Shown in pieces: positions 1-64,000 of a stretch of DNA of 64,000 bases. The number at the start of each line of letters is the position of its first letter. Position 1 is the first letter of the stretch. Source of the stretch: Saccharibacter sp. 17.LH.SD (GTDB taxonomy: Bacteria > Pseudomonadota > Alphaproteobacteria > Acetobacterales > Acetobacteraceae); assembly GCF_009834805.1 (NCBI RefSeq), contig NZ_WVHO01000009.1, forward strand, positions 250,501 through 314,500. Reading direction: 5' to 3'. The notes under the pieces are model-generated. The model was given only the letters and a program-made list of their open reading frames with translations. It searched no databases and was not told where the DNA came from. Made by a program: the position numbers and the translations under genes.

Positions 1-682
1 AGAACCGCATATAACGGCGTGGTGCTACATTTTTGATGGCGTCTCTCAAGGCTCTCTGAGCAGCAGGCCATTTGGGGTGATTAATATCCAGCGTCACCAA
101 TCTAAGAATGCGACTTGTCGACATTTGACCCGTTAACTGATTACGCACAAAGGCTTGATCTACGATCTGACGAAGCCCCGCTGATGCGCCGTCCATCAGA
201 TCATCCATCACTTCACGCACTAACGCTTCAGCGGCTATAATGGCCGGTGCGACGTTCTTTTGATCAACGATAGTGATCTGGACTTTCCGTAAGCTGTCCA
301 ACGTTTCTAATTCGGCCCCGCCACGAGTTCCACCTACACGTGCGCCATAATGTTCCACGATAAGATCACGGATCAGGTCAAATTCAACAAAGTCTTTCTT
401 TTTGGCGTCCTTCATCATTTGTTGCATAGTTGAAGCAGCCTCTACACACTCAGATACCCAATCATGGACAAGAACATCCTGAGGCTTAAAGCTTTCAATC
501 GCGCGTTGATGGCCATTATAATAAGTGATCTTCCGACCCGGTTTTGTCGCCTTGTCCAACAAGGCTTTCTTCTGCATTTCAGTCATGATCTCTGTTCCGA
601 AAATCTCGCTTTGCCCTGGCACCGGCGCTCCTGGAGGCGCTATGATGTCAGACATTATTGTGAAGCTATTCTTGACACTCAT
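1..682 (-). CDS. DUF3164 family Mu-like phage protein (3' end outside window)
   Basis: An open frame runs from an ATG at 682 leftwards to the window edge without a stop (about 227 codons seen). It follows the previous early gene after 13 bp and has a good ribosome site (GAAGGGG) 6-8 bases upstream. A second in-frame ATG a few codons in (reading MSDII) has no ribosome site. The visible product includes a run of basic and aromatic residues (RKITYYNGHQRAIESFKPQD), a middle part rich in GGTRGGAELETLDSLRKVQI, and a C-terminal part with LDINHPKW followed by RRYMRF. This resembles the DUF3164 family, found in the early operons of Mu-like phages and of unknown function. Family assignment is from memory of its conserved segments. 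Confidence 0.75.
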   Translation of the reverse strand, partial: MSVKNSFTIMSDIIAPPGAPVPGQSEIFGTEIMTEMQKKALLDKATKPGRKITYYNGHQRAIESFKPQDVLVHDWVSECVEAASTMQQMMKDAKKKDFVEFDLIRDLIVEHYGARVGGTRGGAELETLDSLRKVQITIVDQKNVAPAIIAAEALVREVMDDLMDGASAGLRQIVDQAFVRNQLTGQMSTSRILRLVTLDINHPKWPAAQRALRDAIKNVAPRRYMRF

Positions 683-695
683 GGTCAGCGCCCCT

Positions 696-1094
696 TCAGT
701 ATCGAGCCCCAATCAGCTGTTCCATCATGCGAGCCCTCCGTGCCTTGGAAAGGAGAAATCCTCGCAAACCCGGCACGATACATTTTGCCGCGCGACGCTC
801 CAGCTTCTCAGCAACGGTGAGCGGTAATTCAGCTTTCTCCAGCTCTTCCACCACACAACCCAATTGATCATTCGGGTTTAGGCTCATGAGAAAACTCAGC
901 ACTATCCGCTGGAACCAACGATCATGCGGTAAGAATGGGTCATGTCTTTCTAGGAACGCACTGAACAATCCCACCTGTTCGTATGGATCGGTGTTTTTGC
1001 GGAGATACGCGACGGTAGCGTCTCGGATAAGCTCAAGATCACCATGTGAACCCATCGCATCTGAAAGCTTTTGAATAAGGGTTTTCTTAGCCAT
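696..1094 (-). CDS. small Mu-like phage early protein, function unknown
   Basis: Product of 132 residues beginning MAKKTLIQKL. I start it at 1094 because AGGAGG lies just upstream of that ATG; a longer frame from 1148 would overlap muB by over 50 bp and has no such site. The stop of muB lies only two bases upstream, so the two are co-translated or nearly so. The sequence is mainly helical and charged, has no membrane segment or signal peptide, and ends in a basic, arginine-rich tail (KARRARMMEQL). I do not recognise a family. Its position between muB and the DUF3164 gene suggests a small accessory early function. Confidence 0.75.
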   Translation of the reverse strand: MAKKTLIQKLSDAMGSHGDLELIRDATVAYLRKNTDPYEQVGLFSAFLERHDPFLPHDRWFQRIVLSFLMSLNPNDQLGCVVEELEKAELPLTVAEKLERRAAKCIVPGLRGFLLSKARRARMMEQLIGARY

Positions 1095-1096
1095 GA

Positions 1097-2071
1097 TTAC
1101 GCCTCCTTCTTGAAGGAAGGTACTGGTTTCATTGTCAGCTCTTTCCATGCTGACTGCACATCATCAAGAGACAATTCATCTCTATGATCGGCTCGGCATA
1201 GCTGCACAGCGTATCTCAAAACCTTATTCATTGTCCGCAGCGCCCCCTGCTGGGAGGCAATCGCAGTGACTAACAGACGCAAATTTTGGTTCTCGAGCTG
1301 CCATGCATTCAATAATGCCTCTACATCGCCACGCGAGCATTTCTTGCGGTCCTTGCGAATACCGATGCGACTAAATAGCTGGGCATGCGTATCCAAACGC
1401 CCAATGCCCTCTATGCGCCCTCGCAATGGTTCATTGCCACTAAACACCACACCAATCTCTGCCTGATCGTGAATAGCTCTGATCTGATCAATCGCATCTG
1501 TGGAGAGGTGTTGGGCTTCATCGATAATGAGTAGCCCTTGTGAGCCTTTCACTCGTCGAACGATGGCACGCAGCCAACTTCCGTCATTTCGACTAACGTC
1601 CCCCAATACAAAAGCAATTTCCTTGAGTGCTTTTAGGGGCGTTTTCATGCTTGGATCAGCAGTCACGACCCATACATTTACACCTCGGTTAGCATAGGTA
1701 TTAGCGGCAAAGGTTTTACCAACACCAGCGCCGCCGGTAATCAACCCAATATCTGGTGTAAATTGGCTATGGGTAAATACTAGCTCAAAGGTTGTGTAAG
1801 CAGGCGTTTCAACCCAACTTGGCACTCGCATGGAAGAAGCAAGAGTCCGCTCTCGTATCGTGCGAGCATCCAGCCACTTGCTGATCTTTGCCTCCACTTT
1901 TTCGAGGATTCCCTTATAAGTTCCGCTAAGCCATAGACTTAATGTGCTAGATGGAATCCCAATCTGTTCACCCGCAACTCGTTGCGAGATACGGTCTTCT
2001 TCCATTGCTTGCCGGACCCGCTCAACCAGTTCTTTGCTTGTGTCTACGGAAATTTTGTGTGTATCTACCAT
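1097..2071 (-). CDS. MuB-like transposition target-capture ATPase
   Basis: AAA+ ATPase of 324 residues. It has an N-terminal helix-turn-helix at about residues 29-50 (SQRVAGEQIGIPSSTLSLWL), Walker A GGAGVGKT at about 113-120 and Walker B LLIIDEAQH at about 180-188. This arrangement is that of Mu B, which binds target DNA as an ATP-dependent filament, delivers it to the A transposase and stimulates strand transfer. It follows muA with a 57-bp gap that contains a hairpin shared with the ner leader (see 2101-2126). The GGTAGG ribosome site sits about 10 bases before the ATG. Length is close to Mu B (312 residues). Other AAA_22 phage ATPases exist, but the neighbouring MuA makes this call secure. 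Confidence 0.9.
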   Translation of the reverse strand: MVDTHKISVDTSKELVERVRQAMEEDRISQRVAGEQIGIPSSTLSLWLSGTYKGILEKVEAKISKWLDARTIRERTLASSMRVPSWVETPAYTTFELVFTHSQFTPDIGLITGGAGVGKTFAANTYANRGVNVWVVTADPSMKTPLKALKEIAFVLGDVSRNDGSWLRAIVRRVKGSQGLLIIDEAQHLSTDAIDQIRAIHDQAEIGVVFSGNEPLRGRIEGIGRLDTHAQLFSRIGIRKDRKKCSRGDVEALLNAWQLENQNLRLLVTAIASQQGALRTMNKVLRYAVQLCRADHRDELSLDDVQSAWKELTMKPVPSFKKEA

Positions 2072-2100
2072 AGTCTGAATGCCTACCTATCATTTAGACA

Positions 2101-2126
2101 GGTCATCGGGTGGCTGCCCGGTGACC
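2101..2126 (-). repeat. hairpin in the muA-muB intergenic leader, copy 2 of a phage repeat
   Basis: Inverted repeat with 10-base arms, one mismatch and loop TGGCTG (plus strand). It lies between the muA stop and the muB start, 29 bases before the muB ATG. A related hairpin with the identical loop (5097-5114) lies 22 bases before the ner ATG. It has no T-run on the leftward strand, so it is not an obvious terminator. Confidence 0.6.
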
Positions 2127-2128
2127 AC

Positions 2129-4039
2129 TTACTGATCAGACTTGATCAGCCTCAACAGTCGAGCGTTACGCCCAACTTCTTCCTCATCATCAGCGATAAA
2201 GGCAGGTTCTACCGCCAAGGCAGCGGCACCGCTTGTCTGTGGCCTAAAAGGTCGAACCACCTTGCTTTCAAGGAATTCCTTTTCCGGTTCCTGCGGCGTG
2301 CAGTGATCAGCTAATTGCTGAGGCGTCATCTGCACTTCCGCATCCCGCTGTTCTTTAGCTGCTCGCATAAACTGCCGTCGTGCGCGGCCATGCGTCTGAG
2401 CAGCTTGCTGGTCTGCAAATCCAACCGCGTCCACACACTCTGCCGAGCAAAGATAAGCACCACTTTGCAGATAAACGTGAACAGGTTGGTGCATATTTTC
2501 TGGGTCGAAGCGAACCACAAGGTTCTGCCCTCGATGCTCCAGAAGCTCAGAGGACCAGTAGCGGTTACCGAGTAATCTTAGCGATCCATCGCGTGTATTG
2601 GCCCGTTGCCCTTCAGCAGCGAGTAACCATAGCCGCCGTTGTTCTGCTGTTGCCTTGGTAATCGCAGAGGCCGCGTAAGACTCAGCAAACACTTCATCAA
2701 AAGAGCGTATCCCAGCGCAAACAGCGCTCCGCCGTCCCTTACGGGCATTATGCTCGGCAATACCTTCTGCGACGACCGCTAAAAACTCTTCAATCGAGAC
2801 AGCCTTAGAAGCGTAATTCTCCGGTTTTGTCACAGGGCTATTACCCGTATAAGCGCCTTCAAAACGTGGATGCTTAGCAATGCTCTGAGCAAAATCCCGC
2901 CACGCCCGTTCAATCGGTTTTGACTGCCCAGCGTAAGGCGTGGCCCAGTGCACCTGAACCCCTAGTTGAGGAAGTAAACCAAGCGGCTCTTCTTCTCTGA
3001 CCTTAAAACGAAACCTATTCGGTATTCCGCCCGTCAGCCATTTACTGGCGAAGTTACGTCCGTTATCCAGAAAACACATTTCTGGGATGCCGTAATCTTC
3101 CACCAGATCACCAAAGGCTAGTCGTACAGCTTCAGTGTTCTCGGAACGATCAACCCGCCATGAGAGAATTTTCCCAGAATAGAGATCCTGAAATCCTACC
3201 ATCACAGGGCGGCCAATCGTATTATCAGGCCATTTGACAAACACATCCCAGCGGTGCCCGTCTGAGTTCACAGCCTGTAAGGCATGAAACACAGTCCGGT
3301 CACGTTCTTGTGCGGGGTAGAGTTGTTTCAGCCGCTGCATCCCGTCACGAGATAACACCCTAACTTCTACAGGAAGCTCCTGTATCCGTCGGTAAAGTGT
3401 TTTCTCACACGGTAATGTAATGCCATGCTCATCTGCCTTGGCGACAATGCGTCGATAGCAGTCCGAAAAGCGGGGCTGAGAGAGCCGCAGATAATCCGCC
3501 TTAAGCATCTCCCAGAGATCCTCTGGGATATCGATTTTCTTGCGACCGGCTCGTTGAGCTCCATCCGCTAAAGCAGGGAGCCAGTCCGTTCGTGCAATGC
3601 CGCGAACTTTGCGAAGATTAGTGTATAATGTGCGCCGTGCTATTCCACTAGTCTCGATAATAGCAGCGACAGCTTCACCTTTCTTCACACCACTATCAAC
3701 CAGCGTTTGATACGCCATTAAAATGCGATGGTTTCGCTGTGCACGCTCCTTAGCACTATCACTCAGGCGTTCATAATTCTGCCAGAGAACCGAACTGCTT
3801 TCTTCTTTCTGAGGAACGATAGAGGTCTTGAGAGCCAGAGCAACTTTAGTTCCAAGCGGGAACATGTCGGTATTAAATTCATATCCACCACCACGACCTG
3901 ATCGAATACGCCACAATTCTCCTTCGCGCCGTGGATCAAGCCATCCTTCATTTTCTGCACGTAAGTGTAAACCTCGGACAGTTGTTGGTATGCCAGGTAA
4001 TTTGAGGTTCGTCAGCTCGGCTGAACTTAACCACGCCAT
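2129..4039 (-). CDS. MuA-type DDE transposase
   Basis: Catalyses end cleavage and strand transfer of the phage. From the ATG at 4039 it is 636 residues. The N-terminus carries a Mu-type winged helix (LSSAELTNLKLPGIPTTVRG). The catalytic triad is visible as D260 in NSDGHRWDVFV, D325 in CFLDNGRNFASKW and E377 in SKPIERAWRDF. The segment WLTGGIPNRFRFKV is almost the same as in Mu A. An ATG at 4045 overlaps the upstream stop, but GGGGAG directly abuts it; the same GGGGAG is ideally spaced for 4039, so I prefer 4039. The length is close to Mu A (663). The transposase appears intact, so the element may still be mobile if the rest is complete. Confidence 0.95.
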   Translation of the reverse strand: MAWLSSAELTNLKLPGIPTTVRGLHLRAENEGWLDPRREGELWRIRSGRGGGYEFNTDMFPLGTKVALALKTSIVPQKEESSSVLWQNYERLSDSAKERAQRNHRILMAYQTLVDSGVKKGEAVAAIIETSGIARRTLYTNLRKVRGIARTDWLPALADGAQRAGRKKIDIPEDLWEMLKADYLRLSQPRFSDCYRRIVAKADEHGITLPCEKTLYRRIQELPVEVRVLSRDGMQRLKQLYPAQERDRTVFHALQAVNSDGHRWDVFVKWPDNTIGRPVMVGFQDLYSGKILSWRVDRSENTEAVRLAFGDLVEDYGIPEMCFLDNGRNFASKWLTGGIPNRFRFKVREEEPLGLLPQLGVQVHWATPYAGQSKPIERAWRDFAQSIAKHPRFEGAYTGNSPVTKPENYASKAVSIEEFLAVVAEGIAEHNARKGRRSAVCAGIRSFDEVFAESYAASAITKATAEQRRLWLLAAEGQRANTRDGSLRLLGNRYWSSELLEHRGQNLVVRFDPENMHQPVHVYLQSGAYLCSAECVDAVGFADQQAAQTHGRARRQFMRAAKEQRDAEVQMTPQQLADHCTPQEPEKEFLESKVVRPFRPQTSGAAALAVEPAFIADDEEEVGRNARLLRLIKSDQ

Positions 4040-4041
4040 CT

Positions 4042-4503
4042 TCATCTCCCCAGCATCATAGAGCGCTGCAAGGCACGCTTGCGACGGGCGACGTCATGTT
4101 GATGAGCATCAAGATAAGCCAGCTCGACAACAGGGAGATAACGCCGGTCAATCACAGCTAAACCACGCGACATGCAAAGAAATTCGAGCAAGCGTCTGTC
4201 GCCCGTTACATTCATCAAAGCATCAAAACGGGGCACACTGATCTGGTGACGTTCACGGGCTGGACTTGCATAAGCATTGAGAACATTCTCACTAATGCGG
4301 ATGCCCATGACATCGCCCATTCGTTCCGCCACCTCAGCTCTGGAAAATGAACATTCATCCAAGGAAACCGAAATTGCACGACTCAACCGATGTTCAAACG
4401 AGTTTCCACGGATCAGCCTCTCATCAAAAGAGGCATGGGTAATCGGAGCTTGCCAACTCAGCAGATCAAGCTGCTCGCTATGTTCAATCCGCCCCCGTTT
4501 CAT
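4042..4503 (-). CDS. Mu-like phage early protein, function unknown
   Basis: 153 residues, starting MKRGRIEHSEQLDLL. The start overlaps the stop of the interrupted XRE gene (TCATGA), and the stop overlaps the first possible ATG of muA, so it sits in a tightly coupled operon. The middle reads SFSRAEVAERMGDVMG then ISENVLNAYASPARERHQIS, which resembles a helix-turn-helix followed by a segment contacting a partner. No Cys/His cluster, signal or membrane segment is seen. Proteins of this size directly before muA occur in alphaproteobacterial Mu-like prophages, but I know no function. A DNA-binding regulator or transposition accessory role is a guess. Confidence 0.75.
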   Translation of the reverse strand: MKRGRIEHSEQLDLLSWQAPITHASFDERLIRGNSFEHRLSRAISVSLDECSFSRAEVAERMGDVMGIRISENVLNAYASPARERHQISVPRFDALMNVTGDRRLLEFLCMSRGLAVIDRRYLPVVELAYLDAHQHDVARRKRALQRSMMLGR

Positions 4504-4772
4504 GACACATTACCATGATGCAACTTGGCGTAGATATCGAACAGCTCGAACACTTCTTCCCGAGTGCAATCCAGAGCGCAGAGTAAATCAAGGAATGTTA
4601 CGCAATTCATGGCGAAAGCGCCTCTTTCATGCTGAGATAGGCTATTATTTAAAATGCCTACGGCAGCAGCCAATTCCTTCTGAGTAAGTCCTCTGTCAAA
4701 CCGTTTGCCGCGGAGTCAGCGGCCAATGCTCTTCTGCATTTTCTCGCGGTATTTTTTCCTCGACATGTTCAT
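4500..4772 (-). pseudogene. XRE-family helix-turn-helix regulator interrupted by an in-frame TGA
   Basis: A 91-codon frame begins at ATG 4772, overlapping the ner stop as ATGA, and ends at TGA 4500-4502, overlapping the next start. Codon 19 is TGA (4716-4718). Before it the frame reads up to KSIGR and after it LRGKRFDRGLTQKELAAAVG, then NNSLSQHERG: a textbook XRE helix-turn-helix. The family commonly has IGRRLR here, so the TGA stands where CGA (Arg) would be expected, a single-base change. No ATG, and no start with a ribosome site, lies directly after the stop. It is either a nonsense-mutated gene or one read through at UGA; overlaps on both sides argue it was recently one functional gene. 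Confidence 0.7.
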
Positions 4773-5074
4773 GTTGCACCGCCGCTTTTACGAAGATTAA
4801 CACTCTGTCTTGCTGCTATCGCTCTATCCGTACGGAATGAAACGGGAGTACCATCACGATGATAACGGTCTGGCCATATTTCATGGGCGGGAGAGCCTAG
4901 CTCATGAGCCAAACGGCCCTCCATGGGAACAGAATAGCCCGGTTGATTAATTGTATTGGGAATGGCTGTTCTCGAAACACCCCAAAGGCGTCCCAATGCG
5001 GCCATACTGCCATAACGCTTTCTAAGTATTGCCCTGATATCTTCAGGGTGCATTCCAGTGCGTTTTTGTGCCAT
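4769..5074 (-). CDS. Ner-like (Nlp family) winged-helix phage regulator
   Basis: 101 residues starting MAQKRTGMHPEDIRAILRKR, with a helix-turn-helix MAALGRLWGVSRTAIPNTIN, then a region ending HEIWPDRYHRDG. This matches the Ner/Nlp family: in Mu, Ner is the first early gene and turns down both the early and the repressor promoter. The start at 5074 is chosen because GAGGTAGG lies 4-6 bases upstream; a longer frame from 5095 lacks a site. It is the first gene of the leftward early operon, directly after the putative early promoter and a leader hairpin, exactly where ner sits in Mu. The C-terminal tail (RAIAARQSVNLRKSGG) is basic. Confidence 0.88.
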   Translation of the reverse strand: MAQKRTGMHPEDIRAILRKRYGSMAALGRLWGVSRTAIPNTINQPGYSVPMEGRLAHELGSPAHEIWPDRYHRDGTPVSFRTDRAIAARQSVNLRKSGGAT

Positions 5075-5096
5075 AATACCTACCTCGAAACTCACT

Positions 5097-5114
5097 ACCC
5101 GGTGGCTGCCGGGT
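5097..5114 (-). repeat. leader hairpin upstream of ner, copy 1 of a phage repeat
   Basis: Perfect 6-bp arms (ACCCGG / CCGGGT) around loop TGGCTG, 22 bases before the ner start. A related hairpin with the same loop precedes muB (2101-2126). On the plus strand it is followed by TTTCTTTTTT and so could also act as a rightward terminator, but no rightward gene precedes it. Confidence 0.6.
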
Positions 5115-5161
5115 TTCTTTTTTACAACCTCAACGGTAACTCAACCGGGGCTACGTCCTGT

Positions 5162-5189
5162 ATTATGCACTATAAAAATAGCGATGCAA
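5162..5189 (-). promoter_or_regulatory. putative leftward early promoter with operator dyad in its spacer
   Basis: Read leftwards: -35 TTGCAT (5184-5189), 16-base spacer, -10 CATAAT (5162-5167). The spacer contains the dyad GCTATTTTTATAG (5170-5183 on the plus strand CTATAAAAATAGCG). The same 14 bases recur inside the repressor gene at 5461-5474. Repressor or Ner binding in the spacer would block the promoter. Inferred from sequence only. Confidence 0.45.
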
Positions 5190-5219
5190 CAATAAAATAT
5201 CGCTTCAATGTTCAGTTTG

Positions 5220-5249
5220 TTGTTTGTCTTGTGGATGAAACTTTAAAAT
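5220..5249 (+). promoter_or_regulatory. putative repressor promoter
   Basis: -35 TTGTTT (5220-5225), 18-base spacer, -10 TAAAAT (5244-5249), placing a start near 5256 and a leader of about 30 bases before the repressor ATG. It lies back-to-back with the early promoter, as in lambdoid and Mu-like switches. Confidence 0.4.
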
Positions 5250-5285
5250 CCGCAGAAATCAGCTGTATTTTTGTTGGATAATTTT

Positions 5286-6020
5286 ATGTCGAAAAATTTC
5301 AAAGATGAAGCGTTAAACCTTGAAGAGAAAGACTTTGCCAGTAGGTTTCGTATCGTCGTGGAGAAAGCCGGTGGGTTTTCTGCTTTATCTCGTTCCGTTG
5401 GCATATCGCCAGCGTCTGTAACGAACTATTTAAAAGGCCAAAAACCAAAGATAGATGTCGCTATAAAAATAGCGCGATCATGTGGGGTTGATCCAGCTTG
5501 GCTGATACTGGGGATTGATGAGAATAAAACAGAAGAAAGCTTATCCGTTCCACTTAAAGTAGATGGCTTGCCAGAGTCAGAGTTAATTCAAATACCGCTA
5601 TTCAATATAGAAGCATCAGCAGGTAACGGCCTCATCCCTTCGGAATGGGAACATGCCGAGATGGTCCCGATCTCCCGAGATTTTATACACCAGCTCTTAG
5701 GAATGGTGCCCAAAAGCGTTTTCATGATGCGAGTACAGGGAGATAGTATGGCTCCCACTATTTATTCTAGGGATACCCTTTTTGTGGATTATGCCCCTCG
5801 GAGGCTTACACAAGGCATTTATGTCATGCGTGCTGGAGAAACCACGCTAGTAAAGCGCCTTGGCGTCAAAGACCCATGGACCTACTCAATCATCAGTGAC
5901 AACCCAGTCTATCCATCATTTGACATCCCTATGGAAAAAACATGCTGGGGTAACGCTAACACAGAAGCTGATCTCAGGATCGTAGGGCGTGTTGTTGGTG
6001 TATTTCATGATTTTGATTGA
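5286..6020 (+). CDS. phage repressor: XRE DNA-binding domain plus S24 (LexA-like) self-cleaving peptidase
   Basis: 244 residues. Residues about 18-55 form an XRE helix-turn-helix (FSALSRSVGISPASVTNYLK). Residues about 100-240 form an S24 peptidase with a cleavage-type Ala112-Gly113 (ASAGNG), catalytic Ser154 in QGDSMAPTI and Lys190 in TTLVKRL. Such repressors hold the lytic genes off and cleave themselves when RecA is activated by DNA damage. I use ATG 5286; an upstream in-frame TTG at 5271 is possible. It diverges from the ner-led early operon. The classical Mu c repressor is not of this self-cleaving type, so this switch is lambda/LexA-like. A second operator-like dyad lies within the coding sequence at 5461-5474. 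Confidence 0.9.
   Translation: MSKNFKDEALNLEEKDFASRFRIVVEKAGGFSALSRSVGISPASVTNYLKGQKPKIDVAIKIARSCGVDPAWLILGIDENKTEESLSVPLKVDGLPESELIQIPLFNIEASAGNGLIPSEWEHAEMVPISRDFIHQLLGMVPKSVFMMRVQGDSMAPTIYSRDTLFVDYAPRRLTQGIYVMRAGETTLVKRLGVKDPWTYSIISDNPVYPSFDIPMEKTCWGNANTEADLRIVGRVVGVFHDFD
5461..5474. promoter_or_regulatory. internal copy of the operator-like 14-mer
   Basis: CTATAAAAATAGCG occurs here inside the repressor gene and again at 5170-5183 in the early promoter spacer. With its preceding G this copy has symmetric arms GCTAT/ATAGC. It could be an auxiliary operator; chance cannot be excluded. Confidence 0.35.
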
Positions 6021-6023
6021 AAG

Positions 6024-6093
6024 GCGTTTAAAACGGTTTTCAAACGCATAAAAAAGACTAGAGAAGAAATGCATACCATTCTGTCTCTAGTCT
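6024..6093 (-). terminator. two hairpins after the repressor gene; the outer one is a leftward terminator
   Basis: Stem AGACTAGAGA / TCTCTAGTCT (6055-6064 and 6084-6093, 10 bp) is followed on the minus strand by a run of T (6050-6054), the form of an intrinsic terminator for leftward transcription coming from the host side. A second imperfect stem, GCGTTT / AAACGC with inner AAAC/GTTT, lies at 6024-6047. Rightward the stems have no T-run, so repressor transcription may end only weakly here. Confidence 0.5.
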
Positions 6094-6190
6094 CAAAAAG
6101 TGCCGTTAATTTCTTCCTGGACAGTTTTCGCCTGCATGCCGATTAACTCATACTGCAAAGCGAATTTTTCCTAGAAAACTACCATTCCTT

Positions 6191-6230
6191 ATCCCGATAC
6201 GTCCCGGCATATCCCGGTTTATCCCACATC
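6191..6230. repeat. four tandem 10-bp repeats at the prophage end
   Basis: Successive decamers ATCCCGATAC, GTCCCGGCAT, ATCCCGGTTT, ATCCCACATC share NTCCC at an exact 10-base period, one helical turn. They lie 32-71 bases inside the proposed phage end (6262). Candidate transposase- or host-factor-binding array. The rest of 6100-6404 shows no gene or clear signal beyond the putative end. Confidence 0.6.
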
Positions 6231-6404
6231 CTCTCCAGTGTTATTCTTTCTGTCCCCTTACATAGAGGATAATGGTGCGTGTTTTACGATAGTTATGATT
6301 GGATGCTGGGTTGGTGAGAATGCATACCGAACATAATATTATGTGTTTGGTTTTTATACCACTCTCTCTACTTTAGGTGCGACAATGATGAGGGAGATGT
6401 TAGG

Positions 6405-7064
6405 ATGTCGCAGAAAATTTTGGTTATTGGTGCTGCTGGAAAAGTGGGAAAGCGCCTTGTGCCATTACTCGTAAAAGCAGGTCATCAACCCTTTGCGATG
6501 CACCGTCGTCCAGAGCAGTCCAAAGCGTTAGAAAATGCTGGGGCTGTGCCTGTTTTGGCTAATTTAGCTGAATTATCCGTCGAAGGTTTGGCTGCATTGA
6601 TGGAAGGGATGGATGCGGTTGTTTTTTCAGCAGGTGCTGGCGGGGCAAGCATTGAGTTGATCAATGCTATTGATGGAGAAGGGTTGAAGCGGAGTGTGGA
6701 TGCTGCTCATAAAGCGGGGGTAGGACGTTTTCTCCATGTGTCGGCCTATCCGAAGTCTTGGCGAGAAGAACCATACTCTAAGGTATTTGAACATTATTTC
6801 TATGTAAAAAAACAGACGGATATTTACGTTACAGAGAGTGAACTTGATTGGGTCATATTGCGTCCGTCTACACTCAGTGACGAACCTGGCAAAGGGCGTA
6901 TTAAGGCTGGTCTTGCTGTGCCGTACGGTATTATTTGTCGTGATGATGTGGCAGCGACATTAGTGGTTTTAACAAATATGCCTAAAATATCACGCCGTAT
7001 TATTGAGATGACTGACGGTGATGATGTAATTAGTGAGTCTCTGCAACAATTCATGAACAAATAA
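6405..7064 (+). CDS. NAD(P)H-binding SDR-like protein (atypical short-chain dehydrogenase / NmrA type)
   Basis: 219 residues with an N-terminal Rossmann nucleotide-binding motif ILVIGAAGKVGKRLV (GxxGxxG). It is followed by DAVVFSAGAGG and VGRFLHVSAYPKSW, and a C-terminal DWVILRPSTLSDEPGKGRI typical of atypical SDRs of the YwnB/YtfG/NmrA kind. The classical YxxxK pair is replaced by YSKVFEHYFYVKKQTD, so catalytic activity is uncertain. Such proteins act as quinone or flavin reductases, or as redox sensors. It is the first host gene after the prophage, transcribed away from it, with AGGGAG upstream of the ATG. Cytosolic, with no signal peptide. Confidence 0.82.
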   Translation: MSQKILVIGAAGKVGKRLVPLLVKAGHQPFAMHRRPEQSKALENAGAVPVLANLAELSVEGLAALMEGMDAVVFSAGAGGASIELINAIDGEGLKRSVDAAHKAGVGRFLHVSAYPKSWREEPYSKVFEHYFYVKKQTDIYVTESELDWVILRPSTLSDEPGKGRIKAGLAVPYGIICRDDVAATLVVLTNMPKISRRIIEMTDGDDVISESLQQFMNK

Positions 7065-7078
7065 AATTTATGTATTAA

Positions 7079-7096
7079 TGATAATAATTATTATCA
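7079..7096. promoter_or_regulatory. Fur-box-like perfect palindrome upstream of the RND efflux operon
   Basis: TGATAATAATTATTATCA is an exact 18-bp palindrome, close to the Fur consensus of repeated GATAAT units. A weak promoter (TTCATG, 17 bases, TATTAA at 7073-7078) ends directly before it, so a bound regulator would cover the start site. It lies 105 bases before the adaptor gene. Confidence 0.6.
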
Positions 7097-7200
7097 GTAT
7101 GATTTTCATTTGTTGTTATGTAGTGTAGAGTGCATTATTCAATGGAATAAAGGGGAGGAATATGCTTTAAGGGGCGATCTTTTTTTGTCAAAAGAGGAAA

Positions 7201-8409
7201 ATGACTGTGCCTCAAAGGAAGTCTTTAACTAAGGGGAGGTTGATGTCTTCTCTTATCCTAACTTTGCTTCCCATGATGGTTGGGTTTTCCTTAGCGTCTT
7301 CTGCTTTAGCTGAAGAGCTTCCTTTTTGGCGCCAACCTGTCGTCTTGAGCGTGGAAGCACAACGTAATGAGGGGCTGCACTATGCTCCCGTCACGCTAGG
7401 TGATATTGCGCCGCATATTTCAGCAATGGCGAGCATTCTTGCTAATCGAGCAGGTTCCGTGGCGATTCATCCAGCGGGTGAGGGTAAAGTCGCTGAGATT
7501 CTTGCTCTCCCGGGGCAAATTGTTCGTAAAGGTCAAGGGCTTCTTGTCTATACAGATCACTCATTACATGAGTTGCATTTGGCGATGGAGCAAGCTTCTT
7601 CACGGTTAGAAAAAGCTCAAGCTTTTCTGAAAGATGCACGTTTTTCCTATCAACGTGGCGTTAGCTTATTAGGGGCAAGTGTCTCTCAAGGTGAGTTAAG
7701 CACTCGGCGTGCACGGTTGAATGCCGCACAAAGTGATGTTGAATCACAGCGTGCTGAAATTCAGATGTTAGAGCATAGAATGACAGATGAATTTACATCG
7801 CCGACGGAGAAAATCATACGAGATGAAACGTCCTTATTAAAATCTCCGGTTGATGGAAGCGTGGAGGAGATCAATACCGCTGTAAATAATACCATTACGC
7901 CGAGTGATATCGTTATCAGTGTGACGGATACATCGACAATTTGGGCGGTTGCATTTGTACGCCAGGAAGATATCGCTCAAATTTCTTTGGGAAGCACGAT
8001 GATTTTGTCGCCTGCAGGGGCGATGGCCATGCCTTCTTTTACGACATACGTAAAAACCATTGAGAGTGTTGTCGATCCCATGACGGGGCTAGTACGCGTT
8101 ATGGCTACCTTGAATGATCCGACGCATCGCTTCCGCCCAGGAATGCAGCTCGATGCGACACTTTTATCATCGCATCCCGTTCATGGGCTGATCATTCCAG
8201 CTGCCGCCCTACAGGAAGTTAGTGGCCATATGCTTGTTTATACAAAGGTGGGTCAGGATCATTTTCAACCCCACATGGTTGTGCCTGTCGTAGAGTTGAA
8301 TGACCATGTGGTTGTGACGGGTGATATTAAGCCGAATGATCAGGTGGTTGCTCAAGGCAGTTTTTCATTAAAATCGGTGGCGTTCTCAGCAAATATGGAA
8401 GGGGAATAA
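7201..8409 (+). CDS. RND efflux periplasmic adaptor (CusB/CzcB-like membrane fusion protein)
   Basis: 402 residues. It begins with a signal peptide (hydrophobic core SLILTLLPMMVGFSLA, cleavage near ALA-EE) preceded by a basic stretch, which favours the ATG at 7201 over the internal ATG at 7243. Then come a biotinyl-lipoyl-like half (VAEILALPGQIVRKGQGLLVY), an alpha-helical hairpin (about 120-190), the second lipoyl half (LLKSPVDGSVEEI) and beta-barrel parts (DPTHRFRPGMQLDATL). The adaptor links the inner-membrane pump to an outer-membrane channel. It is followed after 6 bases by the pump gene. No histidine- or methionine-rich metal cluster is evident at the N-terminus, so the metal is unknown. 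Confidence 0.88.
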   Translation: MTVPQRKSLTKGRLMSSLILTLLPMMVGFSLASSALAEELPFWRQPVVLSVEAQRNEGLHYAPVTLGDIAPHISAMASILANRAGSVAIHPAGEGKVAEILALPGQIVRKGQGLLVYTDHSLHELHLAMEQASSRLEKAQAFLKDARFSYQRGVSLLGASVSQGELSTRRARLNAAQSDVESQRAEIQMLEHRMTDEFTSPTEKIIRDETSLLKSPVDGSVEEINTAVNNTITPSDIVISVTDTSTIWAVAFVRQEDIAQISLGSTMILSPAGAMAMPSFTTYVKTIESVVDPMTGLVRVMATLNDPTHRFRPGMQLDATLLSSHPVHGLIIPAAALQEVSGHMLVYTKVGQDHFQPHMVVPVVELNDHVVVTGDIKPNDQVVAQGSFSLKSVAFSANMEGE

Positions 8410-8415
8410 CGCCTC

Positions 8416-11400
8416 ATGTTTGCTGCGTTTCAGAAGCAAAGATTCTTTATTATTGGGTGTGTTGTAGCGCTATGGGGCGTTGGTGTCTTCTGTATGGACA
8501 CCCTGCCTGTTGAGCCTGTCCCCGATATATCACCTAAACAAGTTCTCGTGTCTGCAACGGTTCCGGATTTAGCAACTGAGGAAGTAGAAAAGCTCATTAC
8601 GTTTCCTGTTGAAGCGAGTTTGACCGGCATAAAAGGGGTCACCGATTTGCGGTCAGTGTCGCGGACGGGGGTATCCGCCATTTATCTGCAATTTGATGAC
8701 GCAACAGATATTGATCAGGATCGTACCTTTGTTGCTGAATGTCTGCAGGAGGCACATGACACTATTGCTGTGCCTGGTGTCTCCCTAACACTGGGACCGC
8801 GTGCAACAGGCATGGGTGAGATCATGCAATTTCAGATCAAAGGGCGTGGTTATTCGCTGATGGATCTGAACAGGCTTATGCGTTGGAAGGTGGTTCCACA
8901 ATTGAAGCTCGTGCCTGGTGTGGCCGATGTGAATGTGAACGGGGGAACAGAGGAAACCTTTCAGGTTGCTTTAGATCCCGTTAGGTTGAGGACGTATGGT
9001 TTAACGGTCTCTGATGTTTATCAGGCAATTGATAGAAATAATCAGTCTGCCGGCGGTGGTTGGATTGTCCATCAAGCTGAACAACAGGTCGTTGTGGGGC
9101 GTGCTTTAATCAGTACTCTTAACGAGTTTGCTAATATCCCACTGAAAATCACGCCAAGCGGTCCGGTGGTGCGATTGAAAGACGTCGGGGATATTTCTCA
9201 AGCTCCACGGACACAGCTTGGAGCAGTGACACGTGACGGAAAAGGGGAGATCGTCACAGGATCTGTTTTAATGCAAGCCGATGCGAGTTCTAACGCTGTC
9301 TTGGCAGCAATACACAAAGCATGGCCTATCATTCTGCAGTCTCTGCCACAGAATGTTACCTTAGAGACTTTTTATCAAAGGTCTACTTTAACGCATGAGA
9401 CGATCACGACGGTTAAAGATAATCTGCTTTTAGGCGCGGGATTGGTTGTTGTTGTCCTAATTGTGATTTTAGGCGAATGGCGTGCATCTTTGGTCATTGC
9501 ATCGGCCATTCCAGCGGCTTTGTGCGCAGCGATGATAGGAATGCGTTATTTTGGGGTATCGGCGAACCTATTGAGCTTGGGTGCAATCGATTTTGGTATG
9601 ATTGTCGATAGCTCTCTTGTGGTGGTCGAGCATTTCATCAATCGTCGTCGAGAAAAAATAATAAGTGAAACCGTAGCAGAAACAGCGATTGAGTCTGCAC
9701 GTGCTGTTGTGAAGCCGGTTAGCTTCGCCATTTTTGTTATTATTCTGGTTTATCTTCCCATTCTGACGCTGGAAGATATTGAAGGAAAGATGTTCCGCCC
9801 CATGGCCCAAACAGTGGTTATGGCGCTTCTAGCATCGCTCGTTTACTGCTTCGCTGTTATTCCTGTTCTTTCCGTATTATTGCTTCATAACGTTAATAAA
9901 GGGCATGAAACACGCGTTATTACATTTTTACATCATTATTATACGCTGTTTCTGACGTGGAGCTTATCACACCGCAAGCTTGTCTTAAGTGCTATGCTTT
10001 GTGGATGCGCTGGGGCGGGTTTGTTGGCGCTCCATCTGGGAGGTGAGTTTGTCCCGCAATTAGAAGAAGGTGATGTCACAGTGACGGCCGTGCGCTTACC
10101 GAGCGCGTCGTTACCAACCGTTTTGGACGCCCTTAAAAAGCAAGAAACAATTTTGCGGTCCTTCCCAGAGGTGAAGACGGTTGTGACGACAACAGGAACC
10201 TCTGCCATACCGACGGATCCAATGGGTGTTAATGAGTCTGATAGCTATGTGCTGCTAAAGCCGCGTTCTGAATGGTCTGTGGGGCAAACACAAGCACATC
10301 TCGTTGCTCAGATGGCTGAAACGCTTGAGGAAAAACTCCCTAGTGCAGACTATGAATGGTCCCAGCCAATTCAAATGAGAATGGATGATCTTTTAGCCGG
10401 GGTGAGAACACAACTGGCGATTTCCATTTACGGCAATGACCTGCAAGAGTTGGATCGTCTTTCTCATCATTTGACAGGAATTCTAACAAAAATTCCTGGT
10501 GCTGTAGATGTAGCCCCCCAAGGGGCGGGGACAGTGCCTTTTATTCATATTGATGTCGATCGTGAGGCCGCAGCACGACATGGCGTGCAAGTGACGGATG
10601 TCATGGATCAGATCAGCGCTATCGGTGGGTGGATTGGCACATCGTTGATGACGGGGCAAGCCATCATCCCTACGCAGATCCGCTTGAAACCTGAAGTTAT
10701 CCATTCTGTTGAGACGATTAAAGGATTGCCTATAAGAAGAGCTGATGGATCGGGGTGGATACCATTGTCTGATGTTGCGCGGATTTCGGTCGAGAATGGT
10801 GTCTCGCGCATTGATAGAGACCATTTGCAGCGGCGTGTTGTTGTCCAAGCCAATGTTAGAGGGCGTGATGTGAGTTCCTTTGTTGCGGAAGCACAGAAAA
10901 CGGTGGAACGTGATATGCCGCTCCCAGCAGGATACCACATTGAGTGGGCTGGGCAGTTTCGTAATCTCAATTCCGCTCTTGCACGTCTTTCAATCGTGCT
11001 GCCGATTGCCTTAGTGCTTATTTTTGGGCTGCTCGTAGTAGCCCTAGAATCCGTCGGGGCTGCTGCTCTGATTTTTGTTAATTTGCCGGTAGCTGCGAGT
11101 GGCGGTGTTTTTGCCCTCTACGGACGAGATATGCCATTTAGTATTGCTGCCGGGATTGGGTTTATCGCTTTATTTGGTGTCGCTATTTTGAATGGTGTTG
11201 TTTTAGTAAGCCAAATACAGACGTTACGAAAACAGGGAATAAATGTACGTCGTGCAGTTATAGACGCAACACAATCACGTTTTCGGCCTGTTGTGGCGAC
11301 GGCAAGTGTGGCGAGTATTGGGTTTTTTCCTATGGCTTTTTCTGGGAGCATGGGAGCTGAAGTTGAGAAGCCACTGGCAACTGTTGTGATTGGTGGCCTT

Positions 11401-11481
11401 TTAACCTCCACCTTACTCACATTGTGCGTTCTCCCAACTCTTTATATTTGGTTTTTTGAACGCCATTCGTTTGAAGCCTAA
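8416..11481 (+). CDS. heavy-metal efflux RND permease (CzcA/CusA family)
   Basis: 1021 residues with the RND layout: N-terminal membrane helix, two large periplasmic loops and clusters of membrane segments near 330-490 and 850-1010. The HME-RND signature is present: LGAIDFGMIVDSSLVVVEH, with the proton-relay residues D392, D398 and E405 spaced as in CzcA. The N-terminus PVEPVPDISPKQVLV is typical of metal pumps rather than drug pumps. It exports cations (Cu, Ag, Co, Zn, Cd, Ni or possibly Fe) using the proton gradient. It forms a pair with the adaptor. No outer-membrane factor gene adjoins, so a TolC-like protein must come from elsewhere. A Fur box precedes the operon, hinting at iron-linked control. 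Confidence 0.92.
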   Translation: MFAAFQKQRFFIIGCVVALWGVGVFCMDTLPVEPVPDISPKQVLVSATVPDLATEEVEKLITFPVEASLTGIKGVTDLRSVSRTGVSAIYLQFDDATDIDQDRTFVAECLQEAHDTIAVPGVSLTLGPRATGMGEIMQFQIKGRGYSLMDLNRLMRWKVVPQLKLVPGVADVNVNGGTEETFQVALDPVRLRTYGLTVSDVYQAIDRNNQSAGGGWIVHQAEQQVVVGRALISTLNEFANIPLKITPSGPVVRLKDVGDISQAPRTQLGAVTRDGKGEIVTGSVLMQADASSNAVLAAIHKAWPIILQSLPQNVTLETFYQRSTLTHETITTVKDNLLLGAGLVVVVLIVILGEWRASLVIASAIPAALCAAMIGMRYFGVSANLLSLGAIDFGMIVDSSLVVVEHFINRRREKIISETVAETAIESARAVVKPVSFAIFVIILVYLPILTLEDIEGKMFRPMAQTVVMALLASLVYCFAVIPVLSVLLLHNVNKGHETRVITFLHHYYTLFLTWSLSHRKLVLSAMLCGCAGAGLLALHLGGEFVPQLEEGDVTVTAVRLPSASLPTVLDALKKQETILRSFPEVKTVVTTTGTSAIPTDPMGVNESDSYVLLKPRSEWSVGQTQAHLVAQMAETLEEKLPSADYEWSQPIQMRMDDLLAGVRTQLAISIYGNDLQELDRLSHHLTGILTKIPGAVDVAPQGAGTVPFIHIDVDREAAARHGVQVTDVMDQISAIGGWIGTSLMTGQAIIPTQIRLKPEVIHSVETIKGLPIRRADGSGWIPLSDVARISVENGVSRIDRDHLQRRVVVQANVRGRDVSSFVAEAQKTVERDMPLPAGYHIEWAGQFRNLNSALARLSIVLPIALVLIFGLLVVALESVGAAALIFVNLPVAASGGVFALYGRDMPFSIAAGIGFIALFGVAILNGVVLVSQIQTLRKQGINVRRAVIDATQSRFRPVVATASVASIGFFPMAFSGSMGAEVEKPLATVVIGGLLTSTLLTLCVLPTLYIWFFERHSFEA

Positions 11482-11565
11482 GTGGAGTCCTGGAAAGCCC
11501 ATGATACGACATATAAGAGTTTTCCCTTTGTTTTTTCTTGCGGGTAACATGAGCTTTAGGAAGAG

Positions 11566-12096
11566 TTAATCGTTTTGTTCTTGTTTTTCAGCCGTATCGA
11601 TAGCGTGTTGTTGTGTATTCAATTCATTCATGACTTGTTGAAGGGGAGTTCCGTGATGAATTTTGATGGCACTATCGATAATAACATTTGTAAGATCAGG
11701 GCCTAATTCTTCGGCTTTTCCAGCATTTTCAGCTTTTTGATGTTCAGCAATTAAACGATGCAAATCATCAAGGGTAAATTTTTGGTTGTTTAGTGCTGTT
11801 ACGATGGGATGGATATTGTTAAAAAACTCTGCGTTGTCTGTATCGGGGTGATGCGCGTCTGAAACAGTTTGATCGAAAATCTCATTGAGAGCGGTGGCTG
11901 TTTTCCCATCTTTAACGCCGATACTGAACCAATATTTTGTATCATTAGGTGGAATTCCAGCATCGCTGAAGCTCTTCAAAACATCAGGAGAGGGAGGTGT
12001 TATTGTGGCTTGTGTTGGGCTTGCCGGAGGCTGAGCATAGGCTCCTCCACTGACAAGTAATGTAGCTGCTGTAATGAATACCGCGATTCTATTCAT
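11566..12096 (-). CDS. small periplasmic protein, function unknown
   Basis: 176 residues starting at ATG 12096, which has GAAGGAGGC just upstream; a longer frame from 12240 has no such site. It begins with a clear signal peptide, MNRIAVFITAATLLVSGGAYAQ. The mature protein is helical and acidic, containing SDAHHPDTDNAEFFNNIHP and ending EKQEQND. I recognise no domain. It lies convergent to the RND pump gene, 85 bases apart, with no terminator seen between. A role in envelope or metal handling is possible from context only. Confidence 0.7.
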   Translation of the reverse strand: MNRIAVFITAATLLVSGGAYAQPPASPTQATITPPSPDVLKSFSDAGIPPNDTKYWFSIGVKDGKTATALNEIFDQTVSDAHHPDTDNAEFFNNIHPIVTALNNQKFTLDDLHRLIAEHQKAENAGKAEELGPDLTNVIIDSAIKIHHGTPLQQVMNELNTQQHAIDTAEKQEQND

Positions 12097-12349
12097 GAAG
12101 CCTCCTTCGGCGAGCTTATATGATCTTCTTGATGGACGTTTCTTACGATAGATAATTTTAAAAAGATGGTTTTTATATGTAAAAATCATGAGGTCCAAAT
12201 TGCTGGGAGACAGGGAGCTTATAAGGAGTGGTTTATTCACGATTATATTTTAATAATAATTCATCTTTTATATGAGGTAGGGTAATGCATTTCTGATTGA
12301 TCTGACTTAGCCTCTTCAAGTGGGAATATCTTCATAGAAGAATGAGCAT

Positions 12350-14989
12350 ATGAAAAAATATTTATTATTAACAACGATTGCTTTGATAGCGAGCTGGGAA
12401 GGGAAAATGGCCTATGCAGAGGCGCCTTTTTCGTTTTCAACGACCCCAGGGCAGCTCCCTAAAAATGTAGTACCTTCCTATTATGATTTAGATCTCAGGT
12501 TAGATCCGCAAGCCCTTTTAATGAAAGGCCATGAAGCTGTCACGATAGATGTGTCATCCCCAACGCGATCCATCACGTTGAATCAAGCAGGGTTACAGAT
12601 TTTTCATGTTTCTTGTGATGATCAAAGCGCTAAGGCCGTTATTAAAGATGACAAGCAGCAAACAGCGACGTTCCGTTTTGTGCATCCGCTTCGACGTGGC
12701 AAACATATTTTACGCTTAGATTATACAGGGCCTATATTAGACACGCCCAATGGGCTTTATCATGATGATTATCAAGATGCTGAGGGGCATACGCACCGTT
12801 TACTCGTAACGCAGTTTGAAGTTGCTGATGCACGGCGTATGCTCCCTGTTTGGGATGAGCCGGCATTTAAGGCGCGTTTTGATGTGACGGTTACACTGCC
12901 GGCTTATGAGCATGCTGTGAGTAATATGCCGATTGCACGGGAGCGGGCTATTGGAGCTGGATGGAAAAGTGTTTTCTTCCAAACGACGCCACGCATGTCG
13001 AGCTATCTGTTAGCTTTTGTTGCTGGCGATATCTCGTCTGTTCGAACAGAAAGTTCGGGAGTTGATCTGAGTGTTTATGCGCCTTCAGGCCGGCAGAGCC
13101 AAGGAGACTATGCGCTTCACGCGGCTGCAGATATTCTGCCTTATTATAACGATTATTTCGGCGTGCGTTATCCATTACCGAAAATGGATATGCTCGCGAT
13201 CCCCGGCAATTACCAGGCTGGCGCGATGGAGAACTGGGGGGCGCTCACATATATTGATAATTATCTCTTGTTTGATCCGAAGAATAGCACGCCATACACA
13301 GGTGAGATGATTTATGAGGTTGTCGCACATGAGATGGCCCACCAATGGTCAGGTGATTTGGTCACGATGGGGTGGTGGAATAATCTTTGGTTAAATGAAG
13401 GTTTTGCCAGCTGGATGGAGATTAAAGCAGCAGATAAATTTAATCCAGAATGGCAGCTTTGGCCACGCCAACATGCAACGCGTGAGGCTACCATGGCGGT
13501 TGACGCGTTATCGACAACGCATCCGATTCAGCAGCCCATTCATAATGTGGAGGAAGCGGAGACGGTATTCGATAATATCAGCTATGGTAAGGGCGAGCAG
13601 GTTATCCGCATGTTAGAAGGGTGGCTTGGCGAGGAAAATTTCCGTGATGGAATGCGGCGTTACATGCGCGATCATGCCTATGGAAATACGACAAGCCAAG
13701 ACCTATGGAATGCTCTGTCGTTTGTATCTGGTCGTGATGTTACGAATGTTGCACGGAGCTTCACGGAACAAAAAGGATTTCCACAAATAAATGTTTCATT
13801 AACATGCCATAATAACAAGGGAATTTACAAAATTACACAAAAACGTTTTACGATCCATGACCGTAATGCGCAGCCATTATTTTGGGATATTCCTATTGTT
13901 TCCAGAAATTTTTATGGAAAACCACAAACGTCTGTATTGAAAGGGAATAGTAGTCTTTCGTTTATAGGGTCATGTGATAAACCATGGATATTTAACGAAG
14001 GAGAAAGTGGGTATTATCGTGTAAATTATGATAAAGTCTCATTTTCTTTAATAAAGAAAAACTTTAATGCTTTATCACCTGTTGATCAGGTTAATATTTT
14101 AGGTGATCAATATGCATTATTCTCCTCTGGTCAGAAAACATTAGATTTTTACTTTAATTTGTTAGGGGGTCTTCCTGATTCTCAAAAAAAGAATATTTCT
14201 CTTGTTGATGAAATGTTCGATCGTTTTACAGAATTAGATCAATTTGAACAAAACAAAGCCAGTCAGCCAGAGTTCCATAAATTTGTTCAACGTATATTAA
14301 TGCCGATATTCCAGAAAGTCGGATGGGATCAAAAACAAGGTGAAAGTGAGCTGGATGCGATCATGCGACCGCGGCTTATCACCATGCTAGGGCTTGCTGA
14401 AGACCCAGCGATTATACAAGAGGTAATGAAACGCTTTAAGCAATGGAGTAATGCCCCTGAGTCATTATCTCCGACCCTTGTCGGGCCTGTCACACTCTTA
14501 GTGGCTCGTCATGCTGATGAAGCGATTTGGTCCTTGTTGGTGGATCGCCTTCAGAATGCAACGAGTACGGAAGTGAAGCTCCGTTTATTCAATGCACTGT
14601 CTTATGTTACGAATCCTCAATTAATTGAGAAAACCATTCATTTGGCGTATAGCGGTGTCATTCCTAATGGTCGTATTGATCGTGTATTGGCGATTATAGG
14701 TGCCCATAGCGGGGACCCTCAGTTTGCTTGGCAGATTATTGTACAGCATAAACAGGAAATTCGTCAGCATTTAACGCCTGATGCGCAGAATGTCTTCTTG
14801 GCAGACATAGCTCGTTATGTTGGCGGGGCTGAGGTTATCTCTGATCTAAAAGAAGATGCACGTCAGCGCCATAATCGAGGCACTGATATTGCTACAGCAC
14901 GGGCATTAGAAACAATTGAAGCACGTGAAGAGCTTAAACTGCGTGCGGTGAAGCAGTTTGATGCATGGGAAAAAGGGCATGAGCAGTGA
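12350..14989 (+). CDS. secreted M1-family zinc aminopeptidase
   Basis: 879 residues. It has a signal peptide (KKYLLLTTIALIASWEG, cleavage near YAEA), then the M1 beta-domain. GAMEN is at 291-295 and binds the substrate N-terminus. The zinc site is HEMAH at 327-331, with E350 in NEGFA at the expected 18-residue spacing. The C-terminal half is the helical ERAP1-like domain. It removes N-terminal amino acids from peptides, here presumably in the periplasm. Its organisation is closer to the puromycin-sensitive/ERAP branch than to E. coli PepN. It stands alone, with no downstream partner before the 15.1-kb regulatory region. The start ATG is followed directly by the signal peptide. Confidence 0.93.
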   Translation: MKKYLLLTTIALIASWEGKMAYAEAPFSFSTTPGQLPKNVVPSYYDLDLRLDPQALLMKGHEAVTIDVSSPTRSITLNQAGLQIFHVSCDDQSAKAVIKDDKQQTATFRFVHPLRRGKHILRLDYTGPILDTPNGLYHDDYQDAEGHTHRLLVTQFEVADARRMLPVWDEPAFKARFDVTVTLPAYEHAVSNMPIARERAIGAGWKSVFFQTTPRMSSYLLAFVAGDISSVRTESSGVDLSVYAPSGRQSQGDYALHAAADILPYYNDYFGVRYPLPKMDMLAIPGNYQAGAMENWGALTYIDNYLLFDPKNSTPYTGEMIYEVVAHEMAHQWSGDLVTMGWWNNLWLNEGFASWMEIKAADKFNPEWQLWPRQHATREATMAVDALSTTHPIQQPIHNVEEAETVFDNISYGKGEQVIRMLEGWLGEENFRDGMRRYMRDHAYGNTTSQDLWNALSFVSGRDVTNVARSFTEQKGFPQINVSLTCHNNKGIYKITQKRFTIHDRNAQPLFWDIPIVSRNFYGKPQTSVLKGNSSLSFIGSCDKPWIFNEGESGYYRVNYDKVSFSLIKKNFNALSPVDQVNILGDQYALFSSGQKTLDFYFNLLGGLPDSQKKNISLVDEMFDRFTELDQFEQNKASQPEFHKFVQRILMPIFQKVGWDQKQGESELDAIMRPRLITMLGLAEDPAIIQEVMKRFKQWSNAPESLSPTLVGPVTLLVARHADEAIWSLLVDRLQNATSTEVKLRLFNALSYVTNPQLIEKTIHLAYSGVIPNGRIDRVLAIIGAHSGDPQFAWQIIVQHKQEIRQHLTPDAQNVFLADIARYVGGAEVISDLKEDARQRHNRGTDIATARALETIEAREELKLRAVKQFDAWEKGHEQ

Positions 14990-15080
14990 GGTTCTTTCAG
15001 GAGGTACAGGGGAGTTTTGTGCTGTTTGTGCCACATATTCGTGCGCGGAGAGAGAAGGCCTTCTTTTGCGAAGAAAGAAG

Positions 15081-15136
15081 TTGATAGAGCGATAGGGCGG
15101 TGATATTTTAAAATTGATAATGATTATCATTATCAA
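15081..15136 (+). promoter_or_regulatory. promoter with overlapping Fur box
   Basis: -35 TTGATA (15081-15086), exactly 17 bases, -10 TATTTT (15104-15109). Immediately after, 15114-15136 is a 23-base perfect palindrome (arms TTGATAATGAT) matching the Fur consensus GATAATGAT-ATCATTATC. The predicted start near 15116 lies inside the box, the classical arrangement for iron-dependent repression. Confidence 0.6.
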
Positions 15137-15304
15137 AAGTCATCCGCACATACATCATACAGCGAGAAGGGAAGATTTTCTTCTCGCTGTATGATGTGCT
15201 GACTGTGTGAGAGTGCGTCCTGTAGGATATGTTTAAAGAACGCATATAGTCTATGGGTAAACGCCATAAGTCTTGTGCAATGTATCTTATGCACAAGACC
15301 TTTT
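15116..15304 (+). ncRNA. candidate Fur-repressed small RNA
   Basis: No protein gene fits the 338 bases between the aminopeptidase and fumC. Downstream of the Fur-box promoter come a perfect 18-bp stem with a 10-base loop (15152-15169 with 15180-15197) and then a terminator-like 10-bp stem (15270-15279 with 15290-15299) followed by CTTTT. This would give an RNA of about 190 bases. The layout resembles RyhB-type iron-responsive RNAs in other proteobacteria. There is no recognised sequence family. The last stem might instead belong to the leftward fumC transcript. Confidence 0.4.
15270..15304 (+). terminator. putative intrinsic terminator
   Basis: GTCTTGTGCA pairs with TGCACAAGAC (10 bp, 10-base loop), followed by CTTTT on the plus strand. 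Leftwards it lies 29 bases after the fumC stop but has no good T-run in that direction, so it may serve either or both strands. Confidence 0.45.
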
Positions 15305-15327
15305 CCGTAAAGAAACTATGTATTGAC

Positions 15328-16725
15328 TTACAGTGTAATATTAGGATGAAGCATTAGATGTGGGTCGGCGATACGGTCATAGTCTTCGGCTGTCATCACA
15401 CCAAGGTCCAAAGCACTTTGACGCGGAGATAATCCCTTTTCCATAGCATGATGGGCCACCTGTGACGCTTTATCGTAACCGATAGCAGGGGAGAGAGCTG
15501 TGACAAGCACCAGAGAATGTTCTAGAGCTTCTTTGATATGTGTCTCGTTAGCTTCTATTCCCTCAATGAGGAACTTACAGAAATTGTTCATACCATCATG
15601 AAGAAGTGTCATGCTCTGCATGATGTTATGGATGATGAGTGGTTTGTAGGCGTTCATATCAAGCATACCACTCGCGCCCCCCATACCAACAGCAACATCA
15701 TTGCTCATCACTTGTAGACATAGCATTGTCAGGGCTTCAGCCTGTGTCGGGTTGATTTTCCCTGGCATAATGGATGAGCCAGGTTCATTGGTGGGTAGAG
15801 TAAGTTCTCCTAACCCAGCACGAGGGCCACAGGCTAATAAGCGAATATCGTTTGCAATTTTAAAAAGGCTATTGGCGAGGCCACGTAAACAACTTGAGAG
15901 ATGAACAAGCGAATCATGGGCTCCTTGGAGAGCAAATTTGTTCGTCCCGCTCGTAAATTTGAGCTTTGTTAAGCGTGTGATTTCTGCGCAGGCACGCTCT
16001 GCAAACTCTTCGTCTGTATTAACTCCCGTTCCCAGAGCGGTACCACCTAATGCAAGGGGGAGAAGAGCATCACGTGCTTGCTCTAGTCGGTCAATATGCT
16101 CGTCAAGCATACCGACATAGCCATACCATTCCTGCCCAAGCGTAATGGGCACTGCATCTTGTAAATGTGTGCGGCCAACCTTAACGATTTTTTCCCACTG
16201 TTTAGATTTTTTCGCCATGGCATTGCGTAAGCGCGTTAGTGCTGGGAGTAGCTGACGGTGCACACCAATGACGCTTGCAATATGCATTGCACTTGGGAAG
16301 GTATCATTGGTGGATTGGGCCATATTAACGTCATCATTAGGATGCAATGGCGTTTTGCTCCCTAATTTATAGCCTTCAATTTGGCTTGCACGGTTTGCAA
16401 TGACTTCGTTGATATTCATGTTGAACTGTGTGCCAGATCCCGTCATCCAAACATGCAGCGGGAACATGCGGTCATGCATTCCACTCATGATTTCGTCACA
16501 AATAACGAGGATGAGATCTTTTTTCTTTTTGGAAAGGCGGCCACTTTCGGCGTTTGAGACAGCGCAAGCACGTTTAATGATGGCATAGGCTTCAATCATC
16601 TCGCGTGGGATGATTTCACGACCAATGCTGAAATAATGCAGAGAGCGTTGAGTTTGAGCGCCCCAGAGTACGTCATTGGGGACCTCAATTTCGCCCAAAC
16701 CGTCCGTTTCTGTGCGTGTGCTCAT
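15328..16725 (-). CDS. fumC: class II fumarate hydratase
   Basis: 465 residues from ATG 16725 (TAGGAAAA upstream), matching the usual 460-470 of FumC; a longer frame to 16839 is not needed. It carries the superfamily signature [13 protein letters not shown] and FumC segments such as [19 protein letters not shown] and [18 protein letters not shown]. It interconverts fumarate and malate in the TCA cycle without an iron-sulfur cluster, so it works under iron limitation. It lies downstream of the malic-enzyme gene in the same direction, which would let malate flow to pyruvate. The next feature downstream is the Fur-box region. Confidence 0.96.
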
Positions 16726-16772
16726 GAGGGATTTTCCTACTGGTGACAATATGATGTTTCTATGAAGCAAGA

Positions 16773-16791
16773 ATGCCGCATGACGCGGCAT
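16773..16791 (-). terminator. hairpin after the malic-enzyme gene
   Basis: ATGCCGC / GCGGCAT around a 5-base loop, 12-30 bases after the malic-enzyme stop. Leftwards it is followed by TTCTTGCTT, a poor T-run, so readthrough into fumC is likely. Confidence 0.4.
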
Positions 16792-16802
16792 AAAACTGGT
16801 TG

Positions 16803-18461
16803 TTAGGCTGGGACATAGGAGGAGTAGAGGGGAGCCCAACTTAATTCTGCGAGGCGCTGGTTAAGCGTGGCGTCATCAAAATCAGGGCACAGTTTTTCTT
16901 CGCGCGCTTGGTAGGCCACAGCGCGTGCGACAGCAAGAGCGACATTTTTCATCTCTTCTAGTGGAGGGAGTAATGAGGCTTGCTCGGGATGATCAGCGGA
17001 GTGTTCTGCAATGGCTTGTGCTGCTTTCATAAGCATGCGGTCGCTGATTTGTTGTGTATGACAAGCCAGAGCGCCAAGCCCTAATCCCGGGAAAATATAG
17101 GCATTATTGGTTTGATCAATGGGAATGGTGCGGCCATTGATATGGACTGGAGCAAATGGACTTCCTGTGCTGACGAGCGCACGCCCATCGGTCCAATGCA
17201 AAATGTCCTCCGGAGTGGCTTCGACATGGCTGGTCGGATTAGAGAGTGGGAAGATTAAAGGACGGTCACAATGAGCCGCCATTGTCCGAATGATTTCTTC
17301 ACTGAAGATATCGGCCTGTCCGGAGACGCCAATAAGGATTGTGGGTTTCTCGTCAGAAATGACTGAAGCGAGGTCACGCCCTTGTCCGTTGGAGGAGGGT
17401 TCGTGTCGGGCAAATGGTTTTTGGCCTTGGGTAAGGTTCGGCATATCCTGGGTGAGGAGACCAGGACGATCCAAAATAAAGAAGAGCGCACGTGCTTCTT
17501 CTTCCTTCAGGCCGTCAGCCAGAAGAGCTTGGAAAAGTTGATTAGCGATTCCACATCCTGCAGACCCACCTCCAACAATGACGATGCGTTGTTGGGCGAG
17601 CGTTTGTTTATTGGCTTTGACGCCGCTTAGAATCGCTGCTGTTGTGATGGCGGCTGTGCCTTGAATATCGTCATTGAAACTTGGCAGGGCCTCTCGGTAG
17701 CGCTGCAAGAGGGGGGCGGCATTGGGGCCTGCAAAATCTTCCCAATGAAGTAAAATGGAAGGCCAGCGTTTTTTTATGGCTGTGACAAATTCTTCTACGA
17801 ATTGTGCATAGGCTTCCCCGCGTAAGCGAGGCGAACGAGAGCCAATATAGGAAGGATCATCGCGCAGGGCTGTATTATTGGTGCCGACGTCAAGCGTAAC
17901 AGGCAGCAATAGTTCGGGGTTAAGTCCAGCACAGGCCGTGTAGAGAGAAATTTTACCGATGGGAATGCCCATCCCATTGGCCCCGAGATCGCCCAAACCA
18001 AGGATACGCTCACCGTCTGTAACGATAATAAGGCGAATGTTATCATATTCGGAGGAAGCGATCAGATCAGCAATGTGGCCTTTATGTTCAGCAGACAGGA
18101 AGAGTCCACGTGGGCGTTGCCATATCTTAGAAAATTCTTGGCATGCTTGCCCGACTCCAGGGGTATAAACAAGGGGCATCATTTCACGTAAATGCCGATC
18201 TAACAGTGCGTAGAAAAGGGTTTCGTTACTGTCCTGGATGGTGCGAAGCGTGACGTGACGGCTGAGAGTGTCTGGTTGCGCCATAACATTGCTGTATGCC
18301 TGAGCCACTTGCTCATCAAGTGTATGGACAGCCACAGGAAGACGGCCATGGAGATGAAAAAGGCTGCGTTCTTCGTTTGAAAAGGCCGTTCCCTTGTTGA
18401 GCAAGGGAGTGTCAAGTAATGCCTGACCAGAGACCGAAAGACGACGTGATGATTGTGGCAT
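16803..18461 (-). CDS. NAD-dependent malic enzyme (oxaloacetate-decarboxylating)
   Basis: 552 residues from ATG 18461, which has AAGGAAGGG upstream; the frame continues to 18536 without a ribosome site. It shows malic-enzyme hallmarks: [16 protein letters not shown], the arginine-rich substrate loop, [20 protein letters not shown], the metal ligands in [10 protein letters not shown] and [10 protein letters not shown], and the nucleotide motif [17 protein letters not shown]. The large-subunit layout without a phosphotransacetylase domain matches the SfcA/MaeA class. It turns malate into pyruvate, CO2 and NADH. It is followed by fumC, forming a fumarate-malate-pyruvate pair. Confidence 0.93.
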
Positions 18462-18489
18462 GATGACCCTTCCTTTTAAATGAGTGAAA

Positions 18490-18750
18490 TTATTTAGAGC
18501 AGATCCAACGATCTGTACTGAAGCGGTATTGAGCAAAGACGAAACCGACGCCTAATCCTCCAAGAGCGAAAAGTGCATTCCAAAAGGAAAGAGGAATGAG
18601 GAGAGAAGATACAACGAGTGCTAAAATTAAGCCGAGCGCACTATAAAGAATATTCTCACGTCGGAGCGGACCAAAACGTTTTTCAGCTTTGCAATGAACA
18701 CAATAGGCAGCTGTTGTACTAATGGTTTTATGACAGCATGGGCAGCGCAT
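18490..18750 (-). CDS. zinc-ribbon membrane protein, function unknown
   Basis: 86 residues from ATG 18750 (AAGG upstream); a GTG at 18777 overlapping the ccmI stop as CCGTGA is an alternative. The N-terminus has a four-cysteine zinc ribbon (CPCC, then CVHC) and is followed by two hydrophobic segments (SALGLILALVVSSLLIPL and FWNALFALGGLGVGFVF). It sits at the end of the ccm operon, which suggests co-expression with cytochrome c maturation, but no family with that role is known to me. It is a short inner-membrane protein with a cytoplasmic zinc finger. Confidence 0.75.
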   Translation of the reverse strand: MRCPCCHKTISTTAAYCVHCKAEKRFGPLRRENILYSALGLILALVVSSLLIPLSFWNALFALGGLGVGFVFAQYRFSTDRWICSK

Positions 18751-18773
18751 AACACCTTGAGAGGTCGGGAAGA

Positions 18774-19517
18774 TCACGGTTCTGTCTGATCCTTTTCATG
18801 TTCACCAGCGGCAATACGCGCCTCGACAGCCAAGCGCCACGGAGCATTCGGAGGCGCCGTAGCAAGGGCGCGATGGTATAAGGAGAGGGCATCCGCTGTC
18901 ACGTGCCCAGCATTGCGCGTTTCGAGCTCTGCAATGTTCAGAGCAAGCTCAGCTGTAAAAGAAACATCTAGAGCGGCTTTCCAATCAAGAATTGTCTGGT
19001 CAGTGAGGCCCATTTCGGCTTCGAGCTGTCCCCTTTTGAGGTGTAGGGCAGCATAATGTGGGTCTTGAGGGGAAAGGTGAGCCAGTTTTGTATTGAGGTC
19101 TTCTAAGAGTGTCGTTGATGATTGGGCAAGTGATGGTGTTGGCCCGCGCGTGTCTGCTGATTGAGAGGATAAAAAAGGAAGGCCATTAACACTGTAAAGA
19201 AGTAATGCAAGGATGGGTATCAAGAGCAGAGAACTTATGGTGATAAGGAAATGAGCGCGTCTTCCCGATAGGCCTGCCTCAGGCGGGGCCGCTGTACTAT
19301 CCAGTAAATGGCGCTGGGCTTCCAAGCGTGCAGCTTCGTAATGTGTGTCGTCAATTAAACGAGCTTGATGATCTTTTTGGAGGCTTTTGAGTTGGTCCCG
19401 ATAAAAATCAGCAGCTGGGTCTTGGGTCTGCCTTTGGATTGTAGCGCGACGCCAAAAGCTCAGCCCAAGTGGAATGAGAATGAGGAGTGTGAAGAGGAGA
19501 AAGCCGAAAAAGAACAA
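18774..19517 (-). CDS. ccmI: cytochrome c maturation protein CcmI (CycH)
   Basis: 247 residues. An N-terminal membrane segment (FFGFLLFTLLILIPLGLSFW) is followed by a loop with the CcmI motif DFYRDQLKSLQKDHQARLID, a second membrane segment near 90-110 and a periplasmic TPR-type region (LHLKRGQLEAEMGLTDQTIL). CcmI holds apocytochrome c for the heme lyase CcmF/H. It starts with TTG, three bases after the ccmH stop and with GGGAG upstream. The protein is shorter than the roughly 400 residues of some CcmI proteins, so the C-terminal domain is reduced. Confidence 0.88.
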   Translation of the reverse strand: MFFFGFLLFTLLILIPLGLSFWRRATIQRQTQDPAADFYRDQLKSLQKDHQARLIDDTHYEAARLEAQRHLLDSTAAPPEAGLSGRRAHFLITISSLLLIPILALLLYSVNGLPFLSSQSADTRGPTPSLAQSSTTLLEDLNTKLAHLSPQDPHYAALHLKRGQLEAEMGLTDQTILDWKAALDVSFTAELALNIAELETRNAGHVTADALSLYHRALATAPPNAPWRLAVEARIAAGEHEKDQTEP

Positions 19518-19520
19518 AAA

Positions 19521-19985
19521 TCAATCTCCCGTCAGAAGTTTATGAAGGCGCGCTTTTTCCTCACCCGATAGGGGAGGAAGAGGTAAAGGGTGGTGACGAC
19601 GTCTCCAAAGACGACGGGCTAGGAGAAGAGCCCCTCCTAAGGAAAGGATGGGCATGAGCCATAATAAGGCGGTACCACGATCAAAAACAGGCTTCAGTCG
19701 AATAAAATCGCCATAACGATGGGTCATCCACTTTAAGATATCATGTGACGTGCGACCCTGCGAAACTTGCTGGCGCACAATTTGACGCAGGTCTCTTGCT
19801 AAGGGGGCGCTACTATCTTCGATGCTCTCATTTTGACACACAAGGCATCGCAATTGGCGCCCTACTTCCTCTGCTTGTGCTTCTTGTTGAGGGTTCGGGA
19901 GGAGCTCACGCGGGCTTTCAACACTCCATGCCTGATGAGAGAAGGCCATGAGCATGACAAGGAGTAGCCCAAATTTTTGTCTCAC
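19521..19985 (-). CDS. ccmH: cytochrome c maturation protein CcmH (CcmL)
   Basis: 154 residues with signal peptide, the redox motif LRCLVCQNES (Cys47 and Cys50) and a C-terminal membrane anchor (ALLWLMPILSLGGALLLA). CcmH reduces the disulfide in apocytochrome c so heme can be attached; the LRCxxC motif is diagnostic. It overlaps the ccmG stop by a few bases, so translation is coupled. It lacks the extra TPR part fused to E. coli CcmH; here that part is the separate CcmI. Confidence 0.95.
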   Translation of the reverse strand: MRQKFGLLLVMLMAFSHQAWSVESPRELLPNPQQEAQAEEVGRQLRCLVCQNESIEDSSAPLARDLRQIVRQQVSQGRTSHDILKWMTHRYGDFIRLKPVFDRGTALLWLMPILSLGGALLLARRLWRRRHHPLPLPPLSGEEKARLHKLLTGD

Positions 19986-20542
19986 GGAGTGAGCTCCAAA
20001 AGTGGAAGCACCTCTCGAGTGATGACCTCTTGATTGAGCCCTGCGCTGTTATGCCAAACAATTCTTCCCCCGGGGAAGATCAAGAATGATTCAGGCACAC
20101 CGCTTACGCCCCAATCAATGGCAATTTTTCCAGAAAAATCATGGCCGACACGTTGATAGGGTTGGTCATTGCGGTTGAGGAAGGCGCTAACACGCTCTGC
20201 TTTGTCTTCATAGACGATACCCCAAATATCGACATGTGTGGAAAGTTCTTTCAGGAGGGGAAGTTCAGTCACGCATGGAATGCACCATGACGCTAAGAAA
20301 TTGATCAAAACAGGATGATCTTGTTGTCTCAAGGTTGGAGCATCAAAACTGGGTGGAAGTCCAGGCAGAGAAGGTAGATTGGCAAAGTCAGGGATAGGTT
20401 GATTGAGCATTGGGGTGTGAATAGCGCGCGGGTCATAATCCCCTTGCTGCATGCGGCTCAACATGCGTGCACAGCCTACAGCAAAGGCTGTTATGCCAAC
20501 GGCAGGAATGACAGCGAGGAGATGGCGGCGTGTCACAGGCAT
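19982..20542 (-). CDS. ccmG: thiol:disulfide interchange protein CcmG (DsbE)
   Basis: 186 residues. A membrane-anchoring N-terminus is followed by a thioredoxin fold with active site WCIPC (Cys87 and Cys90) inside NFLASWCIPCVTELPLL, and the CcmG-type GVSGVPESFLIFPGGRIVWH. It passes reductant from CcdA/DsbD to CcmH in the periplasm. It overlaps ccmF by 10 bases and ccmH by 4. The motif MPVTRRHLLAVIPA before the anchor resembles a basic signal sequence. Confidence 0.95.
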   Translation of the reverse strand: MPVTRRHLLAVIPAVGITAFAVGCARMLSRMQQGDYDPRAIHTPMLNQPIPDFANLPSLPGLPPSFDAPTLRQQDHPVLINFLASWCIPCVTELPLLKELSTHVDIWGIVYEDKAERVSAFLNRNDQPYQRVGHDFSGKIAIDWGVSGVPESFLIFPGGRIVWHNSAGLNQEVITREVLPLLELTP

Positions 20543-22527
20543 GGTGTATGATCTCTCGATACGGCAGTGCGGTGTGTCTTCTGAAGGTTGTTTTGCTTAC
20601 TATAACGGAAGCGGTGATATGGTAGAGAGAGAAGGCCGCCTAGCGCCATGATTAATCCGCCTATCCAGATCCACGGAGCAAGAGGATTATCATGAAGGCG
20701 GAGAATATAGGTTTCTGGATTTGTGTGTTGAACGCCGCCAAAGACCGCATAGAGATCGCCCCGAATTGAGGAGTGGATCGCCACTTCTGAGGTGCTCTGA
20801 TGAGGGGTTATAAAAGTGCGGAGTGAGGGATGCAGTGTGGCGACCTCTTTCCCTTGATGGGAGACGAGAATATCTGCTTGCAGTGCTTGATAGTTGGGGC
20901 CGTTTAGAGAGCGAACGGAGGTTAGCAGCCAGTCATTTCCTTCGAGTTGATGATGTTCCCCAATATGGGAGGCGACAATGGCATGTTGTGCTGTATCCAT
21001 GCCGCAAATACCTAAAATGGTCACGCCTACGCCAATATGGGCCAGACAGGCTCCCCATATCCCACGAGGAAGGTGCCGGAGTGTATGGACAGCACGCAGG
21101 CGCATGACGACATCCGTTATACTGGAGGTGATGACCCAGAGTGCCAAACAAGCGGCACTAAAGGCCAGTATGTTTCTGAAATTCCAGTAGAGCGGAATGG
21201 CGGTGATCAGTGTGAGAAAAAACGCTGGGCGAAGACGTTTAAAAGTTCGTCCTAGAGAAGCATGCCGCCAGGAGAGGGAGGTGCCTATTCCCATTCCGAA
21301 GAGCAGCGGGAGGACAAGCGGTATGGTTGTACTGTCGAAAAAAGGCTTTCCAACAGAAAGGGTGCGCCCAAAAAGAAGCTGCATGAACGGTGGGTATAGA
21401 GTTCCTGTCAGGACAACAGCGCACAGTGAACAGAGGAGGATATTATTAAAAACGAGTGCGTTTTCACGTGAAACGGGGGAGAATAACGGACCGTTATTGA
21501 GTGTGGGGGCTCGCCAGGCAAAAAGAAAGAGTGCACCGCCAGAGATAAGACCGAGCAACGAGAGGATAAAGATCCCGCGTGCAGGGTCGTTCGCGAAGGC
21601 GTGGACGGAGTTAAGAATGCCAGAACGGACAAGAAATGTGCCGGAGAGCGAGAAAGAAAAACTCGCAATAGCCAGAAAGACAGTCCAAATTTTGAGGCCA
21701 TTGCGCTTTTCAGTCACAATGGCTGAATGAAGAAGCGCGGTGCCACTGAGCCAAGGGATGAGCGATGCATTTTCGACAGGATCCCAGAACCAGTAACCGC
21801 CCCAACCAAGCACATAATAAGACCACCATGACCCCAAGGTGATGCCGCAGGTGAGAAGGGCCCATGCGGCAACAGTCCAGGGGCGAACCCATCGACCCCA
21901 CAGAGAATTGACGTTTCCAGAAATCAGTGCGGCTACGGCAAAGGCGAAGGGCACAGCAAACCCAACATAACCAGCGTAAAGAATAGGTGGGTGAAACGCC
22001 AAGCCAGGGTCTTGTAGGAGTGGATTCATCCCAAGCCCATCAGCTGGCATAGGGATAAGGCGTGTAAAAGGGTTAGACGTCAGGAGGCAAAAAAGCTGGA
22101 AGCCCCCAGAAATTAAACCGAGTATGGCTAATACATAGGCACGAAATAAAGATGTAAGGCCAGTCTTATGGTGCCCAGAGCAGGCAACGGCTGCTCCGCA
22201 GAGACTTAAAATAACGATCCAGAGTAAAATAGACCCTTCGTGATTTCCCCAAACGCCAGCAATTTTATACAGCATGGGTTTGTTCAAGGCTGAGTTCTCA
22301 GCGATATTTTTTACAGAAAAATCATCTCTGACAGCGGCTAAGATAAGACAGATGAAAGAGAGAAGAAGCGCACCGCATTGAGAAATGGCGAGAGGAACGG
22401 CAAGTGTTGCGAGACTTCGTAACGAACGACATTTGCCTAAAAAGGGAAGTGTTCCTTGAAACAGAGCCAAAACACAGCCGAGGGCTAGGGCATAGTGTCC
22501 TTCTTCTGGGCCAAAAAGTTCCATCAT
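20533..22527 (-). CDS. ccmF: cytochrome c heme lyase CcmF
   Basis: 664 residues from ATG 22527, which overlaps the ccmE stop in ATGA; the longer frame adds an unlikely polar N-terminus. It is a polytopic membrane protein with the tryptophan-rich periplasmic signature GWGGYWFWDPVENASLIPWL and the conserved NHEGSILLW. CcmF takes heme from holo-CcmE and attaches it to apocytochrome c together with CcmH and CcmI. The length matches the family (about 640-670). Confidence 0.97.
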   Translation of the reverse strand: MMELFGPEEGHYALALGCVLALFQGTLPFLGKCRSLRSLATLAVPLAISQCGALLLSFICLILAAVRDDFSVKNIAENSALNKPMLYKIAGVWGNHEGSILLWIVILSLCGAAVACSGHHKTGLTSLFRAYVLAILGLISGGFQLFCLLTSNPFTRLIPMPADGLGMNPLLQDPGLAFHPPILYAGYVGFAVPFAFAVAALISGNVNSLWGRWVRPWTVAAWALLTCGITLGSWWSYYVLGWGGYWFWDPVENASLIPWLSGTALLHSAIVTEKRNGLKIWTVFLAIASFSFSLSGTFLVRSGILNSVHAFANDPARGIFILSLLGLISGGALFLFAWRAPTLNNGPLFSPVSRENALVFNNILLCSLCAVVLTGTLYPPFMQLLFGRTLSVGKPFFDSTTIPLVLPLLFGMGIGTSLSWRHASLGRTFKRLRPAFFLTLITAIPLYWNFRNILAFSAACLALWVITSSITDVVMRLRAVHTLRHLPRGIWGACLAHIGVGVTILGICGMDTAQHAIVASHIGEHHQLEGNDWLLTSVRSLNGPNYQALQADILVSHQGKEVATLHPSLRTFITPHQSTSEVAIHSSIRGDLYAVFGGVQHTNPETYILRLHDNPLAPWIWIGGLIMALGGLLSLPYHRFRYSKQNNLQKTHRTAVSRDHTPCL

Positions 22528-23051
22528 GGGTGTTGATCGTGAGATGTGGCGGTCATGCGGTTCCAACTCGCGGCGTCAGGGGGAGGGCCAAAGCGAGGAT
22601 CCCATTTTCCACTTCGTTTCAGCGCATCCGCAACCTCTTTCGGCATATAGGTTTCGTCATGTTTGGCGAGAACTTCTTGAGCCTTGAAACTTTGATCAGT
22701 CTGAAGCTCTCCGACGGCGACAACACTTTGCCCTTCGCGGAAAAGGTCTGGCAGAATACCGGTATAGTGAACGGTAATGGCGACTTGGCCATCAGTAACA
22801 TCAAAGGTTGTGTCGGGTGTATTAGGATGATGATGTAGAGACCCTGCAACAACCATCCCGCCAAGTCGAACAACACGTGATGGATGTGGGGGATGGTCAC
22901 GCAGTTGCGATGGAGCCATGAAGAAGACGATATTACTCGAAAAGGCGTTAAGAACCAGAAAGGTAGCGCTTCCTAAACAGAGAAGAGACGCACATAGAAT
23001 CCACAGGCGGGTCGTTTTTCGAGAGGGCTTAAGAAGAGGGGAACGACTCAT
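22524..23051 (-). CDS. ccmE: heme chaperone CcmE
   Basis: 175 residues: N-terminal anchor (RLWILCASLLCLGSATFLVL), an OB-fold domain, and the covalent heme-binding His131 in LAKHDETYMP with Tyr135. CcmE carries heme in the periplasm between CcmABCD and CcmF. It overlaps ccmD upstream and ccmF downstream. The C-terminal tail is histidine-bearing (TSHDQHP). Confidence 0.96.
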   Translation of the reverse strand: MSRSPLLKPSRKTTRLWILCASLLCLGSATFLVLNAFSSNIVFFMAPSQLRDHPPHPSRVVRLGGMVVAGSLHHHPNTPDTTFDVTDGQVAITVHYTGILPDLFREGQSVVAVGELQTDQSFKAQEVLAKHDETYMPKEVADALKRSGKWDPRFGPPPDAASWNRMTATSHDQHP

Positions 23052-23224
23052 GAAGGCGTTTGTTCTTTAACGGCAGAGGATTTTTTTAAAAGAGCTAATC
23101 GCCGAGAGGCATGGTTGAAGCGGCGTATCGCTAGGAAGGCTAGGGCGATGATCCACAATGATGTGAGGCTATAGCTTGCGAGAACGAAGCCCCATATATG
23201 CAGCCATGAAGAAGAGAGGGTCAT
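23048..23224 (-). CDS. ccmD: heme exporter accessory protein CcmD
   Basis: 58 residues, easily missed because of its size. It reads MTLSSSWLHIWGFVLASYSL, a membrane helix, then a basic tail RRFNHASRRLALLKK. A single helix followed by basic residues, between ccmC and ccmE, is the CcmD pattern. CcmD is needed to release holo-CcmE from the CcmABC complex. Its stop overlaps the ccmE start (TCATGA); the ccmC stop lies three bases before its ATG. Confidence 0.88.
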   Translation of the reverse strand: MTLSSSWLHIWGFVLASYSLTSLWIIALAFLAIRRFNHASRRLALLKKSSAVKEQTPS

Positions 23225-23227
23225 GAT

Positions 23228-23971
23228 TTATTTTCCCCGGCGTGAGAAAAATTGAACTTGGCGCTCCATAAGTGAAGCACATAAGCGTGTGTTGACGAGC
23301 GTTATGGCCCCCAGTGTAAAGCCACCGGTACAAAGGACCAGAGGCCACATAAGCGACAGAGAGATGGTTGGTGTGGCTGTTAAGGAAATACTGTCAGGTT
23401 GATGAAGTGTATTCCACCACTGCACACTAAATTTGATGATAGGGAGGTCAACAATCCCTACGATAGCCAAGATAGCTGCGGCTTTTTGACCACGAAATGA
23501 ATCATCAAAAGCACGAATAACAGTTATATGACCGAGATAGAGAAAGAAGAGAATAAGCATGGAGGTAAGGCGTGCGTCCCAAACCCACCACGTGCCCCAG
23601 CTTGGTTTCCCCCACAGAGAGCCTGTGACCAGGCAAAGGGCCGATGCTGCGCAGCCGATGGGACCAATTTCTATGGCAGCGCGGTCAGCCAAAGGGTGGC
23701 GCCACACGAGGGAGAGGATGCCGCAAAGGGCGAGAGCTACATAACAGGCAGAGGCTAACCATGCCATGGGAACATGGATATACATGATTCGAACATTTTC
23801 GCCCTGTTGCCAGTCTGCAGGGGAAAAGCATAATCCCCAAATAAGGCCCGTCATAAGCAGTATGACACTGATGGTGCCTAGTGGCAGGAGGCAGGGGCGG
23901 ACCAGGCGTAAAAAAACACCAGGGTTGGCATAATGATGGAACCAAGATGAAATAGGGGACACGGTTATCAC
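23228..23971 (-). CDS. ccmC: heme exporter protein CcmC
   Basis: About 247 residues from a GTG at 23971; a GTG nine bases further in and a longer in-frame ATG at 24130 are alternatives, but the latter would overlap the divergent EVE gene. Six membrane segments are seen, with the tryptophan-rich heme-handling loop WGKPSWGTWWVWDARLTS and conserved histidines (IMYIHVPMAW and YLGHITVIRAF). CcmC loads heme onto CcmE. It is the first gene of the operon here: ccmA and ccmB are absent from the window, so they must lie elsewhere. Confidence 0.95.
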   Translation of the reverse strand: MITVSPISSWFHHYANPGVFLRLVRPCLLPLGTISVILLMTGLIWGLCFSPADWQQGENVRIMYIHVPMAWLASACYVALALCGILSLVWRHPLADRAAIEIGPIGCAASALCLVTGSLWGKPSWGTWWVWDARLTSMLILFFLYLGHITVIRAFDDSFRGQKAAAILAIVGIVDLPIIKFSVQWWNTLHQPDSISLTATPTISLSLMWPLVLCTGGFTLGAITLVNTRLCASLMERQVQFFSRRGK

Positions 23972-24068
23972 TCTATTATGAAACTTTTCTTCCTTAATCG
24001 GAACTCTGTATGATCGCAAAGAAACATATCTTTCCTGACAAGAGGAAAGCAGGAAGGACGAACTCACT

Positions 24069-24485
24069 ATGGTGTATTGGCTTATAAAATCAGAGCCTGC
24101 TTCTTTCTCATGGGATGAGCAAGTTCGCAACGGAATCGAGCCTTGGAATGGTGTGCGTAATTATCAAGCACGAAACAATCTGAAGGCCATGGAATGTGGG
24201 GATAGGGCATTATTCTATCACTCCGTGAGTGAAAAGAGAATTGTCGGTGTCGTAGAGGTTGTAAAAGAGGCTTATCCTGACCCGACAACAGAGGATGCTC
24301 GTTGGGTTTGTGTCGATGTAAAAGCTATGGGGGCTTTTAGACGTCCTATTACTTTGGCAGATATCAAGGCAGATCCGAACTTGGCGGATATGGCTCTTTT
24401 GAAACAGTCGCGTCTATCGGTCGCACCGGTGACGGAATTTGAGTTTGATTACTTAACCCGACTAGGTGAGTGGGAAGGACGGTAA
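24069..24485 (+). CDS. EVE domain protein (putative modified-base reader)
   Basis: 138 residues made up almost entirely of an EVE domain: MVYWLIKSEP, WNGVRNYQARNNLKAMECGD, FYHSVSEKRIVGVVEVVKEAYPD. The fold is related to PUA and YTH and binds modified DNA or RNA bases (thymocyte nuclear protein 1 is the eukaryotic relative). The bacterial role is poorly known; some EVE proteins are linked to restriction. It diverges from ccmC with about 97 bases between. Confidence 0.93.
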   Translation: MVYWLIKSEPASFSWDEQVRNGIEPWNGVRNYQARNNLKAMECGDRALFYHSVSEKRIVGVVEVVKEAYPDPTTEDARWVCVDVKAMGAFRRPITLADIKADPNLADMALLKQSRLSVAPVTEFEFDYLTRLGEWEGR

Positions 24486-24528
24486 TCCTTTCTGTATCGT
24501 CAAGTGTTGAGAAAATGGAGAAGGCCCC

Positions 24529-25365
24529 ATGAACGCAGAGCACAACACACAACTTCCTAGTACGTCTTTCTTGTTTCAAGAGATGGATGGGGAAGCTTTG
24601 GCGCAATTGCACCAGGTGCTTGCGCAAGTAGAGGAAGGGCGTGGCACCTTAGTTCGTTTAGCGGATTTGATGGGAGGTGCCGTAGGGCGCGCGACGCAAT
24701 TGGGGCTACAAGGGCTTGCTTTGGCCCCAGGACTTCAGGCGAAGCTGCAACGTATTACAGAGGTAGCGATAGAGCAGTCTTTTCGTGTTGCTATTCTGGG
24801 AATGGGGAGAGAAGGTCCAGCGACACAAAACAAATTACGTGAAAATATGATGCAAGCCGCTGTAGCGATTTCAGGCGCAGCTGGGGGTTTTGGTGGGTTT
24901 GCGAGTATGGCTCCTGATGTTGGTTTCACAACATTGGCTATTATGCGTGAAATTGCCAGTATTGCGCGTGAAAATGGCGAGGATCTACGTGATGAAGAGA
25001 CACGGAGAGCCTGCTTAGAAGTGTTTGCTTTACGGAGTGTGGCGGCTGGTCGGCGTGAGGATGGCGAAGAAAGCGATTTAGGCTTTTTCGCTGCGCGTGG
25101 GCTGATGCGGGGGCAGCCCTTAGTCATGTTAATGGCCGAAGTAGCGGGGCATTATGGGATCGCTTTATCACGTAAACTTGCCGCACAGATGATTCCTGTG
25201 GCTGGTGCTTTGTGTGGGGCAGCTCTTAACTCTGCATTTTTGGCACATTATCGCGCTGTTGCCCGGGCACATTTCACTATTCGTCGTCTAGAGCGTACTC
25301 ATGGGACAGCGGTGAAAGAGGCGGCGCAAGCTTACCGGGGGAGAGCTTCTGAGTCTGATGTGTGA
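24529..25365 (+). CDS. EcsC family protein
   Basis: 278 residues with the EcsC layout: GGAVGRATQLGLQGLALAPG, glycine/alanine-rich hydrophobic stretches (AVAISGAAGGFGGFASMAPD), DVGFTTLAIMREIASIARENG and a C-terminal AGALCGAALNSAFLAHYRAVARAHFTIRRLE. The family is named after a gene in the Bacillus ecs ABC-transporter operon and its function is unknown; it is probably membrane-associated. It follows the EVE gene after 43 bases. Its last 34 bases overlap the convergent small membrane-protein gene. Confidence 0.88.
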   Translation: MNAEHNTQLPSTSFLFQEMDGEALAQLHQVLAQVEEGRGTLVRLADLMGGAVGRATQLGLQGLALAPGLQAKLQRITEVAIEQSFRVAILGMGREGPATQNKLRENMMQAAVAISGAAGGFGGFASMAPDVGFTTLAIMREIASIARENGEDLRDEETRRACLEVFALRSVAAGRREDGEESDLGFFAARGLMRGQPLVMLMAEVAGHYGIALSRKLAAQMIPVAGALCGAALNSAFLAHYRAVARAHFTIRRLERTHGTAVKEAAQAYRGRASESDV

Positions 25366-25562
25366 GCGGAGGCAGATAGAGAGCGTTTGTGGGCACGGCT
25401 CAGGCGGATATCCTGGTAGGTCTCGAGAATGCCGAAAATCACGACGCCGGCTAGGCAGACAAAGTTTACAATGCTGAGCAGGCGGTTGAGAGACGGAGCG
25501 TAGAGCAGACGTATGCCGCTACTGATTAAAAACCCGATGAGATAAACAAAGGTTTGCGGCAT
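25332..25562 (-). CDS. small inner-membrane protein, function unknown
   Basis: 76 residues from ATG 25562 (AGGA about 8 bases upstream). Two hydrophobic stretches (TFVYLIGFLISSGIRLLY and LLSIVNFVCLAGVVIFGIL) are followed by a basic tail (RLSRAHKRS). It is convergent with, and overlaps by 34 bases, the end of the EcsC gene, and lies divergent to aat. No family recognised. The codon pattern and clean hydrophobic segments favour a real gene, but its small size leaves doubt. Confidence 0.55.
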   Translation of the reverse strand: MPQTFVYLIGFLISSGIRLLYAPSLNRLLSIVNFVCLAGVVIFGILETYQDIRLSRAHKRSLSASAHTSDSEALPR

Positions 25563-25592
25563 GGAGGTTCCTGTCATGCTGTGTGTTCATGT

Positions 25593-26273
25593 ATGAGTGA
25601 TCAATTTATGGATGATATCACAGCAGAACATCTTTTGCGTGCCTATGAAATAGGTATTTTCCCGATGGCTCCTAGTCGGGAAAGTGATGAGCTAGAGTGG
25701 TACGCCCCGCAAGAGCGTGGGATCATTCCGTTGGATGCGCCTCATATTTCTAAACGTCTTATGCGGACGGTTCGTGCCCAGAAATATCGTGTCAGCACGG
25801 ATGATGATTTCTCAGCTATGATGATGGCGTGTGCAGAATCCATGCCTGGCCGGGAAGAAAGTTGGATTAGTCCACGGATCCGCATGTTATATGGCGAGCT
25901 TCATCGGCAGGGATATGCGCATTCTGTTGAAGTCCGCCGTGATTCTGGAGAATTGTTGGGTGGGCTCTATGGTGTTTCTTTAGGCGGTGCGTTCTTTGGT
26001 GAAAGTATGGTGTCGCGTGAGCGGGATGTATCCAAAATTGCTCTTGTTCATCTTATCGCAGCGCTCCGTCAGGGAGGATATCGTTTGCTTGATACCCAAT
26101 ATGTGACGCCGCATTTGAAGCATCTCGGGGGCATCGCTGTGCCGTTGCTTGATTACCAGGAAAAGCTTCATGAGGCGTTAGCGGTACCGGCTGTTTGGCC
26201 GCAAGATGTCAGTTTTGAAGCCTTGCAGAGATCTATTCTTAATTTAAGGTCAGTTCCAGAAGGGAGAGCGTGA
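25593..26273 (+). CDS. aat: leucyl/phenylalanyl-tRNA--protein transferase
   Basis: 226 residues from ATG 25593. It matches Aat: AYEIGIFPMA, WYAPQERGIIPLD, GREESWISPRIRMLYGELHRQGYAHSVEV, GGLYGVSLGGAFFGESMVSRERDVSKIALVHL, and LLDTQYVTPHLKHLGG. It adds Leu or Phe to proteins with N-terminal Lys or Arg, marking them for ClpS/ClpAP degradation (N-end rule). The stop overlaps the next start as ATGA-type coupling. Length is normal (about 230). Confidence 0.96.
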   Translation: MSDQFMDDITAEHLLRAYEIGIFPMAPSRESDELEWYAPQERGIIPLDAPHISKRLMRTVRAQKYRVSTDDDFSAMMMACAESMPGREESWISPRIRMLYGELHRQGYAHSVEVRRDSGELLGGLYGVSLGGAFFGESMVSRERDVSKIALVHLIAALRQGGYRLLDTQYVTPHLKHLGGIAVPLLDYQEKLHEALAVPAVWPQDVSFEALQRSILNLRSVPEGRA

Positions 26274-26968
26274 TGTCTTATTTTCATAAAATATGTGGTG
26301 TGGGAGGGGCCTTGATGGTGTCTCTTTTCACAGCGTTCCCCACGAGTGGGCATGCGGAAGCCTTGGGAGACCATCCAGTGTTGACGCCTATGCGTGATGT
26401 GGTTGTGACCTACCAGTTTCAAGATAACCCAAACCCGGGCGCGACGATGAAGAACGTCACGATTTCTTTTGAAGCATCTGGAAATCGTCTCCGTATTGAT
26501 CGTGCAGATTTGGGTGGGGTGACTATTCTGGATAGGCTTTCTCAGAGAGTGACGCTTATTAAGTTAGATACGCACCAATATATACAGTTCGTGCCTTTGC
26601 ATGGTTTGAGAAATCCATTCTTGCTGGATTTGAATATGGCCTATCATGCGGAAGAAAAACGGCGCGTTGCTGGGTATGAATGTCAAAATTGGTCCATTGA
26701 TACCACTCATGGAAAGGCTGAGGCGTGTGTTACTGATGATGGTGTGATTTTGTCGGAAAGTGGCGTGGATGCCGATGGCGTGACAGGGCGTCTTGAAGCC
26801 GTTCAGGTAGATTATCGAGCGATTCCTGCGAGTGCTTTTGAGCCGCCTGCAGGTTTTCAAAAATTTCAGCCATTACAAACCCGGAAAGGGCCCCCGGCAC
26901 AGCCTGCGGGTGGGTCTTCAGCTCCTCCTGTAGCAGCTGGTCAGAATACATCTCCATCAACACCGTGA
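26273..26968 (+). CDS. secreted protein with DUF4412-like layout, function unknown
   Basis: 231 residues. A signal peptide (VGGALMVSLFTAFPTSGHA) is followed by an antiparallel-type region: VVVTYQFQDNPNPG, KNVTISFEASGNRLRID, GGVTILDRLSQRVTLI, EEKRRVAGYECQNWSI. Proteins with this repeating strand pattern and an AGYECQNW-like cysteine motif are found in alphaproteobacterial periplasms, sometimes as DUF4412, but I am not sure of the family. The tail is Pro/Ser rich (PAQPAGGSSAPPVAAG). Start ATG 26273 follows AAGGGAGA and overlaps the aat stop. Confidence 0.8.
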   Translation: MSYFHKICGVGGALMVSLFTAFPTSGHAEALGDHPVLTPMRDVVVTYQFQDNPNPGATMKNVTISFEASGNRLRIDRADLGGVTILDRLSQRVTLIKLDTHQYIQFVPLHGLRNPFLLDLNMAYHAEEKRRVAGYECQNWSIDTTHGKAEACVTDDGVILSESGVDADGVTGRLEAVQVDYRAIPASAFEPPAGFQKFQPLQTRKGPPAQPAGGSSAPPVAAGQNTSPSTP

Positions 26969-27006
26969 AGACGACCGTTCAACTTTGAATAAGGGAGAGC
27001 AGGAAC

Positions 27007-27498
27007 GTGGAATCAAGTCTTATCCAACAAGGGCAGAAGGCACCTTCATTTTCTTTAGCTGGGGTTAGTCCTCAGGGGGAAGTTATGCTCACAGAGGAGG
27101 CGTTGAGAGGAGCCCCTTATCTACTCTATTTTTACCCGAAGGCTTCTACTCCAGGCTGCACGACGCAAGCATGTGATTTACGAGATGCACTCCCTGAATT
27201 GCAGACTTTGGATGGAGCGGGGTTACGCGTCATAGGTGTGAGCCCTGACCCGGTAGAGAAATTGTCACGTTTCCTACAGAAACAGGCTCTTACGTTTACA
27301 CTTTTATCCGATGAGGCTCATCAGCTTGCTGAGGCTTATGGTGTATGGGTACAAAAAAAGCTCTATGGCCGTGAATTTATGGGAATAGAACGCAGCTCAT
27401 TCATCATTAATGCGCAGGGTGATATTCAAGCAATTAAACGACGTGTTCGCCCAGCAGATCACGTCCATTGGGTGAAGGATATTTTAGCACAGCTATAG
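27007..27498 (+). CDS. bcp: thiol peroxidase, peroxiredoxin Bcp type
   Basis: 163 residues with a GTG start. The peroxidatic Cys51 and the resolving-type Cys56 are in FYPKASTPGCTTQACDLRD, the classical Bcp (C-x4-C) pattern. It removes hydroperoxides using thioredoxin, in the cytoplasm. C-terminal ERSSFIINAQGDIQAIKRRVRP also fits. It lies 36 bases before the YhdP-like gene. Confidence 0.95.
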   Translation: MESSLIQQGQKAPSFSLAGVSPQGEVMLTEEALRGAPYLLYFYPKASTPGCTTQACDLRDALPELQTLDGAGLRVIGVSPDPVEKLSRFLQKQALTFTLLSDEAHQLAEAYGVWVQKKLYGREFMGIERSSFIINAQGDIQAIKRRVRPADHVHWVKDILAQL

Positions 27499-27534
27499 AG
27501 GGCTTACTTTATACAAGGCGCGAATGGGGATTAT

Positions 27535-30500
27535 GTGCTCGATATAGGTGGACAAGAGGGGTCGTCGAAGAAGCGTCGGTTACTTTTACGGCGTGTGGTG
27601 CGCTGGGCCATTACCGCTCTCGGTCTTTCTGTCGTGGTTGGTGGGGTGCTATTGGGATTTGCGTGCTGGCGTTTCACACAAGGCCCTGTGGATGTGACGG
27701 CTTTGACGCATTGTTGGGGCCCTATTGCCCTCCACGAGCGTGGGGACCGGCCTTCTACCAATTATGTGCAGTGGGGACGGGTTGTTCTCGAATGGCTCCC
27801 TAGTCATGAGGAGCACCCTGCCGCTATTACTATAAAATTGTCCCACATAGAGGTGAAGCGAGCAAGCGGTCAGGTGGTGAACCATGTAGACCGTGCCGAG
27901 GTTGTCCTAAATGTAAAGCCGCTGCGGCATAAGCTGTTGGCGTTGCGTTCTGTATCGCTGTCGGGTGTGTCTTTATCGTTACGCCGGCAGGTCGATGGGC
28001 ATATTATATTGGATGGGGGATGGTCTCCCACGGCACGTGCATCTCAGAAAACAACGTCCCAACAGTCATCCTTTGGGTGGGAGGCTTCGGCGTTAAGATC
28101 TGTGACGCTGCGTGATATTTCAATTAGCCTTTATAATGACTACCGTTCAGATGACGGTATTTTTTTGACAATCCCCACGGCAGACATAGCGTATCATCAG
28201 CCTTCTGGTTGGAAAGGAACTCTTGTTGGGGCGGTTAGTCGGGCTCACGAAAATATTCCATTCAAGTTGATGGCAATACCAGACCAAGGGGGGGTAACGC
28301 ACCTTTCTGTCGCGGTAGAGCCATTCATCCCAGCGCATTGGGTGGAAGGGCTTCCTAAAGAGGCGGATGTGCTTGGGCGCTGGACGATGCCTGTATGGGT
28401 CTCAGTGGAAGGAGAGATGCTTCCGCATAAAATGGAAGGGCATTTCCTAAACACTAAGGCCATTATTCATTGGGATTCTGGCGATATTTTGCAGCCCGGA
28501 CATGATGCTTTGCACTTACGAGAGGGGAATGCAGAATTTAAGGCCTATTGGACGGGGCCTCATTTGTTGCGCGATCTTTTGTTAGATCGAGGAACGATCC
28601 AGTTCATCATGCAGGATTCACAGCAAAAGCTTGTGCCTGTGAATATTACCACACAATTTCATACAGATAGCCTCTTGGCATTACAGCATATTGGCATTGA
28701 TGTGCATGCTGAAATTCCAGCCTTTGACTTTGCCTCTTTGGGGTCTATTTGGCCGCAGGGCGTTATGAAGGGCGGGCGACGGTGGATTACGTCTAATATG
28801 CCGGTGGGCAAAGGTGAAAACTTAACGCTTTCAGCCCATTTGCAGAGCGATCATGGATTGAAAGAGTTAGCTGTAACGCATCTTGAGGGGGATTTACGCG
28901 GGCATGGGTTGGATGTCTTTTGGCTAAGACCGGTGCAACCCATTACAGGCCTTGAAGCACACGCGCACTTCTTAGACGCTGATCGTCTGCAAATTGATGT
29001 AAGCCATGGCCAGATAAAAGGTGATCAGGGTGTGCTTATTCGTGTACCTCAAGGTACAACGATCATATCTGGGTTGATGCATAAAGATCAATTTGCCCAT
29101 ATTCATGTTGGGCTCAATGGCACATTGCCATCATTTTTAAAATTATTGGCCCATCCACGGCTCCATCTTTTGTCACGTCATCCTGTCCCATTGATGAAAC
29201 CGAGTGGAATGGTTTTGGGTGAGTTGTCACTATCCTTGCCATTAGACAGTCGTGTGACAGTCAATGACATCTCATTCGCGGCGAAGGCTCAGTGCTCACA
29301 AATTGCTTTTGGTCTGCCCGCATTAGGCGCCATTCGGCAGGGAAACGGGTTGTTGCATGTGACGAGCAAAGAGATGCACTTTCAAGGTCAGGCGAGTTTA
29401 AGAAATGTGCCTGTCCAGCTGTCGATGATGGAGAGTTTCCAAGCGAATGTAGAAGGGCGTCTTCTGCGACAAGTTGATGCTCATGCTTTATTGGGGCCAA
29501 CGACATGGCCTGCTTTTGGCATTAATATTCCGAAAGGAATGTTGATGGGTCCTGTATTGACGAATGTCGCCTATCGCCAGGTAGGGCTTGGGCCGGGGCA
29601 TCGAAAAGCTGATGTCGATCTTATGTTAGATTTTACACAGGCAGCCGTCTTATTGCCTGTATGGTCGAAATTGTCTGGCGACTCAGCCTCACTTACAGGG
29701 CATATAGTGTTACTTGATGGGGCGCTTCAACAGTTGGATAATGTGAAGGCGAAGGGGCCTGGGCTTTTTTTATCTGGGACTGCTGAAATACAGCGCCATC
29801 GCGTGCATGGGATGGTTTTTGATCATATGCATGTTGGACGAAACGAGGGGCGCTTGCAGATTGAATGGCCTAATTCACTGACAGCGCACGATCCTTATCG
29901 CATTGATGTGAATGCTCTTACGCTGGATTTAGCGCCATGGCTGAAGAAAACATCCAATAAAAAACGTTCTGGATCTGAGGTTGGTAATAAGAAAAAATCA
30001 TCGTCATGGCGTTTGCCCTCTGGGAAGTGGCAAGTTTCAGTGCAAGCAGATCATGTTTTCTTTGATTCAGAAACCGCGTTCGAGCGTGTTCGCATGGCGG
30101 CTGTATGGCAGCAATATAAGATACAGAGAGCAAATTTATCTATTGTTGCTCCCTATCCTGTAACAATGCAGCTGGAGCCTCGTGTAAACGGGCAGCATCT
30201 TGATGTGAGTGTTCAAAATATTGGAGATTTTCTCAAGACTATAGGTGTTTATTCGGTCCTTTCGGGAGGGAGTGCACGCATAACAGGCACTTTTTTACCA
30301 GAGCGTCTTTCTCAACAAACGGTGGGTTGGGGAATAGGATTGGGAAGTTTTGAGGGGCATCTAGAGGCGCAAGATGTGGCCATTCCACATCCCCCAGCGG
30401 TGCTGACGATGGCGACTGTTTTTGCTCCACTGCATTGGGGGCAACTCACGCGAGATCGTTTTGAGGGGCTGAGTTTATCATCTGATATAATGTTGGCGGA

Positions 30501-30783
30501 TGAGATTCTTACATTGAAGCAGACACAAACACATAATGCGATGGTCGGTGGTACTATCGAGGGGACCGTTAATTTTAAAACGGATGCATTGGAAATGAAG
30601 GGAACGGTCTCGCCCTTTTTTGGTTTAAATCGCGCTGCTGGGTCCTTGTTTGGGGTATCCTCTAAAGGCAAGGGCGCTATGGCGATGAATTACACCTTGA
30701 AGGGAACGCTGGATCATCCAGAATTTCATACCTACCCGCTTTCAGCATTCTTGCCGGATGTTTTGAGTAATATTTTCCATTAG
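27535..30783 (+). CDS. YhdP/AsmA-like large envelope protein
   Basis: 1082 residues with GTG start. One N-terminal membrane segment (RWAITALGLSVVVGGVLLGF) is followed by a very long periplasmic part of repeating beta strands, ending in the AsmA-type C-terminal region (GGTIEGTVNFKTDALEMKGTVSPFFGLN and GTLDHPEFHTYPLSAFLPD). The DUF3971/AsmA_2 family (YhdP, TamB relatives) is thought to carry phospholipids from inner to outer membrane. It matches YhdP more than TamB because of its N-terminal anchor and C-terminal end. A second, distinct AsmA-type gene lies at 33231. Residues such as KKRSGSEVGNKKKSSS form a short basic spacer. Confidence 0.85.
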   Translation: MLDIGGQEGSSKKRRLLLRRVVRWAITALGLSVVVGGVLLGFACWRFTQGPVDVTALTHCWGPIALHERGDRPSTNYVQWGRVVLEWLPSHEEHPAAITIKLSHIEVKRASGQVVNHVDRAEVVLNVKPLRHKLLALRSVSLSGVSLSLRRQVDGHIILDGGWSPTARASQKTTSQQSSFGWEASALRSVTLRDISISLYNDYRSDDGIFLTIPTADIAYHQPSGWKGTLVGAVSRAHENIPFKLMAIPDQGGVTHLSVAVEPFIPAHWVEGLPKEADVLGRWTMPVWVSVEGEMLPHKMEGHFLNTKAIIHWDSGDILQPGHDALHLREGNAEFKAYWTGPHLLRDLLLDRGTIQFIMQDSQQKLVPVNITTQFHTDSLLALQHIGIDVHAEIPAFDFASLGSIWPQGVMKGGRRWITSNMPVGKGENLTLSAHLQSDHGLKELAVTHLEGDLRGHGLDVFWLRPVQPITGLEAHAHFLDADRLQIDVSHGQIKGDQGVLIRVPQGTTIISGLMHKDQFAHIHVGLNGTLPSFLKLLAHPRLHLLSRHPVPLMKPSGMVLGELSLSLPLDSRVTVNDISFAAKAQCSQIAFGLPALGAIRQGNGLLHVTSKEMHFQGQASLRNVPVQLSMMESFQANVEGRLLRQVDAHALLGPTTWPAFGINIPKGMLMGPVLTNVAYRQVGLGPGHRKADVDLMLDFTQAAVLLPVWSKLSGDSASLTGHIVLLDGALQQLDNVKAKGPGLFLSGTAEIQRHRVHGMVFDHMHVGRNEGRLQIEWPNSLTAHDPYRIDVNALTLDLAPWLKKTSNKKRSGSEVGNKKKSSSWRLPSGKWQVSVQADHVFFDSETAFERVRMAAVWQQYKIQRANLSIVAPYPVTMQLEPRVNGQHLDVSVQNIGDFLKTIGVYSVLSGGSARITGTFLPERLSQQTVGWGIGLGSFEGHLEAQDVAIPHPPAVLTMATVFAPLHWGQLTRDRFEGLSLSSDIMLADEILTLKQTQTHNAMVGGTIEGTVNFKTDALEMKGTVSPFFGLNRAAGSLFGVSSKGKGAMAMNYTLKGTLDHPEFHTYPLSAFLPDVLSNIFH

Positions 30784-30841
30784 GAAGTGGTAAGGCGGAC
30801 AGGCAAGAAATGGATGAGATGGTAGGAAAGAGGGGGATATA

Positions 30842-32233
30842 ATGGCTGAGGGATCTGACCTTTTCGGAGCATTAGGCTCAGAGCCGATGCCTATTTCTTC
30901 ATCTCAGAAGAAAACCGCACAGAATGGACGGCGTCCATTCGTGAAAACACAGCCATTGGCAGATCGATTACGGCCAACCGATTTACTGGATGTGCGCGGC
31001 CAGGAGCATTTGTTGGGTCCAGAAGGAACATTGACGCATATGCTCGCGCGGGGGAGTTTGCCTAGTCTTATTTTATGGGGCGGCCCTGGATGTGGTAAGA
31101 CAACGATTGCTCATCTATTAGCCGAGCGTGCGGGGCTTTTTTATACCCAAATTTCTGCTGTTTTTTCAGGCGTAGGGGATTTGCGCAAAGCGTTTGAAGA
31201 GGCTGATCGTCGTTTGGAAGCATCGGGGAAGGGAACGCTTCTCTTTGTTGATGAAATCCATCGATTTAACCGAGCTCAGCAAGATGGTTTTTTGCCCTAT
31301 GTGGAACGAGGCACGGTTGTTCTTGTTGGGGCAACAACTGAAAATCCCTCTTTTTCGCTCAATTCAGCTTTGCTCTCACGCTGTCAGGTTTTGGTCCTAA
31401 ATCGGCTAGATGATCAGGCACTAGAAGGATTGTTGCAGCATGCTGAGGCTGTAACGAAGACATCTCTTCCTGTTACAAAAGAAGCGCGTGCTTCGTTACG
31501 TGCTATGGCGGATGGTGATGGGCGCTATTTGCTGAATATGGTGGAACAGATATTGGCTATGACAGCATCAAGAGGAGAAGCTGAGTCAGCTCCTCTTTTG
31601 AATGTGATGGATCTAGCGAAATATTTGGCCCGCCGTCCCGTGTTGTATGATCGTGACCGTGAAGAGCATTATAATCTTATTTCAGCGTTACATAAATCAT
31701 TGCGCGGGAGTGATCCGGATGCAGGGTTATATTGGTTTGCACGGATGCTCGAAGGTGGAGAAGACCCCCGTTATATAGCGCGTCGATTGGTACGTTTTGC
31801 GGCTGAGGATGTTGGGGAAGCAGACCCTTCATCATTGCCCCTTGCTCAGGCTGCGGCCCAAGCATACGAAAGATTAGGTTCTCCTGAGGGGGAGGTTGCT
31901 TTGGCACAAGTGGTGGTTCATTTGGCTGTGGCATCGAAATCGAATGCTGTCTATGCGGGGTATAAAGCGGCACGTGCCTTGGCTAAGAAGACAGGAAGTC
32001 TCATCCCACCTGCCCATATTCGGAATGCTCCGACCAAGCTTATGAAGGAGCTTGGATATGGTCGAGGTTATGAATATGACCACGACCATGAAGATGGTTT
32101 TTCAGGGCAAAATTATTTCCCTGATGGTATGGAGCGTGTACAACTTTATCAGCCTGTTAATCGTGGATTTGAAGAAAGAATCAGAAAACGACTAGACATG
32201 CTGGCGCAGAAACGGGCATCCCGCCAATCATGA
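30842..32233 (+). CDS. rarA: replication-associated recombination protein RarA (MgsA)
   Basis: 463-residue AAA+ ATPase. Walker A WGGPGCGKTT is at about 79-88, Walker B LLFVDEIHRFN and sensor 1 VGATTENPSFSLNSALLSRC are visible, and the C-terminal tetramerisation domain has LYWFARMLEGGEDPRYIARRL. RarA acts at stalled forks and is the bacterial WRNIP1/Mgs1. Its stop overlaps the RluA gene start (ATGA), so the pair is co-translated. Confidence 0.95.
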   Translation: MAEGSDLFGALGSEPMPISSSQKKTAQNGRRPFVKTQPLADRLRPTDLLDVRGQEHLLGPEGTLTHMLARGSLPSLILWGGPGCGKTTIAHLLAERAGLFYTQISAVFSGVGDLRKAFEEADRRLEASGKGTLLFVDEIHRFNRAQQDGFLPYVERGTVVLVGATTENPSFSLNSALLSRCQVLVLNRLDDQALEGLLQHAEAVTKTSLPVTKEARASLRAMADGDGRYLLNMVEQILAMTASRGEAESAPLLNVMDLAKYLARRPVLYDRDREEHYNLISALHKSLRGSDPDAGLYWFARMLEGGEDPRYIARRLVRFAAEDVGEADPSSLPLAQAAAQAYERLGSPEGEVALAQVVVHLAVASKSNAVYAGYKAARALAKKTGSLIPPAHIRNAPTKLMKELGYGRGYEYDHDHEDGFSGQNYFPDGMERVQLYQPVNRGFEERIRKRLDMLAQKRASRQS

Positions 32234-33201
32234 GTGTTGAAAATCGTATTGTCAGTGAAGATGAGGCCGATCTACGCCTTGATCGCTGGTTTCGTCGTCA
32301 TTTCCCGAACTTGACGCAGGGGGGATTACAAAAACTGTGCCGTAAAGGGCAAGTGCGTGTTGATGGAAAGCGTGTGCAGGCGAATCACCGTCTCTTTCCG
32401 GGGCAAACGATACGTGTGCCACCTTTGCCTGACCAAACGCGGCCACCACCACCACCACCACCCAATCCAGCGCTGATTCGTCGTTTAAAAGACATGATCT
32501 TGTATGAGGATGACCAGCTCATTGTACTCAATAAGCCATCGGGCCTCGCAACGCAGGGCGGTCCTGGCATTATTGAGCATGTCGATATGATGTTGGAGGG
32601 ATTGCGTCCCCCGGGCGGGGAGCGGCCGCGTCTTGTTCATCGGATTGATCGTGATACGTCGGGTCTGCTGCTTCTCGCGCGTACGCCTGGCGTTGCGGCA
32701 AAATTGGCGGCTTCTTTTCGAAGTCGTGAGGTGACAAAAACCTATTGGGCTGTTGTGGTAGGGCGTCCGACCCCAGAAGAAGGCATGATTGACCAACCCT
32801 TAGTGAAGGTAGGGGCTGGAGGGGCTGCATTGGTCATTCCCTCAGAACGTGGGGAAGAAGATGCAGTATCGGCCAAAAGTGCTTACGAAACGCTTGATGC
32901 CGCAGGGAAACGTTTCAGTTGGTTGGCGTTATCTCCTTTGACGGGGCGGACACATCAGTTGCGTGTGCATTGTGAGAGTTTGGGAACCCCCATTTTGGGT
33001 GATCCACGGTATGGTGGAAAGAAAGCGCATCCAGATGGTTTTATGGATCGTCTTCATCTCCATGCACGCGCCCTTGAGTTTCCTCATCCTGCGGGTGGGA
33101 GTTTAAGTATTACCGCACCATTGCCATCACATATGATGGAAACCTTTCGGATGTTGGGGTTCATTGCTAAGACGACGCCGCCTCCTAAACGGAAGCGTTA
33201 A
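32230..33201 (+). CDS. RluA-family 23S rRNA pseudouridine synthase (RluC/RluD-like)
   Basis: 323 residues. An N-terminal S4 RNA-binding domain (LDRWFRRHFPNLTQGGLQKL) leads to a run of seven prolines at 72-78, then the catalytic domain with RLVHRIDRDTSGLLLLA, where Asp140 is the nucleophile, and GRTHQLRVHCESLGTPILGDPRYGG. It isomerises uridine to pseudouridine in 23S rRNA, probably as RluC; the exact sites cannot be told from sequence. The proline run between the domains is unusual in length. Confidence 0.93.
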   Translation: MSVENRIVSEDEADLRLDRWFRRHFPNLTQGGLQKLCRKGQVRVDGKRVQANHRLFPGQTIRVPPLPDQTRPPPPPPPNPALIRRLKDMILYEDDQLIVLNKPSGLATQGGPGIIEHVDMMLEGLRPPGGERPRLVHRIDRDTSGLLLLARTPGVAAKLAASFRSREVTKTYWAVVVGRPTPEEGMIDQPLVKVGAGGAALVIPSERGEEDAVSAKSAYETLDAAGKRFSWLALSPLTGRTHQLRVHCESLGTPILGDPRYGGKKAHPDGFMDRLHLHARALEFPHPAGGSLSITAPLPSHMMETFRMLGFIAKTTPPPKRKR

Positions 33202-33230
33202 AAGACGGAAGACGTGAAAGGTCACAGCGA

Positions 33231-35831
33231 ATGAAAAAGCTGGTCGGGGTTCTAATTGCGCTGGTTGTTGCATTACTTGGGGTCAGTATTGGAGCGCGTA
33301 CGCTTATTGATCAAAAGGTCGTAAAGAAAAATCTTATGCAGGCCTTTCGCGATCAGAGCGGTCTGGAATTGACGATGGATCAAGTGGCTTTCCAGGTGCT
33401 TCCTTGGCCATCATTTCACGCAACGAATGTTGTGTTAACTCGGCCAGGTTGTACGCCATTTGTGAGTGCACGTTCTGTGCACGCGGATATTTCGCTTTTA
33501 GCGCTCTTACATCGTGAACTTTCATTCCAAGATTTTACAGCAGATGGGGCGCATATTGTCTTCCATCGCACGCGCGAAGGAAGATGCTCCACGTGGCTTC
33601 CTTTTAAAACGGATGACCAACCCGAAACCGCCTCTCATCAGGTTCGTGATCAGACGATCCATGCGCAGTGGAAGATTTCCTTTGCGGCATTGCATATGAG
33701 TAATGCTGATGTTTCTTGGCAGGATGACCATCAGGGCGACGAACAGCGCGGCGGCTTTGCCATTTCATCGTTTGATATGATGGGGATGCGGAGTGATGGT
33801 CCTTGGATCGATTTGAAAGCTCAGCATGATCAAACGCCATTTAGGTTTAGAGGTCGTATTGGTCCCACGCATCGGGTTCTTTCTGCATCTGCGAAGCAAG
33901 ATACACCCTGGGGCTTTAGCTTTGGGCTGACATTTGGGCCAGAAAATGCACAGGATCAGATGGTCATCGATGGCACGATGATGGATCCGCATCGTTTACG
34001 TGGAGTGCGTCTTAGCCTGCAGGGACATTGGGAAGATTTAAAAGATTTGGAAGGGCTTTTCCCTCATCTCAAATTACCCGATGTTGGCCATGTGAGTGGC
34101 ATGGCTGACTTACGTGAGAAAAATGTTGCGGGAGCAAATGAGCCGCATGGTTTTGCTGAAGCGTTGAGAAGCCTGCCTTCAAGACTTTATCCTGTCCAAG
34201 TACATTTACAATTGGGACATCTTGTTTTCCCTCCGGGAACGCTCGGAGTTGAGGAAGCGTTGCATTTACGTAATTTACAAGTTGATGGAGATGCCGCTTT
34301 AGCGCCGCTCATGATTCAAGGAGATGTTGATTGGGGACGTTTTTCTTGGACTGTCCATGCCGATTTTCATTCACTCGAACAAAGTGTGATGGCTTGGATG
34401 GATCCAGGAAAACCCTCCGTGCCACTTACGATGCAGATAAAGGGCCGAGATCGTACACTGGCAGCGTTATTTTCTCGTAAGGATAAGGACAATGAACCTA
34501 ATGTGACGCAAGATGGTGTGCATCTTGATATTGAGGGGACAGTCGGCCGGCAGACGAGTACTCTTTCGGTTAAGGGTGGCGCTGATATGTTGCAACTGCC
34601 AGAGTTTCCTGGGGTGGGAAAGCAACTGTCGGGAGCCATTCTGCATAATCTTTTTGTACAAAATACTCTGTCGGTCGGTCCTTTATCCCAAGATGGGCTC
34701 ACCATGATAGGGTTACGTGATGTGCATTTTGAGAGTCAGGAGATGGGCGGTGTGGGGAGCCTCTTACTCGAGCGCCGCGTCAATAAGCCTTCTCATATCG
34801 AAGGATCTATTCATTTCTCTCATCTTAATGGCGACGCTTTGGCTGTCTCTTCAGATGAAGCTGCAGAGAACTCTTCTGAAGGAGAAACAGCATTAACACC
34901 TGTTGTTAGCGGCAAGAATCCAGACCATTCATCAATGTCGTCTTCTGATAGAATGCAGGCTTTCTTGAAGGGGCTACATGAACATGATCTCATGTTGGAT
35001 ATAATGGCGGATCAGCTTCATGTACAAGAGCTAGACTATCATGATGTGCACATAAAGATGACAATGGGCGGAGGGCGCTTATCACTGGATCCGGTAACGG
35101 GAACAGTAGAGGGTGTTCCTTTAATGGCACGTGTGGCGTTCGATAATACAGTATCACCTTCACGCGTGCATATCGAAGCGTCACCGTTGATTGTTCCTTC
35201 ATCGATTACGTTTCGTTTGTTGGGGCAGCCTGCCTTTTTGAGTGGCCCTATTCAGTGGGATGGAATTCTTGATGCTCAGGGGATCAATCAAGAGAGCTTT
35301 TTCCATTCTTTGAACGGAACGGTTGGTTTGTCGCTTGTCAAAGGAGAAGTGAAAACGGCGACTTTGGTGCCGTTGGCGGGACCGGTTGCGACATTCTTAA
35401 AATTAGGCGATGCAATGGTGGCATTCCGTTGCGCAGCTATGCATATGGATGTGCATCAAGGGATGGGTACGGTGGATACTTTGGGGCTGCAGAATAAGCA
35501 TTTAGCCTTGAAGGGAAGCGGTACGGTTAATCTGAATGAAGGCTCGCTAGCTTTAGACTTACACCCTCGTTTTACATTCGTTGGCAATAGTGTCTCCCTT
35601 CCAATCATGGTGACGGGCTCTTGGATGGACCCGAAAGTGGCGGCGCAAAATGCAGTGGATGGAGAAAAGCAACTTTCTCTGGATGGTGGAGCTGATGACC
35701 CTGACTTATGTCAGCCTTTGCTTCAAAAGGCGCGCGAGGGTCATAATGGTTTGCCTATTCCAGCGATGCAAAATGCTTCCTCAGAGGGAGGGGGCTTTCT
35801 GAAAGCACTGGGAATTGGAGGTAAGCCATGA
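33231..35831 (+). CDS. AsmA family envelope protein
   Basis: 866 residues. N-terminal signal anchor (LVGVLIALVVALLGVSIGA), then the AsmA-type start RTLIDQKVVKKNLMQAFRDQ, long beta-rich periplasmic repeats, and the AsmA C-terminus (GTVGLSLVKGEVKTATLVPLAG, then LGLQNKHLALKGSGTVNLNEGSLALDLHPR). AsmA-like proteins affect outer-membrane lipid and protein assembly. Encoded 29 bases after the pseudouridine synthase and overlapping the ATP12 gene. With the YhdP-like gene this region holds two AsmA-clan proteins. Confidence 0.9.
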   Translation: MKKLVGVLIALVVALLGVSIGARTLIDQKVVKKNLMQAFRDQSGLELTMDQVAFQVLPWPSFHATNVVLTRPGCTPFVSARSVHADISLLALLHRELSFQDFTADGAHIVFHRTREGRCSTWLPFKTDDQPETASHQVRDQTIHAQWKISFAALHMSNADVSWQDDHQGDEQRGGFAISSFDMMGMRSDGPWIDLKAQHDQTPFRFRGRIGPTHRVLSASAKQDTPWGFSFGLTFGPENAQDQMVIDGTMMDPHRLRGVRLSLQGHWEDLKDLEGLFPHLKLPDVGHVSGMADLREKNVAGANEPHGFAEALRSLPSRLYPVQVHLQLGHLVFPPGTLGVEEALHLRNLQVDGDAALAPLMIQGDVDWGRFSWTVHADFHSLEQSVMAWMDPGKPSVPLTMQIKGRDRTLAALFSRKDKDNEPNVTQDGVHLDIEGTVGRQTSTLSVKGGADMLQLPEFPGVGKQLSGAILHNLFVQNTLSVGPLSQDGLTMIGLRDVHFESQEMGGVGSLLLERRVNKPSHIEGSIHFSHLNGDALAVSSDEAAENSSEGETALTPVVSGKNPDHSSMSSSDRMQAFLKGLHEHDLMLDIMADQLHVQELDYHDVHIKMTMGGGRLSLDPVTGTVEGVPLMARVAFDNTVSPSRVHIEASPLIVPSSITFRLLGQPAFLSGPIQWDGILDAQGINQESFFHSLNGTVGLSLVKGEVKTATLVPLAGPVATFLKLGDAMVAFRCAAMHMDVHQGMGTVDTLGLQNKHLALKGSGTVNLNEGSLALDLHPRFTFVGNSVSLPIMVTGSWMDPKVAAQNAVDGEKQLSLDGGADDPDLCQPLLQKAREGHNGLPIPAMQNASSEGGGFLKALGIGGKP

Positions 35832-36532
35832 GCACACCGCGGAAACGCTTCTGGAAGCAGGTTGACGTTCAGGCTATGGGCGAGGGGATGTATGCCCCCG
35901 TCCTAGATGGACGATCCATTAAACTCCCTCAAGGAGCCGCACTATCGGTCTCGTCTCGTGCGTTAGCAGAGGCGATTGCAGAAGAGTGGCGATCTGTGAA
36001 AATGGGAGACGCTCTTACCCCCGATGCTCTGTCCTTAACCCGGATAACCGGTAGCTTTATTGAACGCGTTGAGAAAGATGTATCAACAACAAAAGATGTT
36101 TTACTCTCTTATGGGATGGATGACGCTTTAAGTTATCGTAGCGCTGCTCAGGATGAGGTTTTGTTAGGGCGCGTTTTATCGTGGCTTCAAACAAAAGGAC
36201 TGTCTCCAGAAGCAACATTTGGGATTATGCCACTTCAACAGCCTATGGCGTATCAAGTTGCTTTAGAGCAATTTTTGGATACATTAGAAGCCGATACGTT
36301 GGCCGCTTTGGGTGTTATTGTTCCTATATTTAGTAGCCTATTATTGGCTCTTGCTCTCATTCATAACGTTGTGACGGTGGATGAGGCGATGCGTTTAGGG
36401 AACGCTGACGAAGAAAAGCAATTGCAACAATGGGGGCACGATGACGAACTGGCACATCAGCTCCAGCAAAAGGAACGTGACGTCCGCGATGCGTTACGTT
36501 TCCTAGAGTTGTCGCGCCAATCAGGACGTTAA
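35828..36532 (+). CDS. ATP12-type F1-ATPase assembly chaperone
   Basis: 234 residues matching the ATP12/ATPAF2 family: RKRFWKQVDVQ, GMYAPVLDGRSIKLPQGAAL, LAEAIAEEWRSVKMGD and PLTRITGSFIERV-type segments (here ALSLTRITGSFIERVEKDV). The mitochondrial protein binds F1 alpha and helps build the hexamer; the family is confined to mitochondria and alphaproteobacteria, which supports the taxonomic placement. It starts inside the end of the AsmA gene (ATGA). Confidence 0.92.
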   Translation: MSTPRKRFWKQVDVQAMGEGMYAPVLDGRSIKLPQGAALSVSSRALAEAIAEEWRSVKMGDALTPDALSLTRITGSFIERVEKDVSTTKDVLLSYGMDDALSYRSAAQDEVLLGRVLSWLQTKGLSPEATFGIMPLQQPMAYQVALEQFLDTLEADTLAALGVIVPIFSSLLLALALIHNVVTVDEAMRLGNADEEKQLQQWGHDDELAHQLQQKERDVRDALRFLELSRQSGR

Positions 36533-36551
36533 AGAGACGGAAAACGTTAAA

Positions 36552-36589
36552 GGGAATCTCACAGGGGGCGAGCCTCTCATGAGATTCCC
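36552..36589. terminator. bidirectional terminator between convergent genes
   Basis: GGGAATCTCA / TGAGATTCCC (10 bp) with an 18-base loop lies between the ATP12 and ispDF stops, followed on the plus strand by a T-rich stretch (TTGTGTGTTTTATT). It would end the rightward transcript and may also stop the leftward one. Confidence 0.65.
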
Positions 36590-36599
36590 ATTGTGTGTT

Positions 36600-37808
36600 T
36601 TATTCTTCTCCGTCGTCAGGGACCATAATGCTTACAGTCGCCGTGGCGGCAATGCCTTCTTGACGACCTGTGAAGCCAAGGCGTTCTGATGTTGTCGCTT
36701 TGACAGAGATGCGATCTATTTTAACGCGTAAAAGCTCGGCAAGACGTGCGCGCATTGCTTGAGCGTGTGGGCCAATTTTAGGGGCTTCGCAAATGATGGT
36801 AATATCGGCATTGACGAGCATCCCCCCTTTGGAACGGATGAGATCGCCCGCATGGATGAGGAAACGTGCGGAATCCATGTCACGCCACTGATTGTCACTG
36901 GGTGGGAAGTGGCGGCCAATGTCTCCTTCTGCCAAGGCTCCATAAATAGCATCACATAGCGTATGGATACCAACATCGGCGTCAGAATGTCCTGCTAAGC
37001 CACGATCATGAGGAATCTCAATTCCACAGAGAATGAGTTTACGCCCTTCGGCAAAGGCATGTACGTCATAGCCGTGACCAACGCGGGGAAGCATGGTTGG
37101 TTTATTATGGTCCACGATACGCTCAAGACGCATCAGATCCTCCGTAACAGTTAACTTTATGTTGTCCTCTGATCCCATCACGATGGCAACGTGGTGGCCT
37201 TCTCGTTCCAGGAGGCCTGCATCATCTGTAAGGGCTTCAGAGTGGCGATGATGGAGGTCTCGGAGAAGGGGAAAATGGAAGCCTTGTGGTGTCTGAGCAC
37301 GCCAAAGATCAGCACGAGGAACCGTGGCCGTAATAATATCCTCAGAAACCTTTTTTAAGGTATCACTCACAGGTAAAGCAGGGATGACACCTTGATGCGT
37401 CTCAAGAGCTGTGAGGATATCTTGAATAATGCGGCCCGGCACAACGGGGCGTGCCCCATCATGAACGAGTACAATATCAGGCGGATTGGGAAGAGCGGCA
37501 AGTGCATCAAGCCCTGCTCGCACACTGTCGTGCCGTTCCGCTCCGCCTTCCACAGGTGGGAGAACATCGAGCCCGGAGAGAGCTTCCTCCAAGAGGGGAT
37601 CATTCCCCACGGGCTGAAGAACATCGACATACGGCAACAGAGCGCGTGCAGCATGTCGAATGACGGGTTGTCCTTGTAATGACTGGAATTGTTTGCTGAT
37701 AGCAGCATCAGAAGCCCCTGCAGCAAAACGACGTCCACGTCCCGCAGCAAGAAGCAAAGCAGCAACGCGTCTGGGAGACGAAGAGGAAGAGACGGTCACG
37801 ATGAACAA
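36600..37808 (-). CDS. ispDF: bifunctional IspD-IspF (MEP pathway)
   Basis: 402 residues. The N-terminal half is the cytidylyltransferase IspD ([13 protein letters not shown] and [11 protein letters not shown]). From about residue 240 the C-terminal part is the cyclodiphosphate synthase IspF ([11 protein letters not shown] with metal ligands, then [21 protein letters not shown]). It catalyses two steps of isoprenoid precursor synthesis. Fusion of ispD and ispF is common in alphaproteobacteria. It starts with TTG at 37808 (AAGGA upstream); a GTG at 37799 is possible. Leftward, 12 bases after the apaG stop. Confidence 0.95.
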
Positions 37809-37820
37809 CTATCCTTATTT

Positions 37821-38288
37821 TTAATGAATCATGCCACTATGATGCGGACTGTCGAGGCTAAATGTTGGAACTGTGGCATCGAAACGCTCACCTGTTTTAG
37901 GTGAGAGCATATGATAGAGGCCCTGCATAAAGCCTGTTGGTGTTTTGAGTTCGGCACCAGACGTATATTCATATCGACCTTTTGCAGAGATGACGGGTTG
38001 TTCTCCCATCACACCGGGGCCGTTCACGTAATCTACCTTGCCTGTGGCATCAAGAATGGTCCAGCTGCGGGAAAGAAGCTGAAGACTATCTTCGCCGCTA
38101 TTCTCAATGATGACATGGTAGACCCATGTATAGCGTTGTTCCTCAGGGTCAGAGTGTTCTTCTAGCCAGAAAGTGCGGACACTGACGGTAACGTCACCCG
38201 TGCGTGCTGTGTAGCACGGCGGGGCTTTGAGAGCGTCGCTATCGTCTAGATCAGCAAAGAGAGAGTGGCAGGATGATTTGTCAGACAT
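37821..38288 (-). CDS. apaG: ApaG protein
   Basis: 155 residues; the ApaG core (VSVRTFWLEEHSDPEEQRYTW, VYHVIIENSGEDSLQLLSRSW, GPGVMGEQPVISAKGRYEYTSG) is typical. ApaG is a fibronectin-like fold protein linked to diadenosine tetraphosphate and cation effects; its molecular role is unclear. About 25 residues longer at the N-terminus than the usual 125-130, with acidic residues (FADLDDSDALKAPP). Lies upstream of ispDF in the same direction. Confidence 0.93.
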   Translation of the reverse strand: MSDKSSCHSLFADLDDSDALKAPPCYTARTGDVTVSVRTFWLEEHSDPEEQRYTWVYHVIIENSGEDSLQLLSRSWTILDATGKVDYVNGPGVMGEQPVISAKGRYEYTSGAELKTPTGFMQGLYHMLSPKTGERFDATVPTFSLDSPHHSGMIH

Positions 38289-38390
38289 GGTATCTTCTTA
38301 GAACCATCCTAGCACTTTGTCAGGTTTCTTCTTTACGATTCAGGGATAATAGGTGCTATGACGCAGCCAAAATATTGCCCGGATGAGTGA

Positions 38391-39596
38391 TTATGAACCT
38401 ACAGCAAGGGCTGCTTGTGCGCCGCGCGTCACTTCACTGATGAGATCTTCTGGATCTTCAAGCCCAACGGAAAAGCGGATTGAGCCATCTGTAATACGAA
38501 GGGCTGCACGTTCCTCTTCCGTGAGTTTTTTATGCGTTGTTGTTGCAGGATGTGTCACAAGGCTGCGTGCATCGCCAAGATTGTTTGAGATTGAGATAAT
38601 CTCAAAACTGTTCATACAGGCAAAAGCACCCTTTTTCCCATTCACAACATCAAAGGCGATCATGGATCCACCATCGCGCATTTGTTTCTTCACTAATGCA
38701 GCTTGTGGATGGTCTTTCCGTCCTGGGTAAATGACTCTCTGTATGCCGGGGAGGGTTGCTAGGGCATCGGCAACAACGGCAGCATTATGGGCCATAGTAC
38801 GAGCGCGTAGATCGAGCGTCTCTAGCCCTTTAAGAAGAACCCAGGCATTGAAAGGGGAAAGGGTGTTGCCGGTATTGCGTGCAAAAGGTTGGAGTTTCTC
38901 GGTAACCCATTTCTGGCTTCCAAGGACAGCGCCGCCCATAACACGCCCTTGACCATCTAAATGCTTGGTACAAGAATAGATCACAACATCGGCACCGAAG
39001 TCTAAGGGTCGTTGCCCTACGGGGGTTGCAAAAACATTATCGACCATAAAAATGGCTCCCGCTTTATGCGCACGGTCAGCGATACGCTGGACGTCGAGCA
39101 CGTCCAACATAGGGTTGGATGGGGTTTCAATCAGAACAGCAGCGGTGGGGCGTGACAGAGCTCTATCCCAGGCTTCATCATCACGGCCATCAATCATCTC
39201 TGTCTCGATGCCATAGCTTGGTAGAAGCGTGCTGAGCAGCCAGTGCGTGGAACCAAAGAGAGCTGAAGAAGCAACGATGCGATCACCGGCTTTCAGGTGA
39301 GATAATAGAGCGCAAGAGACAGCACCCATCCCGGTGGAGGTTGCGAGGCACGCTTCCGCTCCTTCAAGGAGGGCGAGACGTTCTTGTAGGGTATCAACGG
39401 TGGGGTTGCCGTAGCGAGAATATTGAAGGTGATCAATCGTTCCTTCAAAAGTCGCTGCCGCTTGCTCGGCGCTATCATAGACGAAACCAGAGGTCAGAAA
39501 GAGAGAATCTGACGTTTCGCTGTAGGGGGTGCGGTTGCGTGCTTCGTGCAGGAGACGCGTGGCTGTACGCCATGTATGTGTTGTTTGCGTGGACAT
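38391..39596 (-). CDS. metZ: O-succinylhomoserine sulfhydrylase
   Basis: 401-residue PLP enzyme of the Cys/Met metabolism family. The cofactor lysine is in DVVIYSCTKHLDGQGRVMGG; GMGAVSCALLSHLKAGDRIV and NPMLDVLDVQRIADRAH also fit. It makes homocysteine from O-succinylhomoserine and sulfide. It is controlled by the SAM-II riboswitch in its leader (39686-39740) and by a promoter at 39774-39802. The best family match is MetZ; MetB/MetY-type relatives are close. Confidence 0.92.
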   Translation of the reverse strand: MSTQTTHTWRTATRLLHEARNRTPYSETSDSLFLTSGFVYDSAEQAAATFEGTIDHLQYSRYGNPTVDTLQERLALLEGAEACLATSTGMGAVSCALLSHLKAGDRIVASSALFGSTHWLLSTLLPSYGIETEMIDGRDDEAWDRALSRPTAAVLIETPSNPMLDVLDVQRIADRAHKAGAIFMVDNVFATPVGQRPLDFGADVVIYSCTKHLDGQGRVMGGAVLGSQKWVTEKLQPFARNTGNTLSPFNAWVLLKGLETLDLRARTMAHNAAVVADALATLPGIQRVIYPGRKDHPQAALVKKQMRDGGSMIAFDVVNGKKGAFACMNSFEIISISNNLGDARSLVTHPATTTHKKLTEEERAALRITDGSIRFSVGLEDPEDLISEVTRGAQAALAVGS

Positions 39597-39685
39597 GAAA
39601 TCCCTCCATGAAAACCTATAGCAACAATGCTACAGACGTTATGGCGGGCCGTGGAAGTCCTGCTCTGCATGTAGAAGAAACAGGG

Positions 39686-39740
39686 CCTCTTTAGCGCAAT
39701 TTTTTAACCTCGCCGCAAGCCGGCCGCTCAAATCACGAGG
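39686..39740 (-). promoter_or_regulatory. SAM-II riboswitch upstream of metZ
   Basis: Reading leftwards the leader contains CTCGTGATTTGAG, CCGGCTTGCGGC, GAGGTTAAAAAATTG and GCTAAAG in the order of the SAM-II (metA) aptamer, an H-type pseudoknot found mainly in alphaproteobacteria. SAM binding would hide the ribosome site about 90 bases downstream, near GGAGGGA before the metZ ATG. Confidence 0.92.
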
Positions 39741-39773
39741 GTACCCTTTGTTCATAAAAAGGCACGGTCCGAG

Positions 39774-39802
39774 ACTATGGAACCCTACTGTAAATGCGTC
39801 AA
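39774..39802 (-). promoter_or_regulatory. putative metZ promoter
   Basis: Leftwards: -35 TTGACG (39797-39802), 17-base spacer, -10 CATAGT (39774-39779). The start would lie about 25-30 bases before the SAM-II aptamer. Confidence 0.55.
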
Positions 39803-39878
39803 GAAAGTAGATTGAATTTATTGTGTTTTATGGGGGTTGCTTAACACTATAGAGTAATGATAAACGGGCGTTCACATT

Positions 39879-39952
39879 GCGGGTGTAGTTCAATGGTAGA
39901 ACGGCAGCTTCCCAAGCTGCATACGGGGGTTCGATTCCCCTCATCCGCTCCA
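39879..39952 (+). tRNA. tRNA-Gly (anticodon CCC), CCA encoded
   Basis: Cloverleaf of 74 bases: acceptor GCGGGTG with CATCCGC (one G-U pair), D-arm with GTTCAATGGTAGAAC, anticodon stem GCAGC/GCTGC around loop TTCCCAA giving anticodon CCC, T-arm GGGGG-TTCGATT-CCCC, then discriminator T and genomic CCA. Reads GGG codons. A likely promoter (TTGCTT, 18 bases, TAAACG) lies just upstream. Divergent from the metZ leader. Confidence 0.97.
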
Positions 39953-40033
39953 AGTCTTCCCGTGATTTTTAGTATTTTTGTCTACGTCGAGTCACTAGAG
40001 ATGTATCCCTAGTGGGTTGTCGTTGATTGTGGT

Positions 40034-40066
40034 TTTCGGCAGACCTCTATTGAGGATCTGCCGAAA
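40034..40066. terminator. hairpin between tRNA-Gly and the TRL-like gene
   Basis: TTTCGGCAGA / TCTGCCGAAA (10 bp) with inner CCTC/GAGG pairs. Downstream of both the rightward tRNA and the leftward lipoprotein gene; arms begin with TTT and end with AAA, so it can function in either direction. Confidence 0.55.
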
Positions 40067-40087
40067 TATGACAGGTAAGACGTATTT

Positions 40088-40363
40088 TTACCGGCCGTTA
40101 ACGTGTGTGCAGCTTGTCTCGTAGAAGGGGAAAAGACCCTTTCTGTGTGTATCAACAGACGAGACTGTTGTTAGTCCACCGTTACGTTTTGCTGCACTGA
40201 TGGAAGCATCACCGTCTGCATAGACGAAGAGAATGCTCTTGCTGCAAGCGGTACCGTTTTTGGGGCCTGTTGCGAGGGAGGTGGCGTTGACTGGCCCATG
40301 TACATTGACGCAGCCAGAGAGTGCCATAAGGACAGCGGCCATGGGGAGGGCTTTTTTCAGCAT
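40088..40363 (-). CDS. TRL-like family lipoprotein
   Basis: 91 residues from ATG 40363 (AGGGA six bases upstream; an ATG at 40369 is too close to that site). A lipobox LMALSGC follows the signal sequence, so Cys is likely acylated. The mature protein (GPVNATSLATG, CSKSILFVYADGDASISAAKRNGGLTTVSSVDT) matches the TRL-like small lipoprotein family, of unknown function. Its neighbour is a tRNA gene, which is notable because the family name derives from a tRNA-associated locus. Confidence 0.78.
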   Translation of the reverse strand: MLKKALPMAAVLMALSGCVNVHGPVNATSLATGPKNGTACSKSILFVYADGDASISAAKRNGGLTTVSSVDTHRKGLFPFYETSCTHVNGR

Positions 40364-40520
40364 GTTCATTCCCTAATTTAAAGAAATACAAGACCTTGCA
40401 AGCGTAAATACGGGCTTTGTTGCAAAGTGAATTTATTCCTATTAAAGACTTTTCATAAATGCAACATTTAATTGTTTAAAATGACTTTATATAAAGTATA
40501 GAGAGATCAACTGGTTAATA

Positions 40521-41870
40521 TTATTGAAATTTTCTATTCATAATAATGTAAGTTATTGATGAGCATATTAGTGAAACGAACCATGAAATATCAACATTAT
40601 GTAAAGAGGCTAGGAGAGAGCCCTTATAGAAGGGAAGGTTGATAAACGGGATTTCAACTATAACTCCCAGAGAATAGCTTATCAGAGCATAGACATTAAC
40701 ACGCCCATATTGTCCTCCATTCGGTTGGAAAAAAGATGGTACATGGTAGTTGCCATGACGAAGAATGTAAAAATCGACAAGGTTAATGGCTGTCCAGGGT
40801 ATCATGACGGCCATCAGAATATCTAATAATGCCGCGTAGGCTGTATTAAAGGCTTGTGACATAAAGAGGGCGCTACTGAGCGCAATAACTAATGTCAAAA
40901 TTCCAATAGAGATTCGCATTGGGGCGCGAGGTTGCCATAGAGGTGCAAATGTATGGAAAAAAGTAATCGTTGATAGCGTGCTACAATAAAGGTCCATTGC
41001 ATTGGCTAACGCAATGGAAATACCCAGAATCCCTACAATAAGAACACCCCATGCTCCCATGAGAGAATGAATAGCCTCAATGATCGTTGCCGAGGGAGAT
41101 TGGGCGGCTAAAAAGGCTCCTAGGCTCATGGCGAGGACGGAGCCGCTGACGGTGCCACCATAACAGGCCCAGAATGTTGCACGATATGTTTTTGGATTAG
41201 AGGGAAGATAGCGCGAGGAGTCCGATACATAGGGCGCGTATGAAATCTGCCACAAGACAGCGATAGAAAAGGTCTGTGCAAAGCCGGCGACTGTTCCATG
41301 AAGATCAGTCATTAGGGTAGCGCCTTGGGTGACGACCCCTTGAATGAAACAAATAATGACAGCGAGGAACGTAAAAAACGTGACGGGTTTTGAGCAGGAG
41401 AGAATGAATTTATAACCAAAAATACAAGGGATAAGGCTCAGGAGAGCCATAAGGATAATCGTCGTTTTTGATGTGAAATGGGGCAGGGCGTAATGAATGG
41501 CATCACCACCGACAACGCAGTTAGAGGCAACAAAGCCCACATACATAACGATGACCATCGCAACGACTGGCAGCGCGCCCCAGCTGCCGAATTGTCCGCG
41601 GCTTTGAATCATTTGTGGCACCCCTAAGGCTGGACCCTGGGCAGCATGTAAAGCCATAAACACACCGCCGATGAGACTGCCTAGAAGGAGTGCTAGGACA
41701 GAATTGAGAAAGGATAAGTGCCCCTCCGTCGGGCCAAGAGCGCCGGTAACGACGGTTAGCAACGTCATGTTTGTGCTAAACCAGATCGTAAACTGGTCGC
41801 GTGGGCGTCCGTGGCGGCTTTGTGATGGGATTTGGTAAATTGTATGGTGTTCTAGGCTCGCACCCATCAT
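40521..41870 (-). CDS. NCS1-family nucleobase/cofactor-precursor permease
   Basis: 449 residues with about 12 membrane segments and the NCS1 pattern: N-terminal DQFTIWFSTNMTLLTVVTGALG, ALHAAQGPALGVPQMIQSRGQFG, SDSSRYLPSN and the C-terminal NLVDFYILRHGNY. Members import cytosine, purines, allantoin, hydantoins or hydroxymethylpyrimidine with Na+ or H+. It is 43 bases downstream of a TonB-dependent receptor gene in the same direction, so both may carry one ligand across the two membranes. The substrate cannot be named from the sequence. Confidence 0.9.
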   Translation of the reverse strand: MMGASLEHHTIYQIPSQSRHGRPRDQFTIWFSTNMTLLTVVTGALGPTEGHLSFLNSVLALLLGSLIGGVFMALHAAQGPALGVPQMIQSRGQFGSWGALPVVAMVIVMYVGFVASNCVVGGDAIHYALPHFTSKTTIILMALLSLIPCIFGYKFILSCSKPVTFFTFLAVIICFIQGVVTQGATLMTDLHGTVAGFAQTFSIAVLWQISYAPYVSDSSRYLPSNPKTYRATFWACYGGTVSGSVLAMSLGAFLAAQSPSATIIEAIHSLMGAWGVLIVGILGISIALANAMDLYCSTLSTITFFHTFAPLWQPRAPMRISIGILTLVIALSSALFMSQAFNTAYAALLDILMAVMIPWTAINLVDFYILRHGNYHVPSFFQPNGGQYGRVNVYALISYSLGVIVEIPFINLPFYKGSLLASLHNVDISWFVSLICSSITYIIMNRKFQ

Positions 41871-41913
41871 TGTTCCTTATGTCCCAATCGTCCCACGTGG
41901 ATCGTATTTCCAA

Positions 41914-44358
41914 TTAAAGCGAGATATTGATACGTCCATAATAATATCCGCCAGTCATGGGAATACCTGACGAATTATTATCGTAATGTAACGTACCAAG
42001 ATAGGAGTTTTCCGGTGGTGTGCGACGTGGGCGTACATTGAAGATATTATTGGCACCAACAGCAACATGTATGCGGCGTGTGGCCTGATAGCCGACCTCC
42101 AGATCGGTTAACCAAGCAGGGGGATTCACGAAGTGCCGAAATTGGGTTTGGGAATATTGTAAATTCGCAGGGGCTGAATCTTCATAAGTAAGGTTACTCG
42201 TGGTTTGACCATAGCGCGTTTGACGAACATTGACGTTCCATTTTCCGATCGTCCAATAGGCGTTCAGAATGATTTTGCTGCGCGGGGAAGCGGTTGTGAG
42301 ATAGCCAATTTGTTGCGCATTAAGCTGAGGGTTTCCATTTCCGTCTGTGGCGATATGGTGAATGCGCGTTCTGTTGAGGTTTAAGGCAAGGCTTAGATCG
42401 AGGTTACCATAGCGGTGAAGGTGGAGTGGATAACTCGCCATAATATCCAGCCCTTGCGTGCGGGTGCTGGCGCCATTGGTGAAATAAGCCGCTGTGACAT
42501 TTTGGGGGTCTAAACCACCGGGTAACGTTGCCCCTGTGAGGCCGATGGCATTTTCGGCATTTTCCCCTTGGTAGCTTCCTCCTGGGACGATGCGGTCACG
42601 AATGTTAATTTGGTAAGCGTCTATGGTGACATGCAAATGATCAATGGGTTCTAAAACAAATCCACCACTTAAATTGGTAGAGCGTTCCGGTTTCAAAGGA
42701 CGGGCTCCCAATGAGCTTGCAGCCGTGGAGTTAACGGGGAGGTTTGCAGAAGCCCCGAAAGGTGTCACGTTGAGAGCGCTATAATGCTCTTCTAAAAGTG
42801 TAGGAGCACGGAAACCGTTATTGAGGGTCGCTCGTACTGCGATACGCCGATTAAAATCGTAGCGAACGGCTACTTTACCGGTCTGGCTATTTCCAACATC
42901 GGTGTAATGTTCATAGCGCCCGCCGAGATCAATATTTAATTTTCGCGTGATATGGATATTCGTATCGACATAGCCTGACCAAACGTCGCGATCCCATTTT
43001 CCAGCATTTTCAGGCATCAGGCCTGCAAAACCTTGCGTTCCGCCATCAAGATAAGAAGCAGGGTCGCCAGCGCCAATCCGATATGTATCTAAGCGATGTT
43101 GTGCACCGAACGAGAGATCGATTTTTTGCTCATTATTGAGTGAAAAATGCCGGCGAATGGCAAGGTCGTTCGTCCATTGAGCATGTCGAAACGTTTCGGT
43201 ACGGACTCTGGTAGGCGTATAGCCTGTTGCTTCATAAAGAGCTGGATTCCCCGAGTTTTTGAGGCTCATATGGTCGTCATCAGCACCATAGGTGGAGCTT
43301 AAATCCCATCGGAAACCACCCCAAAAATGTCCCTTTAAGCCAAGGGTGAAAGCATAATCTTGTTCTTCGAGTGCTTCGATTGGAACAAAGCCGTCGGGGT
43401 ATAGCTGTGGAAGAATATGGGGCGTTCGGTAATCTTGAAGGGATTCCCCATGGCGGTGGGCATAGGTTGCGAGGCCATATAATTGTAGGGAGGGTGTAAT
43501 GTTTTTTCCAAAATTTAGACTAGTCGTTTGACGTGTTTCTTCGGCTAAACTCAGGGCCGGGTCATCCTCTTTGCCTGTGCGGTCATCAATGCCTTTTTGG
43601 ATGAAATGGTCTGTATGATACATCTGTCCACTGAGGTTGATGTATCCATCATTGCCTAAAGGTAGCCCTCCATCAAAACCGAACTGATATTGCCAGCCAT
43701 CGCCATTGTAAGCATTGGCCCCTGTTTGGGCATCGGCTTCAAGTTTGTTCGTGGTTTTTTTCAGAACAATATTGATCACGCCTGCAATGGCATCTGCACC
43801 ATATTCAGAGCCGGAGCCATCACGGAGTACCTCAATATGATCAATCGCTTCTGCGGGGATCATATTGAGATCGACAGGGCTGGATCCTTCTTGTGGGCCT
43901 GAATCGGCGTAAATACTTGCCGTTGTATGGCGACGTTTTCCATTGATCAGCACAAGTGTGTGGTTCGGGTTAAGGCCGCGCAGTCGAATAGAAGAGGTAA
44001 AAGCGCCCGCATCCCATCCCGCCATGCCAATGGTTACAGAAGGGTTAACGCGAGCGAGGGCATCAGCCAGATTTATTTGGCCTGTACGATGAAGTTCCTT
44101 AGCCGAAATAATATCAACAGGAGAAATGCTGGCGCGTGCTCTGCGAAGGATAGAGCTATTGCGCGTTACGACCATATGTTCAGCGGAATGTGCATCAAGG
44201 GATGTACGTGGATGCTTCTTTTTTTTTAACGTCGTGGGGCGGTGAATTTTATTTTTGTTGTTATGAGTGTTGATGGATGCATGAAGAGGCATTGCATATG
44301 CGCTGGGGAATAGAGCTAACGCAACAGGAACAGCTACAACCCCGCGCAAACGACGCAT
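41914..44358 (-). CDS. TonB-dependent outer-membrane receptor
   Basis: 814 residues. Signal peptide (VVAVPVALALFPSAYAMP), a Lys/His-rich linker, a TonB-box-like EHMVVTRN, the plug domain (LADALARVNPSVTI, RLRGLNPNHTLVLINGKRRH, IEVLRDGSGSEYGADAIAGVINIVLKK), then a 22-strand type barrel ending GGYYYGRINISL with terminal aromatic/hydrophobic pattern. It binds a ligand outside and imports it with TonB energy. No Fur box or riboswitch is seen upstream (44359-44576), which argues against simple iron uptake. Pairing with NCS1 suggests a nucleobase- or vitamin-like ligand. Confidence 0.94.
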   Translation of the reverse strand: MRRLRGVVAVPVALALFPSAYAMPLHASINTHNNKNKIHRPTTLKKKKHPRTSLDAHSAEHMVVTRNSSILRRARASISPVDIISAKELHRTGQINLADALARVNPSVTIGMAGWDAGAFTSSIRLRGLNPNHTLVLINGKRRHTTASIYADSGPQEGSSPVDLNMIPAEAIDHIEVLRDGSGSEYGADAIAGVINIVLKKTTNKLEADAQTGANAYNGDGWQYQFGFDGGLPLGNDGYINLSGQMYHTDHFIQKGIDDRTGKEDDPALSLAEETRQTTSLNFGKNITPSLQLYGLATYAHRHGESLQDYRTPHILPQLYPDGFVPIEALEEQDYAFTLGLKGHFWGGFRWDLSSTYGADDDHMSLKNSGNPALYEATGYTPTRVRTETFRHAQWTNDLAIRRHFSLNNEQKIDLSFGAQHRLDTYRIGAGDPASYLDGGTQGFAGLMPENAGKWDRDVWSGYVDTNIHITRKLNIDLGGRYEHYTDVGNSQTGKVAVRYDFNRRIAVRATLNNGFRAPTLLEEHYSALNVTPFGASANLPVNSTAASSLGARPLKPERSTNLSGGFVLEPIDHLHVTIDAYQINIRDRIVPGGSYQGENAENAIGLTGATLPGGLDPQNVTAAYFTNGASTRTQGLDIMASYPLHLHRYGNLDLSLALNLNRTRIHHIATDGNGNPQLNAQQIGYLTTASPRSKIILNAYWTIGKWNVNVRQTRYGQTTSNLTYEDSAPANLQYSQTQFRHFVNPPAWLTDLEVGYQATRRIHVAVGANNIFNVRPRRTPPENSYLGTLHYDNNSSGIPMTGGYYYGRINISL

Positions 44359-44576
44359 ATTTTCCTCCGATCGTGTGAAGCCAAAAATTATGACGTTTTT
44401 ATTGCACGATAAAATAATGACAAAAAAGTCATAAAACTAAAATAAATCGTAATTTTTGAATTTGTGCGACTCTATGTGTGAAAAATGTAACGGTTAAAAT
44501 CGCAGAGATTCCAAGTGTGAGAACATTAAGAAATATAATGAGAGCGTTACGTTCTTAGAAAAGAGTATTGCCTGTG

Positions 44577-45503
44577 TCAGAGATTATGGGAGAGCTCTTT
44601 AATATAGTCAGGACCAATTCCACAACATCCCCCTATAATCGTAGCTCCGGCTTTCTGCCATTCTTGCGCCAATTTACGATAGCGGGTTGTGGTGAGAGAT
44701 GTATCAAGGGCGCTTATGACTTCATTGGCTTCGTCATGCTTCTCATGGTTATGGTCAAATGCATTAGCGTAAACACCAAGTTGAGGCTTGTGAGGTCCGG
44801 TAAATTTGGCGAAGACTTTTTGGGCTTCCTGCAAAGCAGGTAACATGACAGCAGGATCGCTACAGTTAAATAACAAAGCATCAATGCGGAGTTCCAAAGC
44901 GGCTTTAATAGCTTCATGGAGGACTTCACCTGACCTCAGTCGAAGGGGATAGGTTTCGTTTCTAGTCGTTTCTAGATGCGTGTCATCTAACGTGAAGGAA
45001 AGCCAAAAAGGACGTGGATCATTAAAACCAATAATGCGACGTGCAATACGAGCTTCAACGATGCTGCTTTGTGTTTCGGCGAGCCAGAGATCAACGAAGG
45101 GAGAAAGATTGTCTTTCAGAGTAGCAAGAATGGTCTCGGCATAGTGTTTTTGAAAGAGGTCCGGGCGGTATGATCCGCAGACAGGGGGAAGGGAGCCAGC
45201 TAAGCGGACTGATGGTTTGCGCGCTTCGGCGATGGCATCACGTGCAAGTTGTCCCGCTAATTGGATGAGATCCTTACCATGTGTCCGGAAACGTTCTTCA
45301 CCAATATGATAGGGAACCACAGCATAGTTATTCGCGGTAATGACGTGCGCACCAGCTTCTATGAAAGAACGATGCGCTTTTTTTACAAAATCAGGTCCCT
45401 TGATAAGGGCGAGAGCAGACCATTCAGGTTGCCGAAAGGGGGCACCTATACGGTGTAGTTCGCGCCCCATGCCGCCATCAAGAATTGTCATGCAGGGTAA
45501 CAT
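44577..45503 (-). CDS. mmuM: homocysteine S-methyltransferase
   Basis: 308 residues of the MmuM/BHMT type: TILDGGMGRELHRIGAPF, the zinc-ligand NCSDP and the double cysteine GGCCGIGPDYI. It transfers a methyl group from S-methylmethionine (or SAM) to homocysteine, giving methionine. The usual partner transporter mmuP is not here. It lies upstream of the TonB-receptor and NCS1 genes in the same direction, with 218 bases between. Start ATG 45503, though an internal ATG at MTILDGG is possible. Confidence 0.88.
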   Translation of the reverse strand: MLPCMTILDGGMGRELHRIGAPFRQPEWSALALIKGPDFVKKAHRSFIEAGAHVITANNYAVVPYHIGEERFRTHGKDLIQLAGQLARDAIAEARKPSVRLAGSLPPVCGSYRPDLFQKHYAETILATLKDNLSPFVDLWLAETQSSIVEARIARRIIGFNDPRPFWLSFTLDDTHLETTRNETYPLRLRSGEVLHEAIKAALELRIDALLFNCSDPAVMLPALQEAQKVFAKFTGPHKPQLGVYANAFDHNHEKHDEANEVISALDTSLTTTRYRKLAQEWQKAGATIIGGCCGIGPDYIKELSHNL

Positions 45504-45545
45504 AATAAATAAGCTCTTATTAATGTAGAAGTGCCGTATGGAGTG

Positions 45546-46094
45546 TTAGGGTATAGTCCCGGACGTGTCTTGGTACGAAGAGCCGTTCCAAACCCACCGA
45601 TCATTCCCATCGACTAATAAATCATACATGCCGGCATGGTGTGTTGAAAGAACCGCAATGGAGCCGCTAACCGCATCCAAAATAAGCTTCCATCCGGTTT
45701 TGTCGTGATAATATACGGAAGTTGTGCAGCCACCTGCGCCACAAAGGCGGGCTGATTGAATTTGAACAAAAAGAGCTGCGTTTGTATCTTTGGTTGTAGC
45801 TGAAAGTGGTGCTGATCCAACAAGAATAATAGGCCGTTCATGGTAGCGCGCCGCATCTTTCAGCGTGTCTTTATTAAGTTTTCGGGCTGTCGCGTCGAGA
45901 GCACTATCAGGTTGCGTTGTGAGTATGACGGGGCGCGCTGTAGAAGTGTTTTTTTTCTGAGGGACGGCATGGTGGTGACGGCGATGGCGAGCAGACGCAT
46001 CATGGCTGCCGAAAGTAATAAGGGATGCCGCTCCAATGTAAAGGCACAAAGTAACCCATTTGGGGGGCGCAAACGGCATGCTCGGAATCCTCAT
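45546..46094 (-). CDS. secreted protein with His/Arg-rich N-terminus, function unknown
   Basis: 182 residues. Signal sequence (WVTLCLYIGAASLITFGSH), then a basic and histidine-rich stretch (SARHRRHHHAVPQKK), then a small folded part with FVQIQSARLCGAGGCTTSVYYHD, WKLILDAVSGSIAVLS, and GNDRWVWNGSSY. The two cysteines flank a glycine pair and may form a disulfide. The end resembles small beta domains seen in lysozyme-inhibitor-like periplasmic proteins, but I recognise no family. Confidence 0.75.
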   Translation of the reverse strand: MRIPSMPFAPPKWVTLCLYIGAASLITFGSHDASARHRRHHHAVPQKKNTSTARPVILTTQPDSALDATARKLNKDTLKDAARYHERPIILVGSAPLSATTKDTNAALFVQIQSARLCGAGGCTTSVYYHDKTGWKLILDAVSGSIAVLSTHHAGMYDLLVDGNDRWVWNGSSYQDTSGTIP

Positions 46095-46149
46095 TCTATC
46101 CAGAAGACGTAGTCCTGGAGATTTTTACTCTAATGCAAGGACCACTATG

Positions 46150-46890
46150 CTATTCGTAACGGAGCGTTACGACAAGCACATCTCGATAGGCCGGCTTGTT
46201 AGGATCCACAGGTTCAACGGCAGTGACGCCATGATATACACGATGATCGTTGACGAAGGCAGCATCCAAAGGGTGCGCTAATGTGAAGGCACCAAGCTGT
46301 GTTTTTTGATCCAGGGCATGAATGCTGGTGACGCCTTCTCGAATATTTTCACGACGAATCATGAATACAAACACCCAGTCAACGCCATCGCGGTGCATGC
46401 CTTCGGGGGTTGGACGCCCTTGTGTATGTGGATCGGCTTCGATGCGAAATTGATGTACTTCTGCATGCCACGACTGAGGCTTGCGAGTCTCTGGAGTTAA
46501 TGAATTTGCAACATGCGCTGCCGTTTTAAGAATCGCCGCGAGGGCTGAATGGTTCCCAATTGTGTCTTCAATGGGGGAAAACCAGCGCTCTATGCCGCCA
46601 TTAAGGAGATTATAATCACGGCTTTGATAGTGTGGTTGATGCTTCTTTCTGGTGACGTGGTCTGTTTCTATCGAAAAAGTAGCGTAACGCCGCCGCCGAT
46701 AAAGACCACCATCGGCCATATACTGATCGACGCCTAGGTGATTCCAACTATCAGAAAATTGGTCCCAATGGCTTAGGCCATAATGCTGAAGGAGCGCTAC
46801 AGTCTCCGGGGCAGGAAGGAAAACATAACCTTCCTCTTTAAGCTCAGATGTCACTGTAGCGAGAAGGGATGGAAAAGAAGGAGTCGTCAT
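46150..46890 (-). CDS. 2-oxoglutarate/Fe(II) dioxygenase of the IDO/BsmA family
   Basis: 246 residues. The Fe(II)-binding facial triad is visible as His166 and Asp168 in EGMHRDGVDWV and a distal His in VNDHRVYHGVTAV (His216 or His220); Arg236 in YRDVLVVTLRY could bind 2-oxoglutarate. The N-terminal GYVFLPAPETV and YRRRRYATF match the family that includes the L-isoleucine 4-hydroxylase of Bacillus. Likely hydroxylates a free amino acid, substrate unknown. No biosynthetic cluster surrounds it. Confidence 0.88.
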   Translation of the reverse strand: MTTPSFPSLLATVTSELKEEGYVFLPAPETVALLQHYGLSHWDQFSDSWNHLGVDQYMADGGLYRRRRYATFSIETDHVTRKKHQPHYQSRDYNLLNGGIERWFSPIEDTIGNHSALAAILKTAAHVANSLTPETRKPQSWHAEVHQFRIEADPHTQGRPTPEGMHRDGVDWVFVFMIRRENIREGVTSIHALDQKTQLGAFTLAHPLDAAFVNDHRVYHGVTAVEPVDPNKPAYRDVLVVTLRYE

Positions 46891-46955
46891 GAATCTTATA
46901 TGAGAAGGGAAAACTCATTTCTGCAAGAGGCAAGTTCTCCCTTCACTTTGATTCC

Positions 46956-48206
46956 TTAACGAGAAGAAGGTGTACCTGGAGCCACCAGGTCGGCGTGATG
47001 ATAGAAATGTTCATTAAGGGTCACGCGGAGAGTTTTACAAATACCTACCAGCCCATATTGGTGCTGCCGGAAAAGCCCCTCATGGATAAAGCGTGCAAAA
47101 TAGGCCCCAACACCATGACCACCGAAGCCTTTTTTGGAGGGCCACATCCCCCAGGCATTATAGTTGCCTAATGCGACAACGGCACCGCGATCCTGATACG
47201 AGAATGATGGGGGTGTTCTTCCCGTCAAAAGATAAGGCAGGGCGATGCGACCAAGATAACGTCCCTGTTGGCGAGCTGCCTGAGCCGTGGGGGCGACAGG
47301 GTCCTTCTCCATGCGAGCGCAATCACCGATGGCGAATATTGAAGGATCCTTTGTCGCCCGCAGCATTGGTGTGACCATAAGCTGCCCAGAACGGCCTAAT
47401 TCCAACCCTTCAAAAAGAGATGTAGCCTGACTTGCTTTTACGCCGGCCGCCCAGATGGAAAGAGTGGAAGGAATGATACGACCACTCTTCAGGTGAATAG
47501 CGTCACCGTCAACCTGAGTGACGACATCATTAGTAATGACATCAAAGCCGAGCTTCTCCAGTTCAGCCTTAGCTTCTTCAGACACAGAGGTTGGAAACGC
47601 TGGAATGAGGCGATCCATTGCTTCAATGAGAGTGGGTCGAAGAAGAGAGTGTCGTGCCTCTACACCAAGGCCAGGAGTGCTATCGACAGCTTGACATAAT
47701 TCAGCAGCAAGCTGAATACCCGTTGCCCCGCCTCCTACGATACTAAACTGAAGGGGTTTTCCCGTTTTTTTGGCATTAAGAAGACCATCACGGAAACGGG
47801 CATGCAGGGTATCTGCATCATGAAGCGTATTGAGGAACAAACAATATTCCTCTGCCCCGCGAGTACCGAAGTCGTTGGCGCGGGCACCAAGTGCGGCAAT
47901 TAAATAGTCATAAGGTATGGATTGACCATTGGCTAACCGAACCTGGCGCTTATCGCGTTCTACAGCTTCAGGAGTGCTTTGGATAAAATCAAACCCGAAG
48001 CGCTTAGAGAGCTCAATGAAGGAAAACAAATTTCCACTATGTTCAATGGTGCCGGCTGCGAACTCGTGTAATGCAGGCTTCCAAATATGAACGGGGTTTT
48101 GATCAACAAGTGTAACACTAACGTTGCGCTTATGGCGTAGAGAAGTGGCAACTTCTAAACCACCGATACCCCCTCCGAGAATAACAACACGTTTATTGGC
48201 AGGCAT
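46956..48206 (-). CDS. ndh: type II NADH dehydrogenase (non-proton-pumping)
   Basis: 416 residues. FAD-binding VVILGGGIGGLEVATSL at the N-terminus, NAD-binding FSIVGGGATGIQLAAEL mid-protein, and the FAD-contacting IFAIGDCARME. It passes electrons from NADH to ubiquinone at the inner face of the membrane. NDH-2 is typical of acetic acid bacteria, where it lets sugar oxidation run fast without proton pumping. A C-terminal amphipathic end (IHEGLFRQHQYGLVGICKTL) fits membrane attachment. Confidence 0.93.
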   Translation of the reverse strand: MPANKRVVILGGGIGGLEVATSLRHKRNVSVTLVDQNPVHIWKPALHEFAAGTIEHSGNLFSFIELSKRFGFDFIQSTPEAVERDKRQVRLANGQSIPYDYLIAALGARANDFGTRGAEEYCLFLNTLHDADTLHARFRDGLLNAKKTGKPLQFSIVGGGATGIQLAAELCQAVDSTPGLGVEARHSLLRPTLIEAMDRLIPAFPTSVSEEAKAELEKLGFDVITNDVVTQVDGDAIHLKSGRIIPSTLSIWAAGVKASQATSLFEGLELGRSGQLMVTPMLRATKDPSIFAIGDCARMEKDPVAPTAQAARQQGRYLGRIALPYLLTGRTPPSFSYQDRGAVVALGNYNAWGMWPSKKGFGGHGVGAYFARFIHEGLFRQHQYGLVGICKTLRVTLNEHFYHHADLVAPGTPSSR

Positions 48207-48357
48207 GGATTGCTCCTCAATTTCCTTTGAACGCGACGAAGCACATTAATATATTTGTGCCTTTGCTACGGGCAGTGCAATCATATACAAACCTGATTAG
48301 TGTGATAGGAAGCACTAAATAAATTATTATATAATAGTTGCACATATTGAGATATCT

Positions 48358-48388
48358 CTCGACCCATTTCCTTCTGTCATGGGTCGAG
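48358..48388 (-). terminator. hairpin after argJ
   Basis: CTCGACCCAT / ATGGGTCGAG (10-bp perfect stem, 11-base loop) directly after the argJ stop. On the plus strand it is followed by GTTTTGTTT, so the T-run favours rightward use; leftwards it may still act as a stabilising 3' end. Confidence 0.5.
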
Positions 48389-48398
48389 GTTTTGTTTA

Positions 48399-49637
48399 TT
48401 AGCTGCGATAAGAGCCGTTGATGTCGATATATCCGTGGGTTAGGTCACATGTCCAAACGTGGAAACGACCTTGGCCGATACCGAGGTCAGCTGTGATAAC
48501 AATTTCTTGTTCACGCATATAACGTTTCAGGGCGTCTTCATCATAATCTTGGGAGACACCCCCATCTCTCGCAACCCAATATCCACCTAAAGCGATGGAG
48601 AGCTTATCCCGGTCAGCGGGTTCTCCACTTTTTCCTACGGCCATGACGACACGTCCCCAATTGGCATCTTCTCCTGCGATCGCCGTTTTTACGAGAGGAG
48701 AGTTTGCGATGGAGAGTGCAATACGGTGAGCAGAATCGTCACTTTCTGCCCCTTGGACTTCAACACGGATAAGTTTAGTCGCGCCTTCGCCATCACGGAT
48801 GACAAGAAGAGCAAGCTCTTCCATGACGTCTCGGAAAGCATCTTTGAAGGCGCTAAGCTTATTATCATTAATATCTGAAATTTCAGGATGATCGGCTTGC
48901 CCCGTGGCGAATGCCATCACCATATCCGACGTGGATGTATCGGAATCGACTGTAATCGCGTTAAAGGTCGAGCCGACATATTCTGTTAGTAAGGCTTGTA
49001 GAACTGGTTGAGAGAGTTTGGCGTCTGTCGCGATATAGGACAGCATCGTTGCCATATCAGGCGCGATCATGCCTGAGCCTTTGGCGATTCCCTGAATGCA
49101 GACAGGAACATCACCAATGGTTACATCGCGCTGGGATGCCTTGGGGAAAGTATCCGTTGTCATGATCGCGTTCGCTGCGACTTCCCAATTATCCTCGTGA
49201 AGTTTTTCGACGGCCTCTGGAAGAGCTTTAAGGATTTTATGGTATGGAAGAGGCTCTCCGATGACGCCTGTTGAGGCTAGAAAAACATCTTCAACAGGAC
49301 ATTTTAAATGGTCAGACAGTTCTGTTGCACAGGCAACAACGGCATCATTTCCTGCTCGACCGGTGAAGACGTTTGCGTTTCCGGAGTTCACCAAAAGAGC
49401 ACGGGCGTAAGGTGTGTGATCAAGCGCCTGACGGCACCAGGGGATAGGGGCCCCTGGGCAGGTGTTTTTGGTGAAAACGCCTGCGGCCGTCGTTCCAGGA
49501 GTGAACTCCATAAGCGCGAGATCTGTACGCCCTTCATAGCGAATATTAGCCGCCACACCACTGAGTCGCACCCCAGCAACTCGTGTGAGTTTTGGAAGAG
49601 AACGTGCCAAAGGGGAGCGAGGGTGTGACGTCGCCAT
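48399..49637 (-). CDS. argJ: bifunctional ornithine acetyltransferase / N-acetylglutamate synthase
   Basis: 412 residues with the ArgJ self-processing site GSGMIAPDMATMLSYIATDA, where cleavage before Thr frees two subunits, and ASTGVIGEPLPYHKI, NSGNANVFTGRAG. It moves acetyl from N-acetylornithine to glutamate in arginine synthesis. It follows the parvulin gene with 2 bases between, in the argJ-parvulin-secA neighbourhood common in alphaproteobacteria. Confidence 0.96.
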   Translation of the reverse strand: MATSHPRSPLARSLPKLTRVAGVRLSGVAANIRYEGRTDLALMEFTPGTTAAGVFTKNTCPGAPIPWCRQALDHTPYARALLVNSGNANVFTGRAGNDAVVACATELSDHLKCPVEDVFLASTGVIGEPLPYHKILKALPEAVEKLHEDNWEVAANAIMTTDTFPKASQRDVTIGDVPVCIQGIAKGSGMIAPDMATMLSYIATDAKLSQPVLQALLTEYVGSTFNAITVDSDTSTSDMVMAFATGQADHPEISDINDNKLSAFKDAFRDVMEELALLVIRDGEGATKLIRVEVQGAESDDSAHRIALSIANSPLVKTAIAGEDANWGRVVMAVGKSGEPADRDKLSIALGGYWVARDGGVSQDYDEDALKRYMREQEIVITADLGIGQGRFHVWTCDLTHGYIDINGSYRS

Positions 49638-49639
49638 GT

Positions 49640-50578
49640 TTAGTGTGCTCCGTTGCCTGTTGTGTTAACAGGGGTGTTAGGGATGGGCTGCCCCTTCTCA
49701 TCGTAGTGAGTGATTTTGACCTGGCTTTCTGCGGCGTCAACGATCTTACGTGCTTCTTCACGGATCAAATCACGACGAATTTGGTCACGGACTTGATCGA
49801 AGCTCGGGACAGGTGCTGTGCGTGTGCCAAGAACCTGGATGACGTGCCAGCCAAACCGTGTGTGAACAGGCTTAGGAGAAATGGTACCAGGCTTCATAGA
49901 GAAGGCGACTTTTGTAAAGTCGGGGATCATATCTTCTCTTTTAAACCATCCAAGATCACCACCATGAACGCCGGTGCTTTTGTCCGTTGATAGCTGTGAT
50001 GAAAGCTTAGCGAAGTCAGCGCCCTTATTAAGCTTCTTGATGATATCGTTCGCCTGAGCTTCGGTATCAACTAAGATATGACGTGCGTGGATCTCTTCTT
50101 CCGGCTTTTTGGAAGCATAGTGTGTTTGATAATAGTTTTTTAAAGCGGCATCATTGACGTGTGGAAGTACTTTTTCTTCCAGGTACGCGTTCTGGAGGAC
50201 ATTACCAGCTGCAGCATCCATCGCCGCTTTAACATCGGGTTTGTCCTGCAACTTCTCTTTTTCGGCTTCAATTTGAATAGCTTTTTGGCTAATTAATTGG
50301 TCAATCAAAAGAGGGATTAGGATGCTAGTTTGCAGCTGACGAGCTTGCGGTGGCAAGCTGGCTGCTGCACGCTGAATGTCGGATGCTGTAATTTTTTGGT
50401 CGTTAACCGTAGCGATCACCATGTTGGGATCAGTAACAGGCTGTGCTTTCGATGCAGTAGCTGGTGCCTTCGCCGCGCCGGCGGAAGACGAATCTGCATA
50501 GGCAATCTGGGATGAAGAAATAAAGGATAGCCCCCCGATGAGAGCTGTGCAGGCGAATAGAGAGCGGGGAAGCCGCAT
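49640..50578 (-). CDS. periplasmic parvulin-type peptidylprolyl isomerase
   Basis: 312 residues. Signal peptide (FACTALIGGLSFISSSQIAYA), a helical SurA-N-like segment (residues about 50-150, VNDQKITASDIQRAAASL), then a parvulin domain (EEIHARHILVDTEAQANDII, GGDLGWFKREDMIPDFTKVAF, HTRFGWHVIQV). It assists folding of exported proteins. It is divergent from secA, so export and folding helper share a control region. Confidence 0.92.
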   Translation of the reverse strand: MRLPRSLFACTALIGGLSFISSSQIAYADSSSAGAAKAPATASKAQPVTDPNMVIATVNDQKITASDIQRAAASLPPQARQLQTSILIPLLIDQLISQKAIQIEAEKEKLQDKPDVKAAMDAAAGNVLQNAYLEEKVLPHVNDAALKNYYQTHYASKKPEEEIHARHILVDTEAQANDIIKKLNKGADFAKLSSQLSTDKSTGVHGGDLGWFKREDMIPDFTKVAFSMKPGTISPKPVHTRFGWHVIQVLGTRTAPVPSFDQVRDQIRRDLIREEARKIVDAAESQVKITHYDEKGQPIPNTPVNTTGNGAH

Positions 50579-50971
50579 AATTTTACCTCAATGCTTACAG
50601 GTAATTAGAAAATTTAACGTGCGAGCACCATGACAAAGCCCGCCCGAGCCTGCAAGAGGGATAAGTCTGCGGCTGCGACAGTATTTTCCTAAATTTATGT
50701 CATAATAAAGATGGTCGTTTAATATCCGGAGAGAAGTCTCCCGCATAAAGGGTAACTCTTTCTAGAGCTTAGTGCTTGTTAACGGGCCTGTTTTTTCTTC
50801 AAAAAGAGAAAAGAAGAATCATCTCAATGCGGCTTTTTCATTGACCCCTTCTGGCTTGCCCCCTATCTCCTGCATACGTGGAAAATCGTGACAGCCTGCA
50901 GTAGCAGTATTTCATTTCTTGCTGATGAGAAGTGAAAACGTTGCGGTGGGGTCAATATTTCAGGGTTCATC
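50579..50971. other. parvulin-secA divergent control region
   Basis: 393 bases without a gene between divergent genes. It holds the putative secA promoter (50841-50869), a small GGAGA/TCTCC hairpin near 50730-50745 and an A/T-rich block at 50787-50815. No SecM-like reading frame or riboswitch was recognised. Confidence 0.5.
50841..50869 (+). promoter_or_regulatory. putative secA promoter
   Basis: TTGACC (50841-50846), 17-base spacer, TATCTC (50864-50869); leader of about 95 bases to the secA ATG, which has AGGG upstream. The -10 match is weak. Confidence 0.35.
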
Positions 50972-53632
50972 ATGTTTGCACGCCTTGCTCGCGCTCTCTT
51001 CGGTTTCGCTAATGACCGTTCTCTCAAACGGTATCAGAAGCGTGTACCTGAGATAAATGCCCTAGAGCCTGCAATCCAGGGGCTGACGGACGACCAATTG
51101 CGTCATAAGACGCAGGAGTTTCGTGATCGTCTTGGTAAGGGAGAGAGTCTTGATCAACTCCTGCCTGAGGCTTTTGCTGTCTGCCGGGAGGCATCGCGTC
51201 GTGTGTTGGGGATGCGTCATTTCGACGTGCAGCTCATCGGGGGGATGGTTCTACACGAGGGACGTATCGCAGAGATGCGAACGGGCGAGGGTAAGACGCT
51301 GGTGGCAACATTGCCAGTGTATTTGAATGCCTTAACAGGCAAAGGCGTTCATGTGGTGACGGTTAACGACTATCTGGCAAGTCGTGATGCGGCCACTATG
51401 GCTCAGCTTTATAATTTCTTGGGCCTCACGACAGGGGTAATCGTTCCTAATTTGTCCGATGAGGAGCGGCGTGCTGCTTATGGGGCAGATATTACTTACG
51501 GCACGAACAACGAATTTGGGTTCGATTACCTACGCGATAATATGAAATATTCGTTGGATGAGATGGTTCAACGGGATTTCAATTATGCGATTGTCGATGA
51601 GGTCGATAGTATCCTCATTGATGAAGCACGGACCCCGCTGATTATCTCAGGTCCTGCCGATGATAGCTCGGAGCTTTACCGTCATGTTGATGCGGTTGTC
51701 GCGAGATTGGCAAAAGAGCCTGATGTTTATGAAAAAGATGAGAAGCTTCGTACTGTTACCCTGACGGAACATGGCTCAGACCGTGCTGAAGAATTACTGA
51801 GTGAAGCCGGGGTTCTGACAAACGGTGGTTTGTACGACATTCATAATGTGGCTGTTGTTCATCACGTGCAGCAATCTTTGCGGGCTCACGTTCTCTTCTC
51901 GCGTGATGTGGACTACATCGTGCGTGACGGTAAGTTGATCCTCATTGATGAATTCACTGGCCGAATGATGGATGGCCGTCGTTACTCAGATGGATTGCAT
52001 CAGGCGTTAGAGGCGAAAGAAGGCGTCGAGATTCAGCAAGAGAATCAGACGTTGGCGTCTATCACCTTCCAGAATTACTTCCGTTTATACCCCAAGCTTT
52101 CTGGTATGACCGGAACAGCGATGACGGAAGCAGACGAGTTTGCTGAAATTTACAATCTTGAGGTTGTCGAAATTCCGACCAACGTGCCGGTGCGTCGGAT
52201 TGACACGGATGATGAGGTTTATCTCACCGCTGCAGAAAAATATAATGCTGTTGCGGATCTGATTGAAAAAGTTCGTGCTAAGCGGCAGCCTATTCTCGTT
52301 GGTACATCATCAATTGAGAAGAGTGAGTATCTGTCAGCACTTTTGAAGCAGCGTGGCATCCCGCATAATGTGCTGAATGCGCGGCATCATGAGCGTGAGG
52401 CGAGTATTATTGCCCAGGCTGGTGCCCCAGGGGCCATCACGATTGCCACGAATATGGCAGGCCGAGGGACTGATATTAAACTTGGCGGTAACGTTGAAAT
52501 GTTGGTCGGGGAGCGCGTTGCCGAGGTTACGGATGACGCTGCCCGTGAAGCAGCGGTTGCAGAGGTGCGTCAACGTGTCGAGCACGACCATAAAGAGGTG
52601 CATGAAGCAGGCGGCCTGTACGTTATTGGGACGGAACGCCATGAAAGCCGTCGTGTTGATAATCAGCTACGCGGGCGTGCTGGGCGGCAAGGAGACCCAG
52701 GGAATTCTCATTTTTTCCTTTCCCTTGAGGATGATTTAATCCGTATTTTTGGTACCGACCGCATGGGCGGTATGATGCAGAAAATGGGCCTTAAACAAGG
52801 TGAGGCTATTGTTCATCCTTGGCTGAATAAAGCTTTGGAAAAGGCACAAAAGAAAGTTGAAGCGCGCAATTTTGACATGCGCAAGAACACGCTGAAATAT
52901 GACGATGTGATGAATGATCAACGTCGTGAGGTGTATGGCCAGCGGCGTGAATATATGGCGTCAGACGATGTTTCTCCCATTATTAATGAGGCACGTCTGG
53001 CCGTTATTGAGGATATTGTTCAGACATATATTCCTGAGAATTCGTTTGCCGAAGCGTGGGATGTTGAAGGGCTTCACCAAGAAATTTTGCGTGTGTTAGT
53101 CCTTGATCTGCCATTTTCCGAGTGGGCACAGGAAGATGGGATGGATGAAGAAGGGATTACGGCACGCATTGAAGAGGAAGCCGTGAAGGCACATGCATCT
53201 CGTACGGCCAATATGGGGCCAGATATGATGCGGATGATCGAAAAACATGTGTTGCTAACGTCCTTCGATGCCGCATGGAAAGAGCATCTTCATGGGCTAG
53301 ACCAGCTACGTCAGGGGATTGGGCTGCGTGCTTATGGGCAACGTGATCCATTGAATGAGTATAAGCAAGAGGCTTTCCAGATGTTTACGGCGATGTTGGC
53401 CGATATGCGTTTGCGTGTCGTCCAAACATTGGCGCATCTTCAAACAACGGCTGAGCCGCCTCAGATGCCTGAGCCTCCTGTGGTTTCAACAATGGAACCT
53501 GCTTCATTTGATGAAGATATTACCGTTGATGCGGATACATTGGCGCGTTGGAATGCCCAAACCCCTCGAAATGGTGCATGTCCTTGCGGGTCAGGTCTTA
53601 AATTTAAACATTGTCACGGTAAATTGGTCTAA
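50972..53632 (+). CDS. secA: preprotein translocase ATPase SecA
   Basis: 886 residues. Walker [17 protein letters not shown], Walker [21 protein letters not shown], helicase motif VI region [21 protein letters not shown], and the C-terminal zinc-binding tail [14 protein letters not shown] for SecB/ribosome contact. It drives unfolded proteins through SecYEG. The length matches alphaproteobacterial SecA (about 900). Initiates with ATG preceded by AGGG. Confidence 0.98.
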
Positions 53633-53695
53633 ATGACGGTTTGAGCGTTTGTTCACGTCAGTTTGTGTTGTGGTTGTTAAGGAGAAAAGAGGTCC

Positions 53696-54445
53696 ATGGC
53701 AGGGCATTCGCAGTTTAAGAACATTATGCATCGTAAGGGCGCGCAGGATGCGAAGCGTGCCAAGCAATTTGCTAAGGTCATTCGTGAAATTACGGTGGCT
53801 ACACGCTCGGGTTTGCCTGACCCGGATATGAACCCTCGCTTAAGAGCGGCCATTTTGGCGTCGCGCGAGGTCAATATGCCGAAGGATACGGTGGATCGTG
53901 CCATTCGGAAGGCTTCAGGGGCTGCTGGTGGAGAGGATTATGTTGAAGTTCGGTATGAAGGTTACGGTCCTGCAGGCGTTGCCATCATCATCGAAGGTTT
54001 GACAGATAATCGTAATCGAACTGCTGCTGAAGTGCGTGCTGCTTTCTCTAAACATGGTGGTTCTTTGGGTGAGACAAATTCCGTTTCTTTTGGATTCGAT
54101 CGTCTTGGCGTGATTGTTTATCCGAAGGATGTAGCTTCTGAAGATGCTATGTTAGAGGCTGCGATTGAAGCTGGTGCCGATAATGTTGAAATGACTGAGG
54201 ACGGGCATGAAATTTTGACATCCATGCAGTCTCTTATGAGCGTGCGTGATGAGATGGAGAAGCGCTTTGGGGAGCCACGGTCCGCTAAGCTAGATTGGCG
54301 CCCACAGACAACCGTGCCTCTTGATGAAGAACAAGCACGTTCGGTGCTTAAGCTCATTGATGTGCTTGAAGAGAATGATGACGTTCAGGCTGTTTTTGCG
54401 AACTTTGACCTCTCCGATGAGGTTGCACAGGCTCTGAGCGCTTGA
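53696..54445 (+). CDS. yebC: YebC/PmpR family regulator
   Basis: 249 residues: [79 protein letters not shown]. The family (human TACO1) was described as DNA-binding regulators, and newer work links it to relieving ribosome stalls at proline runs. Its stop overlaps the ruvC start (TTGA), coupling it to the ruv genes. Confidence 0.95.
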
Positions 54446-54948
54446 TTCGTTTGCTTGGTCTTGACCCCGGCCTACGTTTTATGGGCTGGGGTATTGTTGA
54501 TGTTGACGGCAATCGTTTGCGCCATGTGGCCGATGGGGTGTTCGCGACAGAAAGTGGGGATAGCGTTCCACATCGGTTGCGTACTCTCCATGATGGATTG
54601 CAAAAGCTTATTGCAGATTATGCTCCAGCGGAAGCGGCTGTTGAAGAGACTTATGTTAATAAGAATGGCGCTTCGACCTTAAAGCTCGGTTATGCACGTG
54701 GCGTGGCATTATTAGTGCCGTCTCTTGCGGGTGTTAGCGTTCATGAATATGGGGCTCGGGCGGTGAAAAGAGCTGTTGTTGGCACTGGGGCTGCTGATAA
54801 AGACCAGGTTATGATGATGGTGCGTCGTCTGCTACCAGGAGCGACGTTACGGCGTGCTGATGCTGCGGATGCTTTAGCTGTGGCTATTTGTCATGCTCAT
54901 CATCGCGCAAGTGCCCATCGCTTGGCCGGGGGAGTACGCATGGCATGA
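54442..54948 (+). CDS. ruvC: Holliday-junction endonuclease RuvC
   Basis: 168 residues with TTG start. [16 protein letters not shown] carries the first catalytic Asp (D8), [21 protein letters not shown] the conserved Glu, and the C-terminal [18 protein letters not shown] the last Asp pair. It resolves Holliday junctions made during recombination. It overlaps ruvA by four bases (ATGA). Confidence 0.97.
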
Positions 54949-55562
54949 TTGGGCAGTTAACAGGTTTAGTGACTCATATGGAGGCGGATCGCTGCCTTAT
55001 TGATGTAAATGGCGTAGGATATGTGGTGCATGCGTCTACGCAGACATTAGGTCAATTGCCACGACCACCAGAGGTGGCACGTATCCTTATTGAAACTGTT
55101 GTACGAGAGGATGCCATACAGCTTTTTGGCTTTGCAGAAGCCGATGAGCAAGCCTGGTTTCGTATGTTGACAACGGTTCAAGGGGTTGGATCACGCGTTG
55201 CGCTCGGTATTCTTTCTGTGAGCCGCCCGACCTTGTTATGGCAGGCCGTGAATGCGGGTGATAAACTTCCCTTCACCCAAGCGTCTGGGGTTGGCCCACG
55301 GTTGGGGACGCGCTTGCTGACGGAGCTAAAGAGTAAAGTAGCGAAAATGCCGGCTCCAACGGGGAATGTTGGCGTTCCAGCTCAGGAGGCCTCAGCGGCA
55401 AATCAGTCTTCAGGTTTGGAAGGAGATGCGTTGATGGCTTTGGAAGGATTGGGCTTCCGAAGGGCGGAAAGTTGGCCGGTTGTCAGTCGTGTGATCTCAG
55501 AGAATGAAGCGGCAGCCCTGGATGTTATCATCCGTTTATCATTGAAGGAACTGGCACGATGA
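54945..55562 (+). CDS. ruvA: Holliday-junction DNA helicase subunit RuvA
   Basis: 205 residues from ATG 54945, in ATGA overlap with ruv[13 protein letters not shown] starts the OB domain; helix-hairpin-helix repeats appear in TTVQGVGSRVALGIL and TQASGVGPRLGTRLLTELK; the C-terminal DALMALEGLGFRRAES is the RuvB-contacting domain III. It binds the junction and loads RuvB. Confidence 0.97.
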   Translation: MIGQLTGLVTHMEADRCLIDVNGVGYVVHASTQTLGQLPRPPEVARILIETVVREDAIQLFGFAEADEQAWFRMLTTVQGVGSRVALGILSVSRPTLLWQAVNAGDKLPFTQASGVGPRLGTRLLTELKSKVAKMPAPTGNVGVPAQEASAANQSSGLEGDALMALEGLGFRRAESWPVVSRVISENEAAALDVIIRLSLKELAR

Positions 55563-55585
55563 TAGGATCAGAGGGGTAGGAAAAG

Positions 55586-56608
55586 GTGGATAAAGCCTTA
55601 GAAACGGATGCGAGTCGTTACCCTGAAGATGCCGCTGATGTTGGGTTGCGCCCTCAAACGTTGGCAGATTTTACAGGTCAAAAAGCAAGTCGTGAAAATC
55701 TATCGGTCTTTATTGAAGCAGCGAAGTCTCGAAAAGAAGCATTAGATCATGTTTTGTTACATGGCCCTCCGGGGCTCGGTAAAACGACCTTAGCACAGAT
55801 TGTATCGCGTGAATTGGGTGTTGGGTTCCGGGCGACATCAGGGCCTGTTATTCAGCGGTCGGGTGATCTAGCGGCGATTTTGACCAATTTGCAGCCACGA
55901 GATGTGTTGTTTATTGATGAGATCCATCGTCTTCAGCCAGCCATTGAAGAGATTCTTTATCCAGCGATGGAAGATTTCCAACTGGATCTCGTTATCGGCG
56001 AAGGGCCGGCTGCGCGGTCTGTTAGGATTGATTTAGCACCTTTCACGCTTGTCGCGGCGACGACACGGTCGGGTCTTTTGGCAACGCCTTTGCGAGATCG
56101 CTTTGGTATTCCGTTGCGCTTAGTGTTTTATACACCGGATGAGTTACGCCAAATCGTTGCCCGTGGTGCTTCGAAGTTGGGTATGAATTTGACGGAAGAA
56201 GGGGCGCAGGAGATTGCGCGTCGGTCGCGGGGAACACCACGTATTGCAGGCCGTTTGTTGAGGCGTGTGCGTGACTTTGCCTTGGTTGCGAAGAAAGAGC
56301 AGATTGATCAACGCTTAGCCGATATTGCTTTAGCGCGACTTGAAGTGGATGCTCACGGTCTGGACGCGATGGATCGTCGTTATTTACGCCGGATTGCAGA
56401 GCACCATCACGGAGGGCCAGTGGGTGTAGAGACGCTCGCGGCTGCTCTGGCAGAAGCGCGTGATACGCTGGAAGATGTTGTCGAGCCCTATCTTATTCAG
56501 GAAGGGCTCGTCTTGCGTACGTCGCGCGGGCGTATGCTGGGTGAACCTGGGTGGCGGTATTTGGGGCTCACACCACCATCACATTCTCAATCCCCATCAT
56601 TATTTTAA
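55586..56608 (+). CDS. ruvB: Holliday-junction branch-migration ATPase RuvB
   Basis: 340 residues with GTG start. [12 protein letters not shown], Walker [15 protein letters not shown] (60-67), Walker [13 protein letters not shown], sensor [29 protein letters not shown], and the C-terminal winged helix ([19 protein letters not shown]). Motor for branch migration with RuvA. 23 bases after ruvA. Confidence 0.98.
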
Positions 56609-56618
56609 GGAGATAGAG

Positions 56619-57047
56619 GTGGGCGCTCATCAGATTCAATTTCGTGTCTATTATGAAGATACGGACGCAGGCGGCATTGTCTATCATGCACGCTATCTTG
56701 GATTTGCTGAGCGTGCTCGGGCAGAGGCTTTACGGGGTCTAGGGATTTCCGTTGGCGATTTGGCACATCGTGAGGGGATTGGTTTTGTTGTACGTCAGTT
56801 GACTGTAACGTATCACTCGCCATTGCGATTGGACGATATTTTATCTGTAGAAACGGTTCTCTTGGAATTAGGAGGAGCGCGTTTAAAACTTCGTCAGGAG
56901 ATTACAAATTGTTCCCAGGGGGGACGGCGGGCTGTTGTGATTGACGTAGAGCTGGTGTGTTTGAAGCAAGAGGGAATGGTGCCTGTGCGTATTAAGCCGC
57001 ATCATCGTGAGTTGTTACAGTCTCTTCGGCCTTCATCGTCTGAGTAA
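56619..57047 (+). CDS. ybgC: acyl-CoA thioesterase YbgC
   Basis: 142 residues from a GTG at 56619 with AAGGAGATAGAG upstream; a longer frame overlapping ruvB is not needed. Hotdog fold with the active-site motif YYEDTDAGGIVYHARYLGFAERAR, catalytic Asp16. It hydrolyses acyl-CoA or acyl-ACP thioesters and is nearly always encoded before tolQ. A 163-base gap with no obvious terminator precedes tolQ. Confidence 0.95.
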   Translation: MGAHQIQFRVYYEDTDAGGIVYHARYLGFAERARAEALRGLGISVGDLAHREGIGFVVRQLTVTYHSPLRLDDILSVETVLLELGGARLKLRQEITNCSQGGRRAVVIDVELVCLKQEGMVPVRIKPHHRELLQSLRPSSSE

Positions 57048-57210
57048 GAGACTGTAGAAAAAAGTTTTTGGATAAATAGAGTTAAAAAAGAAAAACAGCT
57101 TTCGCGTTGCTTTGTAGAATGTCATGAAGGGAACACACTCTACCGTGATAATTCATAGGTAGAAATCCCTTCGATTAGACCATGCAGAAACAGGATCAGG
57201 AGAGAACAGA

Positions 57211-57942
57211 GTGGATCAGGGTGTAAGTTCGAGTGCTCTGGGAGCTGTTGGGGCGGCGGGATTGTCGCCGATGCATCTGTTTTTGCATGCGTCGCTTGTT
57301 GTGCAGCTCGTCATGTTAGGGCTGGTGCTGTGCAGTGTGTTGGTATGGGCGATTATCGCAGAAAAGATTATTTTATTACGTCGCGTACGCCGGGAAGCAG
57401 ATGCTTTTGAAGATCGTTTTTGGTCTGGCGGGTCATTAGACGATCTCTATGATAGTGAGGGGGCACGCCCGGTTCATCCAATTGCCGCTGTTTTTGGGGC
57501 AGCGATGGGGGAGTGGCGTCGTTCTTCTCGAATCGTAGGTATTGATATTGTTCATGGCGGTACAAATGAGCGTATCGACCGAGCTGTTAATATTACGATC
57601 GGGCGTGAAAGTGATCGTTTGAGCCGGTATGTTGTTTTGTTGGCAACGATCGGCCCGGTGGCTCCTTTTGTTGGATTGTTTGGGACCGTATGGGGAATCA
57701 TGCACGCATTTGTATCAATTTCTGCGATGCATAATACGAATCTCTCTGTCGTGGCCCCAGGTATTTCCGAAGCATTGTTTGCGACGGCGATTGGTCTCAT
57801 AACGGCCATTCCAGCTTATGTGGCATATAACTTGGTGACACGGGCACTGGATAATTTTTCAGATCGGATGGAAGCTTTTGGTGCTGAAATCACAGCGATT
57901 TTGTCGCGTCAGTCTGAAGAACGCAGTGTTGAGAGGGGCTAG
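57211..57942 (+). CDS. tolQ: Tol-Pal system proton-channel subunit TolQ
   Basis: 243 residues, GTG start. Three membrane segments: HASLVVQLVMLGLVLCSVLVWA, LLATIGPVAPFVGLFGTVWG and ISEALFATAIGLITAIPAYVAYN. It forms the inner-membrane motor with TolR, homologous to ExbB and MotA. It starts a tolQRAB-pal-cpoB operon with 5-12 base gaps at first. Confidence 0.96.
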   Translation: MDQGVSSSALGAVGAAGLSPMHLFLHASLVVQLVMLGLVLCSVLVWAIIAEKIILLRRVRREADAFEDRFWSGGSLDDLYDSEGARPVHPIAAVFGAAMGEWRRSSRIVGIDIVHGGTNERIDRAVNITIGRESDRLSRYVVLLATIGPVAPFVGLFGTVWGIMHAFVSISAMHNTNLSVVAPGISEALFATAIGLITAIPAYVAYNLVTRALDNFSDRMEAFGAEITAILSRQSEERSVERG

Positions 57943-57947
57943 CTTCA

Positions 57948-58379
57948 ATGGCTGTCTCAAGAGGGAATAGCCGCTTGCGGCGTCGCCGTCGTCTTGCCTC
58001 TGAAATTAATGTGACACCGCTTGTCGACGTTATGTTGGTGTTGCTCATTATTTTCATGGTGACGGCACCAATGCTGACAAGTGGCATTAACGTTGATTTG
58101 CCGAAAACCAGTGCCAAGCCGGTGAATACGGATAGCAAGCCGATTACTGTATCGTTGCGAAGTGATGGTAGTCTCTTTTTAGGAGAAGATGCCGTTAGTG
58201 ATGCGTCTTTGTTGGATCGTCTTAAACAGGCAGCGGGAAACGACACAGAGCGGCGTATTTTCGTACGAGCCGATGCTAAGTTAGATTATGGCCAGGTGAT
58301 GCGCGTTATGGGGGAGATTACTTCAGGCGGCTTTAATCACGTGGCTTTATTAGCTCAGCAGCCGCAGAGTGGCCCGTAA
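57948..58379 (+). CDS. tolR: Tol-Pal system protein TolR
   Basis: 143 residues. A basic N-terminus (RLRRRRRLASEINVTPLVDV) leads into the membrane helix VMLVLLIIFMVTAPML, with the proton-path Asp27 in PLVDVM. The periplasmic domain includes RIFVRADAKLDYGQVMRVMGEI. ExbD-like partner of TolQ. Confidence 0.96.
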   Translation: MAVSRGNSRLRRRRRLASEINVTPLVDVMLVLLIIFMVTAPMLTSGINVDLPKTSAKPVNTDSKPITVSLRSDGSLFLGEDAVSDASLLDRLKQAAGNDTERRIFVRADAKLDYGQVMRVMGEITSGGFNHVALLAQQPQSGP

Positions 58380-58391
58380 GGAGTTTGAGTC

Positions 58392-59390
58392 GTGTTTGCT
58401 CCTCCTCCTTTTTCTGAGGTCCCGAGTTCTGCGCGTCAAGATAAAGGGGCGGCACGGGGCGGAATTGTGTTCTCCGTCTTATTGCATGGTGGGATATTAG
58501 TCGCTCTGGTGTGGCATTGGACAAAAGCGCCACCACCACTTCCTGAGCCTCCACCAGAAACACCGGTGAATATGGTGTTTGAACCTTTGCCGGCGACTTC
58601 GGCTCCTAAGGCGCAGAGAAAGAGCTCGGTTCCCGCTCCTAGAGCCCCTGTGGAAACAAAGGTGTATCATCCTTCTCCTACGCCTCCCGCTCGTAGGGCG
58701 CCTCCTCCACCTCCTCCACCTCCAGCGCAAGCTGCTCCCGTTGTGCATCATACGCCGGTGGTTGCCCCTGTCCATCAGCGGGCTGAATTGCAAGAAAAGG
58801 GTGAGGTGAGCGAGAAACCGAAGCCGAGTGTAAAAGCTCAGCCGCAGCCCGCTCAGGTTAAGGCGCCGGCAAAGAAGGTGGAAAAACCACCGCAAAAGCC
58901 GCAACCATCGCAAACAGAGCAACCGCATGAGACGCCTAAGGCGCAAGCCAATAGTCACTCTTTGTTAGCGACGCTGGATAGCTTCCGTGAGGAAGAGAAT
59001 AAAACACCAGAGGTTCATAAAAAGGCCGGTCCACCACAAGGCGGCTCTCCGCGCGGGGGTGGAAGTCCTGATGCGGATACCCGCGCATTATCTCGTGGAG
59101 AGCAGTCCGCTATTGGGTCATCTGTGCAACGTTGTTATCAGGAAGATACGGCTGCACGTAATTATGCCCACTTTGAGGCGCATCTTTTAGTGACGGTTGA
59201 TGCTGCGGGAGAAGCGCGTTTGGTAAGTTTTGCACCAGAGACGCGGGCTCGCATGGTGTCAGACCCGTCCTATCGTGCGCAGGCAGAGCGTGCTCGTGAT
59301 GCTGTTTTGAGTCCTGTTTGCGCACGTCTGCCTATCCCTGCCCGTATGCGGGGACAGCGCCGTCAGTTTCGTTTTGTCTTCAGGCCCTGA
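58392..59390 (+). CDS. tolA: Tol-Pal system energy transducer TolA
   Basis: 332 residues, GTG start. One N-terminal membrane helix (GIVFSVLLHGGILVALVWHW), a long proline-, alanine- and lysine-rich periplasmic stalk (residues about 45-215, with PPPPPPPPAQAAP), and a C-terminal folded domain (SSVQRCYQEDTAARNYAHFEAHLLVTVDAAGEARL). It spans the periplasm to contact TolB and Pal. The stalk is proline-rich like TonB rather than the helical Ala/Lys stalk of E. coli TolA. Confidence 0.92.
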   Translation: MFAPPPFSEVPSSARQDKGAARGGIVFSVLLHGGILVALVWHWTKAPPPLPEPPPETPVNMVFEPLPATSAPKAQRKSSVPAPRAPVETKVYHPSPTPPARRAPPPPPPPPAQAAPVVHHTPVVAPVHQRAELQEKGEVSEKPKPSVKAQPQPAQVKAPAKKVEKPPQKPQPSQTEQPHETPKAQANSHSLLATLDSFREEENKTPEVHKKAGPPQGGSPRGGGSPDADTRALSRGEQSAIGSSVQRCYQEDTAARNYAHFEAHLLVTVDAAGEARLVSFAPETRARMVSDPSYRAQAERARDAVLSPVCARLPIPARMRGQRRQFRFVFRP

Positions 59391-59411
59391 TCTTCTTTGA
59401 GGTATTCATAT

Positions 59412-60767
59412 ATGTCGCTTTTTCCTGACTCTGAGGCTGAATTCCTGAAGGCCCATTTTTCCCGTCGTTCTCTGCTTGGTGGGGTTGCGGCAGGGGGAAT
59501 TATGGCTACGCCGCTAAGTGCTTTGGCACAACAAAGTGGTGGTGGAGCGGCCGAAATTACTGTTGCGAATGCACATCAAGCCCCTATTCCCATCGTGATT
59601 TCTAATTTTGGTCCTGGGATAGGAAACCAGATGTCGGAGGTTATTTCGGCTGACCTGGGTAATACGGGCCTTTTTAGAGTTATGTCGGGTGATATTCCTA
59701 CAGGAATTCAGCCCGATTTTTCGGCTCTGAAGGCGCGGGGTGTTCGTGCTGTTATTGCTGGCAGTGCTACAGGGCAGGGAAGCGTCCGTGTTGAGATGCG
59801 TCTTTGGGATGTTCTGGTGCGTCAGCAACTTCAGGGGACTGCTTATACGGCGTCAGAGGGTAACTGGCGTCGGATCGCTCATAAAATCGCCGACGTTATT
59901 TATCAACGTCTGCTGGGAGAAGCAGGGTATTTTGATACGCGTATTGCGTATATTGCGCGGACAGGACCACGCCATCACCAAACAACGCGCTTGGCATTGA
60001 TGGATCAGGATGGGGCTAATGCACATATTCTAACAGATGGTCGATGGCTGACGTTGGAGCCGCGTTTTAGTCCTGTCGGTCCACAAATAGCGTTTCTGTC
60101 TTATGCTGAGAATAGGCCTCGTGTTTATGTCTATGATATTGATTCGGGGCAGAGAAATATTTTGGGCTCATTCGAGGGAATTTCTTATGCGCCTCGTTTT
60201 TCTCCACAAGGTGACTCAATTATTTTATCGGTGACGACGCGTAGTGGCGGATCAGACATTTATGTGGTTGATCTGGCCTCACAGAGACGGCGGCGTTTGA
60301 CAGGGTCTAGCTCTGTTATTGATACGAGCCCTTGCTTTAGCCCAGATGGACGTCAGATTGTTTTCAACTCAGATCGTGGGGGAAGCCCTCAGCTCTATAT
60401 TATGAGCGCGGATGGGGGAGGTGCGCGGCGTATTTCCTACGGGTCGGGCCATTATGGGTCCCCGGTTTGGTCACCTCGTGGTGATATTATTGCCTTTACG
60501 CGGATCCATCAAGGACGCTTCTCTTTGGGCGTGATGAATCCTGATGGCACGGGGGAGCGTATTTTGACGGAAGGCTTTACGGTGGAGAGTCCAAGTTTTG
60601 CGCCAAATGGGAGAGTATTAACATTTTGCCGTCAGAGTGCTGCAGGTGTTGGGGGATCTGGTTTTAGTTCGAATCTTGGCGTGATTGATATCGCTGGTTT
60701 TAATGAACGTACGCTACCAACCAGCACAGGGGCATCAGACCCTGCATGGTCTCCGTTGCGGCGTTAA
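59412..60767 (+). CDS. tolB: Tol-Pal system beta-propeller TolB with Tat-type signal
   Basis: 451 residues from ATG 59412 (GAGG upstream). The signal region has a twin-arginine motif FSRRSLLGGVAAGGIMATP (Arg18-Arg19), then the TolB amino-terminal domain and beta-propeller repeats (PRFSPQGDSIILSVTT, SPCFSPDGRQIVFNSDRGG, PVWSPRGDIIAFTR). It binds Pal and TolA in the periplasm. E. coli TolB is exported by Sec; the visible RR motif suggests the Tat route here. Confidence 0.95.
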   Translation: MSLFPDSEAEFLKAHFSRRSLLGGVAAGGIMATPLSALAQQSGGGAAEITVANAHQAPIPIVISNFGPGIGNQMSEVISADLGNTGLFRVMSGDIPTGIQPDFSALKARGVRAVIAGSATGQGSVRVEMRLWDVLVRQQLQGTAYTASEGNWRRIAHKIADVIYQRLLGEAGYFDTRIAYIARTGPRHHQTTRLALMDQDGANAHILTDGRWLTLEPRFSPVGPQIAFLSYAENRPRVYVYDIDSGQRNILGSFEGISYAPRFSPQGDSIILSVTTRSGGSDIYVVDLASQRRRRLTGSSSVIDTSPCFSPDGRQIVFNSDRGGSPQLYIMSADGGGARRISYGSGHYGSPVWSPRGDIIAFTRIHQGRFSLGVMNPDGTGERILTEGFTVESPSFAPNGRVLTFCRQSAAGVGGSGFSSNLGVIDIAGFNERTLPTSTGASDPAWSPLRR

Positions 60768-60842
60768 TTTTCTCTGTCGATTTTTTATGCAAAGATGATA
60801 TGCAGTGGGAATGCCCTAAGGGCGTAACTGAGGATAGTTAAA

Positions 60843-61334
60843 ATGAAACTTAATACATTCGGCGCATTAGGGCTGGCGTTAGCTCTGGCTGCTTGTGCCG
60901 GGAATTCCGACCAAGGCAATACAAGTGGGACGGGCCAAGATACGTCGGCTCAACAGTCTACAAACACAGGTCCAGTTCCTGGAAGTGAGGCTGATTTAGT
61001 GGCATCAGCAGGGGATCGTGTATTTTTTCAATTGAACCAGAATCAGCTCTCAAGTGAAGCACGTGCAACGCTTGATAAGCAGGCTAGCTGGTTAGCACGC
61101 TATCCTCAGGTAAATGTTATGGTTGCAGGTAACTGTGATGACCGTGGCACCGAGGAGTATAACATTGCTCTAGGTCAACGTCGTGCGAATGCGGCTCGTG
61201 CTTATCTTGAAGCACAGGGTGTGAATGCGAGTCGGATCACGACGATTTCTTATGGTAAGGATCGTCCTTCTGTTGATGGTGATGGTGAAGACGCTTGGGC
61301 GCAGAACCGAAATGCTATCACATCGGTGCGTTGA
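60843..61334 (+). CDS. pal: peptidoglycan-associated lipoprotein Pal
   Basis: 163 residues. Lipobox LALAACAGN with the acylated Cys18, a Gly/Ser/Thr/Gln linker, and an OmpA-like peptidoglycan-binding domain (GDRVFFQLNQNQLSSEARATLDKQASWL, VAGNCDDRGTEEYNIALGQRRANAARAYL). It tethers the outer membrane to the wall and completes the Tol-Pal system. Confidence 0.97.
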   Translation: MKLNTFGALGLALALAACAGNSDQGNTSGTGQDTSAQQSTNTGPVPGSEADLVASAGDRVFFQLNQNQLSSEARATLDKQASWLARYPQVNVMVAGNCDDRGTEEYNIALGQRRANAARAYLEAQGVNASRITTISYGKDRPSVDGDGEDAWAQNRNAITSVR

Positions 61335-61442
61335 TATAAGTAGTTGATGGCTTGTTATGAGTCATTGAGATTAGCAAATCAGGCCGGGCCGGGCAGAGAT
61401 AGCCTGATCCGGTCTTTTTGTTATAAAAGGGAGAAACGTCGC

Positions 61443-62363
61443 ATGCCCCGTTATGTTGTGCCTCATATCGTGAGTAAGGTCGTGCTGAGTGCCATGATAT
61501 GTACCCCTTTGTTGATATCGGCCGCGCATGCTGATGGAACGGGTCTTTCTCGCGATGAAATAATGCGTCATCATCGCCAACTTGCTCAGCAATATCAGGC
61601 ACATGAGTCAAATGCAGACGGTGGCAGTGAGGCGTCTTCGAGTGGTAATGGCAGTGATGCTCCGCTTGCGGCTCCACTGTCAGCTTCTGGAGTAGGGGCG
61701 GTCGCATCACAGGGGAGTCATGGCGGCGATACTTTGGTCGCGCAATTACTGAACCGTGTGAATGACTTAGAAGGGCAGGTCAGAGAAATGCGTGGTGAGC
61801 TTGATCAGCTCACAAATCAGCAACATCAAGATGAAGCTGATATGAATAAGAAAATGAGTGATCTACAGTTTGCGATGCAAGGAAATGATGGAGGGCATTC
61901 TGCCCCAGTTCCTGCTCCTGTAGTTGCGCCGCGTAAGGCTCCTAAAGCTGAAGCGACTGAGGAGGCGTCATCGCCGCAATCGGCTGCACAAAATATTCAA
62001 CAAGGTAAAGCGGCGCTCAAAGCAAAACATTACGATGAAGCTGAGAGGCAAGCTCGGGCTGCTTTGCAGACGGCTCATAGTGTATGGGGGAAGACGGAAG
62101 CTCAGTTTCTGCTAGCGCAATCTTTGGCGGGGCAGAAATCCTATCGTCAAGCGGCTGTCGCTTATTACGATGTGTATACGCAAAATCCTCATTCTGAGCG
62201 TGCCCCACAGGCTCTTTTGGGCGTGTCAGGAAGTATGTTGGCGTTGGGGAATAAAGGGGCAGCGTGTGAGGCATTAGGGACTTTAAAAGAAAAATTTCCT
62301 AATGCATCCCCTCGCGTTAAAGCTTCTGAAGAGATATTCCGTGGACGCGCTGCCTGTCACTGA
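61443..62363 (+). CDS. cpoB: Tol-Pal coordinator CpoB (YbgF)
   Basis: 306 residues from ATG 61443 (GGGAG upstream). Signal peptide (VSKVVLSAMICTPLLISAAHA), a Ser/Gly linker, a coiled coil (LLNRVNDLEGQVREMRGELD), and C-terminal TPR repeats (GKAALKAKHYDEAERQARAAL, QSLAGQKSYRQAAVAYYDVY). In E. coli it coordinates wall synthesis with outer-membrane constriction. It overlaps tilS by 23 bases. Confidence 0.93.
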   Translation: MPRYVVPHIVSKVVLSAMICTPLLISAAHADGTGLSRDEIMRHHRQLAQQYQAHESNADGGSEASSSGNGSDAPLAAPLSASGVGAVASQGSHGGDTLVAQLLNRVNDLEGQVREMRGELDQLTNQQHQDEADMNKKMSDLQFAMQGNDGGHSAPVPAPVVAPRKAPKAEATEEASSPQSAAQNIQQGKAALKAKHYDEAERQARAALQTAHSVWGKTEAQFLLAQSLAGQKSYRQAAVAYYDVYTQNPHSERAPQALLGVSGSMLALGNKGAACEALGTLKEKFPNASPRVKASEEIFRGRAACH

Positions 62364-63588
62364 TCAAGAATTTGCGCAGATGATGGCTCCCTTGGGGCCA
62401 TATGGTCCTGATGATGCGTCTTCTCCCGTTATGCTTGCTGTTTCGGGGGGAGCGGATTCAATGTCTTTAGCGTTGTTAGCACGGCGTTGGAGACATCATG
62501 TTCGGGCGTTGGTTGTTGACCATGCTTTGCGAGAGGAGTCAGCTGAGGAAGCTCGGATAACGTGTGCACGTTTAGCGCAGCTTAATATTACGTCGCGTAT
62601 TCTGACTTTGGGACCATTAAGACTAGGTGGTGTGCAAGAGCGTGCGCGCGATGCACGGTTTGATGTTCTTGAGCAGGCCTGTGTTGAGGCGGGGGGGAGT
62701 GTCTTGTTGGTGGCTCATCATGAAGCTGACCAGGAAGAGACGCTTATGATGCGCTACCAAAAACAGAGCGGATTTCTAGGGATGAATGGCATGGCTCGGC
62801 GGAGTGTGCGTGAGCGCATTGCGGTTGTTAGGCCTCTTCTCGGAACACGTCCAGAACGCTTACGGGCGACCTTACGTCATGCTGGGATCGAGTGGTGTGA
62901 AGACCCCTCCAATCAGAAGCGTTCCTACCATCGTGTCCGGGTTCGTCAGGATATGACGTGGACAGACCGAGACACTATGCGAAAAGCTCAGGGGCAGGCA
63001 CAAAATCGTCAAGTAGAGCTAGACCAGAAAATTGTGCGTTGTTTGGCTGTGTCTGCAATATGGCACCCTGAGGGATGGGTCAGTTTACGGGAAGAGACCG
63101 TCTTGATGGAGCCTGACGAGGTGCAGGATTTTCTTTTTGCTCGTCTCATTAAGTTGATTGGGGGACAGCGCTATCTTCCACGCTTACCAGCTGTGAGGGC
63201 CTTACGGGATCAAGGGGGAGGAACCTTGGGAGGGGCGTCTGTGCGACGCGTAGAAGGACGGGGTCCTAGGTGGCTTATCATGCGTGAATGTCGCGGATTG
63301 GAGGGGGCTGTTCCTGCACAATCAGGACAATGGTGGGATAGGCGTTGGCGTTATATTGGCCCTTATCAATCATCTTATTTTATTGCAGCTCTAGGGGCAA
63401 AGGCAGGCCCTAATCGTGTTGGAAGAGATGTTCCCGCTTTAGTGCTGCAAACACTTCCTGCTTTATGGTGTGGTAATGATGTTGTGGCTGTCCCTGAAGG
63501 GGTAGGAGGCGTCAGAGAATCGCTGGCGCGTTGTGCGTTCGTTTGGGAAAGTGGTGTGCCCATAACGGGGGAGCGTTCTGTTAGTTGA
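62341..63588 (+). CDS. tilS: tRNA(Ile)-lysidine synthase
   Basis: 415 residues from the GTG at 62341, overlapping cpoB by 23 bases; an ATG at 62302 is less likely. The PP-loop AVSGGADSMSLALLARRW binds ATP; VDHALREESAEEA and VAHHEADQEETLMMRY are TilS motifs. It changes C34 of the CAU-anticodon tRNA-Ile to lysidine so that it reads AUA. Preceding ftsH, a common pairing. Confidence 0.95.
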   Translation: MDALPVTDQEFAQMMAPLGPYGPDDASSPVMLAVSGGADSMSLALLARRWRHHVRALVVDHALREESAEEARITCARLAQLNITSRILTLGPLRLGGVQERARDARFDVLEQACVEAGGSVLLVAHHEADQEETLMMRYQKQSGFLGMNGMARRSVRERIAVVRPLLGTRPERLRATLRHAGIEWCEDPSNQKRSYHRVRVRQDMTWTDRDTMRKAQGQAQNRQVELDQKIVRCLAVSAIWHPEGWVSLREETVLMEPDEVQDFLFARLIKLIGGQRYLPRLPAVRALRDQGGGTLGGASVRRVEGRGPRWLIMRECRGLEGAVPAQSGQWWDRRWRYIGPYQSSYFIAALGAKAGPNRVGRDVPALVLQTLPALWCGNDVVAVPEGVGGVRESLARCAFVWESGVPITGERSVS

Positions 63589-63743
63589 GCGTTTGTTTAT
63601 AAATTTTGCTTTTGCTAAAGATATACAGGTTTTCTTTGCTCAAGGGGTAGGATCATCCAATGGAATGCTTATCTTTAGAGGAATGATTGTAGGCGAACGG
63701 ATTGCCGGGACGAGACCGGTCGTCGTGAAAGCATGAGAGTGAA

Positions 63744-64000
63744 ATGAACAATATTGGTCGTAATGTTACGATCTGGGCTATTATCGTCATGGCGGTTATC
63801 GTCGTGCTGACAGCGTTTCAGCCGGGGAGTAGCCGCAAGGCAGTGCAGCAGATCGCCTATTCTGATTTTGTCCATGATGTGGATCAACATGACGTTCGTT
63901 CTGTTGTGATCCGTGAGAGGAACATCTCAGGTGTTCTGACGAATGGCACATCGTTCGAGACTTATGCTCCGTATGATCCCGGACTTGTGTCTCATTTGAC
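63744..64000 (+). CDS. ftsH: ATP-dependent membrane protease FtsH (5' end only)
   Basis: The first 85 codons, cut by the window edge. MNNIGRNVTIWAIIVMAVIV opens the first membrane helix, followed by the periplasmic segment with IAYSDFVHDVDQHDVRSVVI and GVLTNGTSFETYAPYDPGLV, as in alphaproteobacterial FtsH. The AAA+ and M41 protease domains are outside. It degrades unassembled membrane proteins and short-lived regulators. Position after tilS supports the call. Confidence 0.93.
   Translation, partial: MNNIGRNVTIWAIIVMAVIVVLTAFQPGSSRKAVQQIAYSDFVHDVDQHDVRSVVIRERNISGVLTNGTSFETYAPYDPGLVSHL

Follow-up and report, generated by a model that had tools for sequence, protein, structure and literature searches.

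A predicted Fur-repressed small RNA restricted to the genus Saccharibacter

Saccharibacter sp. 17.LH.SD, the source of which is a Melissodes bee (PMC7171202), has a genome of 2.10 Mb in 13 contigs, and the stretch of DNA analysed here (64,000 nucleotides, referred to as the window) lies on contig 9. The convergent genes pepN and fumC are separated by a gap of 338 bases (14990-15327), in which a candidate small RNA element is located. The features of this locus are:

Ending at 14989, plus strand: pepN, coding for an M1 aminopeptidase.
15081-15109, plus strand: predicted promoter TTGATA (15081-15086), 17-bp spacer, TATTTT (15104-15109), with an extended -10 TG (sequence, sigma-70 matrix).
15114-15136, no strand assigned: predicted Fur operator TTGATAATGATTATCATTATCAA, a perfect 23-bp palindrome over the predicted transcription start (sequence match).
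15138-15151, plus strand: conserved stretch AGTCATCCGCACAT that separates the Fur box from the hairpin, a putative seed (alignment of three genomes).
15152-15197, plus strand: perfect 18-bp hairpin of conserved structure (folding, comparison).
15200-15210, plus strand: TGACTGTGTGA, presumably part of a former outer stem (exactly complementary, in reverse, to TCACACAGTCA of the relatives).
15270-15304, plus strand: 10-bp stem (15270-15279/15290-15299) followed by CTTTT, confined to the window strain, where it may mark the 3' end (sequence, folding).
Ending at 15328, minus strand: fumC.

Elsewhere in the window a SAM_alpha riboswitch (39670-39749, minus strand, 73.8 bits) lies close to a tRNA gene (39879-39949, plus strand).

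The palindrome TTGATAATGATTATCATTATCAA is the longest perfect one within the 64 kb of the window and agrees with all 18 scored positions of the classical 19-bp Fur consensus; the 23-base Fur-type palindrome of the initial annotation, placed over the predicted start, is thus confirmed. The operator is predicted to overlap the promoter and start of a non-coding gene. In the three Saccharibacter genomes compared (the window strain, S. floricola DSM 15669 and Saccharibacter sp. EH611), none of the open reading frames downstream of the Fur box is retained across species, in agreement with the earlier statement that a plausible reading frame is absent, and a small frame running from the Fur box with a spurious MIIII start was rejected because it is not conserved. 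The well-spaced promoter that had been claimed upstream is present and, scored with a simple sigma-70 matrix, ranks within the top 0.1% when set against random 80-nt stretches taken from the window. Its strength is, however, a property of the window strain, since the aligned position in S. floricola and EH611 reads TTGCTT-17-CATTGT and is a weak sigma-70 match.

The Fur boxes of both relatives are identical to that of the window strain except at the centre and the edge. With up to three mismatches allowed, the element's box is the sole one in the genome of S. floricola, three boxes are present in EH611 and four in the window strain (the element's, one identical copy and two weaker sites); among all boxes found, the element's copy is the best conserved. 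The second perfect palindrome of the window strain (G000:C12:36961-36979; L003 1501-1521) lies between a catalase-like and a CorA-like transporter gene, both named by reading and not by family search, and the two weaker boxes precede TonB-receptor-like genes, one recognised by a Pfam Plug match and the other by its start sequence. This type of box is therefore found near iron-related genes, and the sites before the two TonB-receptor-like genes support the use of such an operator in the window strain. In a different genus of the Acetobacteraceae (L078), a similar box stands before a catalase-like gene. Two Fur-family proteins are encoded in each of the three genomes. Those of the window strain come nearest to the models of the ferric uptake regulator (the first) and of Zur (the second), and both score under the curated equivalog cut-offs. 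Hfq is also encoded in this organism. An AT-rich palindrome with a GATAATAATTATTATC core at 7074-7096 of the window, which agrees at 14 of 18 Fur positions, lies upstream of an RND-type efflux operon (7201-11481) and is possibly a metal-regulator site.

To the right of the operator, the segment AGTCATCCGCACAT is identical at 14 of 14 positions in S. floricola and at 13 of 14 in EH611. The 18-bp hairpin that follows is perfect, as had been described, with arms (15152-15169/15180-15197) that are 100% complementary and form the longest perfect stem in the window for loops of 3-15 nt. The region 15137-15212 folds at -40.6 kcal/mol, compared with -17.3 ± 3.1 kcal/mol for shuffled sequences (z = -7.5). 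Fur box, 14 bases and hairpin are kept as a block in all three genomes despite differing flanking genes. The gene order in S. floricola and EH611 is fumC, TonB-dependent receptor, element, tauD-like dioxygenase, pepN; the window strain lacks both the TonB receptor and the tauD-like gene at this locus. Because the TonB receptor stands between fumC and the element in the relatives, the adjacency of fumC is incidental, a direct role for this gene was rejected and no link to it is supported. Neither an aminopeptidase gene nor a Fur box was found within 3 kb of fumC in Bombella, Gluconobacter and Asaia. Conservation stands to the right of the Fur box and not to the left, where successive blocks of 24 bases share 10, 12 and 7 identical positions; other intergenic sequence of the relatives can hardly be aligned with the window, and the fumC DNA is about 76% identical.

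The hairpin has the same geometry and size in S. floricola and EH611, and its stem sequence is largely changed. In an alignment of 21 pairs, 92% of the cells are paired, five pairs are changed on both sides and nine are invariant; control alignments that were slid against each other gave 0-2 double-changed pairs with 33-60% paired. S. floricola and EH611 are nearly identical at the element, so this covariation amounts to one comparison between two lineages. Beyond the perfect stem, TGACTGTGTGA matches in full the reverse complement of TCACACAGTCA, which flanks the hairpin on its 5' side in both relatives (none of 2000 shuffles was as good), and the window strain's own 5' flank reads TCAAAAGTCA. 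This complementarity indicates, at the level of sequence, that an older outer stem once extended to the edge of the Fur box.

The initial annotation had further placed the end of the RNA at a 10-bp stem with CTTTT. This stem exists at 15270-15304 and the stretch around it folds moderately better than chance (z = -2.5), but it falls short of the terminator criterion of the prediction tool and has no counterpart in S. floricola or EH611, where the TonB-receptor gene lies instead. No convincing terminator was found in the relatives before this gene or near its antisense side. The expectation of stems with compensating changes thus holds for the 18-bp hairpin, with five double changes between two lineages, but not for the 3' stem. 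The broader claim of a Fur-controlled structured non-coding RNA is supported by the box, the 14 bases and the hairpin, all kept within the genus; conservation of the 3' stem and a connection to fumC are not supported.

The position of the block between converging genes in all three genomes (pepN and fumC, or tauD and the TonB receptor) allows for a different function of the hairpin, namely that of a two-sided 3'-end element that stops transcription or protects the mRNAs of both genes, next to an unrelated or idle Fur box. We regard this as unlikely. The 18-bp stem is not accompanied by a T-run on either side in any of the three genomes, and downstream of fumC EH611 already has a hairpin with TTTTT that looks like a canonical terminator, so that the 18-bp hairpin is unlike the ordinary terminator of the genus. 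Moreover, the flanking genes differ among the genomes, and a plain terminator would have no need of the Fur box and 14-nt spacer that are conserved along with the hairpin.

The locus may also be a palindromic DNA relic with no present function, in which a Fur box left behind after gene loss adjoins an imperfect palindrome homogenised by template switching. The window strain has indeed no neighbouring tauD and TonB receptor, and 11 bases on its right side repeat, exactly and in reverse, those on the left side in the relatives. Since one arm can keep or copy the sequence of the other, as in TGACTGTGTGA and TCACACAGTCA, template switching, with no selection on an RNA, could account for part of the compensating changes. 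We nevertheless consider a relic distinctly improbable: the Fur box is perfect in each of the three genomes, against a background in which the remaining intergenic sequence has diverged almost beyond alignment, and in the relatives it lies at the 3' ends of tauD and of the TonB receptor and is therefore not the promoter of either gene.

The element is present in a single copy in each of the three genomes. A covariance model of Fur box, spacer and hairpin, built from the three Saccharibacter sequences and applied with strict filters, matches all three members of the genus with 101-113 bits and none of 395 other Acetobacteraceae genomes, a result with which blastn and a pattern search agree. Conservation of the structure across the Acetobacteraceae is therefore not supported, and the element was found in one genus only (3 of 398 genomes). 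Other pattern matches in the 398 genomes of the family, rejected as candidates, comprised only a loose half-box with TCATCCGC and were missed by the covariance model. Rfam holds no family for the block at gathering or relaxed thresholds; RyhB, PrrF, NrrF, FsrA and IsrR were not matched even at a relaxed E-value, and with the RyhB covariance model (RF00057) giving no match, descent from RyhB is not detectable.

A search confined to near-exact complements of the putative seed yielded one noteworthy site near a gene start, upstream of edd. This gene codes for 6-phosphogluconate dehydratase, a [4Fe-4S] enzyme (best match TIGR01196). In the window strain the complement to the region of AGTCATCCGCACAT extends over 12 bp, with a predicted pairing energy of -26.9 kcal/mol; in the relatives it covers 11 bp, at a predicted -25.8 kcal/mol. 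The other matches lie mostly inside genes or on the wrong strand and were rejected, for example in rplU and an adenylosuccinate-lyase-like gene (both named from sequence). The motif upstream of edd is also partly kept, as GCGGATGA, in most of a further genus, probably Bombella, in which the small RNA element was not found although the edd upstream region is conserved and in which the counterpart of the motif abuts or overlaps the best -10 match. The site may consequently be promoter DNA and not a small RNA target, and we treat edd as a lead, not as evidence. About 110 nt upstream of edd (L162 862-1014, minus strand; L216, L217, L224-L249) are strongly conserved in Saccharibacter and the probable Bombella and partly in other genera; this region has no Rfam match and may be a cis-regulatory leader or promoter.

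The least probable of the alternatives, that transcription driven from the Fur box runs leftwards and yields an RNA antisense to the 3' end of pepN (window strain) or of tauD (relatives), whose product is an iron-dependent dioxygenase, would explain aligned minus-strand hexamers resembling a -10 element (TAAAAT, TACAAT, AACAAT) and the recurrence upstream of edd of GTGCGGATGAC, the minus-strand form of the conserved segment, as a promoter-side DNA motif with its -10-abutting counterpart in Bombella, but it conflicts with unremarkable minus-strand promoter scores, which 18-28% of random stretches equal, and with the poor conservation left of the box.

We therefore lean, with modest confidence, towards a genus-restricted, Fur-repressed small RNA that would resemble RyhB in action without being its homologue. 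The weak sigma-70 match and the want of a convincing terminator in two relatives, the number of independent lineages (two), the covariation possibly due to template switching and the thin target evidence were counted against this assignment. A Fur protein bound over a start site is expected to repress in the presence of iron and to permit transcription in its absence. We assume that with iron present Fur-Fe(II) would occupy the palindrome at the transcription start and block RNA polymerase, and that in iron shortage transcription would proceed rightwards through AGUCAUCCGCACAU and the long hairpin. An end near the hairpin would give an RNA of about 80 nt; in the window strain the RNA may instead run on to the second stem and reach about 170-190 nt. 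Pairing of AGUCAUCCGCACAU, which is conserved and largely unpaired, with mRNAs, probably together with Hfq, could then reduce the production of proteins that use or take up iron.

Known examples of small RNAs repressed by Fur come from gamma- and betaproteobacteria and from Firmicutes. The open-access papers searched report no Fur-controlled small RNA of Alphaproteobacteria, a gap that the Caulobacter study of the small RNA RusT also points out (PMC11005374). It is quite doubtful that the present candidate is the first of its kind in this class, has arisen within Saccharibacter and counts edd among its targets. If edd were a target, iron shortage would adjust the Entner-Doudoroff catabolism of sugars in a bee-associated acetic acid bacterium. 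Restriction to one genus would also show how fast such RNAs arise anew. With a candidate that is short and present in one copy, a perfect Fur operator and a strain in culture, the question can be put to the test. The candidate has a parallel in RusT of Caulobacter crescentus, likewise an alphaproteobacterial small RNA proposed for iron starvation, which is controlled by NtrYX and not by Fur, whereas the Saccharibacter element has a Fur box (PMC11005374 for RusT). Compared with RyhB of E. coli (RF00057) and its analogues PrrF, NrrF, FsrA and IsrR, the candidate has a very long, near-perfect stem, lacks a clear intrinsic terminator in the relatives and has putative targets only. What it shares with them is a Fur operator that covers the promoter of a stand-alone non-coding gene in an organism that encodes both Fur and Hfq.
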